From: Nocardioides solisilvae
GTDB taxonomy: Bacteria; Actinomycetota; Actinomycetes; Propionibacteriales; Nocardioidaceae
NCBI RefSeq assembly: GCF_003194625.1
Contig: NZ_QHKX01000002.1
Coordinates: 1-64,000, forward strand
Direction: 5' to 3'
DNA length: 64,000 bases
Each line of letters begins with the position of its first letter. Positions within the stretch are counted from its first letter, which is position 1. A program made the position numbers and the translations under genes. The notes beneath the pieces were generated by a model. That model ran no database searches and had not been told where the DNA came from. It saw only the letters and a program-made list of their open reading frames with translations. Shown in pieces: positions 1-64,000 of the stretch.

Positions 1-173
1 GATCAATCGTCAGAAATTATTGTCAACCAAAGAAACCACCAACACGACAAACCACATCATGTTGACGGGGCATAACAAACTAATTCGTCGACTATGACAC
101 ACTGTTGAGTTCTCAAGTATCAGACGCACCCGACCGCAGTTCTCTCGAACCTTGTACCGGGACAACCTGTCCA
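1..173 (-). other. leader (5' external spacer) of an rRNA operon transcribed leftward out of the window
   Basis: This stretch is much more AT-rich than the rest of the window and has no credible gene. On the minus strand it carries the block CTTGAGAACTCAACAGTGTG (98-117), a hallmark of actinobacterial 16S leaders, followed by AT-rich spacer typical of the antitermination and RNase III processing region. The 16S gene itself would begin to the left of base 1 and is not visible. The assignment rests on leader resemblance and on the strong promoters just upstream. Confidence 0.75.
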
Positions 174-202
174 ACGTTAGTTGGCTGGTTCCGCTCCGTC
201 AA
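174..202 (-). promoter_or_regulatory. rRNA operon promoter, proximal
   Basis: Minus strand: -35 TTGACG (197-202), 17-bp spacer, -10 TAACGT (174-179). Near-consensus housekeeping sigma promoter placed just before the rRNA leader. Confidence 0.7.
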
Positions 203-295
203 GACGGGGTGGAACCGGGCGGCCGCCATGCGATGGTCTCCCCTGCTTCGGCCAAGAAGGCCAGTGGCGGGGCGCCTCTCGCGGCGACAGGTGAA

Positions 296-326
296 ACATT
301 AGCACTACTCCTGCGGATCGCGCCAA
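296..326 (-). promoter_or_regulatory. rRNA operon promoter, distal candidate
   Basis: Minus strand: TTGGCG (321-326), 19-bp spacer, then TGC TAATGT, an extended -10 (hexamer 296-301). The spacer is slightly long, but tandem promoters are usual for actinobacterial rRNA operons. Confidence 0.5.
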
Positions 327-368
327 CTCGGGGGGTACCTCCCGACGTTTCCGCAGGTCAGCGGCCTG

Positions 369-4397
<4,029 letters not shown>

Positions 4398-4401
<4 letters not shown>

Positions 4402-5336
4402 GGGCTGCGCTCCAGGAGCCAGGCCAGCACGGCCTTCTGGGCGTGCCGACGGTTCTCCGCCTCGTCCCAGACCACGCTGCGGGGGCCGTCGAGCACCTCC
4501 GCGCTGATCTCGCGGCCGCGGTAGGCCGGGAGGCAGTGCATGACGATCGCGTCGGCGTCCGCCAGCGCCACCAGGTCCTCGGTCACCGCGTACGGCGCCA
4601 GGGCCGCCGTGCGGTCGGCCGACTGCTCCTCGAAGCCCATCGAGACCCACGTGTCGGTGACGACGACGTCGACGCCGTCGACGGCCTCGCCGACGTCGGC
4701 CACGACGGTCGCGGAACCGCCGGTGCCGGACGCGAGGGCGCCGGCGCGCGCCACCACGTCGTCGGCGGGCTGGTAGCCGACCGGGGCCCCGACGCGGACG
4801 TGCATCCCCGCCATGGCGCCCGCCAGCAGCCAGGAGTGACCCATGTTGCAGGCCCCGTCGCCGACGAAGGCGACGCTCCGGCCCGCGAGCGACCCGGTGT
4901 GCTCGCGCACGGTGAGCAGGTCGGCCAGCAGCTGGCAGGGGTGGTAGTCGTCGGTGAGCGCGTTGACGACGGGGACGCCCGCGTGGCGCGCCATCTCCTC
5001 GAGCCGCTCCTGCGGGCCGGTCCGCCACACGACGGCCGCCGCCTGGCGGCCCAGCACCCGCGCGACGTCGGCGACGGACTCCCGCTCACCGATCCCGGCC
5101 AGCGCGCCGTCGACGACCATCGGGAAGCCGCCCAGCTCGGCGATGCCGGCCGAGAACGACGTCTGGGTGCGCAGCGTCGGCTTGTCGAAGACCATCGCGA
5201 CGGTCCGCGGGCCCTCGAGCGGACGACGGGAGAAGGGCTCGGCCTTGAGCGCGGCGGCCAGGTCGAGCACCTCGGCCTGCTCCGCGGGGGTCAGGTCGTC
5301 GTCGGCCAGCAGGTGCCGGACCCCGTCGGCGGTCAC
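4398..5336 (-). CDS. argF: ornithine carbamoyltransferase
   Basis: Makes citrulline from ornithine and carbamoyl phosphate. 312 aa. The ornithine-side motif [12 protein letters not shown] is intact, and [14 protein letters not shown] matches the family. The carbamoyl-phosphate loop, usually S-T-R-T-R, reads [10 protein letters not shown], so the first Ser of the motif is Thr and the second Thr is Leu; the RT pair is kept. GTG start at 5336 overlaps the argD stop; its own stop overlaps the argR start. Carbamoyl phosphate would come from carAB, also in this window. Confidence 0.96.
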
Positions 5337-6499
5337 CCGGCGGCCCCCGCCCGGACCAGCTCGGGCCAGGCCCCGGCGAGCTCGGCCACCTGCTCCTCGG
5401 TCAGCACCAGCGGCGGGACGAAGCGGAGCGTCGAGGGCCCCGTGGCGTTCAGCAGGAAGCCGGCCTCGCGGGCCGCGGCCACCACGGCGGGGGCGTGGTC
5501 GCCGGCCAGCTCGGCGGCGAGCATCAGCCCGGCGCCGCGCACCTCCACGACCTCGTCGGGGGCGGCCAGCTCGTCGGCGAGGCGCTTCCCGACCCGGCGG
5601 ACCTGGTCGAGCAGGCCGCTGCCGGCGAGGGTGTCGAGCACGGCCAGCGCCGCCGCGCACGCCACCGGGTTGCCGCCGAAGGTCGTCCCGTGGTTGCCGG
5701 GGGCGAAGAGGTCGGCCGCCGCGCCGGTCGCCAGGGTGGCGCCGATCGGGAGGCCGCCGCCGAGTCCCTTGGCCAGGGTGACGACGTCGGGCACCAGCCC
5801 GGGGACGGCCTGGTGGGCGAACCACTCCCCCGTCCGGCCGATCCCGGTCTGGACCTCGTCCAGCCAGAGCAGCGCCCCGCGCTCGGCGGTGATCCGCCGG
5901 GCGTCGGCGAGGTAGCCCGACGGCGGCACCCGGACGCCGGCCTCGCCCTGCAGGGGCTCGAGGACCACCGCGGCCGTGCGGTCGGTGACGGCGGCCGCCA
6001 GCGCCTCGGAGTCGCCGTACGGGACGAACGTGACGTCGCCCGGGAGCGGCTCGAAGGGGGCCCGGTAGGCCTCCTTGGAGGTCAGCGCGAGCGAGCCCAT
6101 CGTGCGCCCGTGGAAGCCGCCCTCGGCGGCGACCACGTGGGTCCGGCCGGTGAGCCGGCTCAGCTTGAACGCCGCCTCGTTGGCCTCCGCTCCCGAGTTG
6201 GAGAAGAAGACCTTCGTGCCGTGGCCCAGCAGCTCGGCGAGCCGCTCGGCGAGCCGCAGCTGGGGCTCGCTGGCGAAGAGGTTGGAGACGTGGCCGAGGG
6301 TCCGCAGCTGCCCGGTGACCGCCTCGACCACCGCCGGGTGGGCGTGGCCGAGCGAGTTCACGGCGATGCCGCCGAAGAGGTCGAGGTAGGCGTTGCCGTC
6401 GACGTCCCACACCCGCGCGCCCTCGCCCCGCGCCAGCTCGAGTCCGGGCGTGCCGAACGTGTTCATCAGCGAGGCGCTGTAACGGTCCTGCCAGGTCAC
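5333..6499 (-). CDS. argD: acetylornithine aminotransferase
   Basis: PLP-dependent class III aminotransferase, N-acetylglutamate semialdehyde to N-acetylornithine. 388 aa. Visible motifs: [31 protein letters not shown], and the PLP lysine in [18 protein letters not shown] start at 6499 overlaps the argB stop by GTGA, and the gene ends in a GTGA overlap with argF. Some ArgD proteins also act in lysine synthesis as DapC; nothing in the sequence settles that. Confidence 0.96.
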
Positions 6500-7430
6500 G
6501 ACTTCTTCTCCCCTGCGCTCGAGTAGGCCTTGCGGAGCTTGGTCTCGACGCCCGGGAGCACCTGGGTGCCGACCCCCTCGTCGGTGAAGATCTCCAGCAG
6601 CACGGCGTGCGGCTGGCGACCGTCGACCACGGTGGCGCGGTGCACGCCGTTCTCGACCGCCACCAGGCACGCCTTCATCTTGGGGACCATCCCGCTGGCC
6701 AGGGACGGCATCAGCGCGGCGAGCGCCTCGGGGCCGATCTCCTGGATCACGTCGTCGCTGTCGGGCCAGTCGCGGTAGAGCCCCTCCACGTCGGTGAGCA
6801 CCAGCAGCTTCTCGGCCCCCAGGGCCACGGCCAGCGCGGCCGCGGCGGTGTCGGCGTTGACGTTGTGCACCTGGCCGTCGAGGTCGGGGGCGACCGAGGA
6901 GATGACGGGGATCCGCCCGGCCTCCACGAGGTCCTGCACGGCCTCGGGCCGCACCGACGCGACCTCGCCCACCAGGCCGAGGTCGACCTCCTCGCCGTCG
7001 ACGACGGTGTTGGTCGGCTCGGCGGTGAACAGGCCGGCGTCCTCGCCCGACAGCCCGACCGCGAGCGGACCGTGCTGGTTGATCAGCCCGACCAGCTCGC
7101 GCTGGACCTGCCCGACCAGCACCATCCGCACCACGTCCATGGCCTCCGGCGTGGTCACCCGCAGCCCGCCGCGGAACTCCGACTCGATGCCGAGCCGGTC
7201 GAGCATGGAGGAGATCTGGGGACCGCCGCCGTGCACCACGACCGGCTTGAAGCCGGCGAAGCGCAGGAAGGCGATGTCCTCGGCGAAGGCGACCTTGAGG
7301 GAGTCGTCGGTCATGGCGTTGCCGCCGTACTTCACCACGATCGTGCGGCCGTGGTAGCGCTTCAGCCACGGCAGCGCCTCCGCGAGGGTGGCGGCCTTGG
7401 CGGGGTCGGGGGCGTTCCTGCGGGTCTCGG

Positions 7431-7434
<4 letters not shown>
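6496..7434 (-). CDS. argB: N-acetylglutamate kinase
   Basis: Phosphorylates N-acetylglutamate, the usual arginine-inhibited control point. 312 aa, amino-acid kinase fold. VVKYGGNAM and [10 protein letters not shown] form the nucleotide- and substrate-binding glycine loops, and [15 protein letters not shown] and GMVPKMKAC are intact. The extended N-terminal helix (about residues 1-25) is the element that lets arginine-sensitive NAGKs form hexamers, so feedback inhibition is likely. ATG at 7434 overlaps the argJ stop. Confidence 0.97.
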
Positions 7435-10512
<3,078 letters not shown>

Positions 10513-10533
10513 GGACCGCCCGGGCCGGCACCC

Positions 10534-11415
10534 TCAGAGCAGGCAGGCGTTCCGGTAGTCCGAGACGTCCCCGAACGCGGACGGCGTGGGACCCGGGCAG
10601 AGGAACTGCCGGTAGCGCGTGTCCCCGTCGACGTAGAGCTTCAGCCAGCTGATGGTGCTCGCCGCGATCGGCGTGTTCTCCGTGTTGGGGGCGAAGTGGC
10701 TGGCGTTGTTGAGCTCCAGGTAGGCCTTGGCCGTGCTGCTCGGGATCGACTGGTAGAACGGGATCGAGTGCGAGGAGACGGGCGCGACGCTGTCGTTCTC
10801 CGCCCCGATCACCAGGCTTGGCGTGCGGATCTCGGGCCACGTCTTGTCGAGGTTCCACGGAGTGAGGCCGATGGTGGCCCGCAGCGACGGGCGGTCCTTG
10901 GCCGCCTCCAGCGTCCCGCCGCCACCCATCGAGTGGCCGATCACCGCGAGCCGGTCGGCGTCGACCCGCTGGCGCACGGTGGAGCTGCTGCGCTGGACGA
11001 CGTAGTCGAGGGCCGCGAGCAGCTGGTCGCCCCGCTGGCCCGGCTGGTCGTAGCGTGTCTGGGTGTTGAAGGTGATGACCACGAATCCCTGGGAGGCGAT
11101 CCGCGGCCCGAGCCAGGCGATGGTCGACTCCGAGGCGGTGTAGCCGGGCGAGACCGCCACCACGCCGTAGGTGCCCTGGCTGGTCGACGTGGGGTAGGTG
11201 ATCGTCGCCGAGCCGAACCCCGGGGTGGAGAGGTCGGAGACGGAGGTCGAGGCGACGGCGAAGGGACCACGGCGGGCCTCGATCGAGGACTGCGTCGGGT
11301 CCGGGCCGCGCTCGTAGGGGCTCGCCGCGACCGCCGGGCCGGAGGGCCCGACGAGGACGGAGAGACCGAGGAGGAGCGAGAGGACAGGTCCGACGAAGCG
11401 CTTGCGCTGTCTCAT
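10534..11415 (-). CDS. secreted polyester hydrolase, cutinase/PET-hydrolase-like alpha/beta hydrolase
   Basis: 293 aa, closely resembling Thermobifida cutinases throughout. Signal peptide 1-30 (basic start, hydrophobic core, cleavage after AVA), mature N-terminus ASPYERGPDP. Catalytic triad: Ser162 in GHSMGGGG, Asp208 in GAENDSVAP, His240 in NASHFAPN. Oxyanion residues Tyr92 (SPGYT) and Met163, substrate-platform Trp187 (LTPWNL), and a C-terminal Cys273/Cys291 pair for the family disulfide. ATG at 11415 has GGGAG 7 nt upstream. Likely acts outside the cell on polyesters, cutin or triglycerides. Activity on PET is inference from homology only. Confidence 0.9.
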   Translation of the reverse strand: MRQRKRFVGPVLSLLLGLSVLVGPSGPAVAASPYERGPDPTQSSIEARRGPFAVASTSVSDLSTPGFGSATITYPTSTSQGTYGVVAVSPGYTASESTIAWLGPRIASQGFVVITFNTQTRYDQPGQRGDQLLAALDYVVQRSSSTVRQRVDADRLAVIGHSMGGGGTLEAAKDRPSLRATIGLTPWNLDKTWPEIRTPSLVIGAENDSVAPVSSHSIPFYQSIPSSTAKAYLELNNASHFAPNTENTPIAASTISWLKLYVDGDTRYRQFLCPGPTPSAFGDVSDYRNACLL

Positions 11416-11471
11416 GGGATCTCCCGAGAAACAGGGGCGACGGTGCGCCCCGGGTGGATGTGACACCCGTC

Positions 11472-11477
11472 ACGCTA
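11472..11477 (-). promoter_or_regulatory. -10 box candidate for the polyester hydrolase
   Basis: Minus-strand TAGCGT about 56 nt before the ATG at 11415, giving a leader of about 50 nt. No convincing -35. Confidence 0.35.
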
Positions 11478-11520
11478 GGAACGGGCCCGTCCCCCCGCCA
11501 TGGGCGCAGCGCCCAGTCCT

Positions 11521-11570
11521 CCCGGGCCGGGTGCAGCGCCGCGGTGCGCGGCGCCCGGTCCCGGCCCGGG
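11521..11570. terminator. large nested hairpin after pheT
   Basis: Outer arms 11521-11531 and 11560-11570 are perfect 11-bp complements; inside them 11536-11543 and 11547-11554 form a perfect 8-bp GC stem with a 3-nt loop. It starts 11 bp after the pheT stop. There is no U-tract, as is common for actinobacterial terminators. Confidence 0.7.
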
Positions 11571-11581
11571 AGGGACGCGCG

Positions 11582-14089
11582 TCAGCGCTGGGCGGCGCCC
11601 GTCAGCTCGGCCGCGCGGGCCACCGCCGCCTCGCGGGCGGCGGCCGCCTCACCCTCCTTGAGGGTGCGGTCGGACGCCCGGAACCGCAGGGCGTAGGCCA
11701 GGGACTTGCGCCCCTCCCCGACCTGCTCCCCCGTGTAGACGTCGAAGAGCCGCACGGACTCGAGCAGCTCGCCAGCACCCTCGCGCAACGCCGCCTCGAC
11801 GCTCGCGGCGGGCACGCCGGCGTCGACGACCAGCGCGACGTCCTCCTTCGCGACCGGGTAGCCGGAGAACGCCGGGGCCGGACGCAGGTGGACCGCGTGC
11901 TCGACCAGCACGTCGAGGTCGAGCTCGGCCGCGACGCTGCCACGCGGCAGGCCGAGGGTGGCGCAGACCTTCGGGTGCAGCTCGCCCGCGTGCCCGACGA
12001 CCGTGCCGTCGTCGCCGGCCTCGACGGCCGCCAGGACGAGCTCCGCGCAGCGGCCGGGGTGCCAGGGCGCCCGCTCGGTCGCACGCGCGGCGAGCTCGAG
12101 GCCGACCGAGTCGGCGACGGCCCGCGCCGCGTCCACGGCGTCGGCCCAGGAGACGGGCCGGCCCTGCCCCCACCAGCCGGAGGCGTCGGCCTCGCCGACC
12201 GCCACGAGGCCGAGGCGGAGCGGCTGGCGCGGCAGCGCCTCCTCGAGGCTGCGCAGCTCGTCCTCGGTGGGACGGCGGTCGACCGGGAGGATCGGCGCCA
12301 CCCCGCCCGTCGGCAGCGTGACCGTCGCGGTCTCGAAGAGGCCGAACGACGCCGCGCCGAGCCCGACGTTGCGGGCGGCCGCCCGCAGCAGCCCCGGGAG
12401 CAGCGTCGTCGTCATGCACGGCGCCTCGGCGCTCAGCGGGTTCTCCAGCCGGAGCAGGGTGCGTCGCGGGTCGTCGCCGGGGATCCCGAGGGCGTCGAGG
12501 TCGGCGTCGCCCACGAACGGGAAGGTGACGACCTCGGTGTAGCCCTCGGCCGCCGCGGTGCGGGAGAACCGGCGCCGCAGCTGCTGCACGCGGGTCAGCC
12601 CGCGCCCCGCCGGGGGCACGGGGACCACCGAGGGCACCTTGTCGTAGCCGACGAGGCGGACGACCTCCTCGGTCGTGTCCTGGGGGTCGGTGAGGTCGGG
12701 TCGCCACGGCGGCGGCACCACGGAGAGCGTGCCGGTGCCCTCGCCCGAGACCTCGCAGCCGACGGCGCGCAGCATCTCGGCCGCGGTCTGCTCGGAGATC
12801 TCCATCCCCGAGACCCTCGCGGCCCGGTCGCCGGCGACGGTCAGGGTGGGCATCGGCGGCGGCGTGCCGACGACGGTGACGCCGGGGTCGGCCGCTCCAC
12901 CGCCGTGGGCGACCAGGAGCTCGACGACCCGGTCGGCCGCCGCCTCGCAGATGGTCGGGTCGACGCCCCGCTCGTTGCGCTTGCCCGCCTCGGAGGTGAT
13001 GCGGTGCCGCTTGCCGGTGCGGAACATCGAGACGGCGTCCCAGTGCGCCGCCTCGACGAGGATCGAGGTGGTGGTGGCGGACATCTCGGTGGTCTCCCCG
13101 CCCATCACCCCGCCCAGGCCGATGATCCCCGAGTCGTCGGTGACGACCAGGTCCTCCGGGGAGAGGACGCGCTGGGTGCCGTCCAGGGTGACCATCCGCT
13201 CGCCGGCGGCGGCCCGCCGGACGACGAGCGGCCCGCGCAGCTTGTCGGCGTCGTAGCCGTGGATCGGCCGACCGGTCTCGAGCATCACGTAGTTGGTGAC
13301 GTCGACGGCCAGCGAGATCGACCGCATGCCCGCCGCGGCGATCCGGTCGGCGATGAACGACGGCGTCGGGGCGGAGGGGTCGAACCCGGTGACCTTGCGA
13401 GCCACGAAGACCGGGCACCCGGTCGGGTCCTCGACGACGACCGGGTGGCCCGCGTCGTTGGCCGGCGGGGTGTCGCGCAGCGCGGGGTCGCGGAAGCCGG
13501 TGGCTCCCTCGACCGAGACCGCCACCTCGCGGGCGATGCCGCGCAGCGACAGGGCGTAGGCGCGGTCGGGGTTGACCTCGAGCTCGATGACCTCCTCGTC
13601 GAGCCCCAGCACGCCGCGCGCGTCCTGCCCGGGCTCGCCGGCGTCGGCGGGCAGCACGATGATCCCGTCGTGGTCCTCGCCCAGCCCCAGCTCCCGGGCC
13701 GAGCAGATCATCCCGGCGGAGAGGTGGCCGTAGGTCTTGCGGGCGGAGATCTCGAAGTTCCCGGGGAGGACGCCGCCGGGCAGGATCACCACGACCAGGT
13801 CGCCCGGCGCGAAGTTGTGGGCGCCGCAGACGATCCCCTGGGGCTCGCCCGTGCCGTTGGCATCGCCGACGTCGACGGTGCACCAGTTGATGGTCTTGCC
13901 GTTCTTCTGCGGCTCGGGCTCCATCGTGAGCACGCGACCCACCACCAGGGGACCGCTGATCTGCGCGCCGGGGCTCTCGACCGCCTCGAGCTTGAGCCCG
14001 GTCAGCGTGAGCCGCCGGGTGAGCTCCTCGGTGGTGACGTCGGCGGGGACGTCGACGTACTCCTTGATCCAGGAGAGGGGGGCCTTCAT
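11582..14089 (-). CDS. pheT: phenylalanine--tRNA ligase beta subunit
   Basis: Large subunit of the alpha2-beta2 enzyme that charges tRNA-Phe. 835 aa, full length. N-terminal signature MKAPLSWIKEYVDVP, then the OB-fold tRNA-binding domain (about 40-155), B3/B4 editing domain (about 210-400), B5 (about 405-480), the catalytic-like core, and a C-terminal FDX-ACB anticodon-binding domain (about 740-835, YPVAKEDVALVVD). Starts 12 bp after the pheS stop, so the two are co-transcribed and made in equal amounts. Confidence 0.97.
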   Translation of the reverse strand: MKAPLSWIKEYVDVPADVTTEELTRRLTLTGLKLEAVESPGAQISGPLVVGRVLTMEPEPQKNGKTINWCTVDVGDANGTGEPQGIVCGAHNFAPGDLVVVILPGGVLPGNFEISARKTYGHLSAGMICSARELGLGEDHDGIIVLPADAGEPGQDARGVLGLDEEVIELEVNPDRAYALSLRGIAREVAVSVEGATGFRDPALRDTPPANDAGHPVVVEDPTGCPVFVARKVTGFDPSAPTPSFIADRIAAAGMRSISLAVDVTNYVMLETGRPIHGYDADKLRGPLVVRRAAAGERMVTLDGTQRVLSPEDLVVTDDSGIIGLGGVMGGETTEMSATTTSILVEAAHWDAVSMFRTGKRHRITSEAGKRNERGVDPTICEAAADRVVELLVAHGGGAADPGVTVVGTPPPMPTLTVAGDRAARVSGMEISEQTAAEMLRAVGCEVSGEGTGTLSVVPPPWRPDLTDPQDTTEEVVRLVGYDKVPSVVPVPPAGRGLTRVQQLRRRFSRTAAAEGYTEVVTFPFVGDADLDALGIPGDDPRRTLLRLENPLSAEAPCMTTTLLPGLLRAAARNVGLGAASFGLFETATVTLPTGGVAPILPVDRRPTEDELRSLEEALPRQPLRLGLVAVGEADASGWWGQGRPVSWADAVDAARAVADSVGLELAARATERAPWHPGRCAELVLAAVEAGDDGTVVGHAGELHPKVCATLGLPRGSVAAELDLDVLVEHAVHLRPAPAFSGYPVAKEDVALVVDAGVPAASVEAALREGAGELLESVRLFDVYTGEQVGEGRKSLAYALRFRASDRTLKEGEAAAAREAAVARAAELTGAAQR

Positions 14090-14101
14090 CGTCTTCTCTC
14101 C

Positions 14102-15199
14102 TCAGATCTCGGTGCCGAAGGCGGAGCTGAACCGCACGTCGCCCTCGAAGAGCGGGCGCAGGTCCTCCAGCTCGTGGCGGAACATGAAGGACCGGTCGAT
14201 ACCCATCCCGAACGCGAAGCCGGAGTAGACCTCGGGGTCGACGCCGCAGGCCACGAGGACCCGGGGGTTGACCACCCCGCAGCCGCCCCACTCGATCCAG
14301 CCCTCGCCGCGGCAGGTCCGGCACTCCTCCGGGCGCACTCCCAGGCAGACGAAGCAGCGCAGGTCGACCTCGGCCGACGGCTCGGTGAAGGGGAAGTACG
14401 AGGGCCGGAACCGCGTACCGACGCCCTCGCCGAACATCCGGGCGGCGAAGTGGTCCAGTGCCCCCTTGAGGTGGGCCATCGAGATGCCCTCGTCGACGAC
14501 GAGCCCCTCGACCTGGTGGAACATCGGGCTGTGCGTGGCGTCGTACTCGTCGGTGCGGAAGACCCGCCCCGGGCAGGCGACGTAGATCGGCGGCGTGCGC
14601 GTGAGCATCGTCCGCGCCTGCACGGGCGAGGTCTGGGTGCGCAGCACGACGTGGTTCTCCGCCGGCTCGGTCCAGAAGGTGTCCTGCATCGTGCGGGCCG
14701 GGTGGTCGGGGCCCAGGTTGAGCGCGTCGAAGTTGAGCCACTCCGCCTCCACCAGCGGGCCCTCGGCGATCTCCCACCCCATCGCGGTGAAGATGTCGGC
14801 GATCAGCTCGGACTGCAGCGTGAGCGGGTGTCGCGAGCCGCGGCGGCGCCGGTCGGTCGGCAGGGTGACGTCGACCGTCTCGGTGACGAGCATCCCCTCC
14901 TCGTGCTCGGCCTCGAGCACCTCCTGCCGCTCGGCGAGCGCCCGCGCGACGGCGCCGCGCGCCTGTCCGACCCGCTGGCCGGCCTCCTTGCGCGCCTGCG
15001 GCGGGAGCGCCCCGATCTCGCGGTTGGCCAGCGCGAGCGGCGAGCGGTCGCCCGCGTGCTCGAGGCGGACCTGCTTGAGGGCGTCGAGGTCGGCCGCGGC
15101 GGCGACGGCGGCGAGGGCCGCCTCGCGCATCGCCTCGACCTCCTCGGCCTTGAGCGGGGTCACCTCGACGGGGTCGTAGTCGGTGTTGGGGCCGGACAT
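14102..15199 (-). CDS. pheS: phenylalanine--tRNA ligase alpha subunit
   Basis: Catalytic class II subunit. 365 aa. N-terminal coiled coil (about 20-110), then class II motifs: MGWEIAEGPLVEAEW, a motif 2 region around MFHQVEGLVVDEG, and motif 3 FGMGIDRSFMFRH. ATG at 15199 has AAGGGAG upstream. A -10 TAGACT at 15234-15239 gives a leader of about 30 nt, too short for a T-box or peptide attenuator. Confidence 0.97.
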   Translation of the reverse strand: MSGPNTDYDPVEVTPLKAEEVEAMREAALAAVAAAADLDALKQVRLEHAGDRSPLALANREIGALPPQARKEAGQRVGQARGAVARALAERQEVLEAEHEEGMLVTETVDVTLPTDRRRRGSRHPLTLQSELIADIFTAMGWEIAEGPLVEAEWLNFDALNLGPDHPARTMQDTFWTEPAENHVVLRTQTSPVQARTMLTRTPPIYVACPGRVFRTDEYDATHSPMFHQVEGLVVDEGISMAHLKGALDHFAARMFGEGVGTRFRPSYFPFTEPSAEVDLRCFVCLGVRPEECRTCRGEGWIEWGGCGVVNPRVLVACGVDPEVYSGFAFGMGIDRSFMFRHELEDLRPLFEGDVRFSSAFGTEI

Positions 15200-15233
15200 G
15201 GCTCCCTTTCCAGCGGCGGTCGGGACGCCGCAG

Positions 15234-15239
15234 AGTCTA
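15234..15239 (-). promoter_or_regulatory. pheST -10 box
   Basis: Minus-strand TAGACT, 34 nt before the pheS ATG. No clear -35. Confidence 0.45.
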
Positions 15240-15310
15240 GGGGTGGGTCTGGACGGGGCTGCTCCCCGGACCCGGCGCGCGAGCGGACGACGTGGCGCTC
15301 AGGCGCGCAC

Positions 15311-15340
15311 GGCCTCCGGACCCGCGACGGGTCCGGGGCC
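15311..15340. terminator. hairpin terminator after the sensor kinase fusion gene
   Basis: CCGGACCCG (15316-15324), loop CGA, CGGGTCCGG (15328-15336): a perfect 9-bp stem, extended by GGCC arms at 15311-15314 and 15337-15340 with one bulged T. It lies about 55 bp beyond the kinase stop codon. Confidence 0.7.
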
Positions 15341-15395
15341 GGTAAATCGACGGCTGGCTGGCACGGACCCAGCCTACGTCGACGAGGTCACCCCG

Positions 15396-18029
15396 TCACC
15401 CCGTCACCCCCGGACCCGCGGGCGGGAGCAGCGCGCGACAGCCCGGCGCGGCCGGCGCGGCCCCGCCCGCGGGGGCGGTCGTCGGCAGCCCGGCCGCACG
15501 CAGGGCACGCTCGGCGTGCTCGGTGCCCCAGGTCCAGTCCTGCCACCCGGGCTCGTCCTCGCCGCCCCGGCGCAGGTCCATCACGCAGCGCGCGACGTCC
15601 CGCGGCAGTCGGTCCACCACCACCGGGACGGCGTCGTCGGAGAGCTCCGCCAGGTACGCCGCGTCGAGGTGGCCGGTGCGCTCGTAGAGGTCGATGTTGC
15701 GCGCCGCGACCCAGGCGTCGGGGTTGACCGCCAGCAGCCCCAGCAGGGCGCCGGCGCCCGTCAGGAGCGCGAGCCGGGGCGCCCAGGCGGCCCGGCCGAG
15801 GAGCCCCAGGACCAGGACGGACAGCACGACGAACCCGAGCCACCCCTCGAGGACGTTCACCACCAGCCGCGCCGTGGTGAAGCCGTAGGCGTCCTGGTAG
15901 ACGGCCATCCGGGCCAGGGCGGCCGCCACCACCACGAGCGTCAGGAACCCGAGCAGCCCGGCGGCGACCCGGAACCGCACCCGGTCCCCCGTCCCCGGCC
16001 CGACCCGGCGCCCCGCCGCCCAGAGCACCACGAGGGTGAGCGCCGTGGCGACCACCAGCTGGCCGAACCCCTCGCGGGCGTAGTCGGCGTACCCGAGGCC
16101 TGCGGTCCGCTGCACGTAGTCGTCGCCCCCCAGGACCACGCGGGCCTGCGCCGCGACGAAGACCAGGAAGACGGCGTCCACGGCGACCAGCGGGACCAGC
16201 CACTCCCAGCGCGAGCGGGCCGGCACCGGCCCGGAGGCCCGGGGGTCGACGCGAGCGGGGTTGCGGGCGAGGTAGGAGGCGGCGAGCGTCATCCCCAGGA
16301 CGGCGAGGGTGACGAACCCCCTGGCCACCGCCTCGTCGAGGTCCGCGTCGGGGACGAGGGAGTCCACCCAGCGCGCGAACGTCAGGTCCGCCGAGGCGAA
16401 GAGCAGGGCGAAGACCGTCACGCCCGCGGCGGCGAGCAGCGCCGTGCGGACCACCGCCGGACCCCGCCCGCCGGCACCCACCAGACGCAGCGTCCGGCCG
16501 AGCCAGGGCAGGCCCCGGAGGCCCGCCGCGGGCCAGGCGACGCCGGAGAGGAGCATGCCGCGGAAGGTGTGCGCCCCCGTGGCGCCGGAGAGGAAGACGC
16601 CGGCCGCGACCAGGACGGCGAGGACGGCGAGCCCGTCGTTGGCCCGGACCCCCGTGGAGGTGACCAGCGCCCCGGCCAGCGCGGCGCAGCCGAGCGTCCA
16701 GGGACGGGTACGCCGGCTCGAGGCCGCCCACGCGCAGGCGCCGGCCAGCAGCAGCACCAGGGCCCAGGAGAGACCGGGTCCGGCGAAGGCCATGGTCGCG
16801 CCGGCCAGGAGCCCGACCGCGAGCGCCGCGCCGACGAGCCGCAGGTCCGGGGCCGGAGCCCGCTCCGGCCAGGACGCCCCGAAGAGCTGGTCGAGCGTGG
16901 ACGGGCCGACCGGGACCCCGTCGACCCCGGGATCGGTCGCGACGCCGGCCTGCTCCGTGGCGGAGACCGCCGACCCCGTCCTCGCCGCGGGCTGCGCGGC
17001 CGGCGTGCCGGGCCGGGCCGTCGGCGCGGGCCGGACCGGGACCTCGAGGCGCAGCCGCGCCCCCCGGCCGGCCTCCGGCTCGGCGAAGCCCAGCGTCCCG
17101 CCGTGCAGCCGGGCCACCCAGCGGGCCACCGCGAGGCCCAGCCCCGTGCCGCCGCCCTGGGCGTCGGTGCCGAACCGCTCGAAGACCCGCTCCCGGTCGG
17201 CGGGCGGGACGCCCGGCCCGGCGTCGCGGACCTCCAGCCACCACGACCCGGGCCCGTCGGAGCCACCTGTCCCGCCCGGCCCCGCCAGCACCCGGACGGT
17301 CTCGCCGTCGGGCGTGTGCCGGGCCGCGTTGTCGAGCACGTTGACCAGCAGCTGGCGCAGCCGCGGCGGGTCCACCCGCACCGTCATCGACTCCGGCACC
17401 TCCAGCCGCACGTCGAGACGACGTCCGGCCCGCCGCACCTCGGCGGCGCACTCCAGCACCTCGGCCGCCAGCGCGACGGGCACCGGTTCGAGCTCCACGA
17501 CCCCCGCCTCGAGCCGGGAGAGCGCGAGCAGGTCGCCCAGCAGGTCGCCCAGCCGCTGCGCCGACCCCAGCGCCTCGTCGAGGTGCCGGGGGTCCGCGGG
17601 GACCACCCCGTCGGCGAGGTTCTCCAGCTGGGCGGCCAGGGCGGCGACGGGCGTGCGCAGCTCGTGCGAGACGGTCGCGACGAGGTCCCGGCGTTCGGCG
17701 TCGACGTGCGCGAGGTCGGCGGCCATCGTGTTGAAGGCGGCCGCCAGCTGGCCCACCTCGTCCCGGCTGTCGGTCAGCACCCGCACCCCGTGGCCACCGC
17801 GCGCCATCCGCTCCGCGGCGAGCGTCATCTCGCGCAGGGGGGCGACCATGCCCGCGGCCAGCAGCTGGGTGACGGCCAGGGCGAGCACCACGGTGACCGG
17901 CAGGCTCAGCCACGCGGGCACGCCGGAGGCCGCACCGACGGTGCCGACGAGCGCCGCGACGAGGACCGACGCCCCGACGAGGACGCCCAGCTTGGTGCGG
18001 ATCGAGCCGAGCGCCACCAGCGCGCTCAC
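15396..18029 (-). CDS. sensor histidine kinase fused to a DUF4153/DUF4173-type membrane protein
   Basis: 877 aa in two halves. Residues 1-330 are a complete kinase: two membrane segments (about 12-32, 41-62), HAMP (about 55-110), HisKA with phospho-His122 (TVSHELRTP), and HATPase with N-box NVLDNAARH (about 230-238) and G-box GTGLGLAVARW (about 294-304). After a Pro/Ala-rich linker (333-390) comes a polytopic region of ten or more hydrophobic segments (about 395-780) resembling DUF4153/DUF4173 proteins, and a soluble tail. One continuous frame with no stop between them. GTG at 18029 overlaps the response-regulator stop. The membrane half may sense a signal or carry something; unknown. Confidence 0.85.
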   Translation of the reverse strand: MSALVALGSIRTKLGVLVGASVLVAALVGTVGAASGVPAWLSLPVTVVLALAVTQLLAAGMVAPLREMTLAAERMARGGHGVRVLTDSRDEVGQLAAAFNTMAADLAHVDAERRDLVATVSHELRTPVAALAAQLENLADGVVPADPRHLDEALGSAQRLGDLLGDLLALSRLEAGVVELEPVPVALAAEVLECAAEVRRAGRRLDVRLEVPESMTVRVDPPRLRQLLVNVLDNAARHTPDGETVRVLAGPGGTGGSDGPGSWWLEVRDAGPGVPPADRERVFERFGTDAQGGGTGLGLAVARWVARLHGGTLGFAEPEAGRGARLRLEVPVRPAPTARPGTPAAQPAARTGSAVSATEQAGVATDPGVDGVPVGPSTLDQLFGASWPERAPAPDLRLVGAALAVGLLAGATMAFAGPGLSWALVLLLAGACAWAASSRRTRPWTLGCAALAGALVTSTGVRANDGLAVLAVLVAAGVFLSGATGAHTFRGMLLSGVAWPAAGLRGLPWLGRTLRLVGAGGRGPAVVRTALLAAAGVTVFALLFASADLTFARWVDSLVPDADLDEAVARGFVTLAVLGMTLAASYLARNPARVDPRASGPVPARSRWEWLVPLVAVDAVFLVFVAAQARVVLGGDDYVQRTAGLGYADYAREGFGQLVVATALTLVVLWAAGRRVGPGTGDRVRFRVAAGLLGFLTLVVVAAALARMAVYQDAYGFTTARLVVNVLEGWLGFVVLSVLVLGLLGRAAWAPRLALLTGAGALLGLLAVNPDAWVAARNIDLYERTGHLDAAYLAELSDDAVPVVVDRLPRDVARCVMDLRRGGEDEPGWQDWTWGTEHAERALRAAGLPTTAPAGGAAPAAPGCRALLPPAGPGVTG

Positions 18030-18742
18030 CGCTCCCCCTCCGGGACCTCGAGCGCGTAGCCGACACCGTGCGCCGTCCTGATCCGGCCCGGCCCGATCTT
18101 GGCCCGCAGCGCCTTGACGTGGCTGTCGACCGTCCTGGTGCCCGAGGCGTCCGCCCAGTCCCAGACCCGGGCCAGCAGCTGCTCCCGCGTCAGCACCCGG
18201 CCGGGCTCCGCGGCGAGGCAGACCAGCAGGTCGAACTCGGTGGGCGTCAGGTGCACCTCGCGGCCCCCGACGCTGGTGCGTCGCGCCCGCGGGTCCACCT
18301 CGAGGTTCCCGACGACGAGCGGCTGGTCGTCCCGCGCGGCCGCGACCAGCTCGGCGGCCCGCTGCACCCGGCGCAGCAGGGCGGAGACCCTCGCCACCAC
18401 CTCGCGCATCCGGAACGGCTTGGTCAGGTAGTCGTCGGCGCCGACCCCCAGCCCCACGAGCACGTCGGCCTCGTCGTCGCGCGCGGTCAGCATCAGCACC
18501 GGCACCGGCCGCTCCGCCTGCAGCCGCCGGCACACCTCGTGGCCGTCGAAGCCCGGGAGCATCACGTCCAGGACCACCACGTCGGGCGGCCGCGCGGCGG
18601 CGAGGGCGACCGCCCCGGGCCCGTCGAAGGCGCGCTCCACCTCGTAGCCCTCGGCGACCAGCCGCTCGGCCAGCGCCTGGTTGATCATCGCGTCGTCCTC
18701 GACCACCAGCACGAGCCTGCGCCCGCGGTCAGATCCCGTCAT
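18026..18742 (-). CDS. OmpR/PhoB-family response regulator
   Basis: 238 aa. Receiver domain with acidic pair E15/D16, phospho-acceptor Asp59 (VVLDVMLPG), the conserved Thr in LMLTARDD and Lys in LTKPF. C-terminal winged helix (about 140-235) with LTPTEFDLLVCL and RTVDSHVKALRAKIG. Pairs by GTGA overlap with the kinase fusion, so they form one two-component system. TAGGGT (18750-18755) is 7 nt before the ATG, indicating a leaderless transcript. Targets unknown. Confidence 0.93.
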   Translation of the reverse strand: MTGSDRGRRLVLVVEDDAMINQALAERLVAEGYEVERAFDGPGAVALAAARPPDVVVLDVMLPGFDGHEVCRRLQAERPVPVLMLTARDDEADVLVGLGVGADDYLTKPFRMREVVARVSALLRRVQRAAELVAAARDDQPLVVGNLEVDPRARRTSVGGREVHLTPTEFDLLVCLAAEPGRVLTREQLLARVWDWADASGTRTVDSHVKALRAKIGPGRIRTAHGVGYALEVPEGER

Positions 18743-18755
18743 GGCTCCGACCCTA
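18743..18755 (-). promoter_or_regulatory. -10 box of a leaderless start (response regulator)
   Basis: Minus-strand TAGGGT (18750-18755), 7-nt gap, ATG at 18742; no ribosome-binding site. Confidence 0.5.
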
Positions 18756-18823
18756 GGAGCCGCGGCGTGCGTGACGGGGTGACGACTCGTGAAGGTTCCG
18801 TGCAGGAACGCCGTCGGGGCGCG

Positions 18824-19855
18824 TCAGTGGGAGCGGAGGTCCTCCCCGGGCCACTCCACCGTGATCCGGGCGCCGCCCCCGGGCCGGTCGTCGATGACGA
18901 GGTGCCCGCCGTGCGCGCGGGTCAGGCCGTGCGCGATGTACATCCCGAGCCCGGAGCCTCCCGCTGCCCCGGAGGTCCAGAACTTCGTGAGCACCCGGCG
19001 CCGCAGCTCCTCGGGGATCCCCTCCCCCTCGTCGGTGACGGTGAGCACCGCACCCGACTGCTGGCCGCCGCGTGCGACCAGGTGGACCCGCACCTCCCCC
19101 TCGCCGTGCCGGACCGCGTTCTCGACGAGGTTGGTCACGACCTGGGTGAGCTTGTCGGGGTCGGCGAAGACCTCCACCTCGCCCTCGGGGGCGTCCAGCA
19201 CGACGGGGCGCGCGGTGGCCGCCTGCACCGAGTCGACCACGCGGCCGACCAGGACCTTCGCGTCCACCTCGCGGGGGTAGAGGCTGAGCCGCCCGGTGTC
19301 GATCCGGGCCACGTCGAGCAGCTCCGCGATCAGCCGGGCCAGCCGGTCGGCGTCGGCGTTGACCGTGGTGAGCATGAGCTTCTTCTGGTCGTCGTTGAGC
19401 TGGTCCCATCGGTTGAGCATGGCCTGGACGAACCCCTTCACCCCGGTCAGGGGCGAGCGCAGCTCGTGCGCCACCGTGGCGACCAGGTCGGACCGCTCCC
19501 GGTCGAGCCGCTCGCGGCCGCGACCGCTGCGCAGGCAGACGGCCACCTGCCCTACCGGCGCGTGGGGCGCGCCCCGGTGGATGCGGGCGCTGACCAGGAC
19601 CTCGCCCCCGCTGGGCAGCAGCCACGACTGCTCCGGGATCCCGGTGCGCGTGCCCAGCCCGGCGTACGGCGTGTTGCTGGTGCACCAGTCCCGCCCCGCC
19701 TGGTCGACCAGCGTGAGGGCCTCCGGCAGCGGGCGGCCGGCGCGTGCCCCCGCGCCGAGCATCCGGCGGGCGACGGCGTTCACCGTTGTGACGAGGCCGT
19801 CGGGCCCTGCCAGGACGACGCCGTCGGGCAGCAGGTCGAGCGTGGGGTCCGTCAC
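18824..19855 (-). CDS. PAS-domain sensor histidine kinase (cytoplasmic)
   Basis: 343 aa with no membrane segment. PAS-like N-terminus (about 5-110), HisKA with phospho-His130 (ATVAHELRSP), HATPase with N-box TNLVENAVRH and G-box GGSGLGMYIAHGL. GTG at 19855 is 7 nt after TACATT (19863-19868), a leaderless arrangement. The gene lies downstream of the preceding two-component pair only in map order; it has no regulator of its own adjacent, so its partner is unknown. Confidence 0.88.
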   Translation of the reverse strand: MTDPTLDLLPDGVVLAGPDGLVTTVNAVARRMLGAGARAGRPLPEALTLVDQAGRDWCTSNTPYAGLGTRTGIPEQSWLLPSGGEVLVSARIHRGAPHAPVGQVAVCLRSGRGRERLDRERSDLVATVAHELRSPLTGVKGFVQAMLNRWDQLNDDQKKLMLTTVNADADRLARLIAELLDVARIDTGRLSLYPREVDAKVLVGRVVDSVQAATARPVVLDAPEGEVEVFADPDKLTQVVTNLVENAVRHGEGEVRVHLVARGGQQSGAVLTVTDEGEGIPEELRRRVLTKFWTSGAAGGSGLGMYIAHGLTRAHGGHLVIDDRPGGGARITVEWPGEDLRSH

Positions 19856-19868
19856 GCGAGGGAATGTA
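19856..19868 (-). promoter_or_regulatory. -10 box of a leaderless start (PAS kinase)
   Basis: Minus-strand TACATT (19863-19868) and 7 nt to the GTG at 19855. The whole divergent gap to the HD-domain gene is 30 bp. Confidence 0.45.
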
Positions 19869-19885
19869 CCCAGTTGAATGGACCC

Positions 19886-20515
19886 GTGCCCGACCTGACG
19901 CGCTGGTGGCCGCTGCCCGACCACCCGGACCTCCGTCTCGCCCTCGAGTCCGCCTGGGGCGGGGAGGACCGCGGCTACCACGACCTGCGCCACCTCGTCG
20001 ACGTGCTCGAGCGGCTCGACGAGCTCGCGCAGGAGCACGCGTTCGACCGGACCACCGTCGCCCTCGCGGCGTGGTTCCACGACGCGGTCTACGACGGCGA
20101 GCGGGACGCCGAGGAGCGCTCCGCCCGGTGGGCCGCGGACGCGCTCGCCGGCACGGGGGTCGACGTCGACGAGGTCGTGCGGCTGGTGCTGGTCACCGAG
20201 CACCACCGGCCCGCTCCCGGGGACGCGGCCGGCGCGGCCCTCTCGGACGCCGACCTCGCGATCCTCGCGGCCGCGCCCTCCCGTTACGCCGAGTACGCCG
20301 CGGGCGTGCGGCGGGAGTACGCCCACCTCGACGACCCGACGTTCGCGGCGGGACGGCTGGCGGTGCTCGAGCAGCTGGCCGGACGGGAGCGGATCTTCGC
20401 CACCGACCACGGGCACGCCGCGTGGGAGCCCGCGGCGCGGCGCAACCTCGAGGACGAGCTGGTCAGCCTGCGGAGGACGGCTTCGGCCGGCGCAGACCGG
20501 CCCGCCGCAACCTGA
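19886..20515 (+). CDS. HD-domain protein, predicted metal-dependent phosphohydrolase
   Basis: 209 aa. A His at about 36 (YHDLRHLVDVL), the HD pair at 65-66 (AAWFHDAVYD) and a later Asp in DADLAILA follow the H...HD...D pattern of the HD superfamily. It resembles the uncharacterised COG4339 group, which keeps the RWWPLPDHP and EERSARWA motifs. GTG start at 19886 is chosen because the homologous region starts just after it and TTGAAT precedes it by 6 nt. Substrate unknown. Its last 53 nt overlap, tail to tail, the gene at 20463. Confidence 0.75.
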   Translation: MPDLTRWWPLPDHPDLRLALESAWGGEDRGYHDLRHLVDVLERLDELAQEHAFDRTTVALAAWFHDAVYDGERDAEERSARWAADALAGTGVDVDEVVRLVLVTEHHRPAPGDAAGAALSDADLAILAAAPSRYAEYAAGVRREYAHLDDPTFAAGRLAVLEQLAGRERIFATDHGHAAWEPAARRNLEDELVSLRRTASAGADRPAAT

Positions 20516-20729
20516 CGACGAGCTCGCGCGAGGTGACCTGGACGGCGCCGGCCGCGACCAGCCGCGGGTGGTGCTCGTCGGGGACGTCGTAGTGGTCCCG
20601 GTCGAAGCCGCGCGCGGGCACGCCGTGGGAGCGGGCGAACGCGTGCAGCTCCTCCAGCGAGACGTCGCTGGCCAGGTGCGACCACAGCCGACCCCAGCGG
20701 GGCACGGCCGGCGGGTCGATGAGGATCAC
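20463..20729 (-). CDS. DUF4031 family protein
   Basis: 88 aa. The whole protein matches the small DUF4031 family: VILIDPPAVPRWGRLWSHL at the start, then VSLEELHAFARSHGVP and FDRDHYDVPDE. No known function; the Asp/His-rich core could suggest a metal or nucleotide site, which is speculation. GTG at 20729 overlaps the methyltransferase stop (GTGA), so it is the last gene of the infC operon. Confidence 0.75.
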   Translation of the reverse strand: MILIDPPAVPRWGRLWSHLASDVSLEELHAFARSHGVPARGFDRDHYDVPDEHHPRLVAAGAVQVTSRELVVRLRRAGLRRPKPSSAG

Positions 20730-21532
20730 GGACCGACCGTACGCTGCGCCCGGGCGCTGGCGTAGAGGCAGACGGCGGCCGCCGTCGAGAGGTTGAGGCT
20801 CTCGGCGCGCCCGTGGATCGGGATCGCCACCCGCCGGTCCGCCGCGTCGGCGACCGCCTCGGGCAGACCGTGGGCCTCGTTGCCCAGCAGCCACGCGGTG
20901 GGGCCGGAGAGGTCGGTGGTGAAGAGGTCCTCGCGGGCGCTGCCGTCGGTCGCGAGCACGGCGAGGCCGGCGGCGCGCAGCGCGGCCAGCGCGACGTCCA
21001 CGTCGGGCTCGACGACGACGGGCAGGTGGAACAGGCTCCCGACGGTGGCCCGGACCGTCTTGGGGTTGTAGGGGTCGACCGACTGCCCGGTGAGCACGAC
21101 CAGGTCGGCACCGGCGGCGTCGCTGGTGCGGACGACGGTGCCGGCGTTGCCGGGGTCGCGCACCTCGTGGCAGACGGTCACCAGCCGCGCTCCCCCGCGC
21201 TCGGCGGCCGACGCGAGGGCCTCGTCCAGCCCGACGTCGACGAAGCGGCAGACCGCCACCACGCCGGCCGGGGTGACGGAGTCGGAGAGCCCGGAGAGCG
21301 CCCGGTCCTCCACGAGAGTGACCCGCTCGGCCGGGGCCAGGAGCTCCTCGAACTGCGCGGCGGCGTCCGGCGTGGCGAAGACCTCCACCACGCAGCCGGG
21401 GACGCCGAGCGCCCCCTCCACGGCCTTGGGACCGTCGGCAAGGAAGAGCCGCCGCTCGGAGCGGACCGAGCGGCGGCTGAGCTTCCTCGCCTCCTTCACG
21501 CGGGCGTTGCCCGCGGACAGGGGGGTGACCAC
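20726..21532 (-). CDS. SpoU/TrmH-family RNA 2'-O-methyltransferase
   Basis: 268 aa. N-terminal substrate-binding domain (about 1-100), then the SPOUT knot domain with motif 1 VRDPGNAGTVVRTSDAAG, motif 2 AWLLGNEAHGLP, and motif 3 IPIHGRAESLNLSTAAAV. Probably modifies 23S rRNA or a tRNA with SAM; the exact nucleotide cannot be deduced. GTG at 21532 lies 8 bp after the rplT stop. Position after infC-rpmI-rplT is common in actinobacteria. Paralogues include thiostrepton-resistance (TsnR) enzymes. Confidence 0.9.
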   Translation of the reverse strand: MVTPLSAGNARVKEARKLSRRSVRSERRLFLADGPKAVEGALGVPGCVVEVFATPDAAAQFEELLAPAERVTLVEDRALSGLSDSVTPAGVVAVCRFVDVGLDEALASAAERGGARLVTVCHEVRDPGNAGTVVRTSDAAGADLVVLTGQSVDPYNPKTVRATVGSLFHLPVVVEPDVDVALAALRAAGLAVLATDGSAREDLFTTDLSGPTAWLLGNEAHGLPEAVADAADRRVAIPIHGRAESLNLSTAAAVCLYASARAQRTVGP

Positions 21533-21540
21533 GTGACGGG

Positions 21541-21924
21541 TCAGGAGGCCTTGGGGGCGTTGACGTCCTCGGGGAGGGCGGCCCGGGCAGCCTCGACGAG
21601 GGCGGCGAAGGCCGGCGCGTCGTTGACGGCGAGCTCGGCGAGGATCTTGCGGTCGACCTCGATGCCCGCCAGGTTCAGGCCCTGGATGAAGCGGTTGTAG
21701 GTCATGCCGTTGGCGCGGGCGGCCGCGTTGATCCGCTGGATCCACAGCTTGCGGAAGTTGCCCTTGTTCTTGCGGCGGTCGTTGTAGCTGTAGACCAAGG
21801 AGTGGGTGACCTGCTCCTTGGCCTTGCGGTAGAGGCGCGACCGCTGCCCGCGGTAGCCGGAGGCGCGCTCGAGGACGACCCGGCGCTTCTTGTGGGCGTT
21901 GACTGCCCGCTTGACGCGTGCCAT
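21541..21924 (-). CDS. rplT: 50S ribosomal protein L20
   Basis: 127 aa. Typical L20 start [15 protein letters not shown], then [17 protein letters not shown] and the globular C-terminal half with [12 protein letters not shown]. Early 23S rRNA-binding assembly protein. A short acidic/alanine extension follows the usual C-terminus. 71 bp after rpmI, same operon. Confidence 0.98.
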
Positions 21925-21995
21925 TTCTTAGCTCCTTGTTGCTGTTCGTCCCCCCGGTCGGTGGACCGGCGGGAAGTGAGGGGGGTGAAGAGCGG

Positions 21996-22190
21996 TCAGA
22001 GACCCAGCATCTTCTTGGCACGCGGAACGTCGGCCTTGGCGACCTCGACGGTCCCGGTCATCCGGCGCGTCACCTTCGAGGCCTTCTTCTCGAGGTTGTG
22101 GCGCTTGCCGGCCTTCTCGCGAAGGATCTTGCCCGAACCGGTCACGCGGAAGCGCTTGCCGGCACCGGAGTGGCTCTTGTTCTTGGGCAT
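21996..22190 (-). CDS. rpmI: 50S ribosomal protein L35
   Basis: 64 aa. Recognised from [18 protein letters not shown] and the RHNLEKK motif. Lies between infC and rplT in the conserved infC-rpmI-rplT order. Confidence 0.98.
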
Positions 22191-22256
22191 GTCGATGCTC
22201 TCTCTTCTCGTGGTGCGTACGACGACCGGGCCGGGTCGCCGAAGTCGTGGTGGTGC

Positions 22257-22937
22257 TCAGGCCTCGATCTCGGGGTCGAGGTTCTCCGAGCGGCCGCGCT
22301 CCTTCTTCTGCGCGACCTTGCGGCCCGCCTCGGGCGCGAAGGCTGCGCGCTCCTCGGCGTCGGCGGCGGCCTTCTCGGCCGCCTTGCTCTCCTTGGCCGC
22401 CTGGAGCTCGACCTTGGCGTCGGCCTTCTTCTTGTTGGGCCCCAGGACCATGATCATGTTGCGGCCGTCCTGCTTGGGCGCCGACTCGACGAAGCCCAGC
22501 TCCTGGACGTCCTCCGCGAGGCGCTGCAGCAGCCGGAAGCCCAGCTCGGGGCGGTGCTGCTCGCGGCCACGGAACATGATCGTGATCTTGACCTTGTCGC
22601 CGGCACGGAGGAAGCGGACCACGTGGCCCTTCTTCGTCTCGTAGTCGTGCGCGTCGATCTTGGGACGAAGCTTCATCTCCTTGATGATGACGTTCGTCTG
22701 GTTCCGTCGTGCCTCACGGGCCTTCTGGGCGTTCTCGTACTTGAACTTCCCGTAGTCCATGAGCTTGCAGACGGGCGGGCGGCCCTGCGGGGCGATCTCG
22801 ACGAGGTCGAGGTCCGCCTCCTGGGCAAGCTTCAGTGCCTGGTCGGTCGGCACGATGCCGACCGTCTCGCCGTTGGGTCCAACGAGACGGACCTCGGGAA
22901 CCCGGATCCGGTCGTTGATACGCAGCTCTGTGCTGAT
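22257..22937 (-). CDS. infC: translation initiation factor IF-3, probable ATC start codon
   Basis: 226 aa. Keeps mRNA start selection accurate on the 30S subunit. N-terminal domain [20 protein letters not shown], linker helix, C-terminal domain with [20 protein letters not shown]; the tail is Lys/Ala/Glu-rich as in many actinobacteria. No ATG, GTG or TTG fits the N-terminus: the homologous start ISTELRIND begins with ATC at 22937-22935, with GGAGG (22942-22946) 4 nt upstream. Non-AUG starts are a known infC feature that lets IF-3 repress its own translation. A far-upstream ATG in frame (23036) would add unrelated residues. Confidence 0.93.
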
Positions 22938-23175
22938 GAGTCCTCCAGTGGTCGTGTGCGCGGCACCGCCCCCGAAATGGACGATGGCTCCCGCTCGTAC
23001 CAAGCGGAAGCCAGTCAGACGCATCCCCCAGCACACCCGGGGACACTCCGGAGCACGCAGGTGCTCCGTGACCGGACCCGACGACCTCGTGCGGCCGGTG
23101 CGGGTGGGAGACGTCTTGCAAGCCTCCGCTTGGTGACGCCCCCGGTGGATCCGGGCACGTCGGTCAACTTCCGCG
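22938..23175 (-). promoter_or_regulatory. infC 5' leader with conserved-looking hairpin
   Basis: About 230 nt lie between the infC promoter and its ATC start, unusually long for this window. It contains a perfect 8-bp hairpin, CGGAGCAC (23049-23056), loop 57-60, GTGCTCCG (23061-23068). No U-tract follows. It could be a ribosomal-protein (L20-like) or attenuation control region; there is no direct proof. Confidence 0.45.
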
Positions 23176-23205
23176 ATCTTACCGGAGAGGACGGCAGCCC
23201 GCCAA
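23176..23205 (-). promoter_or_regulatory. infC-rpmI-rplT promoter
   Basis: Minus strand: -35 TTGGCG (23200-23205), 18-bp spacer, -10 TAAGAT (23176-23181). One of the best sigma-70-type matches in the window. Confidence 0.65.
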
Positions 23206-23219
23206 ACGCGGGCCCGGGC

Positions 23220-23747
23220 TCACTCCTCGGGCCGCAGCCAACCGTAGCGGTCGCCGACCCGGGCCAGCTCCCAGCCCGCCCCGAACGCCTCCAGGTCCTG
23301 GCCCTCCAGCACGAACGTCGCGGGGCCGGCCACGTCCACCACCAGGGCGTCGGCTCCCTCCTGCACCGCGCTCAGCGCGGCGACCTCCGCCGCGACCGGC
23401 ACCGGACGGGCGGCGGGGTCCCAGGCCGTCAGGGCGTCGGTCGAGGTGAAGGCCAGCAGCGCCACCCGCCCGTCGGCGCCGGTGAGGAGGACGGCGGCCA
23501 TGTCGCTCGACTTGTCGTGGGCCAGGCCCCGTTCGTCCACCTCGACCTCGCCCAGCACGGCGACCACGGGGACGAGCAGTCGGGAGCCGGCCAGGGCGCG
23601 GACGGCGAGGGCGAAGGTCTCCGCTCCCGCCCCGGCGCCGCGGTGGTCGGCCAGCGCCCTCGCCACCGCGGGGTCGGCGGACCCGGTGTCGCCGGGGAAG
23701 CCGGGCTGCAGGATGCGGGCGCCGTCGAAGCGTGGGGAGTCGACCAT
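23220..23747 (-). CDS. SseB-family protein
   Basis: 175 aa. Matches the SseB N-terminal domain type: LVPVVAVLGEVEVDERG, DMAAVLLTGADGRVALLAFTS, and LTAWDPAARPVPV. The domain is found in enteric SseB and in many actinobacterial proteins of unknown role; it is non-enzymatic as far as known. Sits upstream of, and on the same strand as, infC, whose promoter begins just before its stop codon. TAGGCT is 9 nt before the ATG, so any leader is very short. Confidence 0.75.
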   Translation of the reverse strand: MVDSPRFDGARILQPGFPGDTGSADPAVARALADHRGAGAGAETFALAVRALAGSRLLVPVVAVLGEVEVDERGLAHDKSSDMAAVLLTGADGRVALLAFTSTDALTAWDPAARPVPVAAEVAALSAVQEGADALVVDVAGPATFVLEGQDLEAFGAGWELARVGDRYGWLRPEE

Positions 23748-23818
23748 GGTGCTGCCAGCCTAGACGCGCCCCACCGCCGGCGCTCCCGCGGCGCACCCCC
23801 GTGTGGGACGCTGGCCGC

Positions 23819-24304
23819 GTGGACGAGGTGACCTGGGGCGCGTTGACGCTCACGTTGACCGTGGTGGGCGTGCTCTGGACGTGGTGGGCGGCCAAGAACC
23901 GTGGGGCCGCGGCCGCCACCCGGGGCGCGGCGTTCACGCTGCTGCCCGCCGCCGCGTGGCTGACCGGCACCCTGGAGATGTTCACGGAGATCGCCGGCTC
24001 CGTGGCCGACTGGGCCACCCACCTGGTCCTGAGCCCCGTCGTGTGGTCGGGCATCGGGCTGGCCGGGCTGTCGGCCCTGCTGTTCCTGGTCTCGGGCTTC
24101 CTGCGGGGCCGCGAGCTGGCCCGCGGTCCCCGCGCACCCCGGGGAGACGGTGACGCCGCGCTCGGCGCCGGTGGGCGGGGCGGCCAGCTTCCGCCTGCCT
24201 CCCCGCCGAGGGGACGCCCCGGCCGCGGCGCCGCACAGGCCGGTCCCGTGGACGACGACCTGGCGGACATCGAGGCGCTGCTGCGCAAGCGGGGGATCAC
24301 CTGA
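23819..24304 (+). CDS. small membrane protein of unknown function
   Basis: 161 aa. Three hydrophobic segments (about residues 5-25, 36-55, 76-98), then a Gly/Pro/Arg-rich tail ending in DDDLADIEALLRKRGIT. Similar actinobacterial proteins exist (sometimes labelled cellulose synthase without good cause); no function is known to me. GTG at 23819. Its stop overlaps the next start as TGATG, so it is coupled to the PLP enzyme gene. Confidence 0.65.
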   Translation: MDEVTWGALTLTLTVVGVLWTWWAAKNRGAAAATRGAAFTLLPAAAWLTGTLEMFTEIAGSVADWATHLVLSPVVWSGIGLAGLSALLFLVSGFLRGRELARGPRAPRGDGDAALGAGGRGGQLPPASPPRGRPGRGAAQAGPVDDDLADIEALLRKRGIT

Positions 24305-25536
24305 TGGGGGTCGAGCCCACACGGGACGCCCTGGTGGAGCGCAACCGGCTCTGGGGCCGGCTGGAGCAGGCCGTGGCCGGGCTCCCCGCCCCGCCCGCGA
24401 CGCCCGTCGCGGTGGTCGACCTCGACGCCTTCGACGCGAACGCCGAGGACCTGGCGCGCCGCGCGGACGGCACCCCCGTCCGGGTCGCCTCCAAGTCGCT
24501 GCGGGTGCCGGCCCTCGTGGCCCGCGCCCTGGCGCGTCCCGGCTTCCGCGGCGTCCTGGCCTACACCGTCGCCGAGGCGCTGTGGCTGCACCGGCAGGGC
24601 CTGTGCGACGACGTCGTCGTGGCCTACCCCAGCGTGGACCGCGTCGCGCTGGCCGAGCTCGTCGCCTCGCCCTCGGCGGCCGCGGCCGTCGCGCTGATGG
24701 TCGACGACGTGGCCCACCTCGACGTGGTGGACGCCCTGCGCGCCTCCAAGGCCGTCCAGGTCCGGGTGGTCCTGGACGTCGACGCCGGGCTGCGGCTGGC
24801 GGGTCAGCACGTGGGCCCCAAGCGCTCGCCCCTCCACGACGGCGCGGGCGTCGCGGCGCTGGCCGCCGAGGTGACCCGCCGCGACGGCTTCCGGCTGGTC
24901 GGCGTGATGACCTACGAGGGCCAGGTCGCCGGCGTCCCCGACGACGTCCCCGGTGAGCGCGCCCGGTCCGCGGTGGTACGCCGGATGAAGGCCGCCTCGG
25001 TCCGCCAGCTCGCCGCCCGCCGCGCCGAGGTGGCACGGGCGCTGGCGCCCCACGGGCCGCTCGAGCTGTGGAACTCCGGGGGCTCCGGCTCGGTGGAGAC
25101 CAGTGCGGCCGACCCCCACGTCACGGAGGTGGCGGCCGGCTCCGGGCTGCTGGTGCCGGGCCTGTTCGACCACTACCGCTCGTTCCGGCCCCGCCCCGCC
25201 GCCTTCTTCGCCGTGCCGGTGACGCGCCGGCCGGCCCCGGGCGTCGTCACGGTCCACGGGGGCGGGCTGGTCGCCTCCGGCCCGCCCGGCCCCGACCGGC
25301 AGCCCGTGCCGTGGTGTCCCCCGGGCCTCGAGCTGACCGCCCTCGAGGGGGCCGGCGAGGTGCAGACCCCGCTCACGGGTCACCCCGCCGCGGGACTCGG
25401 CATCGGGGACCTCGTGTGGTTCCGGCACGCCAAGTCGGGCGAGCTCTTCGAGCACGTCCGGGAGGTCCACCTGGTGAGCGGCAGCGAGGTCGTCGAGACC
25501 GTCCCGACCTACCGCGGCGCCGGCCAGGCCTTCTGA
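24304..25536 (+). CDS. PLP-dependent amino-acid deaminase/aldolase-like enzyme (D-threonine aldolase / D-serine dehydratase type)
   Basis: 410 aa. Fold-type III (alanine-racemase-like) N-terminal barrel with the PLP lysine at about Lys64 (VASKSLRVP), YEGQVAG and a phosphate-binding glycine stretch NSGGSGS. The C-terminal half resembles the metal-binding domain of D-serine dehydratase-like enzymes, with HGGG near 320 and FRHAKSGELFEH near 380. Members act on D-beta-hydroxy amino acids, but this subgroup is not well characterised. Coupled to neighbours on both sides (TGATG upstream, 3-bp gap downstream). Confidence 0.75.
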   Translation: MGVEPTRDALVERNRLWGRLEQAVAGLPAPPATPVAVVDLDAFDANAEDLARRADGTPVRVASKSLRVPALVARALARPGFRGVLAYTVAEALWLHRQGLCDDVVVAYPSVDRVALAELVASPSAAAAVALMVDDVAHLDVVDALRASKAVQVRVVLDVDAGLRLAGQHVGPKRSPLHDGAGVAALAAEVTRRDGFRLVGVMTYEGQVAGVPDDVPGERARSAVVRRMKAASVRQLAARRAEVARALAPHGPLELWNSGGSGSVETSAADPHVTEVAAGSGLLVPGLFDHYRSFRPRPAAFFAVPVTRRPAPGVVTVHGGGLVASGPPGPDRQPVPWCPPGLELTALEGAGEVQTPLTGHPAAGLGIGDLVWFRHAKSGELFEHVREVHLVSGSEVVETVPTYRGAGQAF

Positions 25537-25539
25537 GCC

Positions 25540-26121
25540 GTGCCCGACCTCCTGCGGGACGGCCCGACCGCGGTCGACCGCCTGCTCCGCCTCACGGCGG
25601 CCCGTCGGGCAGGGCGGGGCACCGCGGTCGTCTGCGTCGACGGGCCGTCGGGTTCCGGCAAGACGACGCTGGCGGCCGCGCTGGTCGCCGCCCGCCCCGG
25701 GGCGGGCGTGGTCCACCTCGACGACCTCCTGGCGGGTTGGCGCGGGGGGCTGCCCCGCATGGTCGCCGACCTGGTGGCCGACGTGCTGGCCCCGCGGGCG
25801 GGTGGGCGCCCCGCCGCGCACCGGCACTACGACTGGGTCGCGGGCCGGTTCTCGGGGCGGGTCCCGGTCGAGGCCGCCGAGCTGCTCGTGGTCGAGGGCG
25901 TGGGCGCGGGCTCCCGCCTGACGGCCCCCTACCGCGACGCGCTGGCGTGGGTGGAGGCACCGCTGCCGCTGCGGCTGGCCCGCGGACTGGCGCGCGACGG
26001 TGAGGCCTTCGCCCCGCACTGGCACGAGTGGGCGGCGCGCGAGGCCGCGCACTTCGCCCTCGAGGGCACGCGGGAACGGGCCGACCTGTGCCTGCTCACG
26101 GGTCCGGAGGACGGTGGCTAG
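25540..26121 (+). CDS. P-loop NTPase, uridine-kinase-like
   Basis: 193 aa. Walker A GPSGSGKTT at about 35-43, VVHLDDLLAGW as the likely Walker B/substrate region, HYDWVAGRFSG and LLVVEGVGAGS as in the uridine/pantothenate kinase-like group. Probably phosphorylates a small metabolite; the substrate is unknown. GTG start 3 bp after the preceding stop, so it belongs to the operon starting at 23819. Confidence 0.7.
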   Translation: MPDLLRDGPTAVDRLLRLTAARRAGRGTAVVCVDGPSGSGKTTLAAALVAARPGAGVVHLDDLLAGWRGGLPRMVADLVADVLAPRAGGRPAAHRHYDWVAGRFSGRVPVEAAELLVVEGVGAGSRLTAPYRDALAWVEAPLPLRLARGLARDGEAFAPHWHEWAAREAAHFALEGTRERADLCLLTGPEDGG

Positions 26122-26131
26122 GGTGCGCCTC
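26119..26131 (+). promoter_or_regulatory. -10 box of a leaderless start (epimerase)
   Basis: TAGGGT (26119-26124) and 7 nt to the ATG at 26132. The TAG of the box is also the stop codon of the preceding gene. Confidence 0.45.
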
Positions 26132-27052
26132 ATGAGCTCTCCCAGCGGCGACCAGCTGACCCTCGAGGCCGACGGCTACCGGGCGGTGGTCACCGAGGGC
26201 GGCGGGGCGCTCCGCCTGCTCGAGCACCGGGGCCGCGCGCTGCTCGACGGGTTCGGCGCCGACGAGATGTCGTCGGGCGGCCGCGGGCAGCTGCTCGTGC
26301 CGTGGCCGAACCGCATCCGGGACGGCGCCTACCGGTTCGGCGGCCGCGACCTCCGGCTGGGCCTCACCGACCCGGGCACCGGCAACGCCTCCCACGGGCT
26401 CGCGCGCTGGGTCCCGTGGACCACGCTGGCGCACACCGGCGACGCGGTGGAGCTCGGCCACCGGCTGATGGCGCAGTCCGGCTACCCCTGGCGGCTGGAC
26501 CTGCACGTGCGCTACGCGCTCGGCCCCGACGGGCTCACCGTCACCCAGTCGGTCCGCAACCGCTCCCCCGAGCCCGCCCCCTACGCCAGCGGGGCCCACC
26601 CCTACCTGGCGGTCGGGGACGGGCCCGTCGACCACCTCGAGCTCCACCTCCCCGCGTCCCGCCGCGCCCTCGTGGACGAGCGCCTGCTGCCGGTCGGCAG
26701 CGAGCAGGTGGCCGGGACGGCGTACGACTTCACCGCCCCGCGGCTGGTGGGCGGCACCGCCCTCAACGACGCCTACACCGACCTCGCCCGGGACGCCGAC
26801 GGCTGGGCGACGGTGACGTTGCGGGACCCCCGCACCGGGGACGGCGTACGGCTGCGCGTCGACGAGCACCACCCTTGGCTCCAGCTCTTCACCGCCGACG
26901 GCGCCGGTGCCACCGCCCGCCGTTCGCTGGCGGTGGAGCCGATGACCGCCCCGCCCGACGCGTTCCGCTCCGGCGAGGACCTCGTGGTGCTCGCCCCCGC
27001 CGGGGAGCCGGGCGACGCCTTCGCCGCGTCCTGGCTCGTCGCCGCGGCCTGA
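26132..27052 (+). CDS. aldose 1-epimerase family protein
   Basis: 306 aa, galactose-mutarotase fold. Family features: LVPWPNRIRDGAYRF, the His in NASHGLARWV, the SGAHPYLAVG His, LNDAYTDL, and HHPWLQLFT with AVEPMTAPPDA carrying the catalytic Glu. Interconverts alpha and beta anomers of hexoses or a related sugar; specificity is not evident. The internal TAGGGT box suggests it can be expressed apart from the upstream operon. Confidence 0.85.
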   Translation: MSSPSGDQLTLEADGYRAVVTEGGGALRLLEHRGRALLDGFGADEMSSGGRGQLLVPWPNRIRDGAYRFGGRDLRLGLTDPGTGNASHGLARWVPWTTLAHTGDAVELGHRLMAQSGYPWRLDLHVRYALGPDGLTVTQSVRNRSPEPAPYASGAHPYLAVGDGPVDHLELHLPASRRALVDERLLPVGSEQVAGTAYDFTAPRLVGGTALNDAYTDLARDADGWATVTLRDPRTGDGVRLRVDEHHPWLQLFTADGAGATARRSLAVEPMTAPPDAFRSGEDLVVLAPAGEPGDAFAASWLVAAA

Positions 27053-27061
27053 GCCCGCGTC

Positions 27062-27159
27062 GCCGTGCGCGGGACGCCGTGCGCGGGGCGCCGTGCGCGG
27101 GACGCCGTTCGCCGGGCGCCGTTCGCCGGGCGCCGTTCGCGGGACGCCGTTCGCAGGAC
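27062..27159. repeat. tandem repeat, seven copies of a 14-bp unit
   Basis: Seven head-to-tail copies of GCCGTKCGCSGGRC begin at 27062, 27076, 27090, 27104, 27118, 27132 and 27146. The first three have GCCGTGCGC, the last four GCCGTTCGC; other changes are single bases. The array lies wholly between the epimerase stop (27052) and the -10 box of the DUF1800 gene (27178). Confidence 0.9.
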
Positions 27160-27177
27160 ACGGGGGCGACGACCTCC

Positions 27178-27190
27178 TAGTCTCCTGTCC
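27178..27190 (+). promoter_or_regulatory. -10 box of a leaderless start (DUF1800 gene)
   Basis: TAGTCT (27178-27183) and 7 nt to ATG at 27191. The -35 region would fall at or just after the end of the 14-bp repeats. Confidence 0.45.
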
Positions 27191-28759
27191 ATGCAGTCTC
27201 GGACCTCCCCGGACCGGCGCGCGGTGCTGCGCGGCGGGACCCTGGCCCTCGGCGGCGCGACCGCCGGAACGCTCGGCGCCGTCGTCCCGGCCGCGGCGGC
27301 CCCTGGCCACCGGACCCGCACGTGGGCCCAGCGCCCCCTGCTCGACAAGCAGGACCGCCACCTGGTCAGCCGGTTCAGCTACGGGGTCACCCCCGAGCTG
27401 GCCCGCGAGGTACGGCGCAAGGGCGGAGCCCGGGCGTGGTTCGCCTGGCAGCTCCAGCCGTCCAGGGTCCGCGACCGCACCCACGCCCGGACCGCCGCCT
27501 GGTGGCCGATGCTCGACCACGGGCCGCTGACCCTGTGGAAGAACCACTCCGACGGCATCCGCGGCGGGTGGCTGGTGATGGAGGACTACCAGCGCTGGGT
27601 GATGGCCCGCCGCATGCACTCCCGCCGCCAGGTGCAGGAGACGATGGCCCAGTTCTGGGAGAACCACCTCAACGTCCCCACCAACGGCGAGCAGTGGTTC
27701 CTCTACCGGCGCGACTACGGGGAGACGATCCGGCGCCACGCCCTGGGGCGCTTCGACGAGCTGCTGCTGGCGGCGATCACCCACCCGGCGATGCTGATCT
27801 ACCTCGACAACGCCAGCTCCACCGCGACCAGCCCCAACGAGAACCTTGGCCGCGAGCTGCTCGAGCTGCACACCGTGGGCCGTGGCGGCTTCGACGAGGC
27901 CGACGTCAAGGACTCCGCCCGGATCCTCACCGGGTGGTACGTCGATATGTGGCGCAGCTGGGAGGCGTCCTACCGCCCCGACCTGCACGCCACGGGACGG
28001 GTGCGGGTCAAGGGGTTCTCCGACCCCAACCACGACCCGGACGGACGGGCCGTCACCCGGCGCTACCTCCGCTACCTGGCCCACCACCCCGACACCGCCC
28101 GGCGGATCGCCCACAAGCTCGCGGTGAAGTTCGTCTCCGACGACCCGCCGGCCCGGCTCGTCTCCCGCCTGGCGAAGGTCTACCTGGCCCACGACACCGA
28201 GATCCGGCCGGTGCTCGAGGCCCTGGTCGACTCCCGCGAGTTCCGGCGCTCGGTCGGCGACAAGGTCCGAGACCCGTCCGAGGACGTCGTGGCGACCTAC
28301 CGGGCGCTGCGCGTGCGGATGGGCCGGCCGACCGCGCCCGACTCGGCCGCCAACGCCATGCTGTGGCAGGCGCAGACGATCGGGGCGATGCCCTTCTCGT
28401 GGCCCCGCCCCGACGGCACGCCGCTGGACAACGCCGCCTGGTCCTCCACGAGCCGGCTCCTCGCCTCGTTCCGGACCCACTACTCCATGGCCGGGGGCTG
28501 GTGGCCCACCAAGGACGTGCGCTACCGCCCGCCGAGGTCCTGGGTGCCGAAGTCCGGCATGCGCTTCGACGAGCTGGTCGACCACCTGTCCCGCGAGCTC
28601 CTGCACCAGCCCTCGACGCGGGAGATGCTCAAGGCCTGCTGCGAGGCGACCAACCTGCGCCCGGGCGAGAAGATCACCCACGACCACCCGCTGGTGCGCT
28701 GGACCATGCCCCGGCTGCTGACCACCTTCCTCGACTCCCCCGCCTTCTTCGTCAGGTGA
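27191..28759 (+). CDS. Tat-exported DUF1800 family protein
   Basis: 522 aa. N-terminal twin-arginine signal (PDRRAVLRGG, then an Ala/Gly-rich hydrophobic stretch ending around AAAAPG at about 38). The body matches DUF1800: RFSYGVTPELAREV, MAQFWENHLNV, LGRELLELHTVG, and the helical C-terminal part with LVSRLAKVYL. Proteins of this family occur next to DUF1501 proteins in many phyla; their function is not established. Exported folded, probably with a partner or cofactor. Confidence 0.85.
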   Translation: MQSRTSPDRRAVLRGGTLALGGATAGTLGAVVPAAAAPGHRTRTWAQRPLLDKQDRHLVSRFSYGVTPELAREVRRKGGARAWFAWQLQPSRVRDRTHARTAAWWPMLDHGPLTLWKNHSDGIRGGWLVMEDYQRWVMARRMHSRRQVQETMAQFWENHLNVPTNGEQWFLYRRDYGETIRRHALGRFDELLLAAITHPAMLIYLDNASSTATSPNENLGRELLELHTVGRGGFDEADVKDSARILTGWYVDMWRSWEASYRPDLHATGRVRVKGFSDPNHDPDGRAVTRRYLRYLAHHPDTARRIAHKLAVKFVSDDPPARLVSRLAKVYLAHDTEIRPVLEALVDSREFRRSVGDKVRDPSEDVVATYRALRVRMGRPTAPDSAANAMLWQAQTIGAMPFSWPRPDGTPLDNAAWSSTSRLLASFRTHYSMAGGWWPTKDVRYRPPRSWVPKSGMRFDELVDHLSRELLHQPSTREMLKACCEATNLRPGEKITHDHPLVRWTMPRLLTTFLDSPAFFVR

Positions 28760-28764
28760 CCCCC

Positions 28765-30042
28765 ATGGCCTCCTCCCCCGCGCCCCGGGGCGCGACCACG
28801 TCCTGCTGCGCCGAGTTCGCCGACCTCGCCCGCTCCTCGCGCCGCGCCTTCCTCGGCGGCGCCGTGGCAGCCGGGGTCGCGACGGCCTTCGGCTCCGCCG
28901 TCGTCCAGCCCGCCGCGGTCGCGGCCAGCGGCCGGGCCCGGGGCGTCGTCGTCGTCCTCTCTCTCCGGGGGGCGGCCGACGGCCTCTCCCTCGTCGTGCC
29001 GCACGGCGATCCCGTCTACGCGCAGGCACGCCCGCGCCTGGCGGTGCCGACCGAGTCGCTGCTGGCGGCCGACCCGTTCTTCGGCCTCCACCCGGCGCTC
29101 GCCCCCCTCCTGCCCCTCTGGCAGCAGGGCAAGGTGGCCGCCGTCCACGCCGCCGGGCTGCCTGCCCGCAACCGCTCGCACTTCTCCGCCATGGAGGAGC
29201 TGGAGGACGCGGCTCCCGGCGCCACCAGCCGCACCGGCTGGCTGAACCGCCTGGTGGGTGCACAGTCGCTGGGCACCCCGCTCCAGGCGATGCACCTGGG
29301 CGGCAGCTCCCCCGCCTCGCTCTACGGCCCGGCACCCCACCTCACGACCCGCACGGTCGCGGACGTCGGGATCGCGGGGGCGGACCAGTGGGACGTCGGC
29401 GGGGGGCGGGTCCGCTCCCTGCACACCCTGTGGGACGGCCGGCAGACACACCTGGCCCGGTCGATGCGCGCGACCTTCGCCGCGGTGGGCGAGTTCGCCC
29501 CCGTCAAGGCGTCGGAGAAGACTCCCCAGAACGGCGTCACCTACCCCGCCCACGACCTCGGCCGGGCCCTCAGCGAGGTCGCGCGCATCGTGCGCAGCGA
29601 CGTCGGCGTCGAGGTGGTCACCGTCGACCACGGCGACTGGGACATGCACACCGGGGTGGGCACCGTCGCGGGCGGGGCGATGAAGACGAACGCCGGCCAG
29701 CTGGCCGACGCGCTGGCCGCCTTCTTCGCCGACCTGGGCACCCTCGGCGAGCAGGTGACCGTCGTCTGCCTGAGCGAGTTCGGCCGGCGCGTCCGGGAGA
29801 ACGCCAACGGCGGGCTGGACCACGGCTACGGCACCGTCATGCTGCTGCTCGGGGCCGGTGTCCGGGGCGGCTACCACGGGAGCTGGCCCGGCCTCCAGGA
29901 CGGCGCGGACTCCGACCTCCTGGTCACCACCGACTACCGCAGCGTGCTCGCGGAGGTCGTCTCGTCCCGGTTCGGCGCCAGCATCCCGACGGTCTTCCCG
30001 GGCTTCACCCCCACGCGGGTCGGGGCGATGCTGGGCCGCTGA
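28765..30042 (+). CDS. Tat-exported DUF1501 family protein
   Basis: 425 aa. Twin-arginine signal SRRAFLGGAVAAG (about residues 27-55). The body matches DUF1501, a sulfatase/alkaline-phosphatase-like fold: VVVLSLRGAADGLS, NRSHFSAMEELE, VTVDHGDWDMHTG, CLSEFGRRVRENANGGLDHGYG. The Asp/His residues in the last two segments look like a metal site. ATG at 28765 is 5 bp after the DUF1800 stop; a GTG at 28756 that overlaps that stop is an alternative start. The two genes are clearly one operon. Confidence 0.85.
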   Translation: MASSPAPRGATTSCCAEFADLARSSRRAFLGGAVAAGVATAFGSAVVQPAAVAASGRARGVVVVLSLRGAADGLSLVVPHGDPVYAQARPRLAVPTESLLAADPFFGLHPALAPLLPLWQQGKVAAVHAAGLPARNRSHFSAMEELEDAAPGATSRTGWLNRLVGAQSLGTPLQAMHLGGSSPASLYGPAPHLTTRTVADVGIAGADQWDVGGGRVRSLHTLWDGRQTHLARSMRATFAAVGEFAPVKASEKTPQNGVTYPAHDLGRALSEVARIVRSDVGVEVVTVDHGDWDMHTGVGTVAGGAMKTNAGQLADALAAFFADLGTLGEQVTVVCLSEFGRRVRENANGGLDHGYGTVMLLLGAGVRGGYHGSWPGLQDGADSDLLVTTDYRSVLAEVVSSRFGASIPTVFPGFTPTRVGAMLGR

Positions 30043-30090
30043 GCGAGCGCCCGAGGGCGACGGGCGGGACCGGCGGACCGGCGCGACCGG

Positions 30091-30549
30091 TCAGCCCGGC
30101 TGGGCGCCGAGACGCTCGACGTGCCCGCGCAGCTCGCGCACGGCGGCGCGGGCCCGGGCCCCGTCGGACCCCTGGATGCCCATCACCGGCACGGTGGTCC
30201 CGTCGCTGAGGTCGAGCGAGGCCCACGGGGAGCCGGGAGGCATCCGCACCGCCACGACCTGGGGCCAGGCCAGCCGCCGGTACCGGTAGCCGTTGACCAC
30301 CAGCAGCACGTCGGCCCGCGCCTCCACCCGGGAGCGCGCCAGCGCGTGGCCGACCGCGAAGGCCAGCAGGCCCAGGAAGGCGATCGTGCTCTTCTGGAAG
30401 AGCGTGAACCGCTCGCGGATCGACTCGTCGAACCCGAACCACGCGAACGTGCAGATCACCACGAGCATCACGCCGCAGGCGGTCGCCGCGAGCCGGACGC
30501 CCAGCGGGCGCCACGTCCGCGGCAGCGACGCGTCAGAGCCGGCAGGCAT
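30091..30549 (-). CDS. PH-domain membrane protein
   Basis: 152 aa. Two hydrophobic segments (about 17-37 and 51-69), then a bacterial PH-like domain with VNGYRYRRLAWPQVVAVRMP. Such small proteins are common in actinobacteria and of unknown role. The start overlaps the end of hisG by 17 nt, so it is translated from the his transcript. Confidence 0.75.
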   Translation of the reverse strand: MPAGSDASLPRTWRPLGVRLAATACGVMLVVICTFAWFGFDESIRERFTLFQKSTIAFLGLLAFAVGHALARSRVEARADVLLVVNGYRYRRLAWPQVVAVRMPPGSPWASLDLSDGTTVPVMGIQGSDGARARAAVRELRGHVERLGAQPG

Positions 30550-31399
30550 GGACGTCGGTCAGGAGGATGCCGCGGGCACCCAGGTCGTAGAGCTCGTCCA
30601 TCAGCCGCTGGCTGCCCTCGCGCGGGACCATGGCGCGCACGGCGACCCATCCCTCACGGTGCAGCGGCGAGACGGTCGGCCCCTCGATCCCGGGGGTCAG
30701 CGCGACGGCGTCGGAGACCTGCTCGCTGCGGATGTCGTAGTCCATCATCACGTAGGAGCGGGCCACCAGCACGCCCTCGATCCGGCGGCGGAAGACCTCG
30801 AGCCCGGCCGGGGCGGGGCCCCGACGGCCGATCATCACCGCCTCGGAGGACAGGATCACCTCGCCGAAGACCGCCAGCCCCGCGGCCCGCAGGGTGGAGC
30901 CGGTCTCGACCACGTCGGCGATCACGTCGGCCACGCCGAGCTGGATGCTGGTCTCGACGGCGCCGTCGAGGCGCAGCACGGTGGCCCCGATCCCCCGCTC
31001 GGCCAGGAAGGTCTCGACCACGCCCGTGTAGGAGGTGGCGATCCGCTTGCCCTCGAGGTCCTCGAGGCTCGTGCACCGCCCGGCCGGCCCGGCGAAGTGG
31101 AACTTCGAGCGCCCGAAGCCGAGGCCCAGGACCTCGTCGGCCTGGGCGCCGGAGTCGAGCAGCAGGTCGCGGCCCGTGATCCCGACGTCGAGGGTGCCCT
31201 CCCCCACGTAGAGCGCGATGTCGCGCGGTCGCAGGTAGAAGAACTCGACGCCGTTCTCGGGGTCGACGAGAGCGAGCTCCTTGGAGTCGCTGCGCTGCCG
31301 GTAGCCGGCCTCACGCAGGATCTCGGAGGCGGCCTGCGACAGCGCGCCCTTGTTGGGCACGGCGACGCGCAGCAGCGTCCCGTTCTGCTCTTCGGTCAT
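30533..31399 (-). CDS. hisG: ATP phosphoribosyltransferase (long form)
   Basis: First step of histidine synthesis, joining ATP and PRPP. 288 aa, the long form with its own C-terminal ACT-like regulatory domain (about 215-288), so feedback inhibition by histidine is expected and no HisZ is needed. LRVAVPNKGALS and GITGRDLLLD at the front and the PRPP-binding segment DVIADVVETGSTLRAAGL are intact. 13 bp after hisE. Confidence 0.96.
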   Translation of the reverse strand: MTEEQNGTLLRVAVPNKGALSQAASEILREAGYRQRSDSKELALVDPENGVEFFYLRPRDIALYVGEGTLDVGITGRDLLLDSGAQADEVLGLGFGRSKFHFAGPAGRCTSLEDLEGKRIATSYTGVVETFLAERGIGATVLRLDGAVETSIQLGVADVIADVVETGSTLRAAGLAVFGEVILSSEAVMIGRRGPAPAGLEVFRRRIEGVLVARSYVMMDYDIRSEQVSDAVALTPGIEGPTVSPLHREGWVAVRAMVPREGSQRLMDELYDLGARGILLTDVHACRL

Positions 31400-31412
31400 C
31401 GGTTCCCAGGCC

Positions 31413-31676
31413 TCACAAGTGAGCGTAGACGTCGTCGAGGGTGATGCCGCTGGCCAGCATGAGGACCTGCGCGTGGTAGAGCAGTTGGCTGATCTCCTCC
31501 GCCGCCCGCTCCTTGCCCTCGTGCTCGGCGGCCATCCAGGACTCGGCGGCCTCCTCGACCAGCTTCTTCCCGATCGCATGGACGCCGGCGTCCAGGGCTC
31601 GCACCGTGCCGGATCCCTCGGGGCGGGTCCGGGCGAGCTCGCTGAGCTCGCCCCACAGACCTTCGAACGTCTTCAC
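31413..31676 (-). CDS. hisE: phosphoribosyl-ATP pyrophosphatase
   Basis: 87 aa, MazG-like all-helical fold. Second step of histidine synthesis. Motifs [14 protein letters not shown] and [16 protein letters not shown] carry the metal-binding Glu and Asp/Glu residues. GTG at 31676 is chosen over an upstream ATG (31709) because TAGGCT (31684-31689) lies 7 nt before it and the family start [11 protein letters not shown] follows directly. Confidence 0.95.
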
Positions 31677-31689
31677 GGCGCCCAGCCTA
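31677..31689 (-). promoter_or_regulatory. -10 box of a leaderless start (hisE)
   Basis: Minus-strand TAGGCT (31684-31689) and 7 nt to GTG at 31676; it lies in the 29-bp gap after ribH and would uncouple his from the FMN-controlled rib operon. Confidence 0.5.
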
Positions 31690-31705
31690 GGCGGTCGGTC
31701 GCCGC

Positions 31706-33443
<1,738 letters not shown>

Positions 33444-33447
<4 letters not shown>

Positions 33448-34178
33448 GCGTTGACTCCTTCGGGGACCACCCGGGTGGGGTGGCTCGGACCGGCCTCGGC
33501 CGGCGGTTGGGGGGTGCGGGGGGCCGGGACGGCGCCGGCGGCGCGCCACCACACGACGAAGCCGAGGACGACGAAGCCGGCGTAGACGAGGTACATGACG
33601 GCCGTGGGGTGGTAGCCGGCCCGCAGGAGGCTGGTCACCCCGACGACGTCGACGAGGAGCCAGACCAGCCAGAACTCGACCCAGCCGCGCGCCATCCCCC
33701 AGGTCGCCAGCACCGAGCCGGCGAGGATCCAGGCCTCGGTCGCGGGGCCCCACGAGCCCAGCCGCTCCAGGACGACGTACGCCACGGCGTACCCGACGGC
33801 GCCGACCAGCGCCAGCAGGGCCCGCTCGCCCCAGGTGGCCCAGCGCGGGGCGATCGCCCCGCCGTCGGCGGCGCGGGCGTGGCGACGCAGGCGGTTCCAG
33901 CGCACCCAGCCGTAGAGGCTCACGGCCGCGAAGAAGACCTGGCGGCCGGCCTGCCCCCACAGGGGCTCGGCGACGACGCCGCTCAGCGAGCCGCTGGCAA
34001 AGACCGTGAAGAGGAGGACGTTGCCGACCAGCCCCACCGGCCAGGCCCAGACCACGCGGCGCATGCCGAGCAGGGCGGAGGCGAGGCCGAAGACGTTGCC
34101 CACGACCTCGGGGGCGCTCAGGCTGCCGCCGGGGACGGCGATGGTGCCCTGCACCAGCCATTCGAGCAGGCCCATCAT
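33444..34178 (-). CDS. ribM: PnuC-like riboflavin transporter
   Basis: 244 aa, about seven hydrophobic segments, PnuC fold with the W-rich segments [11 protein letters not shown] and [11 protein letters not shown]. PnuC itself imports nicotinamide riboside, but PnuC-like genes inside riboflavin operons (Streptomyces davawensis, Corynebacterium) are the riboflavin facilitator RibM. The same order ribE-ribM-ribBA-ribH and control by the FMN riboswitch support that reading. Pro-rich tail after residue 215. ATGA overlaps at both ends. Confidence 0.85.
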
Positions 34179-34807
34179 GCCTCCCCGCCCTGCGGCAGGT
34201 AGGCGCGGACCAGCTTGGCCACGTGCTTGGCGATGACGTCGGTCTCGAGGTTGACCCGGTCCCCGACCCGGCGGAACCCGAGGGTGGTGCGGGCCAGGGT
34301 CTCGGGGATCAGGCTGACCGTGAAGCTGCGCTCGCCCACGTCGACCAGGGTGAGGCTGACGCCGTCCACCGTGATCGACCCCTTCTCGACGAGGTACGGC
34401 GCCATCTCGGGAGGCATCGAGACCTCCACGACCTCCCAGTGCTCGCTGGGGGTGCGTGCCAGCACCTCGCCGACCCCGTCGACGTGGCCCTGGACGATGT
34501 GGCCGCCCAGGCGCTTGTCGGCGGTGACGGCGCGCTCGAGGTTGACCCGGTCGCCGGGGGCGACCCCCGCGAGGCTGGTCCGGTCGAGGGTCTCCTGCAT
34601 CAGGTCGGCGGTCCACAGGTCGACCGCTCCCCCCGGCACCGACGAGCCGGTGTCGCTCACGGTCAGGCAGCAGCCGTTGACCGAGATCGAGTCACCCAGG
34701 TGGACGTCGTCCAGCACGGTCTCGGCAGCGATGGTGAGGCGGAGGGCGTCGCCCTGGTCGAGCACCGCGTGCACGGTGCCGAGCTCCTCCACGATTCCGG
34801 TGAACAT
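34175..34807 (-). CDS. ribE: riboflavin synthase alpha chain
   Basis: 210 aa, two lumazine-binding repeats: [10 protein letters not shown] with [11 protein letters not shown] in the first, and [12 protein letters not shown] with [12 protein letters not shown] in the second. Dismutates two lumazines to riboflavin. AGGAGG just before the ATG; start overlaps the ribD stop, stop overlaps the ribM start. Confidence 0.97.
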
Positions 34808-35859
34808 CAGTCCTCCTGCAGGGGCACGGGTCGCTGGGGGGTCATGGTGAGGCGCACGTTGGTCTCGGCGCCCTCGCCGAGGACGGTCACGTCGACGACG
34901 TCGAGGTGGTGGGCGTCGGCGATCGTGGCGATCCCCAGGTCGCCGACGCTGGAGCGGCCGGAGCCCAGCAGCATCGGCGCCACGTACGCGACGACCTCGT
35001 CGACCAGCCCGGCGGCCAGGAACGCCGCCGCCAGGGTCGGCCCGCCCTCGAGGAATACGTGCTGCCGCTCCCGTGCCCGCAGCAGGGCCAGCGCCTCGTG
35101 CGGGTCGCGGGTGCGCAGCAGGACGGTCTCGGCGGCGTCGTCGAGCACGCGGCGGTCGTCGGGGAGCTCGCGCAGGCCCATCACCGCCCGCAGCAGCTGG
35201 ACGGGGAGGTCGCGGTCGTCGGCGTCGCGGACCGTGAGCCGTGGGTCGTCGACGACGACCGTGTTGGTGCCCACCAGGATCGTGTCGCAGAGCGCCCGGA
35301 GGCGGTGGGTGTCGACCCGGGCGGGGCGCGAGCTGACCCAGCGGCTGGTGCCGTCGGCGGCGGCGCTGCGACCGTCCAGGGTGGTGGCGAACTTCCACGT
35401 GACGAAGGGGCGGCCGTGCTCGTGGGCGAAGGTCCACGCGCGGTTGACCGCGCGGGCCTCCGCGGCGAGCAGGCCCTCGGCCACCTCGACCCCGGCCTCC
35501 CGCAGGGCCTCGCCACCGCCGCGGGCGACCGGGTTGGGATCGGCCTGGGCGAAGACCACCCGTCGCACGCCGGCCGCCAGCAGCGCCTGCGAGCACGGAC
35601 CGGTGCGGCCCGTGTGGTGGCAGGGCTCCAGGGTGACCACCGCGGTGGTGCCGCGGGCGTCCGAGCCGGCCCGGGCCAGGGCGTCGGCCTCGGCGTGCGG
35701 GGTGCCGGCCCCGCGGTGGAACCCCTCGGCGACGACGCGGCCGTCGTCGTCCAGCAGGACGCAGCCCACCCGCGGGTTGGGCCCGAGCGGCACGCCCGGG
35801 GTCGTCGCGAGCGCGAGGGCGCGGCGCATGGCGTCGCGCTCCGCCTGGCTGGTGGTCAT
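34807..35859 (-). CDS. ribD: bifunctional riboflavin deaminase/reductase
   Basis: 350 aa. N-terminal zinc deaminase with HAEADA and PCHHTGRTGPC; C-terminal reductase with TLDGRSAAADGTSRWVS, TILVGTNTVVVDDPRLT and FLEGGPTLAAAFL. The frame is open upstream through the riboswitch, but ATG at 35859 with GGGAGAGG before it matches the family start. First gene of the riboswitch-controlled unit. Confidence 0.96.
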   Translation of the reverse strand: MTTSQAERDAMRRALALATTPGVPLGPNPRVGCVLLDDDGRVVAEGFHRGAGTPHAEADALARAGSDARGTTAVVTLEPCHHTGRTGPCSQALLAAGVRRVVFAQADPNPVARGGGEALREAGVEVAEGLLAAEARAVNRAWTFAHEHGRPFVTWKFATTLDGRSAAADGTSRWVSSRPARVDTHRLRALCDTILVGTNTVVVDDPRLTVRDADDRDLPVQLLRAVMGLRELPDDRRVLDDAAETVLLRTRDPHEALALLRARERQHVFLEGGPTLAAAFLAAGLVDEVVAYVAPMLLGSGRSSVGDLGIATIADAHHLDVVDVTVLGEGAETNVRLTMTPQRPVPLQED

Positions 35860-36174
35860 CGCCTCTCCCGGGTCCGTCGCGGACTCTCGGGGGCGTGGTC
35901 GTCGGCGGCGCCACCCGCACGGCGGGGGACGGCGTCGGAGACCTGCGTGCGTCTTCTCATCCGGACTTTGACCGTCGGTCCAGGAGTTCCACCTGGTCAA
36001 CCGGCCACTGGCGGTGGCCGGGTCGCGGACTTCCGGTCGAGGCGCGGACGCCTCGCTCGGTCACCGCCGGTGCGGAGTTTCACCGCCCCCAGAGCACGCG
36101 AGCTCTTCAGCTTGCGGGGGCCACTCTGCCACACGGCACCCGCTGCTCCGCATCCGGTGTGGTGGACGACACGC
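35860..36174 (-). other. ribD upstream region without genes
   Basis: 315 bp between rpe and ribD. It holds the FMN riboswitch (35945-36099), its expression platform (35860-35944) and, at 36100-36174, a GC-rich segment that should contain the promoter; no clean -35/-10 pair is seen there. Confidence 0.6.
35945..36099 (-). promoter_or_regulatory. FMN riboswitch
   Basis: Read on the minus strand, the RFN signature is plain: GGGGGCGGTGAAACTCC, CACCGGCGGTGA, AGTCCGCGACCC, GACCGACGGTCAAAGTCC and the 3' GGATGAGAAGA. P1 closes by GCGTGC (36094-36099) with GCACGC (35945-35950). About 85 nt separate it from the ribD ATG; a small GTCCG-CGA-CGGAC hairpin and the GGGAGAGG ribosome-binding site lie there, suggesting control of translation start rather than a strong terminator. 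Confidence 0.95.
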
Positions 36175-36843
36175 TCAGGCGGAGGCGGCCGCGGTCTCGG
36201 CCTTCGCCCGCAGCTCACGGACCATGGCGTCGGGGTCGTCGGCGGAGTAGACGGCCGAGCCCGCGACGAAGACGTCGGCGCCCGCCTCGGCGCACCGCTC
36301 GATCGTCTCGAGGCTGACGCCGCCGTCGACCTGGAGCCAGGTCTCGACGCCGTGCTTGCGCATCAGCGCGCGGGCCGCCCGGATCTTGGGCAGGCAGAGG
36401 TCGAGGAACTTCTGCCCGCCGAAGCCGGGCTCGACGGTCATGACCAGCAGCATGTCGAGCTCGGGCAGCAGCGCCTCGTAGGGCTCCACGGGGGTGGCGG
36501 GCTTCAGCGCCATGCTGGCCCGCGCGCCCTGGGCCCGGATCTCGCGGGCCAGGCGGACCGGCGCCTTCGCCGCCTCGGCGTGGAAGGTGACGCTGCCGCA
36601 GCCGGCCTCGGCGTACGCCGGCGCCCACCGGTCGGGGTCCTCGATCATCAGGTGGGCGTCGAGGGGGATCGCGGTGTGGCGGGCGAGGCTCTCGACCACC
36701 GGGAGCCCGAGGGTCAGGTTCGGCACGAAGTGGTTGTCCATCACGTCGACGTGCACCCAGTCGGCGCTGCCGATCCGGGACACCTCGGCCCCGAGGGCGG
36801 CGAGGTCGGCGTTGAGGATGCTCGGCGTGATCTGGATTCCCAC
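36175..36843 (-). CDS. rpe: ribulose-phosphate 3-epimerase
   Basis: 222 aa TIM barrel of the pentose phosphate pathway. [45 protein letters not shown] and [10 protein letters not shown] carry the His/Asp metal and acid-base residues. GTG at 36843 lies 6 nt after TACGAT (36850-36855), a leaderless arrangement. Supplies ribulose 5-phosphate, also a riboflavin precursor, immediately upstream of the rib operon. Confidence 0.96.
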
Positions 36844-36855
36844 GCCGACATCGTA
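36844..36855 (-). promoter_or_regulatory. -10 box of a leaderless start (rpe)
   Basis: Minus-strand TACGAT (36850-36855), 6 nt to GTG at 36843. Confidence 0.45.
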
Positions 36856-36863
36856 GGTGCGGG

Positions 36864-37823
36864 TCAGTCGGGGTCGGCCGGGGGCTCGGCTCCCTCGGCC
36901 TCGTCGCGCTCCGCCCACTCCAGCAGGGGCGCGAGGTCGAAGACCGCGTCGTCGATCCCGGCGTGCAGGTCGCCGAGCTCGGCGTACCGAGCCGGCACCG
37001 TGGCGATCGTGAAGTCCTGCGGCACCACGTCGTCCACCTCGTCCCAGCGCACCGGGGTGGAGACCCGGGCGTCCGGGACCCCGCGCACGGAGTACGCCGC
37101 CGCGATCGTGTGGTCGCGGGCGTTCTGGTTGTAGTCCACGAAGAGCGCGGCCGGGTCGCGGTCCTTGCGCCACCACGCCGTGGTGACGTCGTCGGGCGCC
37201 CGGCGCTCGACCTCCCGGGCGAAGGCCAGGGCCGCCCGACGCACGTCGGAGAAGCCGTGCTCGGGCGGGATCCGGACGTAGACGTGGAGCCCCGACCCGC
37301 CGCTGGTCTTGGGGAACCCGGTCGCCCCCAGCTCGTCGAGCACCTCGTGGACCACGTGGGCGACCCGCCGCACCTGCGCCCAGTCGGAGTCGGGGCCGGG
37401 GTCGAGGTCGATCCGCCACTCGTCGGGCTTCTCGGTGTCGGCGCGGCGGCTGTTCCACGGGTGGAACTCGACCGTCGACATCTGCACCGCCCAGACCACC
37501 TGGGCGAGCTCGGTCACGCACAGCTCGTCGGCCGTCCGCTTCCAGCGCGGGAAGAACAGCTCGACCGTCTTCACCCAGGGGGGCGCCCCGGCGGGGAGCC
37601 GCTTCTGGTGGACCTTCTCCCCCGCCAGCCCCTTGGGGAAGCGGTGCAGCATGCACGGACGCTCGCGCAGGGCGTTGACGATCCCGTCGCCCACGGCCAG
37701 GTAGTACTCGACCAGGTCGAGCTTCGTGGCCCCGGTCTCGGGGAAGTAGACGCGGTCGGGGTTGCTCACCCGCACCACGCGGTCGTCGACCTCGATCTCG
37801 ACGGCGGGAGGCTTGGACGGCAC
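36864..37823 (-). CDS. stand-alone LigD-type DNA polymerase/primase domain protein
   Basis: 319 aa. Archaeo-eukaryotic-primase fold as in the polymerase domain of NHEJ ligase [22 protein letters not shown], the metal pair D139/D141 in [23 protein letters not shown] and [13 protein letters not shown]. No ligase or phosphoesterase domain is attached and no ku or ligD lies nearby. Such free forms can add ribonucleotides or gap-fill in repair. GTG at 37823 is preferred because TAGCCT lies 7 nt upstream and family similarity starts shortly after. Confidence 0.88.
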
Positions 37824-37836
37824 GGACAGCAGGCTA
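37824..37836 (-). promoter_or_regulatory. -10 box of a leaderless start (LigD polymerase domain)
   Basis: Minus-strand TAGCCT (37831-37836), 7 nt to GTG at 37823; its TAG is the rsmB stop codon. Confidence 0.45.
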
Positions 37837-39321
37837 GCCGTCGCCCCGGCGCAGCAGGGCCATGAACATCGCATCGGTGCGGTGCCGGTGCGGCCACAGC
37901 TGGAGCGTGCCCGGCAACGGACCCGCGGCGTCCCGCGCCTCCGGGAGCACCGGGGCGAGGTCGACGAGGTCGACGTCCCCGCGCTCCGACAGCACCGCCG
38001 CGACGACGTCCGCGGTCTCCGCCAGGACCGGCGAGCAGGTGGAGTAGAGCACCACGCCGCCGGGCCGGACCGCGTCGAGCGCCCGGTCGAGCAGGGCGCG
38101 CTGCAGCGGCAGGAGGCCGGCGAGGTCGCCCTCCGTGCGCCGCCACCGGGACTCCGGCCGACGTCGCAGGGCGCCGAGACCCGTGCAGGGCACGTCGACG
38201 AGCACGCGGTCGAAGGTGCCGGGGTCCCAGGCGGGGACGGTCCCGTCGGCGGTGACCACGCCGAGCGCCGCGTCGGCCCCCGCGAGCGCCCGGCGGACCA
38301 GGCGGGCCCGGTGCTCCTGCCGCTCGACCGCGAGCAGCCGCGCGCCGGCGGCCGCGCCGGACTCCGTCCCGGCCAGCGCGGCCAGCAGGGCGGACTTGCC
38401 GCCCGGCCCGGCGCAGAGGTCGAGCCACCGCTCGGTCCGCGGCGCCCCGTCCGCCGGGGCTGCCAGCACCGCCCGGGCGAGCGCGAGGGCCACCAGCTGG
38501 GATCCCTCGTCCTGCACGCCGGCGCGCCCCTCGGCGACCGCGGGGACCTCGCCGGGGTCGCCGCCCGCCAGCACGACGCCGAACGGCGAGAGCCCGGTGG
38601 GCTCCCCCGGCAGCTCGGCCGGGACCGACCGGCCGGGGCGTGCCACGAGGACCACGGCGGGCGGGTCGTTGTCGGCCGCGAGCAGCCGCTCCAGCTCGGC
38701 GTCGACGTCGGCGACGCCGTCGGGGCCGGGCGCGCCCGGGCTCCGGGCCAGCGACGCGCCCAGCTGGTCCACGACCCAGCGCGGGTGCGAGTGCGCGACG
38801 GCGAGGAAGCCCCGGGGGTCGGTGGTCGGGTCGGGCGCGACCCGACGCACCCAGCCGGCCAGGTCGTGCTCGCTGACCCGGCGGAGCACCGCGTTGGCGA
38901 AGCCGGCGGCCCCCGGGCCGACCGTCGAGCGGACCAGGTCGACGGTGCTGCTCAGGGCCGCGTGAGCAGGCACCCGCATCGAGAGCAGCTGGTGGGTGCC
39001 GAGGCGGAGCGCGTCCAGGACCTTCGCCTGGACCTTCGCCAGCGGCCGGTCCACGCAGGCGGCCAGGACGGCGTCGTACGTGCCGCGGCGGCGCAGGGTG
39101 CCCGAGACGAGCTCGGTGGTGAAGGCGGCGTCGCGGCCCGTGAGGCCGTGCGCCCGCAGCACCGACGGCAGGACCAGGTTGGTGTACGCGTCGTCCACGC
39201 GGACCGCGACGAGCACGTCGAGGGCGGCCCGGCGGGGCGCGTCGGCCTCCGGGCGGGGCCGCGGGGGGCGTCCGCCCGGACGACGCCCCCGACGGGCCCG
39301 CGGGTCAGCCACCGAGCCCAC
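37834..39321 (-). CDS. rsmB: 16S rRNA (cytosine-C5) methyltransferase, RsmB/Sun family
   Basis: About 490 aa. N-terminal NusB-like helical domain (about 30-170) and a SAM-dependent m5C methyltransferase domain: LDLCAGPGGKSALLAAL, LVDVPCTGLGALRRRPE, and the catalytic-site LYSTCSPVLAET. GTG at 39321 or 39312 are both possible starts; the second has AGGTGG before it. Overlaps the end of the MmcQ-like gene. Part of the def-fmt-rsmB translation cluster. Confidence 0.93.
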   Translation of the reverse strand: MGSVADPRARRGRRPGGRPPRPRPEADAPRRAALDVLVAVRVDDAYTNLVLPSVLRAHGLTGRDAAFTTELVSGTLRRRGTYDAVLAACVDRPLAKVQAKVLDALRLGTHQLLSMRVPAHAALSSTVDLVRSTVGPGAAGFANAVLRRVSEHDLAGWVRRVAPDPTTDPRGFLAVAHSHPRWVVDQLGASLARSPGAPGPDGVADVDAELERLLAADNDPPAVVLVARPGRSVPAELPGEPTGLSPFGVVLAGGDPGEVPAVAEGRAGVQDEGSQLVALALARAVLAAPADGAPRTERWLDLCAGPGGKSALLAALAGTESGAAAGARLLAVERQEHRARLVRRALAGADAALGVVTADGTVPAWDPGTFDRVLVDVPCTGLGALRRRPESRWRRTEGDLAGLLPLQRALLDRALDAVRPGGVVLYSTCSPVLAETADVVAAVLSERGDVDLVDLAPVLPEARDAAGPLPGTLQLWPHRHRTDAMFMALLRRGDG

Positions 39322-39760
39322 CTGCCCGGAGGTCGGCGACGAGGCGCTTCGGGGCGCGGCACGCCCACGCCTCGGTCAGCACCTCGCGCAGCTCGGCGAG
39401 GGTGAGCTCGCCCAGGCGGGACTGCTGGACCAGCACCGCGTGGGTGCGGCGGAAGTGGTCGATGGTGAAGAAGGGCGTGCCGGGGTCGTCGACGAGTGCG
39501 GCCTTCTCGCCCTCGTCGGCCACGACGACCACCAGCAGGTCGTCGTACTCCTCCCCCGTCGCCGGGTCGACGGCGCTGGGATGGGGGTGGCGGTAGAGCA
39601 GGAAGCCCCTGCCCTTCTCGCCCCGGGGGACCTTCCAGGTCGGGACGTCGCCCCAGGTGACGCCGAGCTCGGTCTCGGGCAGTGCGCCGCAGATCGCCTC
39701 GACGTCCTCCGGGCGCGCGGGCCGCGAGCCGTCGTCCTGCTCCTCGCCGCGCCCGGCCAT
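39305..39760 (-). CDS. MmcQ/YjbR family protein
   Basis: 151 aa. The fold is recognised from VEAICGALPETELGVTWGDVPTWKV, FFTIDHFRRTHAVLVQ and LREVLTEAWACRAPKRL. Often labelled DNA-binding from the CyaY-like double-wing fold, but no role is established. Lies 1 bp after the fmt stop. Confidence 0.85.
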   Translation of the reverse strand: MAGRGEEQDDGSRPARPEDVEAICGALPETELGVTWGDVPTWKVPRGEKGRGFLLYRHPHPSAVDPATGEEYDDLLVVVVADEGEKAALVDDPGTPFFTIDHFRRTHAVLVQQSRLGELTLAELREVLTEAWACRAPKRLVADLRAGGLGG

Positions 39761-39761
39761 G

Positions 39762-40694
39762 TCAGGCGTCGCCCAGCCGGAACCCGGACTCCAGCCGGGC
39801 CCCCCGCGCCCAGTCGGCCGCGTCCATCTCCTTCTTGCCGAAGGGCTTGACGCGACCCAGCCGCACCGGGTCGGTGGCGGTGCCGACGAAGAGCGCCTTC
39901 TTGGTCACCTCCACCTCGCCGGGCGCGAGCCGGGGCTGGTCGGGGGCGGGACGCACGGGCCCGAGCTTGAGCCGCTCGCCGTCGTGGGTGCTCCAGGCGC
40001 CGGGGCCGGGCGTGCAGGCGCGGACGCGGCGGTCAACGGCCACGGCGGGCTCGGTCCAGTCGACCCGGGCGTCCTCGACGGTGATCTTGGGGGCGAAGGA
40101 GACGCCCTCGGCCTGCTGCTCACGGGCCTCCAGGGAGCCCGACTCGATGCCGTCGAGGGTCTGGACCAGCAACCCGGCCCCGCCCTCGGCCAGGCGGGCC
40201 AGGAGGTCGCCCGCGGTGTCGTCCTCGCGGATCCGCTCGGTCATCACCCCGAAGGTGGGACCGGCGTCCAGCTCCTTGACGATCCGGAACGTCGTCGCGC
40301 CGGTGACCTCGTCGCCGGCCCAGAGGGCGTGCTGGACCGGGGCGGCGCCGCGCCAGGACGGCAGCACCGAGAAGTGCAGGTTGACCCAGCCGTGCGGCAC
40401 CAGGTCGAGCGCCGACTGGGGCAGCAGGGCGCCGTAGGCGACGACCGGGCAGCAGTCCGGCGCCAGGGCCTTCAGCGCCGCCTGGAACTCGGGGTCGCGC
40501 GGGTGGTCGGGCTTGAGCACCGGCAGCCCGAGCTCCTCGGCGCGCTGCGCGACCGGGCTGGCGACCAGCCTGCGACCGCGGCCCGCGGGGGCGTCGGGGC
40601 GGGTGACGACGCCGACGACGTCGTGGCGGGACGCGACGAGGGCGTCGAGGGCGGGGACGGCGACCTCGGGGGTGCCGGCGAAGACGAGGCGCAT
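39762..40694 (-). CDS. fmt: methionyl-tRNA formyltransferase
   Basis: 310 aa. Formylates initiator Met-t[19 protein letters not shown] at the start, catalytic Asn and His in [17 protein letters not shown], Asp in [11 protein letters not shown]-terminal tRNA-binding domain (about 205-310). 1 bp after the def stop: the enzymes that add and later remove the formyl group are co-expressed. Confidence 0.97.
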
Positions 40695-40695
40695 G

Positions 40696-41241
40696 TCAGA
40701 GACCGAAACCGTTCGTGGGGTGGGGGGAGACCTTGACGACGGGCTGCTCGAGGCCGAACCACTCGGACTCGCGGATCGCCCGCATGGCGGCCTTGCGGGC
40801 CTCGGCGTCGAGCCGGTCGATGAAGAGCACGCCGTCGAGGTGGTCCGTCTCGTGCTGGATGGCCCGCGCCAGCAGCTCGGAGCCCTCGATCCGCAGGGGC
40901 TCGCCGTGCATGTCGAAGCCGTCGGCGACGACCCGGAGCGCCCGCCGGCAGTCGAAGGTCAGGTCGGGGAGGGAGAGGCACCCCTCGGGACCGTCCTGCA
41001 CCTCGTCGGAGAGGCTCAGCGTGGGGTTGACGAGGTGGCCCACCTCTCCTTCCACGTGCCAGGTGAAGACCCGGAGGCCCACCCCGATCTGCGGCGCGGC
41101 CAGCCCCGCCCCGGGAGCCGCCAGCATCGTGTCGGTGAGGTCCCGGACGAGGGTGCGGATCTCCTTGTCGAAGGAGTCGACCTCCATGGCCGGTCTCCGG
41201 AGGACCGGGTCGCCGAACAGGCGGATGGGCTGGACTGCCAC
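40696..41241 (-). CDS. def: peptide deformylase
   Basis: 181 aa metalloprotease removing N-formyl groups from nascent proteins. All three motifs are intact: [15 protein letters not shown] (metal Cys) and QHETDHLDG (HExxH-type His pair with catalytic Glu). First gene of the def-fmt group. Confidence 0.97.
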
Positions 41242-41364
41242 GTGAACTGAGCTCCTCGCGTCGTGTGGCCGCCCAGTCTACGAACCCGTCCGGCGCGCAC
41301 CCGCGACGGTGCGGTCGGGCGCCGGTCCTGCCAGACTGACGCGGTCTGGACCGGGGAGGGTGAC

Positions 41365-42282
41365 ATGACGACAGTGGTGGAGGTCCGCGACCTCCGGATG
41401 CGCTACGGCGACACCGACGTGCTGACCGGCGTCGACTTCCACGTGGAGGCCGGGGAGGTGGTCTGCCTGCTGGGCCCCAACGGGGCCGGCAAGACCACCA
41501 CGATCGAGATCCTGGAGGGCTTCCGGATCCGCTCGGCCGGCGAGGTGGGGGTGCTGGGGCACGACCCGGCGACCGCCCCCGAGGACTGGCGGGCGCGGAC
41601 GGGCGTCGTCCTGCAGTCGTGGCGCGACCACCCGCGCTGGACCCCGCGTCGGCTGCTGGACCACCTGGGGCGGTTCTTCGAGCCCTACTCCGAGCCCGGC
41701 AGACCGCGGCCGCACGACACCGCGCTGCTCCTGGAGACCGTGGGGCTCACCGAGCACGCCGACCGCAAGCTCGTCACGCTCTCCGGCGGCCAGCGGCGCC
41801 GGCTGGACGTGGCGGCCGCCATCGTCGGTCGCCCCGAGCTGCTCTTCCTCGACGAGCCGACCACCGGCTTCGACCCGCAGGCGCGCCGGGAGTTCCACGA
41901 CCTGATCCAGCGGCTCGCCGCCGCCGAGGGGACCACCATCCTGCTGACCACGCACGACCTGGCCGAGGCGGAGAAGCTCGCGACCCGCGTGCTCGTGCTG
42001 GCCGGCGGGCAGATCGCCGCCGACGACACGGTCGACGGTCTCGCCCGGCGCGTCGAGGGCGAGGCCACCGTCCGGTGGCGGGTCGGGGCGGAGCGACGCA
42101 CCGCCGCCGTCACCGACGCGACCGCCTTCGTCCGCGACCTGCTCGACACGCACGGGGACGCGCTGGCGGACCTCGAGGTGCGCCGGGCCAGCCTCGAGGA
42201 GGCCTACCTCTCCCTGGTACGGCGGCACGAGTCCGGCCAGCAGGACGCCGCTGCGCGGCTCTTCACGGAGGTGGCCCGGTGA
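41365..42282 (+). CDS. ABC transporter ATP-binding protein (DrrA-like exporter type)
   Basis: 305 aa. Walker A GPNGAGKTT, Q-loop in VVLQSW, signature LSGGQRRRLDVA, Walker B LLFLDEPTTGFD, switch His in LLTTHDLAEAE; the C-terminal 80 residues are the extension common in DrrA-like proteins. ATG at 41365 has GGGGAGGG upstream. GTGA overlap with the permease. Substrate unknown; family members export drugs, lipids or polyketides. Confidence 0.92.
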   Translation: MTTVVEVRDLRMRYGDTDVLTGVDFHVEAGEVVCLLGPNGAGKTTTIEILEGFRIRSAGEVGVLGHDPATAPEDWRARTGVVLQSWRDHPRWTPRRLLDHLGRFFEPYSEPGRPRPHDTALLLETVGLTEHADRKLVTLSGGQRRRLDVAAAIVGRPELLFLDEPTTGFDPQARREFHDLIQRLAAAEGTTILLTTHDLAEAEKLATRVLVLAGGQIAADDTVDGLARRVEGEATVRWRVGAERRTAAVTDATAFVRDLLDTHGDALADLEVRRASLEEAYLSLVRRHESGQQDAAARLFTEVAR

Positions 42283-43130
42283 ACGCGGCGACCCACGCCT
42301 GGCGGCTGGGGCTGCGCCGCGGCTGGACCGAGTTCGTGCAGAGCATCCGGAGCCCGCAGGACCAGGGCTACTACCTCTTCACCGCCGTCCTCACGGTGGG
42401 CTACCTCTGGACCCAGCGGGACGAGGTCGTCGACGGCACGGACCTGACGGCGCCCACCGTCCTGCTGCCGAGCATCCTCGGGGCGTTGATCTGCTTCGGC
42501 ATGGTGATCGGGCCGGCCAGCTCGCTCGCGATGGAGAAGGAGGACGGGACCCTCCTCCGGCACAAGGCCGTCCCGCACGGGGTCCAGGGCTACTTCGCCG
42601 GTCAGCTGCTCTTCCACGTCCTGGGCCTGCTCCCCCAGCTCCTGGTCGTCCTGGTGCCCAGCTTCCTGCTCTTCGAGGGTTTGATGAGCGAGCCGACCGG
42701 CTGGCTGACCGTGACCTGGGTGGTCCTGCTCGGACTGGTGGCCACCCTCCCCCTCGGACTGGTGCTGGGCGGCCTGGTGCCCAGCCCGCAGAAGCTCGGC
42801 ACCTGGGGGATGCTGCCGATCCTCTTCCTCGTCGGCATCTCCGGGATCTTCTACCCGCTCGAACAGCTCTGGGGCTGGGTGCAGGTCCTCGCCCAGGCGT
42901 TCCCGGTCTACTGGGTCGCGCTCGGGTTGCGCTCGGCCTTCCTGCCGGACTCCGCGGCGGCCCTCGAGGTGGGCGAGAGCTGGCGCGTCCTGGAGACGGT
43001 GGGCGTCCTCGGGGCCTGGGCCGTGGTCGGGGCGCTCGTGACGCCGGTCGTCCTGCGTCGGATGGCGAGGCGGCAGACCGGCTCCCAGGTGGAGGCCGCG
43101 CGCGAGGCCAGCATGCAGTGGGTCCGGTGA
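42279..43130 (+). CDS. ABC transporter permease (ABC-2 type)
   Basis: 283 aa, six hydrophobic segments in the ABC-2 pattern, with the MEKEDGTLLRHKAVP stretch and the PLEQLWGWVQVLAQAFPVYW loop typical of the family before the last helices. GTG at 42279. Together with the preceding gene it forms a two-gene exporter on the plus strand between def and priA, both on the minus strand. Confidence 0.9.
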   Translation: MNAATHAWRLGLRRGWTEFVQSIRSPQDQGYYLFTAVLTVGYLWTQRDEVVDGTDLTAPTVLLPSILGALICFGMVIGPASSLAMEKEDGTLLRHKAVPHGVQGYFAGQLLFHVLGLLPQLLVVLVPSFLLFEGLMSEPTGWLTVTWVVLLGLVATLPLGLVLGGLVPSPQKLGTWGMLPILFLVGISGIFYPLEQLWGWVQVLAQAFPVYWVALGLRSAFLPDSAAALEVGESWRVLETVGVLGAWAVVGALVTPVVLRRMARRQTGSQVEAAREASMQWVR

Positions 43131-43166
43131 CCTGACGCAGCAGTGGTCACCCGACCGCCCAAACGC

Positions 43167-45218
43167 TCAGAGCTCGTGGGGGTCCACCTGGACCCGCACC
43201 GCCTGCAGCTTGCGCGCGGACCGGATGCGCTGCAGCTCGCCGAGGGCGTCGGAGAGCGCGGGCCCGAGGGCGCGCGGCACCCGCACGACGAGACGCACCT
43301 CGTCCGGGCCCTCGGCCCTCGGCCCGCGCGACGGTGCGGGGACGGGGACCGGACCCAGGACCTCGGCGACCTCCGGCAGCGCCAGCAGCGTCAACGCGTC
43401 GTCGACCGCGCCCGGCTCCCCCGTGATCGTCGCGAGCCGGACCACGGGCGGGAGGTGGGCCTGGGCGCGGACCTCCAGCTCGCGGTGGGCGAAGCCGGCC
43501 GGGTCCCACCGGACCAGGGCCTGCAGGGCCGGGTGGGCGGGGTCGCCCACGGCCATCACCCGGCCACCCGGGCGGACGAGCCCGCCGGCGGCCATCCAGC
43601 GGCGGAGCGCCTCCTCGTCGGTGCGCAGGTCGGTGCGGCCCAGGGGGACCCACGTGTCGAGCAGGAGGACGGCGGCGTAGCCGGCCGCCGCCACCGGCTC
43701 GGCGCCCGGGGTCGCCACCACGACCTCGGGCCGCTCCCCCACCGCGGCCAGGACCCGGTCTCCCCCCGAGCTGCGGATCGTCGCGCCGGGCAGGCTGCGC
43801 CCCAGCTCCTCGGCCGTGCGGTCCCGACCCACCACGGGCGCCCGCAGCCCGCGGTGGCCGCACTCGGGACAGGACCAGTGCTCGTCGTGCGTGCCGCACC
43901 ACCGGCAGCGCGGCGGCCGGGTGCTGCTCCCCAGTTCCAGCGGGCCGCGACAGGCGCCGCAGCGCGCGGGCGTGCGGCACCGCTCGCAGGCCAGCGAGGG
44001 GGCCCAGCCCGACCGCGGCACCTGCACCAGCACCGGCCCGGACCGCAGGGCGGAGCGGAGCATGGCCTGCGCGGGGCCGGGGATGCGGGCAGGCACGCCG
44101 CGGTCCTCGCCCGGCACCACGTCGGTGCGGGCGGCCGCCCGGACCACCTCGCGCGCAGCCACCAGCGGGCGGGCCCAGCCGGTGCGCACCAGGTACTCCG
44201 CCTCGCAAGTCCGCGCGAAGCCGCCGACGAGCGCGGCGGCGCCGCTCAGCTCGGCCCGGGTGAGGAGCACCTCGCGGGTGTGGGGGTAGGGGGCGCGCGG
44301 CTCCGCGTGGAGGTCGTCGCCGTCGTCCCAGACCGCCACGAGCCCCAGGTCGTGGACCGGGGCGAAGGCCGCCGACCGCGTCCCGACGACGGCGCGACGC
44401 TCACCGCGGGACACCGAGAGGAACGCCGCGTAGCGGCGCGCCGGCCCGCCGTCGGCGGTGAGCACCGCGTGGCGGTCCTTACCCAGCACGGCGTCCAGGG
44501 CGGCGGAGAGCCGGCTCACGTCCCGGTGGTCCGGGACGCACAGCAGCACCCCCCGGCCGGAGGCCAGGGTCACGGCAGCCGCCTCGGCCAGCAAGGTCGG
44601 CCAGGGCGTCGCGGGGGCCGCCTGCCAGACGGCCCGCGGGGACCCTCCCGCGGCCAGTGCGGCCAGGAACGCGCCGGCGTCCCCCTGGCCGGCCCAGGCC
44701 CGCTGGGCACGGCCCAGGTCGAGGGTGGGCGACGGCGCCGGACCGGGGGTGGTCGCTGCCTCGACCGTCGCGTGCCGGGGCGGCACGGCGAGGCGCAGGA
44801 CGTCGGCGCGCGCCCCGGCGTACCGGTGGGCCACGCGGGCGGTGAGCTCGGCGACCTCGGGGCTCAGCACCGGCTCGGGACTCACGACCCGCCGCAGGGG
44901 CGCCAGGCGACCCGGGTGGTCGCTGCTTGCGGCGCGCTCGACGACGAATCCGTCGACGTCCTGGCCGGCGAAGCGGACCTTGACCCGCGCCCCGGGCACC
45001 GCCGTCGCGGCCATCGCGACGGGGACCGCGTAGTCGAAGGGGCGGTCCAGGTGGGCCAGGGGGACGTCCACCAGGACCCGGGCGACGGGGTCGACCGCGG
45101 CGGGCTCGGCCTCCTCGGCCCGGCGGCGGCTCCGGTCCCTCGTGCGGGCCCGGGCCTCGGCCACGGACGCACGGAGGCCGGGCAGCATCTCCGGCTGCCC
45201 GGCCTCGTGCTCGCTCAT
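43167..45218 (-). CDS. priA: PriA-like primosomal protein, helicase motifs degenerate
   Basis: 683 aa. N-terminal 3'-end-binding domain (VLVDVPLAHLDRPFDYAVP) and the zinc cysteines CERCRTPARCGAC, CRWCG and CPECG are kept, plus the C-terminal domain. The Walker A GxTGSGKT loop is absent (the region reads APATPWP) and the DEEH box reads WDDGDD, so it should not hydrolyse ATP. This loss is known for actinobacterial PriA proteins. ATG at 45218 preferred over a start 30 nt upstream. Confidence 0.9.
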   Translation of the reverse strand: MSEHEAGQPEMLPGLRASVAEARARTRDRSRRRAEEAEPAAVDPVARVLVDVPLAHLDRPFDYAVPVAMAATAVPGARVKVRFAGQDVDGFVVERAASSDHPGRLAPLRRVVSPEPVLSPEVAELTARVAHRYAGARADVLRLAVPPRHATVEAATTPGPAPSPTLDLGRAQRAWAGQGDAGAFLAALAAGGSPRAVWQAAPATPWPTLLAEAAAVTLASGRGVLLCVPDHRDVSRLSAALDAVLGKDRHAVLTADGGPARRYAAFLSVSRGERRAVVGTRSAAFAPVHDLGLVAVWDDGDDLHAEPRAPYPHTREVLLTRAELSGAAALVGGFARTCEAEYLVRTGWARPLVAAREVVRAAARTDVVPGEDRGVPARIPGPAQAMLRSALRSGPVLVQVPRSGWAPSLACERCRTPARCGACRGPLELGSSTRPPRCRWCGTHDEHWSCPECGHRGLRAPVVGRDRTAEELGRSLPGATIRSSGGDRVLAAVGERPEVVVATPGAEPVAAAGYAAVLLLDTWVPLGRTDLRTDEEALRRWMAAGGLVRPGGRVMAVGDPAHPALQALVRWDPAGFAHRELEVRAQAHLPPVVRLATITGEPGAVDDALTLLALPEVAEVLGPVPVPAPSRGPRAEGPDEVRLVVRVPRALGPALSDALGELQRIRSARKLQAVRVQVDPHEL

Positions 45219-45234
45219 GCGGAGGTGTCTACCA

Positions 45235-45265
45235 GTCCGCCCCGACATCGTCGGGACCGGCGGAC
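45235..45265. terminator. hairpin terminator after metK
   Basis: Inner stem CCCGAC-ATC-GTCGGG (45241-45255), outer arms GTCCGC (45235-45240) and GCGGAC (45260-45265), with a 4-nt bulge. Lies just beyond the metK stop and before priA. Confidence 0.55.
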
Positions 45266-45278
45266 CAGGAGGTGACGG

Positions 45279-46472
<1,194 letters not shown>

Positions 46473-46598
46473 GATGTCACTCTCTCCCTTGAGGTGTTGG
46501 TGGCGCTGTGGGTCGGGGGCACCGGCAGGCCCGGGCCGTCCGACGTGGTGGAGCAGTGCGGCAAGACTAGAGGGCAGCCAGCATGCAAGACAGGCGTC

Positions 46599-47849
46599 TC
46601 AGTGGGCGAATCGACGCGCGACCTCGTCCCAGATGGCGTGCGCGACGTCCGTCTTCGACGCCCGGGCGACCGCCCGGCTGCTGCCGTCGGCCCCAAGGAT
46701 CACGACCTCGTTGTCCTCGCTGCCGAAGACCGCCCCCCCGCCCACGTCGTTGACGACGAGCAGGTCGCACCCCTTGCGGGCCAGCTTGGCGCGCGCCAGG
46801 TCCAGCACCGAGCCGGTGCTGTCGCCCGTCTCGGCGGCGAAGCCCACCACGACCGAGCCCGGCGCGCGGCGCTCGGTCGCGAGCTCGCGCAGCACGTCGG
46901 GGTTCTGCTCCAGGGCCAGCGGCGGCGCGGAGCCGTCGGCGGCCTTCTTGATCTTCTCCGTGGACTGCGCCACGGGGCGGAAGTCGGCGGGCGCGGCGGC
47001 CATCACGACGGCGTCGGCCGAGCCGGCCTCGCGCAGCACCGCCTCGCGCAGCTCGGCCGTGCTCGTCACCCGGACGACGTGCGCGCCCGCCGGGTCGGCC
47101 AGCGCGACGTTGGCGGCCACGACGGTCACCTCGGCCCCGCGGGAGAGGGCGGCGCGCGCCAGCGCGTAGCCCTGCAGCCCGGAGGACCGGTTGCCGAGGA
47201 ACCGGACCGGGTCGAGGAACTCGCGGGTGCCGCCGGCCGAGACGACGACGCGACGGCCGGCGAGGTCGGCCGCGCCGGGCCTGGCGAGCACCTGCCGGGC
47301 GACCTCGTAGATCTCCACCGGGTCGGGCAGCCGACCCTTGCCGGTGTCCCGCCCCGTGAGGCGGCCGACGGCCGGCTCGAGCACGACGGCGCCGCGCGAC
47401 CGCAGGGTGGCGACGTTGGCCCGGGTCGCGGGGTGCTCCCACATCTCGGTGTGCATCGCCGGCGCGAAGACCACCGGGCAGCGGGCGGTGAGCAGGGTGT
47501 TGGTGAGCAGGTCGTCGGCGATCCCGTGGGCCGCACGCGCCAGCACGTCGGCGGTGGCGGGGGCGACCACCACGAGGTCGGCCTCCTGCCCGATCCGCAC
47601 GTGGGGCACCTCGTGCACCCGGCTCCACACGTCGGCGGCGACCGGCTTGCCCGAGAGGGCGGCCCAGGTCGGGGCGCCCACGAACTCGAGCGCGGCGGCG
47701 GTCGGCACGACGGTCACGTCGTGGCCCGACTCGCTGAAGCGGCGCAGGACCTCGCAGGCCTTGTAGGCCGCGATGCCCCCGGTGACCCCGAGGACGACAC
47801 GGGGCCGCTCCCGCTGCTGCGGGGCGGCCTCGTCGACGGTGTCCGTCAC
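46599..47849 (-). CDS. coaBC: bifunctional phosphopantothenoylcysteine decarboxylase / phosphopantothenate--cysteine ligase
   Basis: 416 aa. N-terminal FMN-dependent CoaC (GVTGGIAAYKACEVLR, active-site His in VPHVRIGQEAD, APAMHTEMWEHPA) and C-terminal CoaB (VVVSAGGTREFLDPVRFLGN, KIKK). Two steps of coenzyme A synthesis. Follows rpoZ by 12 bp. Confidence 0.96.
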   Translation of the reverse strand: MTDTVDEAAPQQRERPRVVLGVTGGIAAYKACEVLRRFSESGHDVTVVPTAAALEFVGAPTWAALSGKPVAADVWSRVHEVPHVRIGQEADLVVVAPATADVLARAAHGIADDLLTNTLLTARCPVVFAPAMHTEMWEHPATRANVATLRSRGAVVLEPAVGRLTGRDTGKGRLPDPVEIYEVARQVLARPGAADLAGRRVVVSAGGTREFLDPVRFLGNRSSGLQGYALARAALSRGAEVTVVAANVALADPAGAHVVRVTSTAELREAVLREAGSADAVVMAAAPADFRPVAQSTEKIKKAADGSAPPLALEQNPDVLRELATERRAPGSVVVGFAAETGDSTGSVLDLARAKLARKGCDLLVVNDVGGGAVFGSEDNEVVILGADGSSRAVARASKTDVAHAIWDEVARRFAH

Positions 47850-47861
47850 GTCAGGGGGTCG

Positions 47862-48191
47862 TCACTCGGCGGTGGCGGCGGCCTCGGCCCGGGCGGCAGC
47901 CTGGGCGGCCTCCTCGGCGGCGAGCTCCGCGGGGTCCACGTCCTCGCAGGTGAGCAGGTCCTCGTTGATCTCGCGCAGGGCGATGGAGAGGGGCTTCTCC
48001 TGGACGTGGGTGTCGACCAGCGGGCCGACGTACTCCAGGAGGCCCTCGCCGAGCTGCGAGTAGTAGGCGTTGATCTGCCGGGCGCGCTTGGCGCTGTAGA
48101 GCACCAGCTGGTACTTGCTGTCGGTCTTGGTGAGCAGGTCGTCGATCGAGGGGTTGGTCACGCCCTCGGCGGCGATGTGGGGGGCAGACAC
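47862..48191 (-). CDS. rpoZ: RNA polymerase omega subunit
   Basis: 109 aa. [25 protein letters not shown] and [10 protein letters not shown] match omega; Ala/Glu-rich tail as in other actinobacteria. GTG start at 48191. Standard gmk-rpoZ-coaBC order. Confidence 0.96.
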
Positions 48192-48219
48192 GCGGGGGCC
48201 TCACAAAGGAAGTCGGGAA

Positions 48220-48804
48220 TCAGGACTCGGGACCGAGCCCCATCAACGTTACCAACTCCTCCACCGCCTCGTGAACTTCACGGTTGACGATGGTGACGTC
48301 GAACTCCTCCTCCGCCGCCAGCTCGTCGCGGGCGGTCGCCAGGCGCCGCTCCCGCTCGGCCTCGGTCTCGGTGCCCCGGCCGACGAGCCGACGGACCAGC
48401 TCGTCCCACGACGGCGGCTTGAGGAAGACGAAGAGCGCCTCGGGCATCGACTCGCGGACCTGGCGGGCCCCCTGCAGGTCGATCTCCAGCATGGCGGGAC
48501 GACCGGCGGCCAGGGCCTCCTCCACCGGGCCGCGGGGGGTGCCGTAGCGGGCCGCCCGGTGGACCGTGGCCCACTCGAGCAGCTGGGAGGAGTCGACCAT
48601 CCGGTCGAACTCCTCGTCGGAGACGAAGCGGTAGTGGACGCCGTCCACCTCGCCGGGGCGAGGGGCCCGCGTCGTCGCCGACACCGAGATCCAGACCTCC
48701 GGGTGGTGCTCCCGCACGGCGGCGGCGACCGTGCCCTTGCCGACGGCGGTGGGTCCGGCCAGCACCACGAGGCGCGACCGGCCGGGCTGCTCCGGCACGC
48801 TCAC
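48220..48804 (-). CDS. gmk: guanylate kinase
   Basis: 194 aa. P-loop [30 protein letters not shown] for GMP binding, and [14 protein letters not shown] at 48804 overlaps the mihF stop (GTGA). Confidence 0.96.
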
Positions 48805-49121
48805 TCCCCGGTGGCGAACTCGCGCTCGAGCGCGGCCACCTGCTTGGTGCCGAGCCCGCGCACGCGGCGGCTCTCCGCGATCCCGAGGCGCTCCATGATC
48901 TGGCGCGCCCGGACCTTGCCCACCCCGGGCATCGACTGGAGGAGGTCGACCACGCGCATCTTGCCGATGACCTCGTTCTCCTGCCCCTCCCGGATGACCT
49001 CGAGGATCGAGGCGCCGGAGTTCTTCAGGCGGTTCTTCACCTCGGCGCGCTCCCGGCGGGAGGCGGCTGCCTTGTCGAGCGCCGCCTGGCGCTGTTCGGG
49101 GGTGAGCGGGGGCAGGGCCAC
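48801..49121 (-). CDS. mihF: actinobacterial integration host factor
   Basis: 106 aa. Non-specific, DNA-bending nucleoid protein of actinobacteria, unrelated to [23 protein letters not shown], the helix-rich centre, and the H2TH-like segment [17 protein letters not shown] followed by SRRVRGLG identify it. GTG start at 49121. It lies between pyrF and gmk as in other actinobacteria. Confidence 0.95.
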
Positions 49122-49188
49122 GTGTCGGTCCTCGTCTTCGTCGGGGTGGTGCGTCGGGCGGGTCGTCGGGTGCGCCGCGAGTCCGGTC

Positions 49189-49218
49189 AATCTAGTCACG
49201 GGTCGCTCCGGGCGGCAA
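49189..49218 (-). promoter_or_regulatory. mihF promoter
   Basis: Minus strand: -35 TTGCCG (49213-49218), 18-bp spacer, -10 TAGATT (49189-49194), about 60 nt before the GTG. Separates mihF-gmk-rpoZ expression from the pyr operon upstream. Confidence 0.65.
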
Positions 49219-49269
49219 TCGCAGGCGGTCCGGGCGCCGGTGACCTGCGCCACCGCGCGCCGGGCCGGC

Positions 49270-50097
49270 TCAGGGGGCCAGCGCAGCGACCTCGTCGTTG
49301 CCCCGCTGCACGGCGTCCCGCAGCCGCTGCGGGTCCGGGCCGGCGGCCAGCACCCCCCTGGAGCTGCTCGGCAGCACCGCCGGGGCGGCCGCGCCGAAGA
49401 TCCTGCGCAGGTCCTCGACCGTGCCGCCCTGGGCGCCGTAGCCCGGGGCCAGCAGCGGGCCGTTGACGTCGAGGTCCTCCTCCGGGGCGCCCAGGGTCGC
49501 CCCGACGACCGCGCCGAGGTCGCCCAGCGGCGTGGCCCCACGGTTGAGCTCGCGCAGGTGGTCCAGGACGACGCCCGCGACGGTGCGCCCGTCGGACCGG
49601 GCCTGCTGCACCTCGGCACCCTCGGGGTTGGAGGTGAGCGCCAGGACGAAGAGCCCGCCGCCGTGCCGCCGGGCCGCGTCGACGAAGGGCGCGAGGGAGC
49701 CGAAGCCGAGGTAGGGGCTGACGGTGACGGCGTCGGCCGCCACGAGAGAGGCCGGGTCGAGGTAGGCGTCGGCGTAGGCCTGGCTGGTGGACCCGATGTC
49801 CCCCCGCTTGACGTCGAGGAGGGTGAGCGCGCCGGCCTCCCGGGCGGTGGCCAGCACCCGCTCCAGGACCGCGACCCCGCGGCTGCCGAACCGCTCGAAG
49901 AACGCGCTCTGCGGCTTCACCACCGACGCCACCGGCGCCACCGCCTCGACGGCGCCGAGCGCGAACCGCTCGAGCCCCCCGACGTCGTCGGGGAGGCCCC
50001 AGTCGGCCAGCAGCGACGCGTGCGGGTCGATCCCGACGCAGAGCCGCCCGCGGCGGTCGAGAGCGTCGTGGAGTCGGGCGCCGAAGGGCTGGGTCAC
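49270..50097 (-). CDS. pyrF: orotidine 5'-phosphate decarboxylase (type 2)
   Basis: 275 aa. Last step of UMP synthesis. CVGIDPHASLL, VVKPQSAFFERFG and LLDVKRGDIGSTS contain the catalytic Lys/Asp set of the long (type 2) subfamily usual in mycobacteria. AGGAGG before GTG 50097, which overlaps the preceding stop. Confidence 0.96.
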   Translation of the reverse strand: MTQPFGARLHDALDRRGRLCVGIDPHASLLADWGLPDDVGGLERFALGAVEAVAPVASVVKPQSAFFERFGSRGVAVLERVLATAREAGALTLLDVKRGDIGSTSQAYADAYLDPASLVAADAVTVSPYLGFGSLAPFVDAARRHGGGLFVLALTSNPEGAEVQQARSDGRTVAGVVLDHLRELNRGATPLGDLGAVVGATLGAPEEDLDVNGPLLAPGYGAQGGTVEDLRRIFGAAAPAVLPSSSRGVLAAGPDPQRLRDAVQRGNDEVAALAP

Positions 50098-50963
50098 GGT
50101 TCCTCCTGGGGGTGGGGGGTGTGCGGGTGGTCCGGGCGGCGCACGGGGCGCTGCGGGTCGGCGCCGCGACCGAGCCGGTCGAGCACCGTGGGGTCGTGGA
50201 GCAGGGCCGTGCCGACCTGGACGGCGACGGCGCCCGCGGCCCGGAAGGCCCGCACGTCGGCCGGCTCCGCGATCCCGCCGGAGCCGACGACGGGGACGTC
50301 GGGGAGCGCGCGGCAGACCTCGTGCACGCAGCGCAGCGCCACCGGGCGGACGGCGGGCCCGCACAGGCCCGCGGGGGTGCCGTCGGCCAGCGCGGCGGGC
50401 ACCGGCCCGCCGACCACCACACCCGTCGCGCCCGCGTCGGCGACCGCGCGGGCCGACTCGACGACGCGGGAGACGTCGGGGCGCAGCTTGGCCAGCACGG
50501 GCAGGTCGCGCGGCACCTCGCGGCGCACGGCGCTCACCACGGAGGCGGCGTGGAAGGGCTCCCGGGCGTCGAAGAGCCCGCTGCCCCGAGGATCGGGCAC
50601 CGCGAGGTTGACCTCGACCCCGCGCACGCCGGGGGCGCGACCGACGCGCCGCGCCAGCTCGGCGTACTCGCCGAGGGTGGCGCCCACCAGCGAGACGTGG
50701 ACCCAGGCGCCGGCTCGGACCAGCCAGGGCAGGTCGTCGGCGAGGAAGGCGGCCACGCCGCGGTTGCGGGCCCCCGCGAGGTGCACGAGGCCGCTCGGGG
50801 CCTCCTCGAGGCGGGGACCCGGGCCGTCACCGCGGGCGTCCAGCGTCAGGCTGCGCGAGACGAGCGGGAGCCCGTCGAGGTCGAGGTACGGCGCCAGCTC
50901 GCGCCCGCTGCCCCCGCACCCCGCGGCGACGACCACCGGGCTGGGCAGGCGGAGGGCGGTCAC
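50094..50963 (-). CDS. dihydroorotate dehydrogenase-like protein lacking the catalytic Cys/Ser
   Basis: 289 aa. TIM barrel resembling class 1B PyrD, with the conserved Lys in LPVLAKLRPD and the phosphate-binding PVVGSGGIAEPADVRAF / AVQVGTALL. Where class 1B enzymes have a catalytic Cys in NxSCPN (class 2: Ser), this protein reads EVNLAVPDPR, with Val at the catalytic position near residue 122. The N-terminal FMN loop reads AAGCGGSG instead of ASGTFG. It probably is not a working DHODH, or uses another base. Coupled by GTGA to a PyrK-like gene. Confidence 0.8.
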   Translation of the reverse strand: MTALRLPSPVVVAAGCGGSGRELAPYLDLDGLPLVSRSLTLDARGDGPGPRLEEAPSGLVHLAGARNRGVAAFLADDLPWLVRAGAWVHVSLVGATLGEYAELARRVGRAPGVRGVEVNLAVPDPRGSGLFDAREPFHAASVVSAVRREVPRDLPVLAKLRPDVSRVVESARAVADAGATGVVVGGPVPAALADGTPAGLCGPAVRPVALRCVHEVCRALPDVPVVGSGGIAEPADVRAFRAAGAVAVQVGTALLHDPTVLDRLGRGADPQRPVRRPDHPHTPHPQEEP

Positions 50964-51835
50964 CAGTCCACCCCGTCCGCCCCGGCCACCCGGGCCGCCC
51001 CGGTCCCTCCACCTGGGCGTCGGTCGGCGAGGGCGCCCCAGTTGACCCGGTCCGCGCGCAGCGCGGGGCCCTCGTGGCACGCGCGCGCCCAGCTCGGCTG
51101 GCCCGCGGCGTCCTGGACCGGGACCTCGCAGGCCCCGCAGAGGCCCGTCCCGCACGGCATCGCGGGTGCCACGGCCACCTGGGCGCTCACGTCGTGGGCC
51201 TCGGCCGCGCGGGCGACCGCCCGCAGCAGGGCCGGGGAGCCGGAGGCGTAGACCACGGCCGGGGCGCTGCCGGCGACCGGGCCTGCCACCAGGTCGGCGA
51301 CCACGTGCTCGGCGCGGCCGCGGGTGCCGACGGAGCCGTCCGCGGTGACCACGGTGACGGCGCGGGCCAGCCTGCGGGCCTCGAGCGTCGCGAGCAGGTG
51401 GGCCTCGTCGTCGGCCGCGACGACCATCGTCACCGCGCACGAGCGCTCGCGCAGGCGCTCGGCCAGGGCGAGCAGCGGGGCCGCGGCGACCCCCTCGCCG
51501 ACCAGCAGGCAGGCCACGGGCTCGCGAGGCAGCGCGAACGCCCGGCCGAGCGGCCCGGTCAGCGGCAGCCGGTCCCCGGGGGCCCGGTCGCCCAGCCAGC
51601 GGCTGCCGGTTCCCCGCGGCTCGACGACGACCTCGAGGGTCGCCCCGTGGGTGCCGCTCCCCCGCACCCGGTGGACCCACATCGGCCGCCGGGCCAGCTG
51701 CGCCGGGCCGACCGTGACCGCCACGAACATCCCGGGCCGGAACCCCTCGGCCACCCCCGGGGCGGCAAGGGTGAGGACGCGGTGGGCACCGGCCCGCCGG
51801 TTGGCCAGCACCTCGGCGACCACGTGCACCGGCAC
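50960..51835 (-). CDS. PyrK-like electron-transfer subunit (FAD / 2Fe-2S)
   Basis: 291 aa. Ferredoxin-reductase-like FAD domain (RPGMFVAVTVG, then WLGDRAPGDRLPLTGPLG), a NAD-binding domain (LVGEGVAAAPLLALAERL) and a C-terminal 2Fe-2S site MPCGTGLCGACEV ... RACHEGP. In class 1B systems this subunit passes electrons from the PyrD flavin to NAD. Here its partner (50094-50963) is degenerate. GTG start 4 bp after the class 2 pyrD stop. Confidence 0.88.
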   Translation of the reverse strand: MPVHVVAEVLANRRAGAHRVLTLAAPGVAEGFRPGMFVAVTVGPAQLARRPMWVHRVRGSGTHGATLEVVVEPRGTGSRWLGDRAPGDRLPLTGPLGRAFALPREPVACLLVGEGVAAAPLLALAERLRERSCAVTMVVAADDEAHLLATLEARRLARAVTVVTADGSVGTRGRAEHVVADLVAGPVAGSAPAVVYASGSPALLRAVARAAEAHDVSAQVAVAPAMPCGTGLCGACEVPVQDAAGQPSWARACHEGPALRADRVNWGALADRRPGGGTGAARVAGADGVDW

Positions 51836-51839
51836 CCGG

Positions 51840-52906
51840 TCAGCCCTTCGCCAGGCCGCGGACGAGCCGGCGCGGCCACGCGGGCCCGCCGTAGACGAAG
51901 GCCGTGTAGGCCTGGAGCAGCGTGGCGCCCGCCTCGAGCCGGGCGCGGGCCTGCTCGGGCGTCGAGATCCCGCCCACCCCGACGAGCGTCATCGCCGGCC
52001 CGACCCGGGCGCGCAGCATCCGGGTCACGGCCAGGGCCCGGTCGTGCAGCGGGGCCCCCGAGAGCCCGCCGGCGCCCGCGGCCTCCACGACCGCAGGGTC
52101 GGAGGCCAGGCCGTCGCGCGAGATCGTCGTGTTGGTGGCGATCACGCCGTCGAGCCCGACCGCGACGGCGAGGTCGGCCACGGCCAGCACGTCCTCGTCG
52201 CTGAGGTCGGGGGCGATCTTGACCAGCAGCGGGACCCGGCGCTGCGTCACCACCTCGTCGGCGCGGCGGCGGACCGCCCGCAGCAGCGGCTCGAGCTTCT
52301 CCACGGCCTGGAGGTCCCGGAGCCCGGGGGTGTTCGGCGAGGAGACGTTGACGACGAGGTAGTCGGCGTGCGGCGCCAGCAGCCCGGTGCTCAGCCGGTA
52401 GTCGTCGACGGCCTCCTCCTCGGGCACGACCTTGGTCTTGCCGATGTTGACGCCCAGGACCACCTCGGGGCCGCCGCCCTCGTGCCGGACGCGGCCGGCG
52501 GCACGCCGGGCGAGGCGCTCGGCGACCGCGGCAGCCCCGTCGTTGTTGAAGCCCATCCGGTTGACCACCGCGTGGTCGGCGGGGAGGCGGAAGAGGCGCG
52601 GCCGGGGGTTGCCCGGCTGCGGCCGCCCGGTCACCGTGCCGACCTCCACGTGGCCGAACCCGAGCGCCGCGAGCGCGTCGATGCCGCGGGCGTTCTTGTC
52701 GAACCCCGCCGCCAGGCCCAGCGGGTGCGCGAAGCGCAGCCCCATCGCCTCCACCGGACGCACGCCGGCCGGAAGCCGACCGAGCAGGCGGGCGGTGGCG
52801 GGACGCCCGGCCCGGATCGCCCGGAACGCCGCCTCGTGGGCGGCCTCCGGGTCGACCCGGGTCAGGACCCGGTCGAAGAGCGTGCCGTAGACCGGCGCCC
52901 CGCGCA

Positions 52907-52907
<1 letters not shown>
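51840..52907 (-). CDS. pyrD: dihydroorotate dehydrogenase, class 2 (quinone-dependent)
   Basis: 355 aa. N-terminal amphipathic helices for membrane association (about 1-45), then the barrel with [30 protein letters not shown], catalytic Ser in [14 protein letters not shown], and [19 protein letters not shown]. This is the enzyme expected to do the oxidation step. ATG overlaps the carB stop. Confidence 0.96.
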
Positions 52908-56211
<3,304 letters not shown>

Positions 56212-56212
<1 letters not shown>

Positions 56213-57339
56213 CAGGCCCTCGCCTCCATCAGCTCGCAGAAACGGTCGAAGAGGTACGCCGCGTCGTGCGGTCCGGCCGCGGCCTCCGGGTGGTACTGGA
56301 CGGAGAAGCTCTTGAGGGCGCCGTCGGCGGTCCGCAGCTCGAGCCCCTCGACGACGTCGTCGTTGAGGCAGACGTGCGAGACCGAGGCGACGCCGTACGG
56401 GGTCTCGGTGCTCCCCTCGAGCGGGGCGTCCACGGCGAAGCCGTGGTTGTGGGCGGTCACCTCCACCTTGCCGGTGGTGCGGTCCATCACGGGCTGGTTG
56501 ATGCCGCGGTGGCCGTACTTGAGCTTGTAGGTGCCGAAGCCGAGGGCCCGGCCGAAGAGCTGGTTGCCGAAGCAGATGCCGAAGTAGGGCAGGTCCTGGG
56601 CCAGCGCGCCCCGGAGCAGCTCGACCTGGGCGGTCGTCGCGGCCGGGTCGCCGGGGCCGTTGGAGAAGAACAGGCCGTCGGGGGCCACCGCGTCGACCTC
56701 CTCCAGCGTGGAGGTGGCGGGGAGGACGTGGACCTCGATGCCCCGCTCGCTCATCATGCGGGGGGTGTTGGACTTGATGCCGAGGTCGAGGGCCGCGACG
56801 GTGAACCGCTTCTCCCCCACCGCCGGGACGACGTACGGCTCCGCCGTCGTCACCGCGTCGCTCAGCTGGGCACCGGCCATCCCGGCGCTCTCGCGCACCC
56901 GCCCCAGCAGCGCCTCGGGGTCGGTCTCGGTCGTGGAGATCCCCACCCGCATCGCACCGCGCTCGCGCAGGTGCCGGGTCAGGGCCCGGGTGTCCACCCC
57001 GGAGATCCCGACGACGCCCTGCTCGCGCAGGTCGTCGTCCAGGGTCCGGGTGCTGCGCCAGCTCGACGGCACCCGTGCGGGGTCGCGCACGACGTAGCCG
57101 GCCACCCAGATCCGACGGGACTCGGTGTCCTCGTCGTTCATGCCGGTGTTGCCCACGTGCGGGGCCGTCATCACGACGACCTGGCGGTGGTAGCTGGGAT
57201 CGGTCAGCGTCTCCTGGTAGCCGGACATGCCGGTCGAGAAGACGATCTCGCCGAAGGTCTCGCCCTCGGCACCGAAGGAGTCACCGCGAAAGGTGCGCCC
57301 GTCCTCGAGGACCATGAGCGCAGGGGCAGGCAGAGCCAT
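56212..57339 (-). CDS. carA: carbamoyl-phosphate synthase small subunit
   Basis: 375 aa glutamine amidotransferase subunit. N-terminal domain with [18 protein letters not shown]; class I GATase with nucleophile Cys in [11 protein letters not shown] and the His/Glu in [17 protein letters not shown] before ATG 57339; the Shine-Dalgarno is part of a PyrR-type leader element (57345-57385). Confidence 0.97.
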
Positions 57340-57344
57340 GCCGC

Positions 57345-57385
57345 ACCTCCTTCTCCGCCTCACAGGACGGACCGTTAAAGGATGT
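57345..57385 (-). promoter_or_regulatory. PyrR-type leader element before carA
   Basis: 41 nt on the minus strand from ACATCCTTTAACG through CCGTCCTGTGAGGCGG to the ribosome-binding site AAGGAGGT. The loop fits the PyrR-binding core TCCNGNGAGG. It matches the pyrR element at 38 of 41 positions. In mycobacteria the homologous element gives PyrR/UMP-dependent translational repression. Confidence 0.85.
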
Positions 57386-57399
57386 TCGAACCGACGCCG

Positions 57400-57405
57400 A
57401 CCCTA
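57400..57405 (-). promoter_or_regulatory. carAB operon -10 box
   Basis: Minus-strand TAGGGT, 14 nt before the leader element; the pyrR unit has the same hexamer at nearly the same distance. Confidence 0.5.
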
Positions 57406-57447
57406 CCAGCGGAACCTCGCGCTCCCGCGACCGGCACCGTCCCGTGG

Positions 57448-59148
<1,701 letters not shown>

Positions 59149-59154
59149 GGGAGG

Positions 59155-59213
59155 TCCTGACGGCGAGGTCGACGACTCGCGGGGCGGGCGCCACGGGCGC
59201 GAGTCAGGTCAGG
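59155..59213 (-). promoter_or_regulatory. putative attenuator / Shine-Dalgarno-sequestering hairpins before the ABC-F gene
   Basis: Perfect 8-bp stem GACTCGCG (59174-59181) with CGCGAGTC (59198-59205). Alternatively GTCAGG next to the ABC-F ribosome-binding site (59156-59161) can pair with either of two overlapping CCTGAC copies (59203-59208, 59208-59213), the first-read of which overlaps the stop codon of the leader ORF. Confidence 0.6.
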
Positions 59214-59226
59214 CGTGCATCCACAT
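59209..59226 (-). CDS. five-codon leader peptide MWMHA
   Basis: ATG TGG ATG CAC GCC TGA on the minus strand, 61 nt before the ABC-F start. It begins within a few nt of the predicted transcription start (TACCGT at 59237-59242), so it would be the first thing translated. Position and length match leader peptides of antibiotic-induced ABC-F and erm genes. Whether it is translated is not proven. Confidence 0.6.
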   Translation of the reverse strand: MWMHA

Positions 59227-59236
59227 GATGCCGACC

Positions 59237-59242
59237 ACGGTA
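59237..59242 (-). promoter_or_regulatory. ABC-F promoter -10 box
   Basis: Minus-strand TACCGT, 10 nt before the leader ORF. An AAAA run lies about 31 bp further upstream, just beyond where a -35 would be; WhiB7-dependent promoters have an A/T run there, but this is weak evidence. Confidence 0.45.
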
Positions 59243-59374
59243 GGCCCTGACCCGCCACTCCGCACCTCCTTTTCCCCCTGGCCGGCTCGGGCCCCTCCGG
59301 GTCGTCGTCCCCCCGACTCGCCACGGGACGAGGCCGTGCCCGAGAAGGCAGGACGGCTGGTTTGATCCGGTGTC

Positions 59375-60484
59375 ATGCCACCGCCACCGTCCCGAGGTCC
59401 CGTGGAGGCGACCACAGCCGTCAGCCGGTGGCTGGCGACCGCGCTCGCCGGGCTGCTCGCCCTCCTCCTCGCGGCGTGCCAGCCGGCACCGCCGGCACCC
59501 TCCGGTGCGGACGGCACGGCGGACGGCACGGCGGACGGCGCGGAGGACGGCGTGGGGACCGGTGGAGCCCGCGGGACGTCGCCGGGCCGCTGCACCGGCG
59601 TCGGTCCCGCCCGGGTGCAGGGGTCGCCCCCGTCCCCCGACCTCCCGTTGCGCGACTACCCCACTGCCTCCGCGGTCTGCGAGGCGTGGTGGATCCCGGC
59701 GATGGCCGGCACGTTCGTCCCCCAGGGCCTCGAGGTGGACGGCGACCTCGCCTACGTCTCCGGGTACCGCGTCGCCGCGCTCGGCCGTCGCGCCTGCCAG
59801 GTGGTGGTGCTGGACCTCGACACCGGGCGTCAGGTGGCGTTCGTGCGGCGCTTCGAGGCCCCGATCTACGGCGCGGACCCCACGTACTGCCGCCACGGCG
59901 GAGGCAACGAGCTCACCGACGAGGGGCTGTGGATCGCCGGCGGCCAGGTCCTGTGGCTGCTGGATCCCGCGCGCGTCCGCGACGGCAGGCCGCCGGTGCT
60001 CCGGGCCTGGAGGCTGGAGGACGGGCTCATGGGCTCCACCCTGGCCATCCACGACGGAGCCCTGGTGATCGGCACGTACCGGGCCGGCGGCCGGGGCCGG
60101 TGGTTCGGCTACGACCTGGACGAGGTGCTGGCTCGCGGCGTCTCGGCGCTGGGGCTGGACGCCACCACGGGGGGCCAGGTGACCCCCGGACGCCGAGGAC
60201 GGGTCGCCACCCGGCTCCAGGGGCTGAGCCTCACCCCGCGGGGGCGGTGGGAGGTCGGCTCGCGGATCTCGTGCGGGCTGCTCCACCCCCCGGGTCCGGC
60301 GGGCCCGGTGGACTTCGTCCCGGGGGCCGAGGACCTCGAGGTCGTGGGGCCGGACGTGTGGACCGTCAGCGAAGCCAGTGCGGCGCCGTACGCGCACCTC
60401 GGGGACGACGCCCGGGTGCCCGGGCTGCTCCGCCTGGACCGACGCGCGCTGCTGGCTGGCACCGCGACGTGCGACCTCGGCTAG
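59375..60484 (+). CDS. lipoprotein of unknown function
   Basis: 369 aa. Lipoprotein signal with lipobox LAAC (Cys35), then a low-complexity ADGTADGTADG linker (about 44-70), then a domain with four or more conserved-looking Cys and blades such as QGLEVDGDLAYVSGYR, YGADPTYCRHGGGNELTDEGLWIAG and LWLLDPARVRDG that suggest a beta-propeller-like outer-surface domain. I do not recognise a family. Divergent from the ABC-F gene across 226 bp; TTTGAT (59361-59366) is a -10 candidate. Confidence 0.7.
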   Translation: MPPPPSRGPVEATTAVSRWLATALAGLLALLLAACQPAPPAPSGADGTADGTADGAEDGVGTGGARGTSPGRCTGVGPARVQGSPPSPDLPLRDYPTASAVCEAWWIPAMAGTFVPQGLEVDGDLAYVSGYRVAALGRRACQVVVLDLDTGRQVAFVRRFEAPIYGADPTYCRHGGGNELTDEGLWIAGGQVLWLLDPARVRDGRPPVLRAWRLEDGLMGSTLAIHDGALVIGTYRAGGRGRWFGYDLDEVLARGVSALGLDATTGGQVTPGRRGRVATRLQGLSLTPRGRWEVGSRISCGLLHPPGPAGPVDFVPGAEDLEVVGPDVWTVSEASAAPYAHLGDDARVPGLLRLDRRALLAGTATCDLG

Positions 60485-60508
60485 CGGCCGGCCGCCACCA
60501 CGGCGCCC

Positions 60509-61792
60509 CTAGCCTGCGTCGGCCAGCGCCCCGTCGCGCACCGTGACCCGGCCGCCGTACACGGTGTGCACGACGCGCGACGCGAGCTCCCGGCCGTGCC
60601 AGGGGTTGTTCTGCGACAGGGACGCCGAGGCGGCGCGGTCGACGGCCACCGTCGCGTCGGGGTCCACCAGGACGACGTGCCCGGGGGAACCCACCTCCAG
60701 CGCGCGGCCCTGCGTCTCCAGGCCCGCGATCCGGGCCGGGTTCTGCGACATCACGCGGGCCACCTGGGTCCACGACATCTCGGGCAGGGCGGTCCGGACG
60801 ACCCCGAGGGCGGTCTCCAGGCCGAGCATCCCGAACGCCGCGTCGACGAACGCGTGCTCCTTGTCGTGGCGGGCGTGAGGAGCGTGGTCGGTGGCCACCG
60901 CGTCGATCGTCCCGTCCAGCAGCGCGGCGCGCAGCGCCTCGACGTCCTCGGCGGGACGCAGCGGCGGGTTGACCTTGTACGTCGGGTCGTAGCCGGCCAG
61001 CAGGTCGGTGGTGAGGAGCAGGTGGTGCGGCGTGACCTCGGCGGTGACCGCGATCCCCTGCGCCTTGGCCCAGCGGAGGACCTCGACCGAGCCGGCGGTC
61101 GAGACGTGGGCGACGTGGACGCGGGAACCGGTGTGCCGGGCCAGCATCACGTCACGCGCCACGACCACCTCCTCCGCGATCCCGGGCCACCCGGGCAGCC
61201 CCAGCCGGCCGGAGAGCTCGCCCTCGTGGCAGCAGGCGCTCGGGCCCGCGAGCGTGGGGTCCTGGGAGTGCTGCGACACGACGCCGCCGAACGCCTTGAC
61301 GTACTCCAGCGCCCGACGCATCACCCGCGCGTCGTGGACGCAGCGACCGTCGTCGGAGAAGACCCGGACGCGGGCGCGCGAGCGGGCCATCAGCCCCAGC
61401 TCGGCGAGCTCCTCGCCGGCCAGGCCGCGGGTGACCGCGCCCACCGGCTGCACGTCGACGAGCCCGGCCTCGCGGCCCAGCTCCCAGACGCGGACGGCGG
61501 CCTCGGCGGTGTCGGTGACCGGGGAGGTGTTCGCCATCGCCAGGACGGCGGTGAAGCCGCCCAGCGCGGCGGCCCGCGAGCCGGTCAGGACGGTCTCCGC
61601 GTCCTCCCGCCCCGGCTCGCGCAGGTGGGTGTGCAGGTCGACGAGGCCCGGCAGCGCGACCAGCCCGTCGGCGTCGAGCACCTCGTGGCCGGAGGCGTCG
61701 ACCTCGCCCACGCGGGTGAGGGTCCCGTCCTCCACGAGCAGGTCGGCGGGGGTCTCGCCCAGCAGCGACGCCCCCCTGATCACGAGCGCCAT
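60509..61792 (-). CDS. pyrC: dihydroorotase
   Basis: 427 aa, amidohydrolase fold (class I). Metal His pair DLHTHLREPG, SQHSQDP, HVAHVSTAGSVE, VTPHHLLL and the catalytic Asp in ATDHAPHARHDK are intact. Third step of pyrimidine synthesis. ATG overlaps the pyrB stop. Confidence 0.97.
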   Translation of the reverse strand: MALVIRGASLLGETPADLLVEDGTLTRVGEVDASGHEVLDADGLVALPGLVDLHTHLREPGREDAETVLTGSRAAALGGFTAVLAMANTSPVTDTAEAAVRVWELGREAGLVDVQPVGAVTRGLAGEELAELGLMARSRARVRVFSDDGRCVHDARVMRRALEYVKAFGGVVSQHSQDPTLAGPSACCHEGELSGRLGLPGWPGIAEEVVVARDVMLARHTGSRVHVAHVSTAGSVEVLRWAKAQGIAVTAEVTPHHLLLTTDLLAGYDPTYKVNPPLRPAEDVEALRAALLDGTIDAVATDHAPHARHDKEHAFVDAAFGMLGLETALGVVRTALPEMSWTQVARVMSQNPARIAGLETQGRALEVGSPGHVVLVDPDATVAVDRAASASLSQNNPWHGRELASRVVHTVYGGRVTVRDGALADAG

Positions 61793-62718
61793 CAGGCTTC
61801 CTCTCCGGCGAGCAGGTGGTAGAGCACGGACATGCGGACGGCGAGCCCGCTGGAGACCTGCTCCAGCACCGCCGACTGGGCGGCGTCCGCGGCGTCCGCG
61901 GCGATCTCGAGCCCGCGGTTCATCGGCCCGGGGTGGCAGATCGGGACGTCGGGGCGCAGCAGGCGCAGCCGGTCCCGGGTGAGGCCGTAGCCCACCGTGT
62001 ACTCCCGCGCGCTCGGGAAGAACGCCCCGCTCATCCGTTCGCGCTGGACGCGCAGCATCATCACGGCGTCGGCGTGGGGCAGCACGGCGTCGAGGTCGTA
62101 GGAGGTCTCGAACCCGGCGGCCGCCGACCAGGCCGCGACGCCCGCGGGCATCAGGGTGGGCGGCGCGACGACCGTGACCCGGGCGCCGAGCTTCGTCAGG
62201 CAGAGCACGTTGGAGCGGAAGACCCGGCTGTGGGTGAGGTCGCCGACGATCGCGACGTGGCGGCCCTCGAGCGAGCCGAGGCGGCGCTGCAGCGTGTAGG
62301 CGTCGAGCAGCGCCTGGGTGGGGTGCTCGTGGGTGCCGTCGCCGGCGTTGACGACCGCCGCGTCGACCCACTCGCTGACCTGGCGGGCCGACCCGCTGGC
62401 GGGGTGCCGGACCACCAGGCCGTCGACGCCCATGGCGCAGACGGTGAGCACGGTGTCGCGCAGGCTCTCGCCCTTCGAGGCGCTCGAGCCCTTGGCGCTG
62501 ATGTTGATCACGTCGGCCGAGAGCCACTTCCCGGCGATCTCGAACGACGAGCGCGTGCGGGTGGAGTCCTCGAAGAACATGTTGACCACGGTCCGGCCGC
62601 GCAGGGCGGGCAGCTTCTTGACGTCGCGGTGCTGGACGTCGTGCATCTCGGCGGCGGTCTCGAAGATCGCCTCGACCTGGTCGACCGACAGGTCGTCGAC
62701 GGAGAGCAGGTGCCTCAC
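61792..62718 (-). CDS. pyrB: aspartate carbamoyltransferase catalytic subunit
   Basis: 308 aa. Carbamoyl-phosphate loop [29 protein letters not shown], and [11 protein letters not shown]. No pyrI regulatory gene follows, as usual in actinobacteria. GTG at 62718 overlaps the pyrR stop. Confidence 0.97.
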
Positions 62719-63254
62719 GAGATCGTCACCTCGTCGGTCCCGTCGACCTCGGCCAGCCGGACGCTGACCCGCTCGGAGCGGGCGCTCGGGAGGTTCTTGC
62801 CGACGTGGTCGGCGCGGATCGGCAGCTCGCGGTGGCCCCGGTCGACCAGCACGGCGAGCCGCACCGCGGCGGGCCGCCCGAGGTCGGCCAGCGCGTCGAG
62901 GGCGGCGCGGATGGTGCGGCCCGAGAAGAGCACGTCGTCGACTAGCACGACGACCTTGCCGTCGATGCCGCCGGCCGGCAGCTGGGTCTTGTGGGCGCGC
63001 CTCGTCGGCTGGCTGCGGAGGTCGTCGCGGTACATCGTCACGTCGAGCTCGCCCACCGCGACCGGGACCCCCTCGACGCCGGCGATCCCGTCGGCGATCC
63101 GCCGGGCGAGGGGCACGCCGCGGGTGTGCAGCCCGAGGAGGATGAGGTCGGTCGCGCCCTTGTTGCGCTCGAGGATCTCGTGGGAGATGCGGGTCATCGC
63201 GCGGGCGATGTCCCGGCCGTCGAGGACGGTGCGTCCTGGTGCGGTGGCAGGCAT
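62715..63254 (-). CDS. pyrR: pyrimidine operon regulator PyrR / uracil phosphoribosyltransferase
   Basis: 179 aa. PRTase fold with [12 protein letters not shown] and the PRPP loop [19 protein letters not shown]. Binds pyr mRNA leaders when UMP is high; many also have UPRT activity. ATG at 63254; the GGAGG belongs to the leader element and is 12 nt away, longer than usual. First gene of pyrR-pyrB-pyrC. Confidence 0.96.
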
Positions 63255-63265
63255 CGGTGGCCTGG

Positions 63266-63306
63266 ACCTCCTTCTCCGCCTCACGGGACGGCTCGTTAAA
63301 GGATGT
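63266..63306 (-). promoter_or_regulatory. PyrR-type leader element before pyrR
   Basis: 41-nt minus-strand element, ACATCCTTTAACG ... CCGTCCCGTGAGGCGG ... AAGGAGGT, 38/41 identical to the carA copy. Holds the PyrR-binding core and the ribosome-binding site, so bound PyrR would block initiation. Confidence 0.85.
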
Positions 63307-63318
63307 CGTGCGGCCGCG

Positions 63319-63324
63319 ACCCTA
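63319..63324 (-). promoter_or_regulatory. pyrRBC -10 box
   Basis: Minus-strand TAGGGT, 12 nt before the leader element. Confidence 0.5.
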
Positions 63325-63377
63325 CCAGCGTCGCGCCCCACCCCCGTCGGGCGACGGCGGACGCGGGCGCACGGGCG

Positions 63378-64000
63378 TCACCGGTCGAGGTGCCGGGCGC
63401 GCGCGAAGCAGAAGAGGCCGTAGCAGGCGATGCCGAGCGCGATCGCGGAGAGGACCCAGGGGCCGAACGGCTGCTGGAGCACCTCGCGGAGCGCGTCGTC
63501 GAGCCCCTTGTCCTTGCCCTCGTGGGTCCATCCGGCGTGTGCCACCAGCAGGCCGACGATGCCGATCGAGACGCCCTTCGCGACGTAGCCCGCCTTGCCC
63601 GCCCAGCGGTACGCCGTGCCTACCTCCCCGGTCCGACCGGAGGAGTCGAGGTGCTCGAGGAACTTCTCGGAGACGCCGCGGTAGGCCGTCCACCCGCCGT
63701 ACCCGATGACGCAGATCCCGGCGAGCACCACCAGCACCTGGCCGGCGGGCCACGAGAGGACCTGGGCGGTGAGCGGCTTCCCGCCGCCCCCGCTGCTGCC
63801 GGTGAGCGTGCGGATCGCGGTGACCGCGAGCGCGGCGTACAGGCCCGCCTTCAGCAGCGAGCCGCCGGCCTTGACCCAGCGCGCGGCCCCCTCCTCGTCG
63901 TCGTGGCCGAAGGCGGCCTCGAGGAGGCGCCACAGCACCAGGAGCAGCAGACCGACCGCCACCGCCCAGAGCACGGCGGTCCCGAGGGCCGAGGAGGTGA
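63378..64000 (-). CDS. DUF1206 membrane protein, 5' end cut by the window edge
   Basis: At least 207 aa visible. Repeated membrane units each with paired hydrophobic helices: LLLLVLWRLLEAAFG, VLVVLAGICVIGYGGWTAYRG, AGKAGYVAKGVSIGIVGLLV and the last PWVLSAIALGIACYGLFCF, as in DUF1206 proteins of about 270 aa. No stop occurs between a GTG at 63974 and the edge, and the residues there (ALGTAVLWAV) look like family sequence, so the true start is beyond base 64000. Function unknown. Confidence 0.8.
   Translation of the reverse strand, partial: TSSALGTAVLWAVAVGLLLLVLWRLLEAAFGHDDEEGAARWVKAGGSLLKAGLYAALAVTAIRTLTGSSGGGGKPLTAQVLSWPAGQVLVVLAGICVIGYGGWTAYRGVSEKFLEHLDSSGRTGEVGTAYRWAGKAGYVAKGVSIGIVGLLVAHAGWTHEGKDKGLDDALREVLQQPFGPWVLSAIALGIACYGLFCFARARHLDR

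Follow-up and report, generated by a model that had tools for sequence, protein, structure and literature searches.

The window, by which we mean the whole 64,000-nucleotide stretch of DNA that was analysed, carries on its reverse strand a gene for an ABC-F ATPase of 566 amino acids (57448–59148, with a GTG start codon at 59148), and it is this gene and the short leader upstream of it that concern us here. Pfam places two ABC_tran stretches on the one chain, and the solved structures closest to the protein are EttA and other ABC-F chains. The best NCBIfam model is that of the TlrC/CarA/OleB/SrmB group (NF000171), which the protein matches at 362.4 bits against a cut-off of 800, and it reaches 278.5 bits with the ribosomal protection ABC-F model, where the cut-off is 380; since both curated cut-offs are missed, we file the protein as ARE-like and not as an ARE member. 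ABC-F proteins shield ribosomes from lincosamides, streptogramins and pleuromutilins, and the present gene may have a resistance function too. As read from the list of open reading frames, the gene is enclosed by a pyrimidine-biosynthesis cluster (carB and carA, then pyrC, pyrB and pyrR; 52907–63341, reverse strand), and on the opposite strand it adjoins a putative lipoprotein gene (59375–60484) that is without a Pfam match.

Reading the reverse strand, on which all the leader features lie, one meets a leader ORF of five codons and a TGA stop, ATGTGGATGCACGCCTGA (59209–59226, encoding MWMHA), and we have compared 109 such leaders. The −10 element TACCGT (59237–59242) fits the TANNNT form conserved in leaders and ends 10 nt 5′ of the leader ATG, so that a near-leaderless mRNA, as the first-pass annotation of this DNA had supposed, is plausible, with its start expected near 59229–59230. 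The motif CCTGAC then occurs twice (59213–59208 and 59208–59203, one C being common to both copies), and its complement GTCAGG (59161–59156) overlaps the likely ribosome-binding site of the GTG start. Between them sits a hairpin of 8 bp, which we call P1, with a 5′ arm GACTCGCG (59198–59205) and a 3′ arm CGCGAGTC (59174–59181), both assigned by covariation and the former also by a covariance-model match; the apical part (59182–59197) is the window's form of a GYCCGNGGC...GCCCG motif recognised from column conservation in 54 leaders. The second structure, the putative sequestering stem P2, has as its 5′ strand leader positions +8 to +20 (59207–59219, including the first CCTGAC; assigned from duplex energy and a swap test) and as its predicted 3′ strand the region 59144–59162, in which GTCAGG lies over the ribosome-binding site and CGTGC over the GTG start codon.

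The letters are thus just as the first-pass annotation gave them, from the five-codon ORF and the paired motifs to the 8-bp hairpin, and the arrangement it drew from them is not. It had taken the pairings to be mutually exclusive, with the hairpin competing against sequestration of the ribosome-binding site; the stem of GTCAGG with the first CCTGAC in fact encloses P1, and the predicted minimum-energy fold of the window contains P1 and P2 together. It is only pairing with the second CCTGAC that would cost P1 its outer pairs. We have accordingly dropped the idea that P1 competes with P2; P1 is nested in that stem and is itself covarying and strongly conserved.

In addition, very little could be concluded from the window alone, which does no better than chance, so that the significance of the element comes only from comparison with relatives. 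The fold of the window is no more stable than those of dinucleotide shuffles (z +0.59), and its best duplex between leader and ABC-F start region, at −15.6 kcal/mol, is equalled or beaten by 395 of 2000 shuffles; the start regions of six of 56 other species pair with the window's leader at least as well. A covariance model does match the window at 59226–59143 with 62.8 bits, a score to be read in the knowledge that the window itself was among the 54 sequences used for training. In the window's P1 one conserved inner pair is missing, a C standing where G is expected, and because of this deviation the P1 pattern finds no match in the window's own genome.

Orthologues of the ABC-F protein, taken at E 1e-100, are present in 70 of the 196 genomes of the genus and in none of the other 126, and in a sample of the order they were found in 53 of 293 genomes and 12 of 37 genera. 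A short ORF lies 5′ of the ABC-F gene at all 68 genus orthologues for which upstream DNA was read (two incomplete matches among the 70 fall outside this set), and likewise at 29 of 29 family loci (L002–L030, with L109 for L024), six loci being common to the two sets. The upstream regions were reduced to 109 leaders; outside this set stand L126, L127, L131, L136 and L138, which have no such leader, L128, which has no P1, the other ABC-F copies L110–L112, the partial locus L024 (L109 serving instead), the weak match L031 and the repeats L121–L125, and the sample does not take in G199, G259 or weaker and partial family matches such as G062. To choose the leader ORF, a score was used that rewards a −10 element at a suitable place and AAG, TGG, CTG or GAG as second codon; for the ABC-F start the rule was to take the first in-frame ATG lying 30 nt or more downstream, or failing that GTG, and this gives wrong starts in some cases (L030 and L075). 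As the picking script favours such ORFs, the presence of an ORF alone proves little, and it is the spacing, the covariation and the model search that carry the argument.

Both the length and the peptide of the leader vary. Five codons are found in 69 leaders, three in 39 and four in one, and the 109 leaders encode 36 different peptides, with MWMHA occurring once. The idea in the first-pass annotation that a ribosome stalls on MWMHA therefore falls, the more so as the leader of one genus begins AUG-UGA, and we have discarded MWMHA as an arrest peptide. The stop codon is TGA in 108 of 109 leaders and TAG in the remaining one; in the leaders that we read, the TGA is often followed by C, which may reflect either P2 pairing or a slow-termination context. 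What stays constant is how far P1 lies from the start codon: counted from that codon's first base, the distance is 20–23 nt in 95 of 109 leaders, comprising 28 of the 39 with three codons and 67 of the 69 with five. The pattern used to measure it had no match in 11 leaders and returned 15 nt in three.

Outside the family, the order search yielded 14 orthologue loci, of which five are without such a leader, and the covariance model matched six of the 13 that were scanned. A further scan of named genomes used patterns common to ABC-F proteins, and among the 19 of 80 loci for which the upstream DNA was viewed, leaders of the same type were seen in Catellatospora (L140) and Nesterenkonia (L142). 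In one genus (g28; L126, L127 and L131) the orthologue follows close behind an ABC-ATPase-like gene, without the leader element, as if the two were co-regulated.

In the window a weak −35 element, GTGCGG (59260–59265), stands 17 bp before the −10, and 3 bp upstream of it is the AT-rich hexamer GAAAAG (59269–59274), which resembles a WhiB7/WblC box and was recognised with the help of the leader logo. The WblC promoters of Streptomyces coelicolor are described as GAAAWY 3 bp before a TKGMNN −35 element, then a spacer of 16–19 bp and TANNNT, and their transcripts as beginning mostly 7–8 bp after the −10 (PMC7157823). The window's box agrees with GAAAWY at five of six letters, and its whole arrangement, GAAAAG-3-GTGCGG-17-TACCGT, deviates from that form at two letters, the sixth in the box and the first in the −35 (a mismatch to TKGMNN). 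The logo of the 95 of 109 leaders with a suitable −10 fits the WblC form better, with A at frequencies of 0.60, 0.88 and 0.78 at positions −31 to −29 relative to the −10, this A-rich triplet preceding a GTTG-like −35. In these same 95 leaders TANNNT lies at −17 to −11 before the leader start codon, the gap from hexamer to start codon being 9–10 nt in 78 and 6–8 nt in 17, and applying the 7–8 bp rule (PMC7157823) to this spacing leads one to expect the mRNA to begin 0–4 nt before the ORF, and 3–4 nt before it in the window. The window's genome also encodes a WhiB7-like protein, a WhiB protein with an RGRP AT-hook at its end. The form of the leader promoters is thus close to that of WhiB7/WblC promoters, and control by WhiB7 is possible.

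The evidence for P2 is that leaders pair better, on average, with the start region of their own ABC-F gene than with those of other species. In a swap test, the first 22 nt of the leader were set against the ABC-F start region (−22 to +6) at 57 non-redundant loci, taken from a duplex set of 108 leaders (one with a start-to-start distance above 125 nt was left out); own pairs averaged −14.88 kcal/mol and permuted pairs −11.41 kcal/mol (z −9.8, 0 of 2000 permutations). When coding sequence or sequence 5′ of the ORF served as control, z lay between −1.7 and 0.8, while reversed-strand controls gave −2.7 and −2.2, a small residue that is probably due to shared composition; two further controls, at +120 and +150, are void, as some sequences did not reach that far. 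The test was repeated with 26 leaders that had not been used for training (z −5.6, 0 of 5000), which include two with no ABC-F gene (L244 and L249) and omit a short locus (L246), and on 13 non-redundant new leaders (z −3.9, 1 of 5000). Within one genus (g92) the ABC-F gene starts with GUG at L233 and with AUG at L256; opposite the changed base the leader has C in the former and U in the latter, so that the pair has been kept. The first-pass annotation had looked to related genomes as the check on its idea, and there both the position of the leader ORF and the pairing with the ABC-F start region are indeed conserved, the latter co-varying.

A ribosome parked on the leader would, by computation, make the ABC-F start easier to open. 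When the leader was blocked up to +16, the computed opening cost, averaged over 53 loci (L011, L030, L075 and L140 being left out), fell from 10.22 to 6.96 kcal/mol, and with a shuffled footprint it was 7.80 kcal/mol. The predicted gain exceeds 1 kcal in 39 of the 53 and is at most 1 kcal in the other 14; in the window it is small, from 7.63 to 6.72 kcal/mol.

P1 is likewise upheld by comparison. In an alignment of 54 leaders (A2, from which L011, L139 and L140 were left out), 94.4% of the cells of the 12 proposed pairs are standard, seven pairs have changed on both sides (4.2 in shuffles), and there are 63 double-change cells where shuffles give 18.3. The covariation score is 0.312 against 0.131 when shuffled and at most 0.087 when slid, and it reaches 0.374 on 73 sequences, in an alignment that was itself fitted to the structure. 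The variation is in the lower stem, while the upper part (the GYC bulge, CG/CG, a one-base bulge and GGC/GCC) is nearly constant: a bulge G is present in 53 of 54 leaders, and each of the five pairs is identical in at least 48 of 54. The hairpin pattern found 15 sites in 120 family genomes, and the one lying away from the gene, inside apparent coding sequence (L064), was set aside as chance. Rfam 15 gave no match up to E 5 in 58900–59500 and none up to E 1 in the loci of six relatives.

How widely is the element distributed? The covariance models used here hold no P2 pairs, although they do hold the sequence of both P2 strands, and the first of them, made from A2, contained none of the sequences newly found with it. 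Run over 296 genomes of the class at E 0.01, this first model matched 35, once in each, in 11 of 114 genera. Thirty class loci were examined, five of them from the window's genus, and 23 of the other 25 lie directly 5′ of an ABC-F gene, the remaining two belonging to a single genus (g104, see below); four class matches without a locus are outside the checked set. A second model, run over 396 genomes of the phylum under strict filters, matched three, namely the window and two outside the class, both preceding ABC-F genes, and under these filters it missed G553, a match of the first model. With a twelfth member of genus g92 as a further ABC-F case, 26 of 28 checked model matches outside the window's genus precede ABC-F genes. 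Judged by these searches, the element is spread patchily through several actinobacterial families.

All 12 genomes of genus g92 carry the element, and in every one the leader begins ATGTGA, which can be read as AUG-UGA or, in another frame that overlaps it, as a GUG start followed by a two-codon ORF in all (four codons in one leader). In Escherichia coli, AUGUGA sites have the same AUG-UGA overlapping a GUG start, and translation there is reported to start in either frame; unlike the sites in g92, these are starts of coding genes with termination–reinitiation and not leaders (PMC9841429). A variant of another kind is seen in genus g104, where the element (1501–1593 in L244, 1501–1585 in L249) precedes not an ABC-F gene but a conserved basic ORF of 58 codons (MRNVFPY...YRRH), some 100 nt downstream of it in L244 and 130 nt in L249. 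Pfam assigns this 58-amino-acid product to no family, with one weak match below the cut-off that we take as chance, and in a search of 292 class genomes the ORF was well matched only in the two g104 genomes; it was weakly matched once elsewhere, in a region where reading showed no convincing ORF. At L245 (1–1600) two ABC-F genes stand in tandem, and the stop codon of the first apparently overlaps the leader start of the second (GTGTGA).

What, then, might the element do? We think it likely that it is a translational attenuator of the ABC-F gene, worked by a ribosome arrested at the start codon of the leader and placed behind a WhiB7-like promoter. From that promoter would come an mRNA starting 3–4 nt before the mini-ORF. 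With no drug present, ribosomes would cross the mini-ORF at once and leave, and the freed first ~22 nt would pair, as P2, with the ABC-F ribosome-binding site and start codon around a folded P1. A peptidyl-transferase drug of the lincosamide, streptogramin A or pleuromutilin type, by blocking formation of the first peptide bonds, would instead leave the ribosome on the start codon, where it would cover about +1 to +16, prevent P2 and free the ABC-F start region. That the arrest would be at the start codon is argued by the fact that ORF length and peptide vary while the distance from start codon to P1 is constant. When a ribosomal subunit occupies a uORF start codon, its toeprint falls 16 nt past the A (PMC9226507); by that measure an arrested ribosome would stop a few nucleotides before P1, and most of the 5′ strand of P2 would be covered by it. 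Sequence comparison shows the element itself, its conservation and fixed spacing, the covariation of P1, the species-specific complementarity of P2 and the association with ABC-F genes, to which the class of drug, the position of arrest and the direction of the effect are added as proposals.

A different way to use the same parts would be transcription attenuation, in which P1, or P1 with P2, stops RNA polymerase by an intrinsic or Rho-dependent route unless a stalled ribosome prevents it. This is how related actinobacterial ABC-F leaders, are5sc and lmrC of Streptomyces, are described as working (PMC8546547, PMC12421871), and we consider it improbable here. There are no terminator-like sites in 58000–62000, and a T run (five of eight) follows P1 in only one of 108 leaders and in none of 24 class-wide leaders (a count that omits the short locus L246), which makes an intrinsic terminator unlikely and led us to reject one in the leader. 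Furthermore, the partner with which the leader co-varies is the ABC-F start region itself.

Next to be weighed is the thought that the bulged part of P1 binds a protein, be it the ABC-F protein, a ribosomal protein or another factor, and that the mini-ORF only tunes the outcome. In its favour, the upper hairpin is nearly invariant while the lower stem changes, yet such a site leaves the constant distance from the start codon, the conserved stop codon and the co-varying P2 unexplained, and no Rfam family matches, so we hold this to be a poor prospect. Still less credible to us is peptide-specific arrest on MWMHA, or the sensing of scarce tryptophan or another aminoacyl-tRNA: codon 2 is indeed non-random (TGG in 52, AAG in 25 and CTG in 19 of 109 leaders, codons that the picking script itself favoured), but so many peptides of several lengths, and a genus with AUG-UGA, are hard to square with it. 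That the leader is conserved and constitutive, its ORF being translated to aid ribosome loading with no regulatory role, we scarcely believe, since a species-specific pairing with the gene's own start region would then have been selected for no purpose.

Returning to start-codon arrest, there are several known systems with which it can be compared. Two ABC-F genes of S. coelicolor, are5sc and tiaA (ARE5; uORFs MLV and MVGDDDISG), are like the present case in kind and include a three-codon uORF, and arrest at the start codon by lincosamide, streptogramin A and pleuromutilin drugs has been shown for them by toeprinting, tiaA being seemingly controlled at translation (PMC12421871). Their 5′UTRs measure 232 and 194 nt, their uORFs have ribosome-binding sites, and terminator/antiterminator folds are predicted in them (PMC12421871), whereas the leader here is about 80 nt long, has its ORF 3–4 nt from where the mRNA is expected to begin and shows no terminator. 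The cplR, vmlR and vmlR2 genes of Clostridioides and Bacillus (uORFs MRI, MIN and MK[L/Q]) likewise have uORFs of three codons and folds that sequester the Shine-Dalgarno sequence (PMC10201436, PMC9226507). Translational attenuation has been shown for cplR, and uORFs of this type are thought to be stalled with little regard to context (PMC10201436); indeed, the MIN uORF of vmlR can be replaced by variants from other Bacilli (PMC9226507). Unlike the element here, the vmlR uORF has a Shine-Dalgarno sequence in front of it, and the vmlR and cplR leaders have intrinsic terminators (PMC9226507, PMC10201436). For the actinobacterial Ard1, the cplR paper reports too few homologues for uORF prediction (PMC10201436).

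Other parallels come from actinobacteria themselves. The leaderless polycysteine ORFs of mycobacteria, known as cysteine attenuators, combine a leaderless uORF with translation attenuation, as proposed here, and are described as responding to cysteine (PMC13236596). The whiB7/wblC leader offers a uORF-mediated response to ribosome drugs, as proposed here, and differs in being long, in having a Rho-independent terminator and in controlling a transcription factor (PMC10727445).

As start-codon arrest on short, context-poor uORFs has already been described, the kind of switch is known. No report of this leader element was found in the open literature that was searched or in Rfam, and as far as these searches show, several of its traits appear to be new: it is near-leaderless, its start codon keeps a fixed distance from the hairpin, P1 is a conserved module, a start-stop version exists, and it occurs across several actinobacterial families. 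A bolder reading, to which we would give rather less than an even chance, is that the sensor may need no peptide and almost no ORF, being set by a ribosome at the 5′ end of the mRNA against a hairpin ~21 nt away, with AUG-UGA as the extreme in one genus; the bulged P1 might then be a new RNA module that stops the ribosome or is recognised in trans, and the whole might be spread broadly in actinobacteria. The element separates the contribution of the peptide from that of the position of the arrested ribosome, which are mixed in other leaders, and as a cassette of ~80 nt it would let start-codon arrest be tested directly, a natural start-stop version included.

Finally, a leader of another type was seen 5′ of other actinobacterial ABC-F genes (L110, L111, L146 and L148). 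These are GTG-started ORFs of seven codons, with a −10 hexamer that starts 12–13 nt upstream and with hydrophobic ends (MQYYFFI, MHYYFFI, MGSLIFL and MPQLLFL), and those of L110 and L111 lie 124 and 138 nt before the approximate start of the ABC-F match. Seven codons ending in this way are suggestive of a nascent-peptide sensor.
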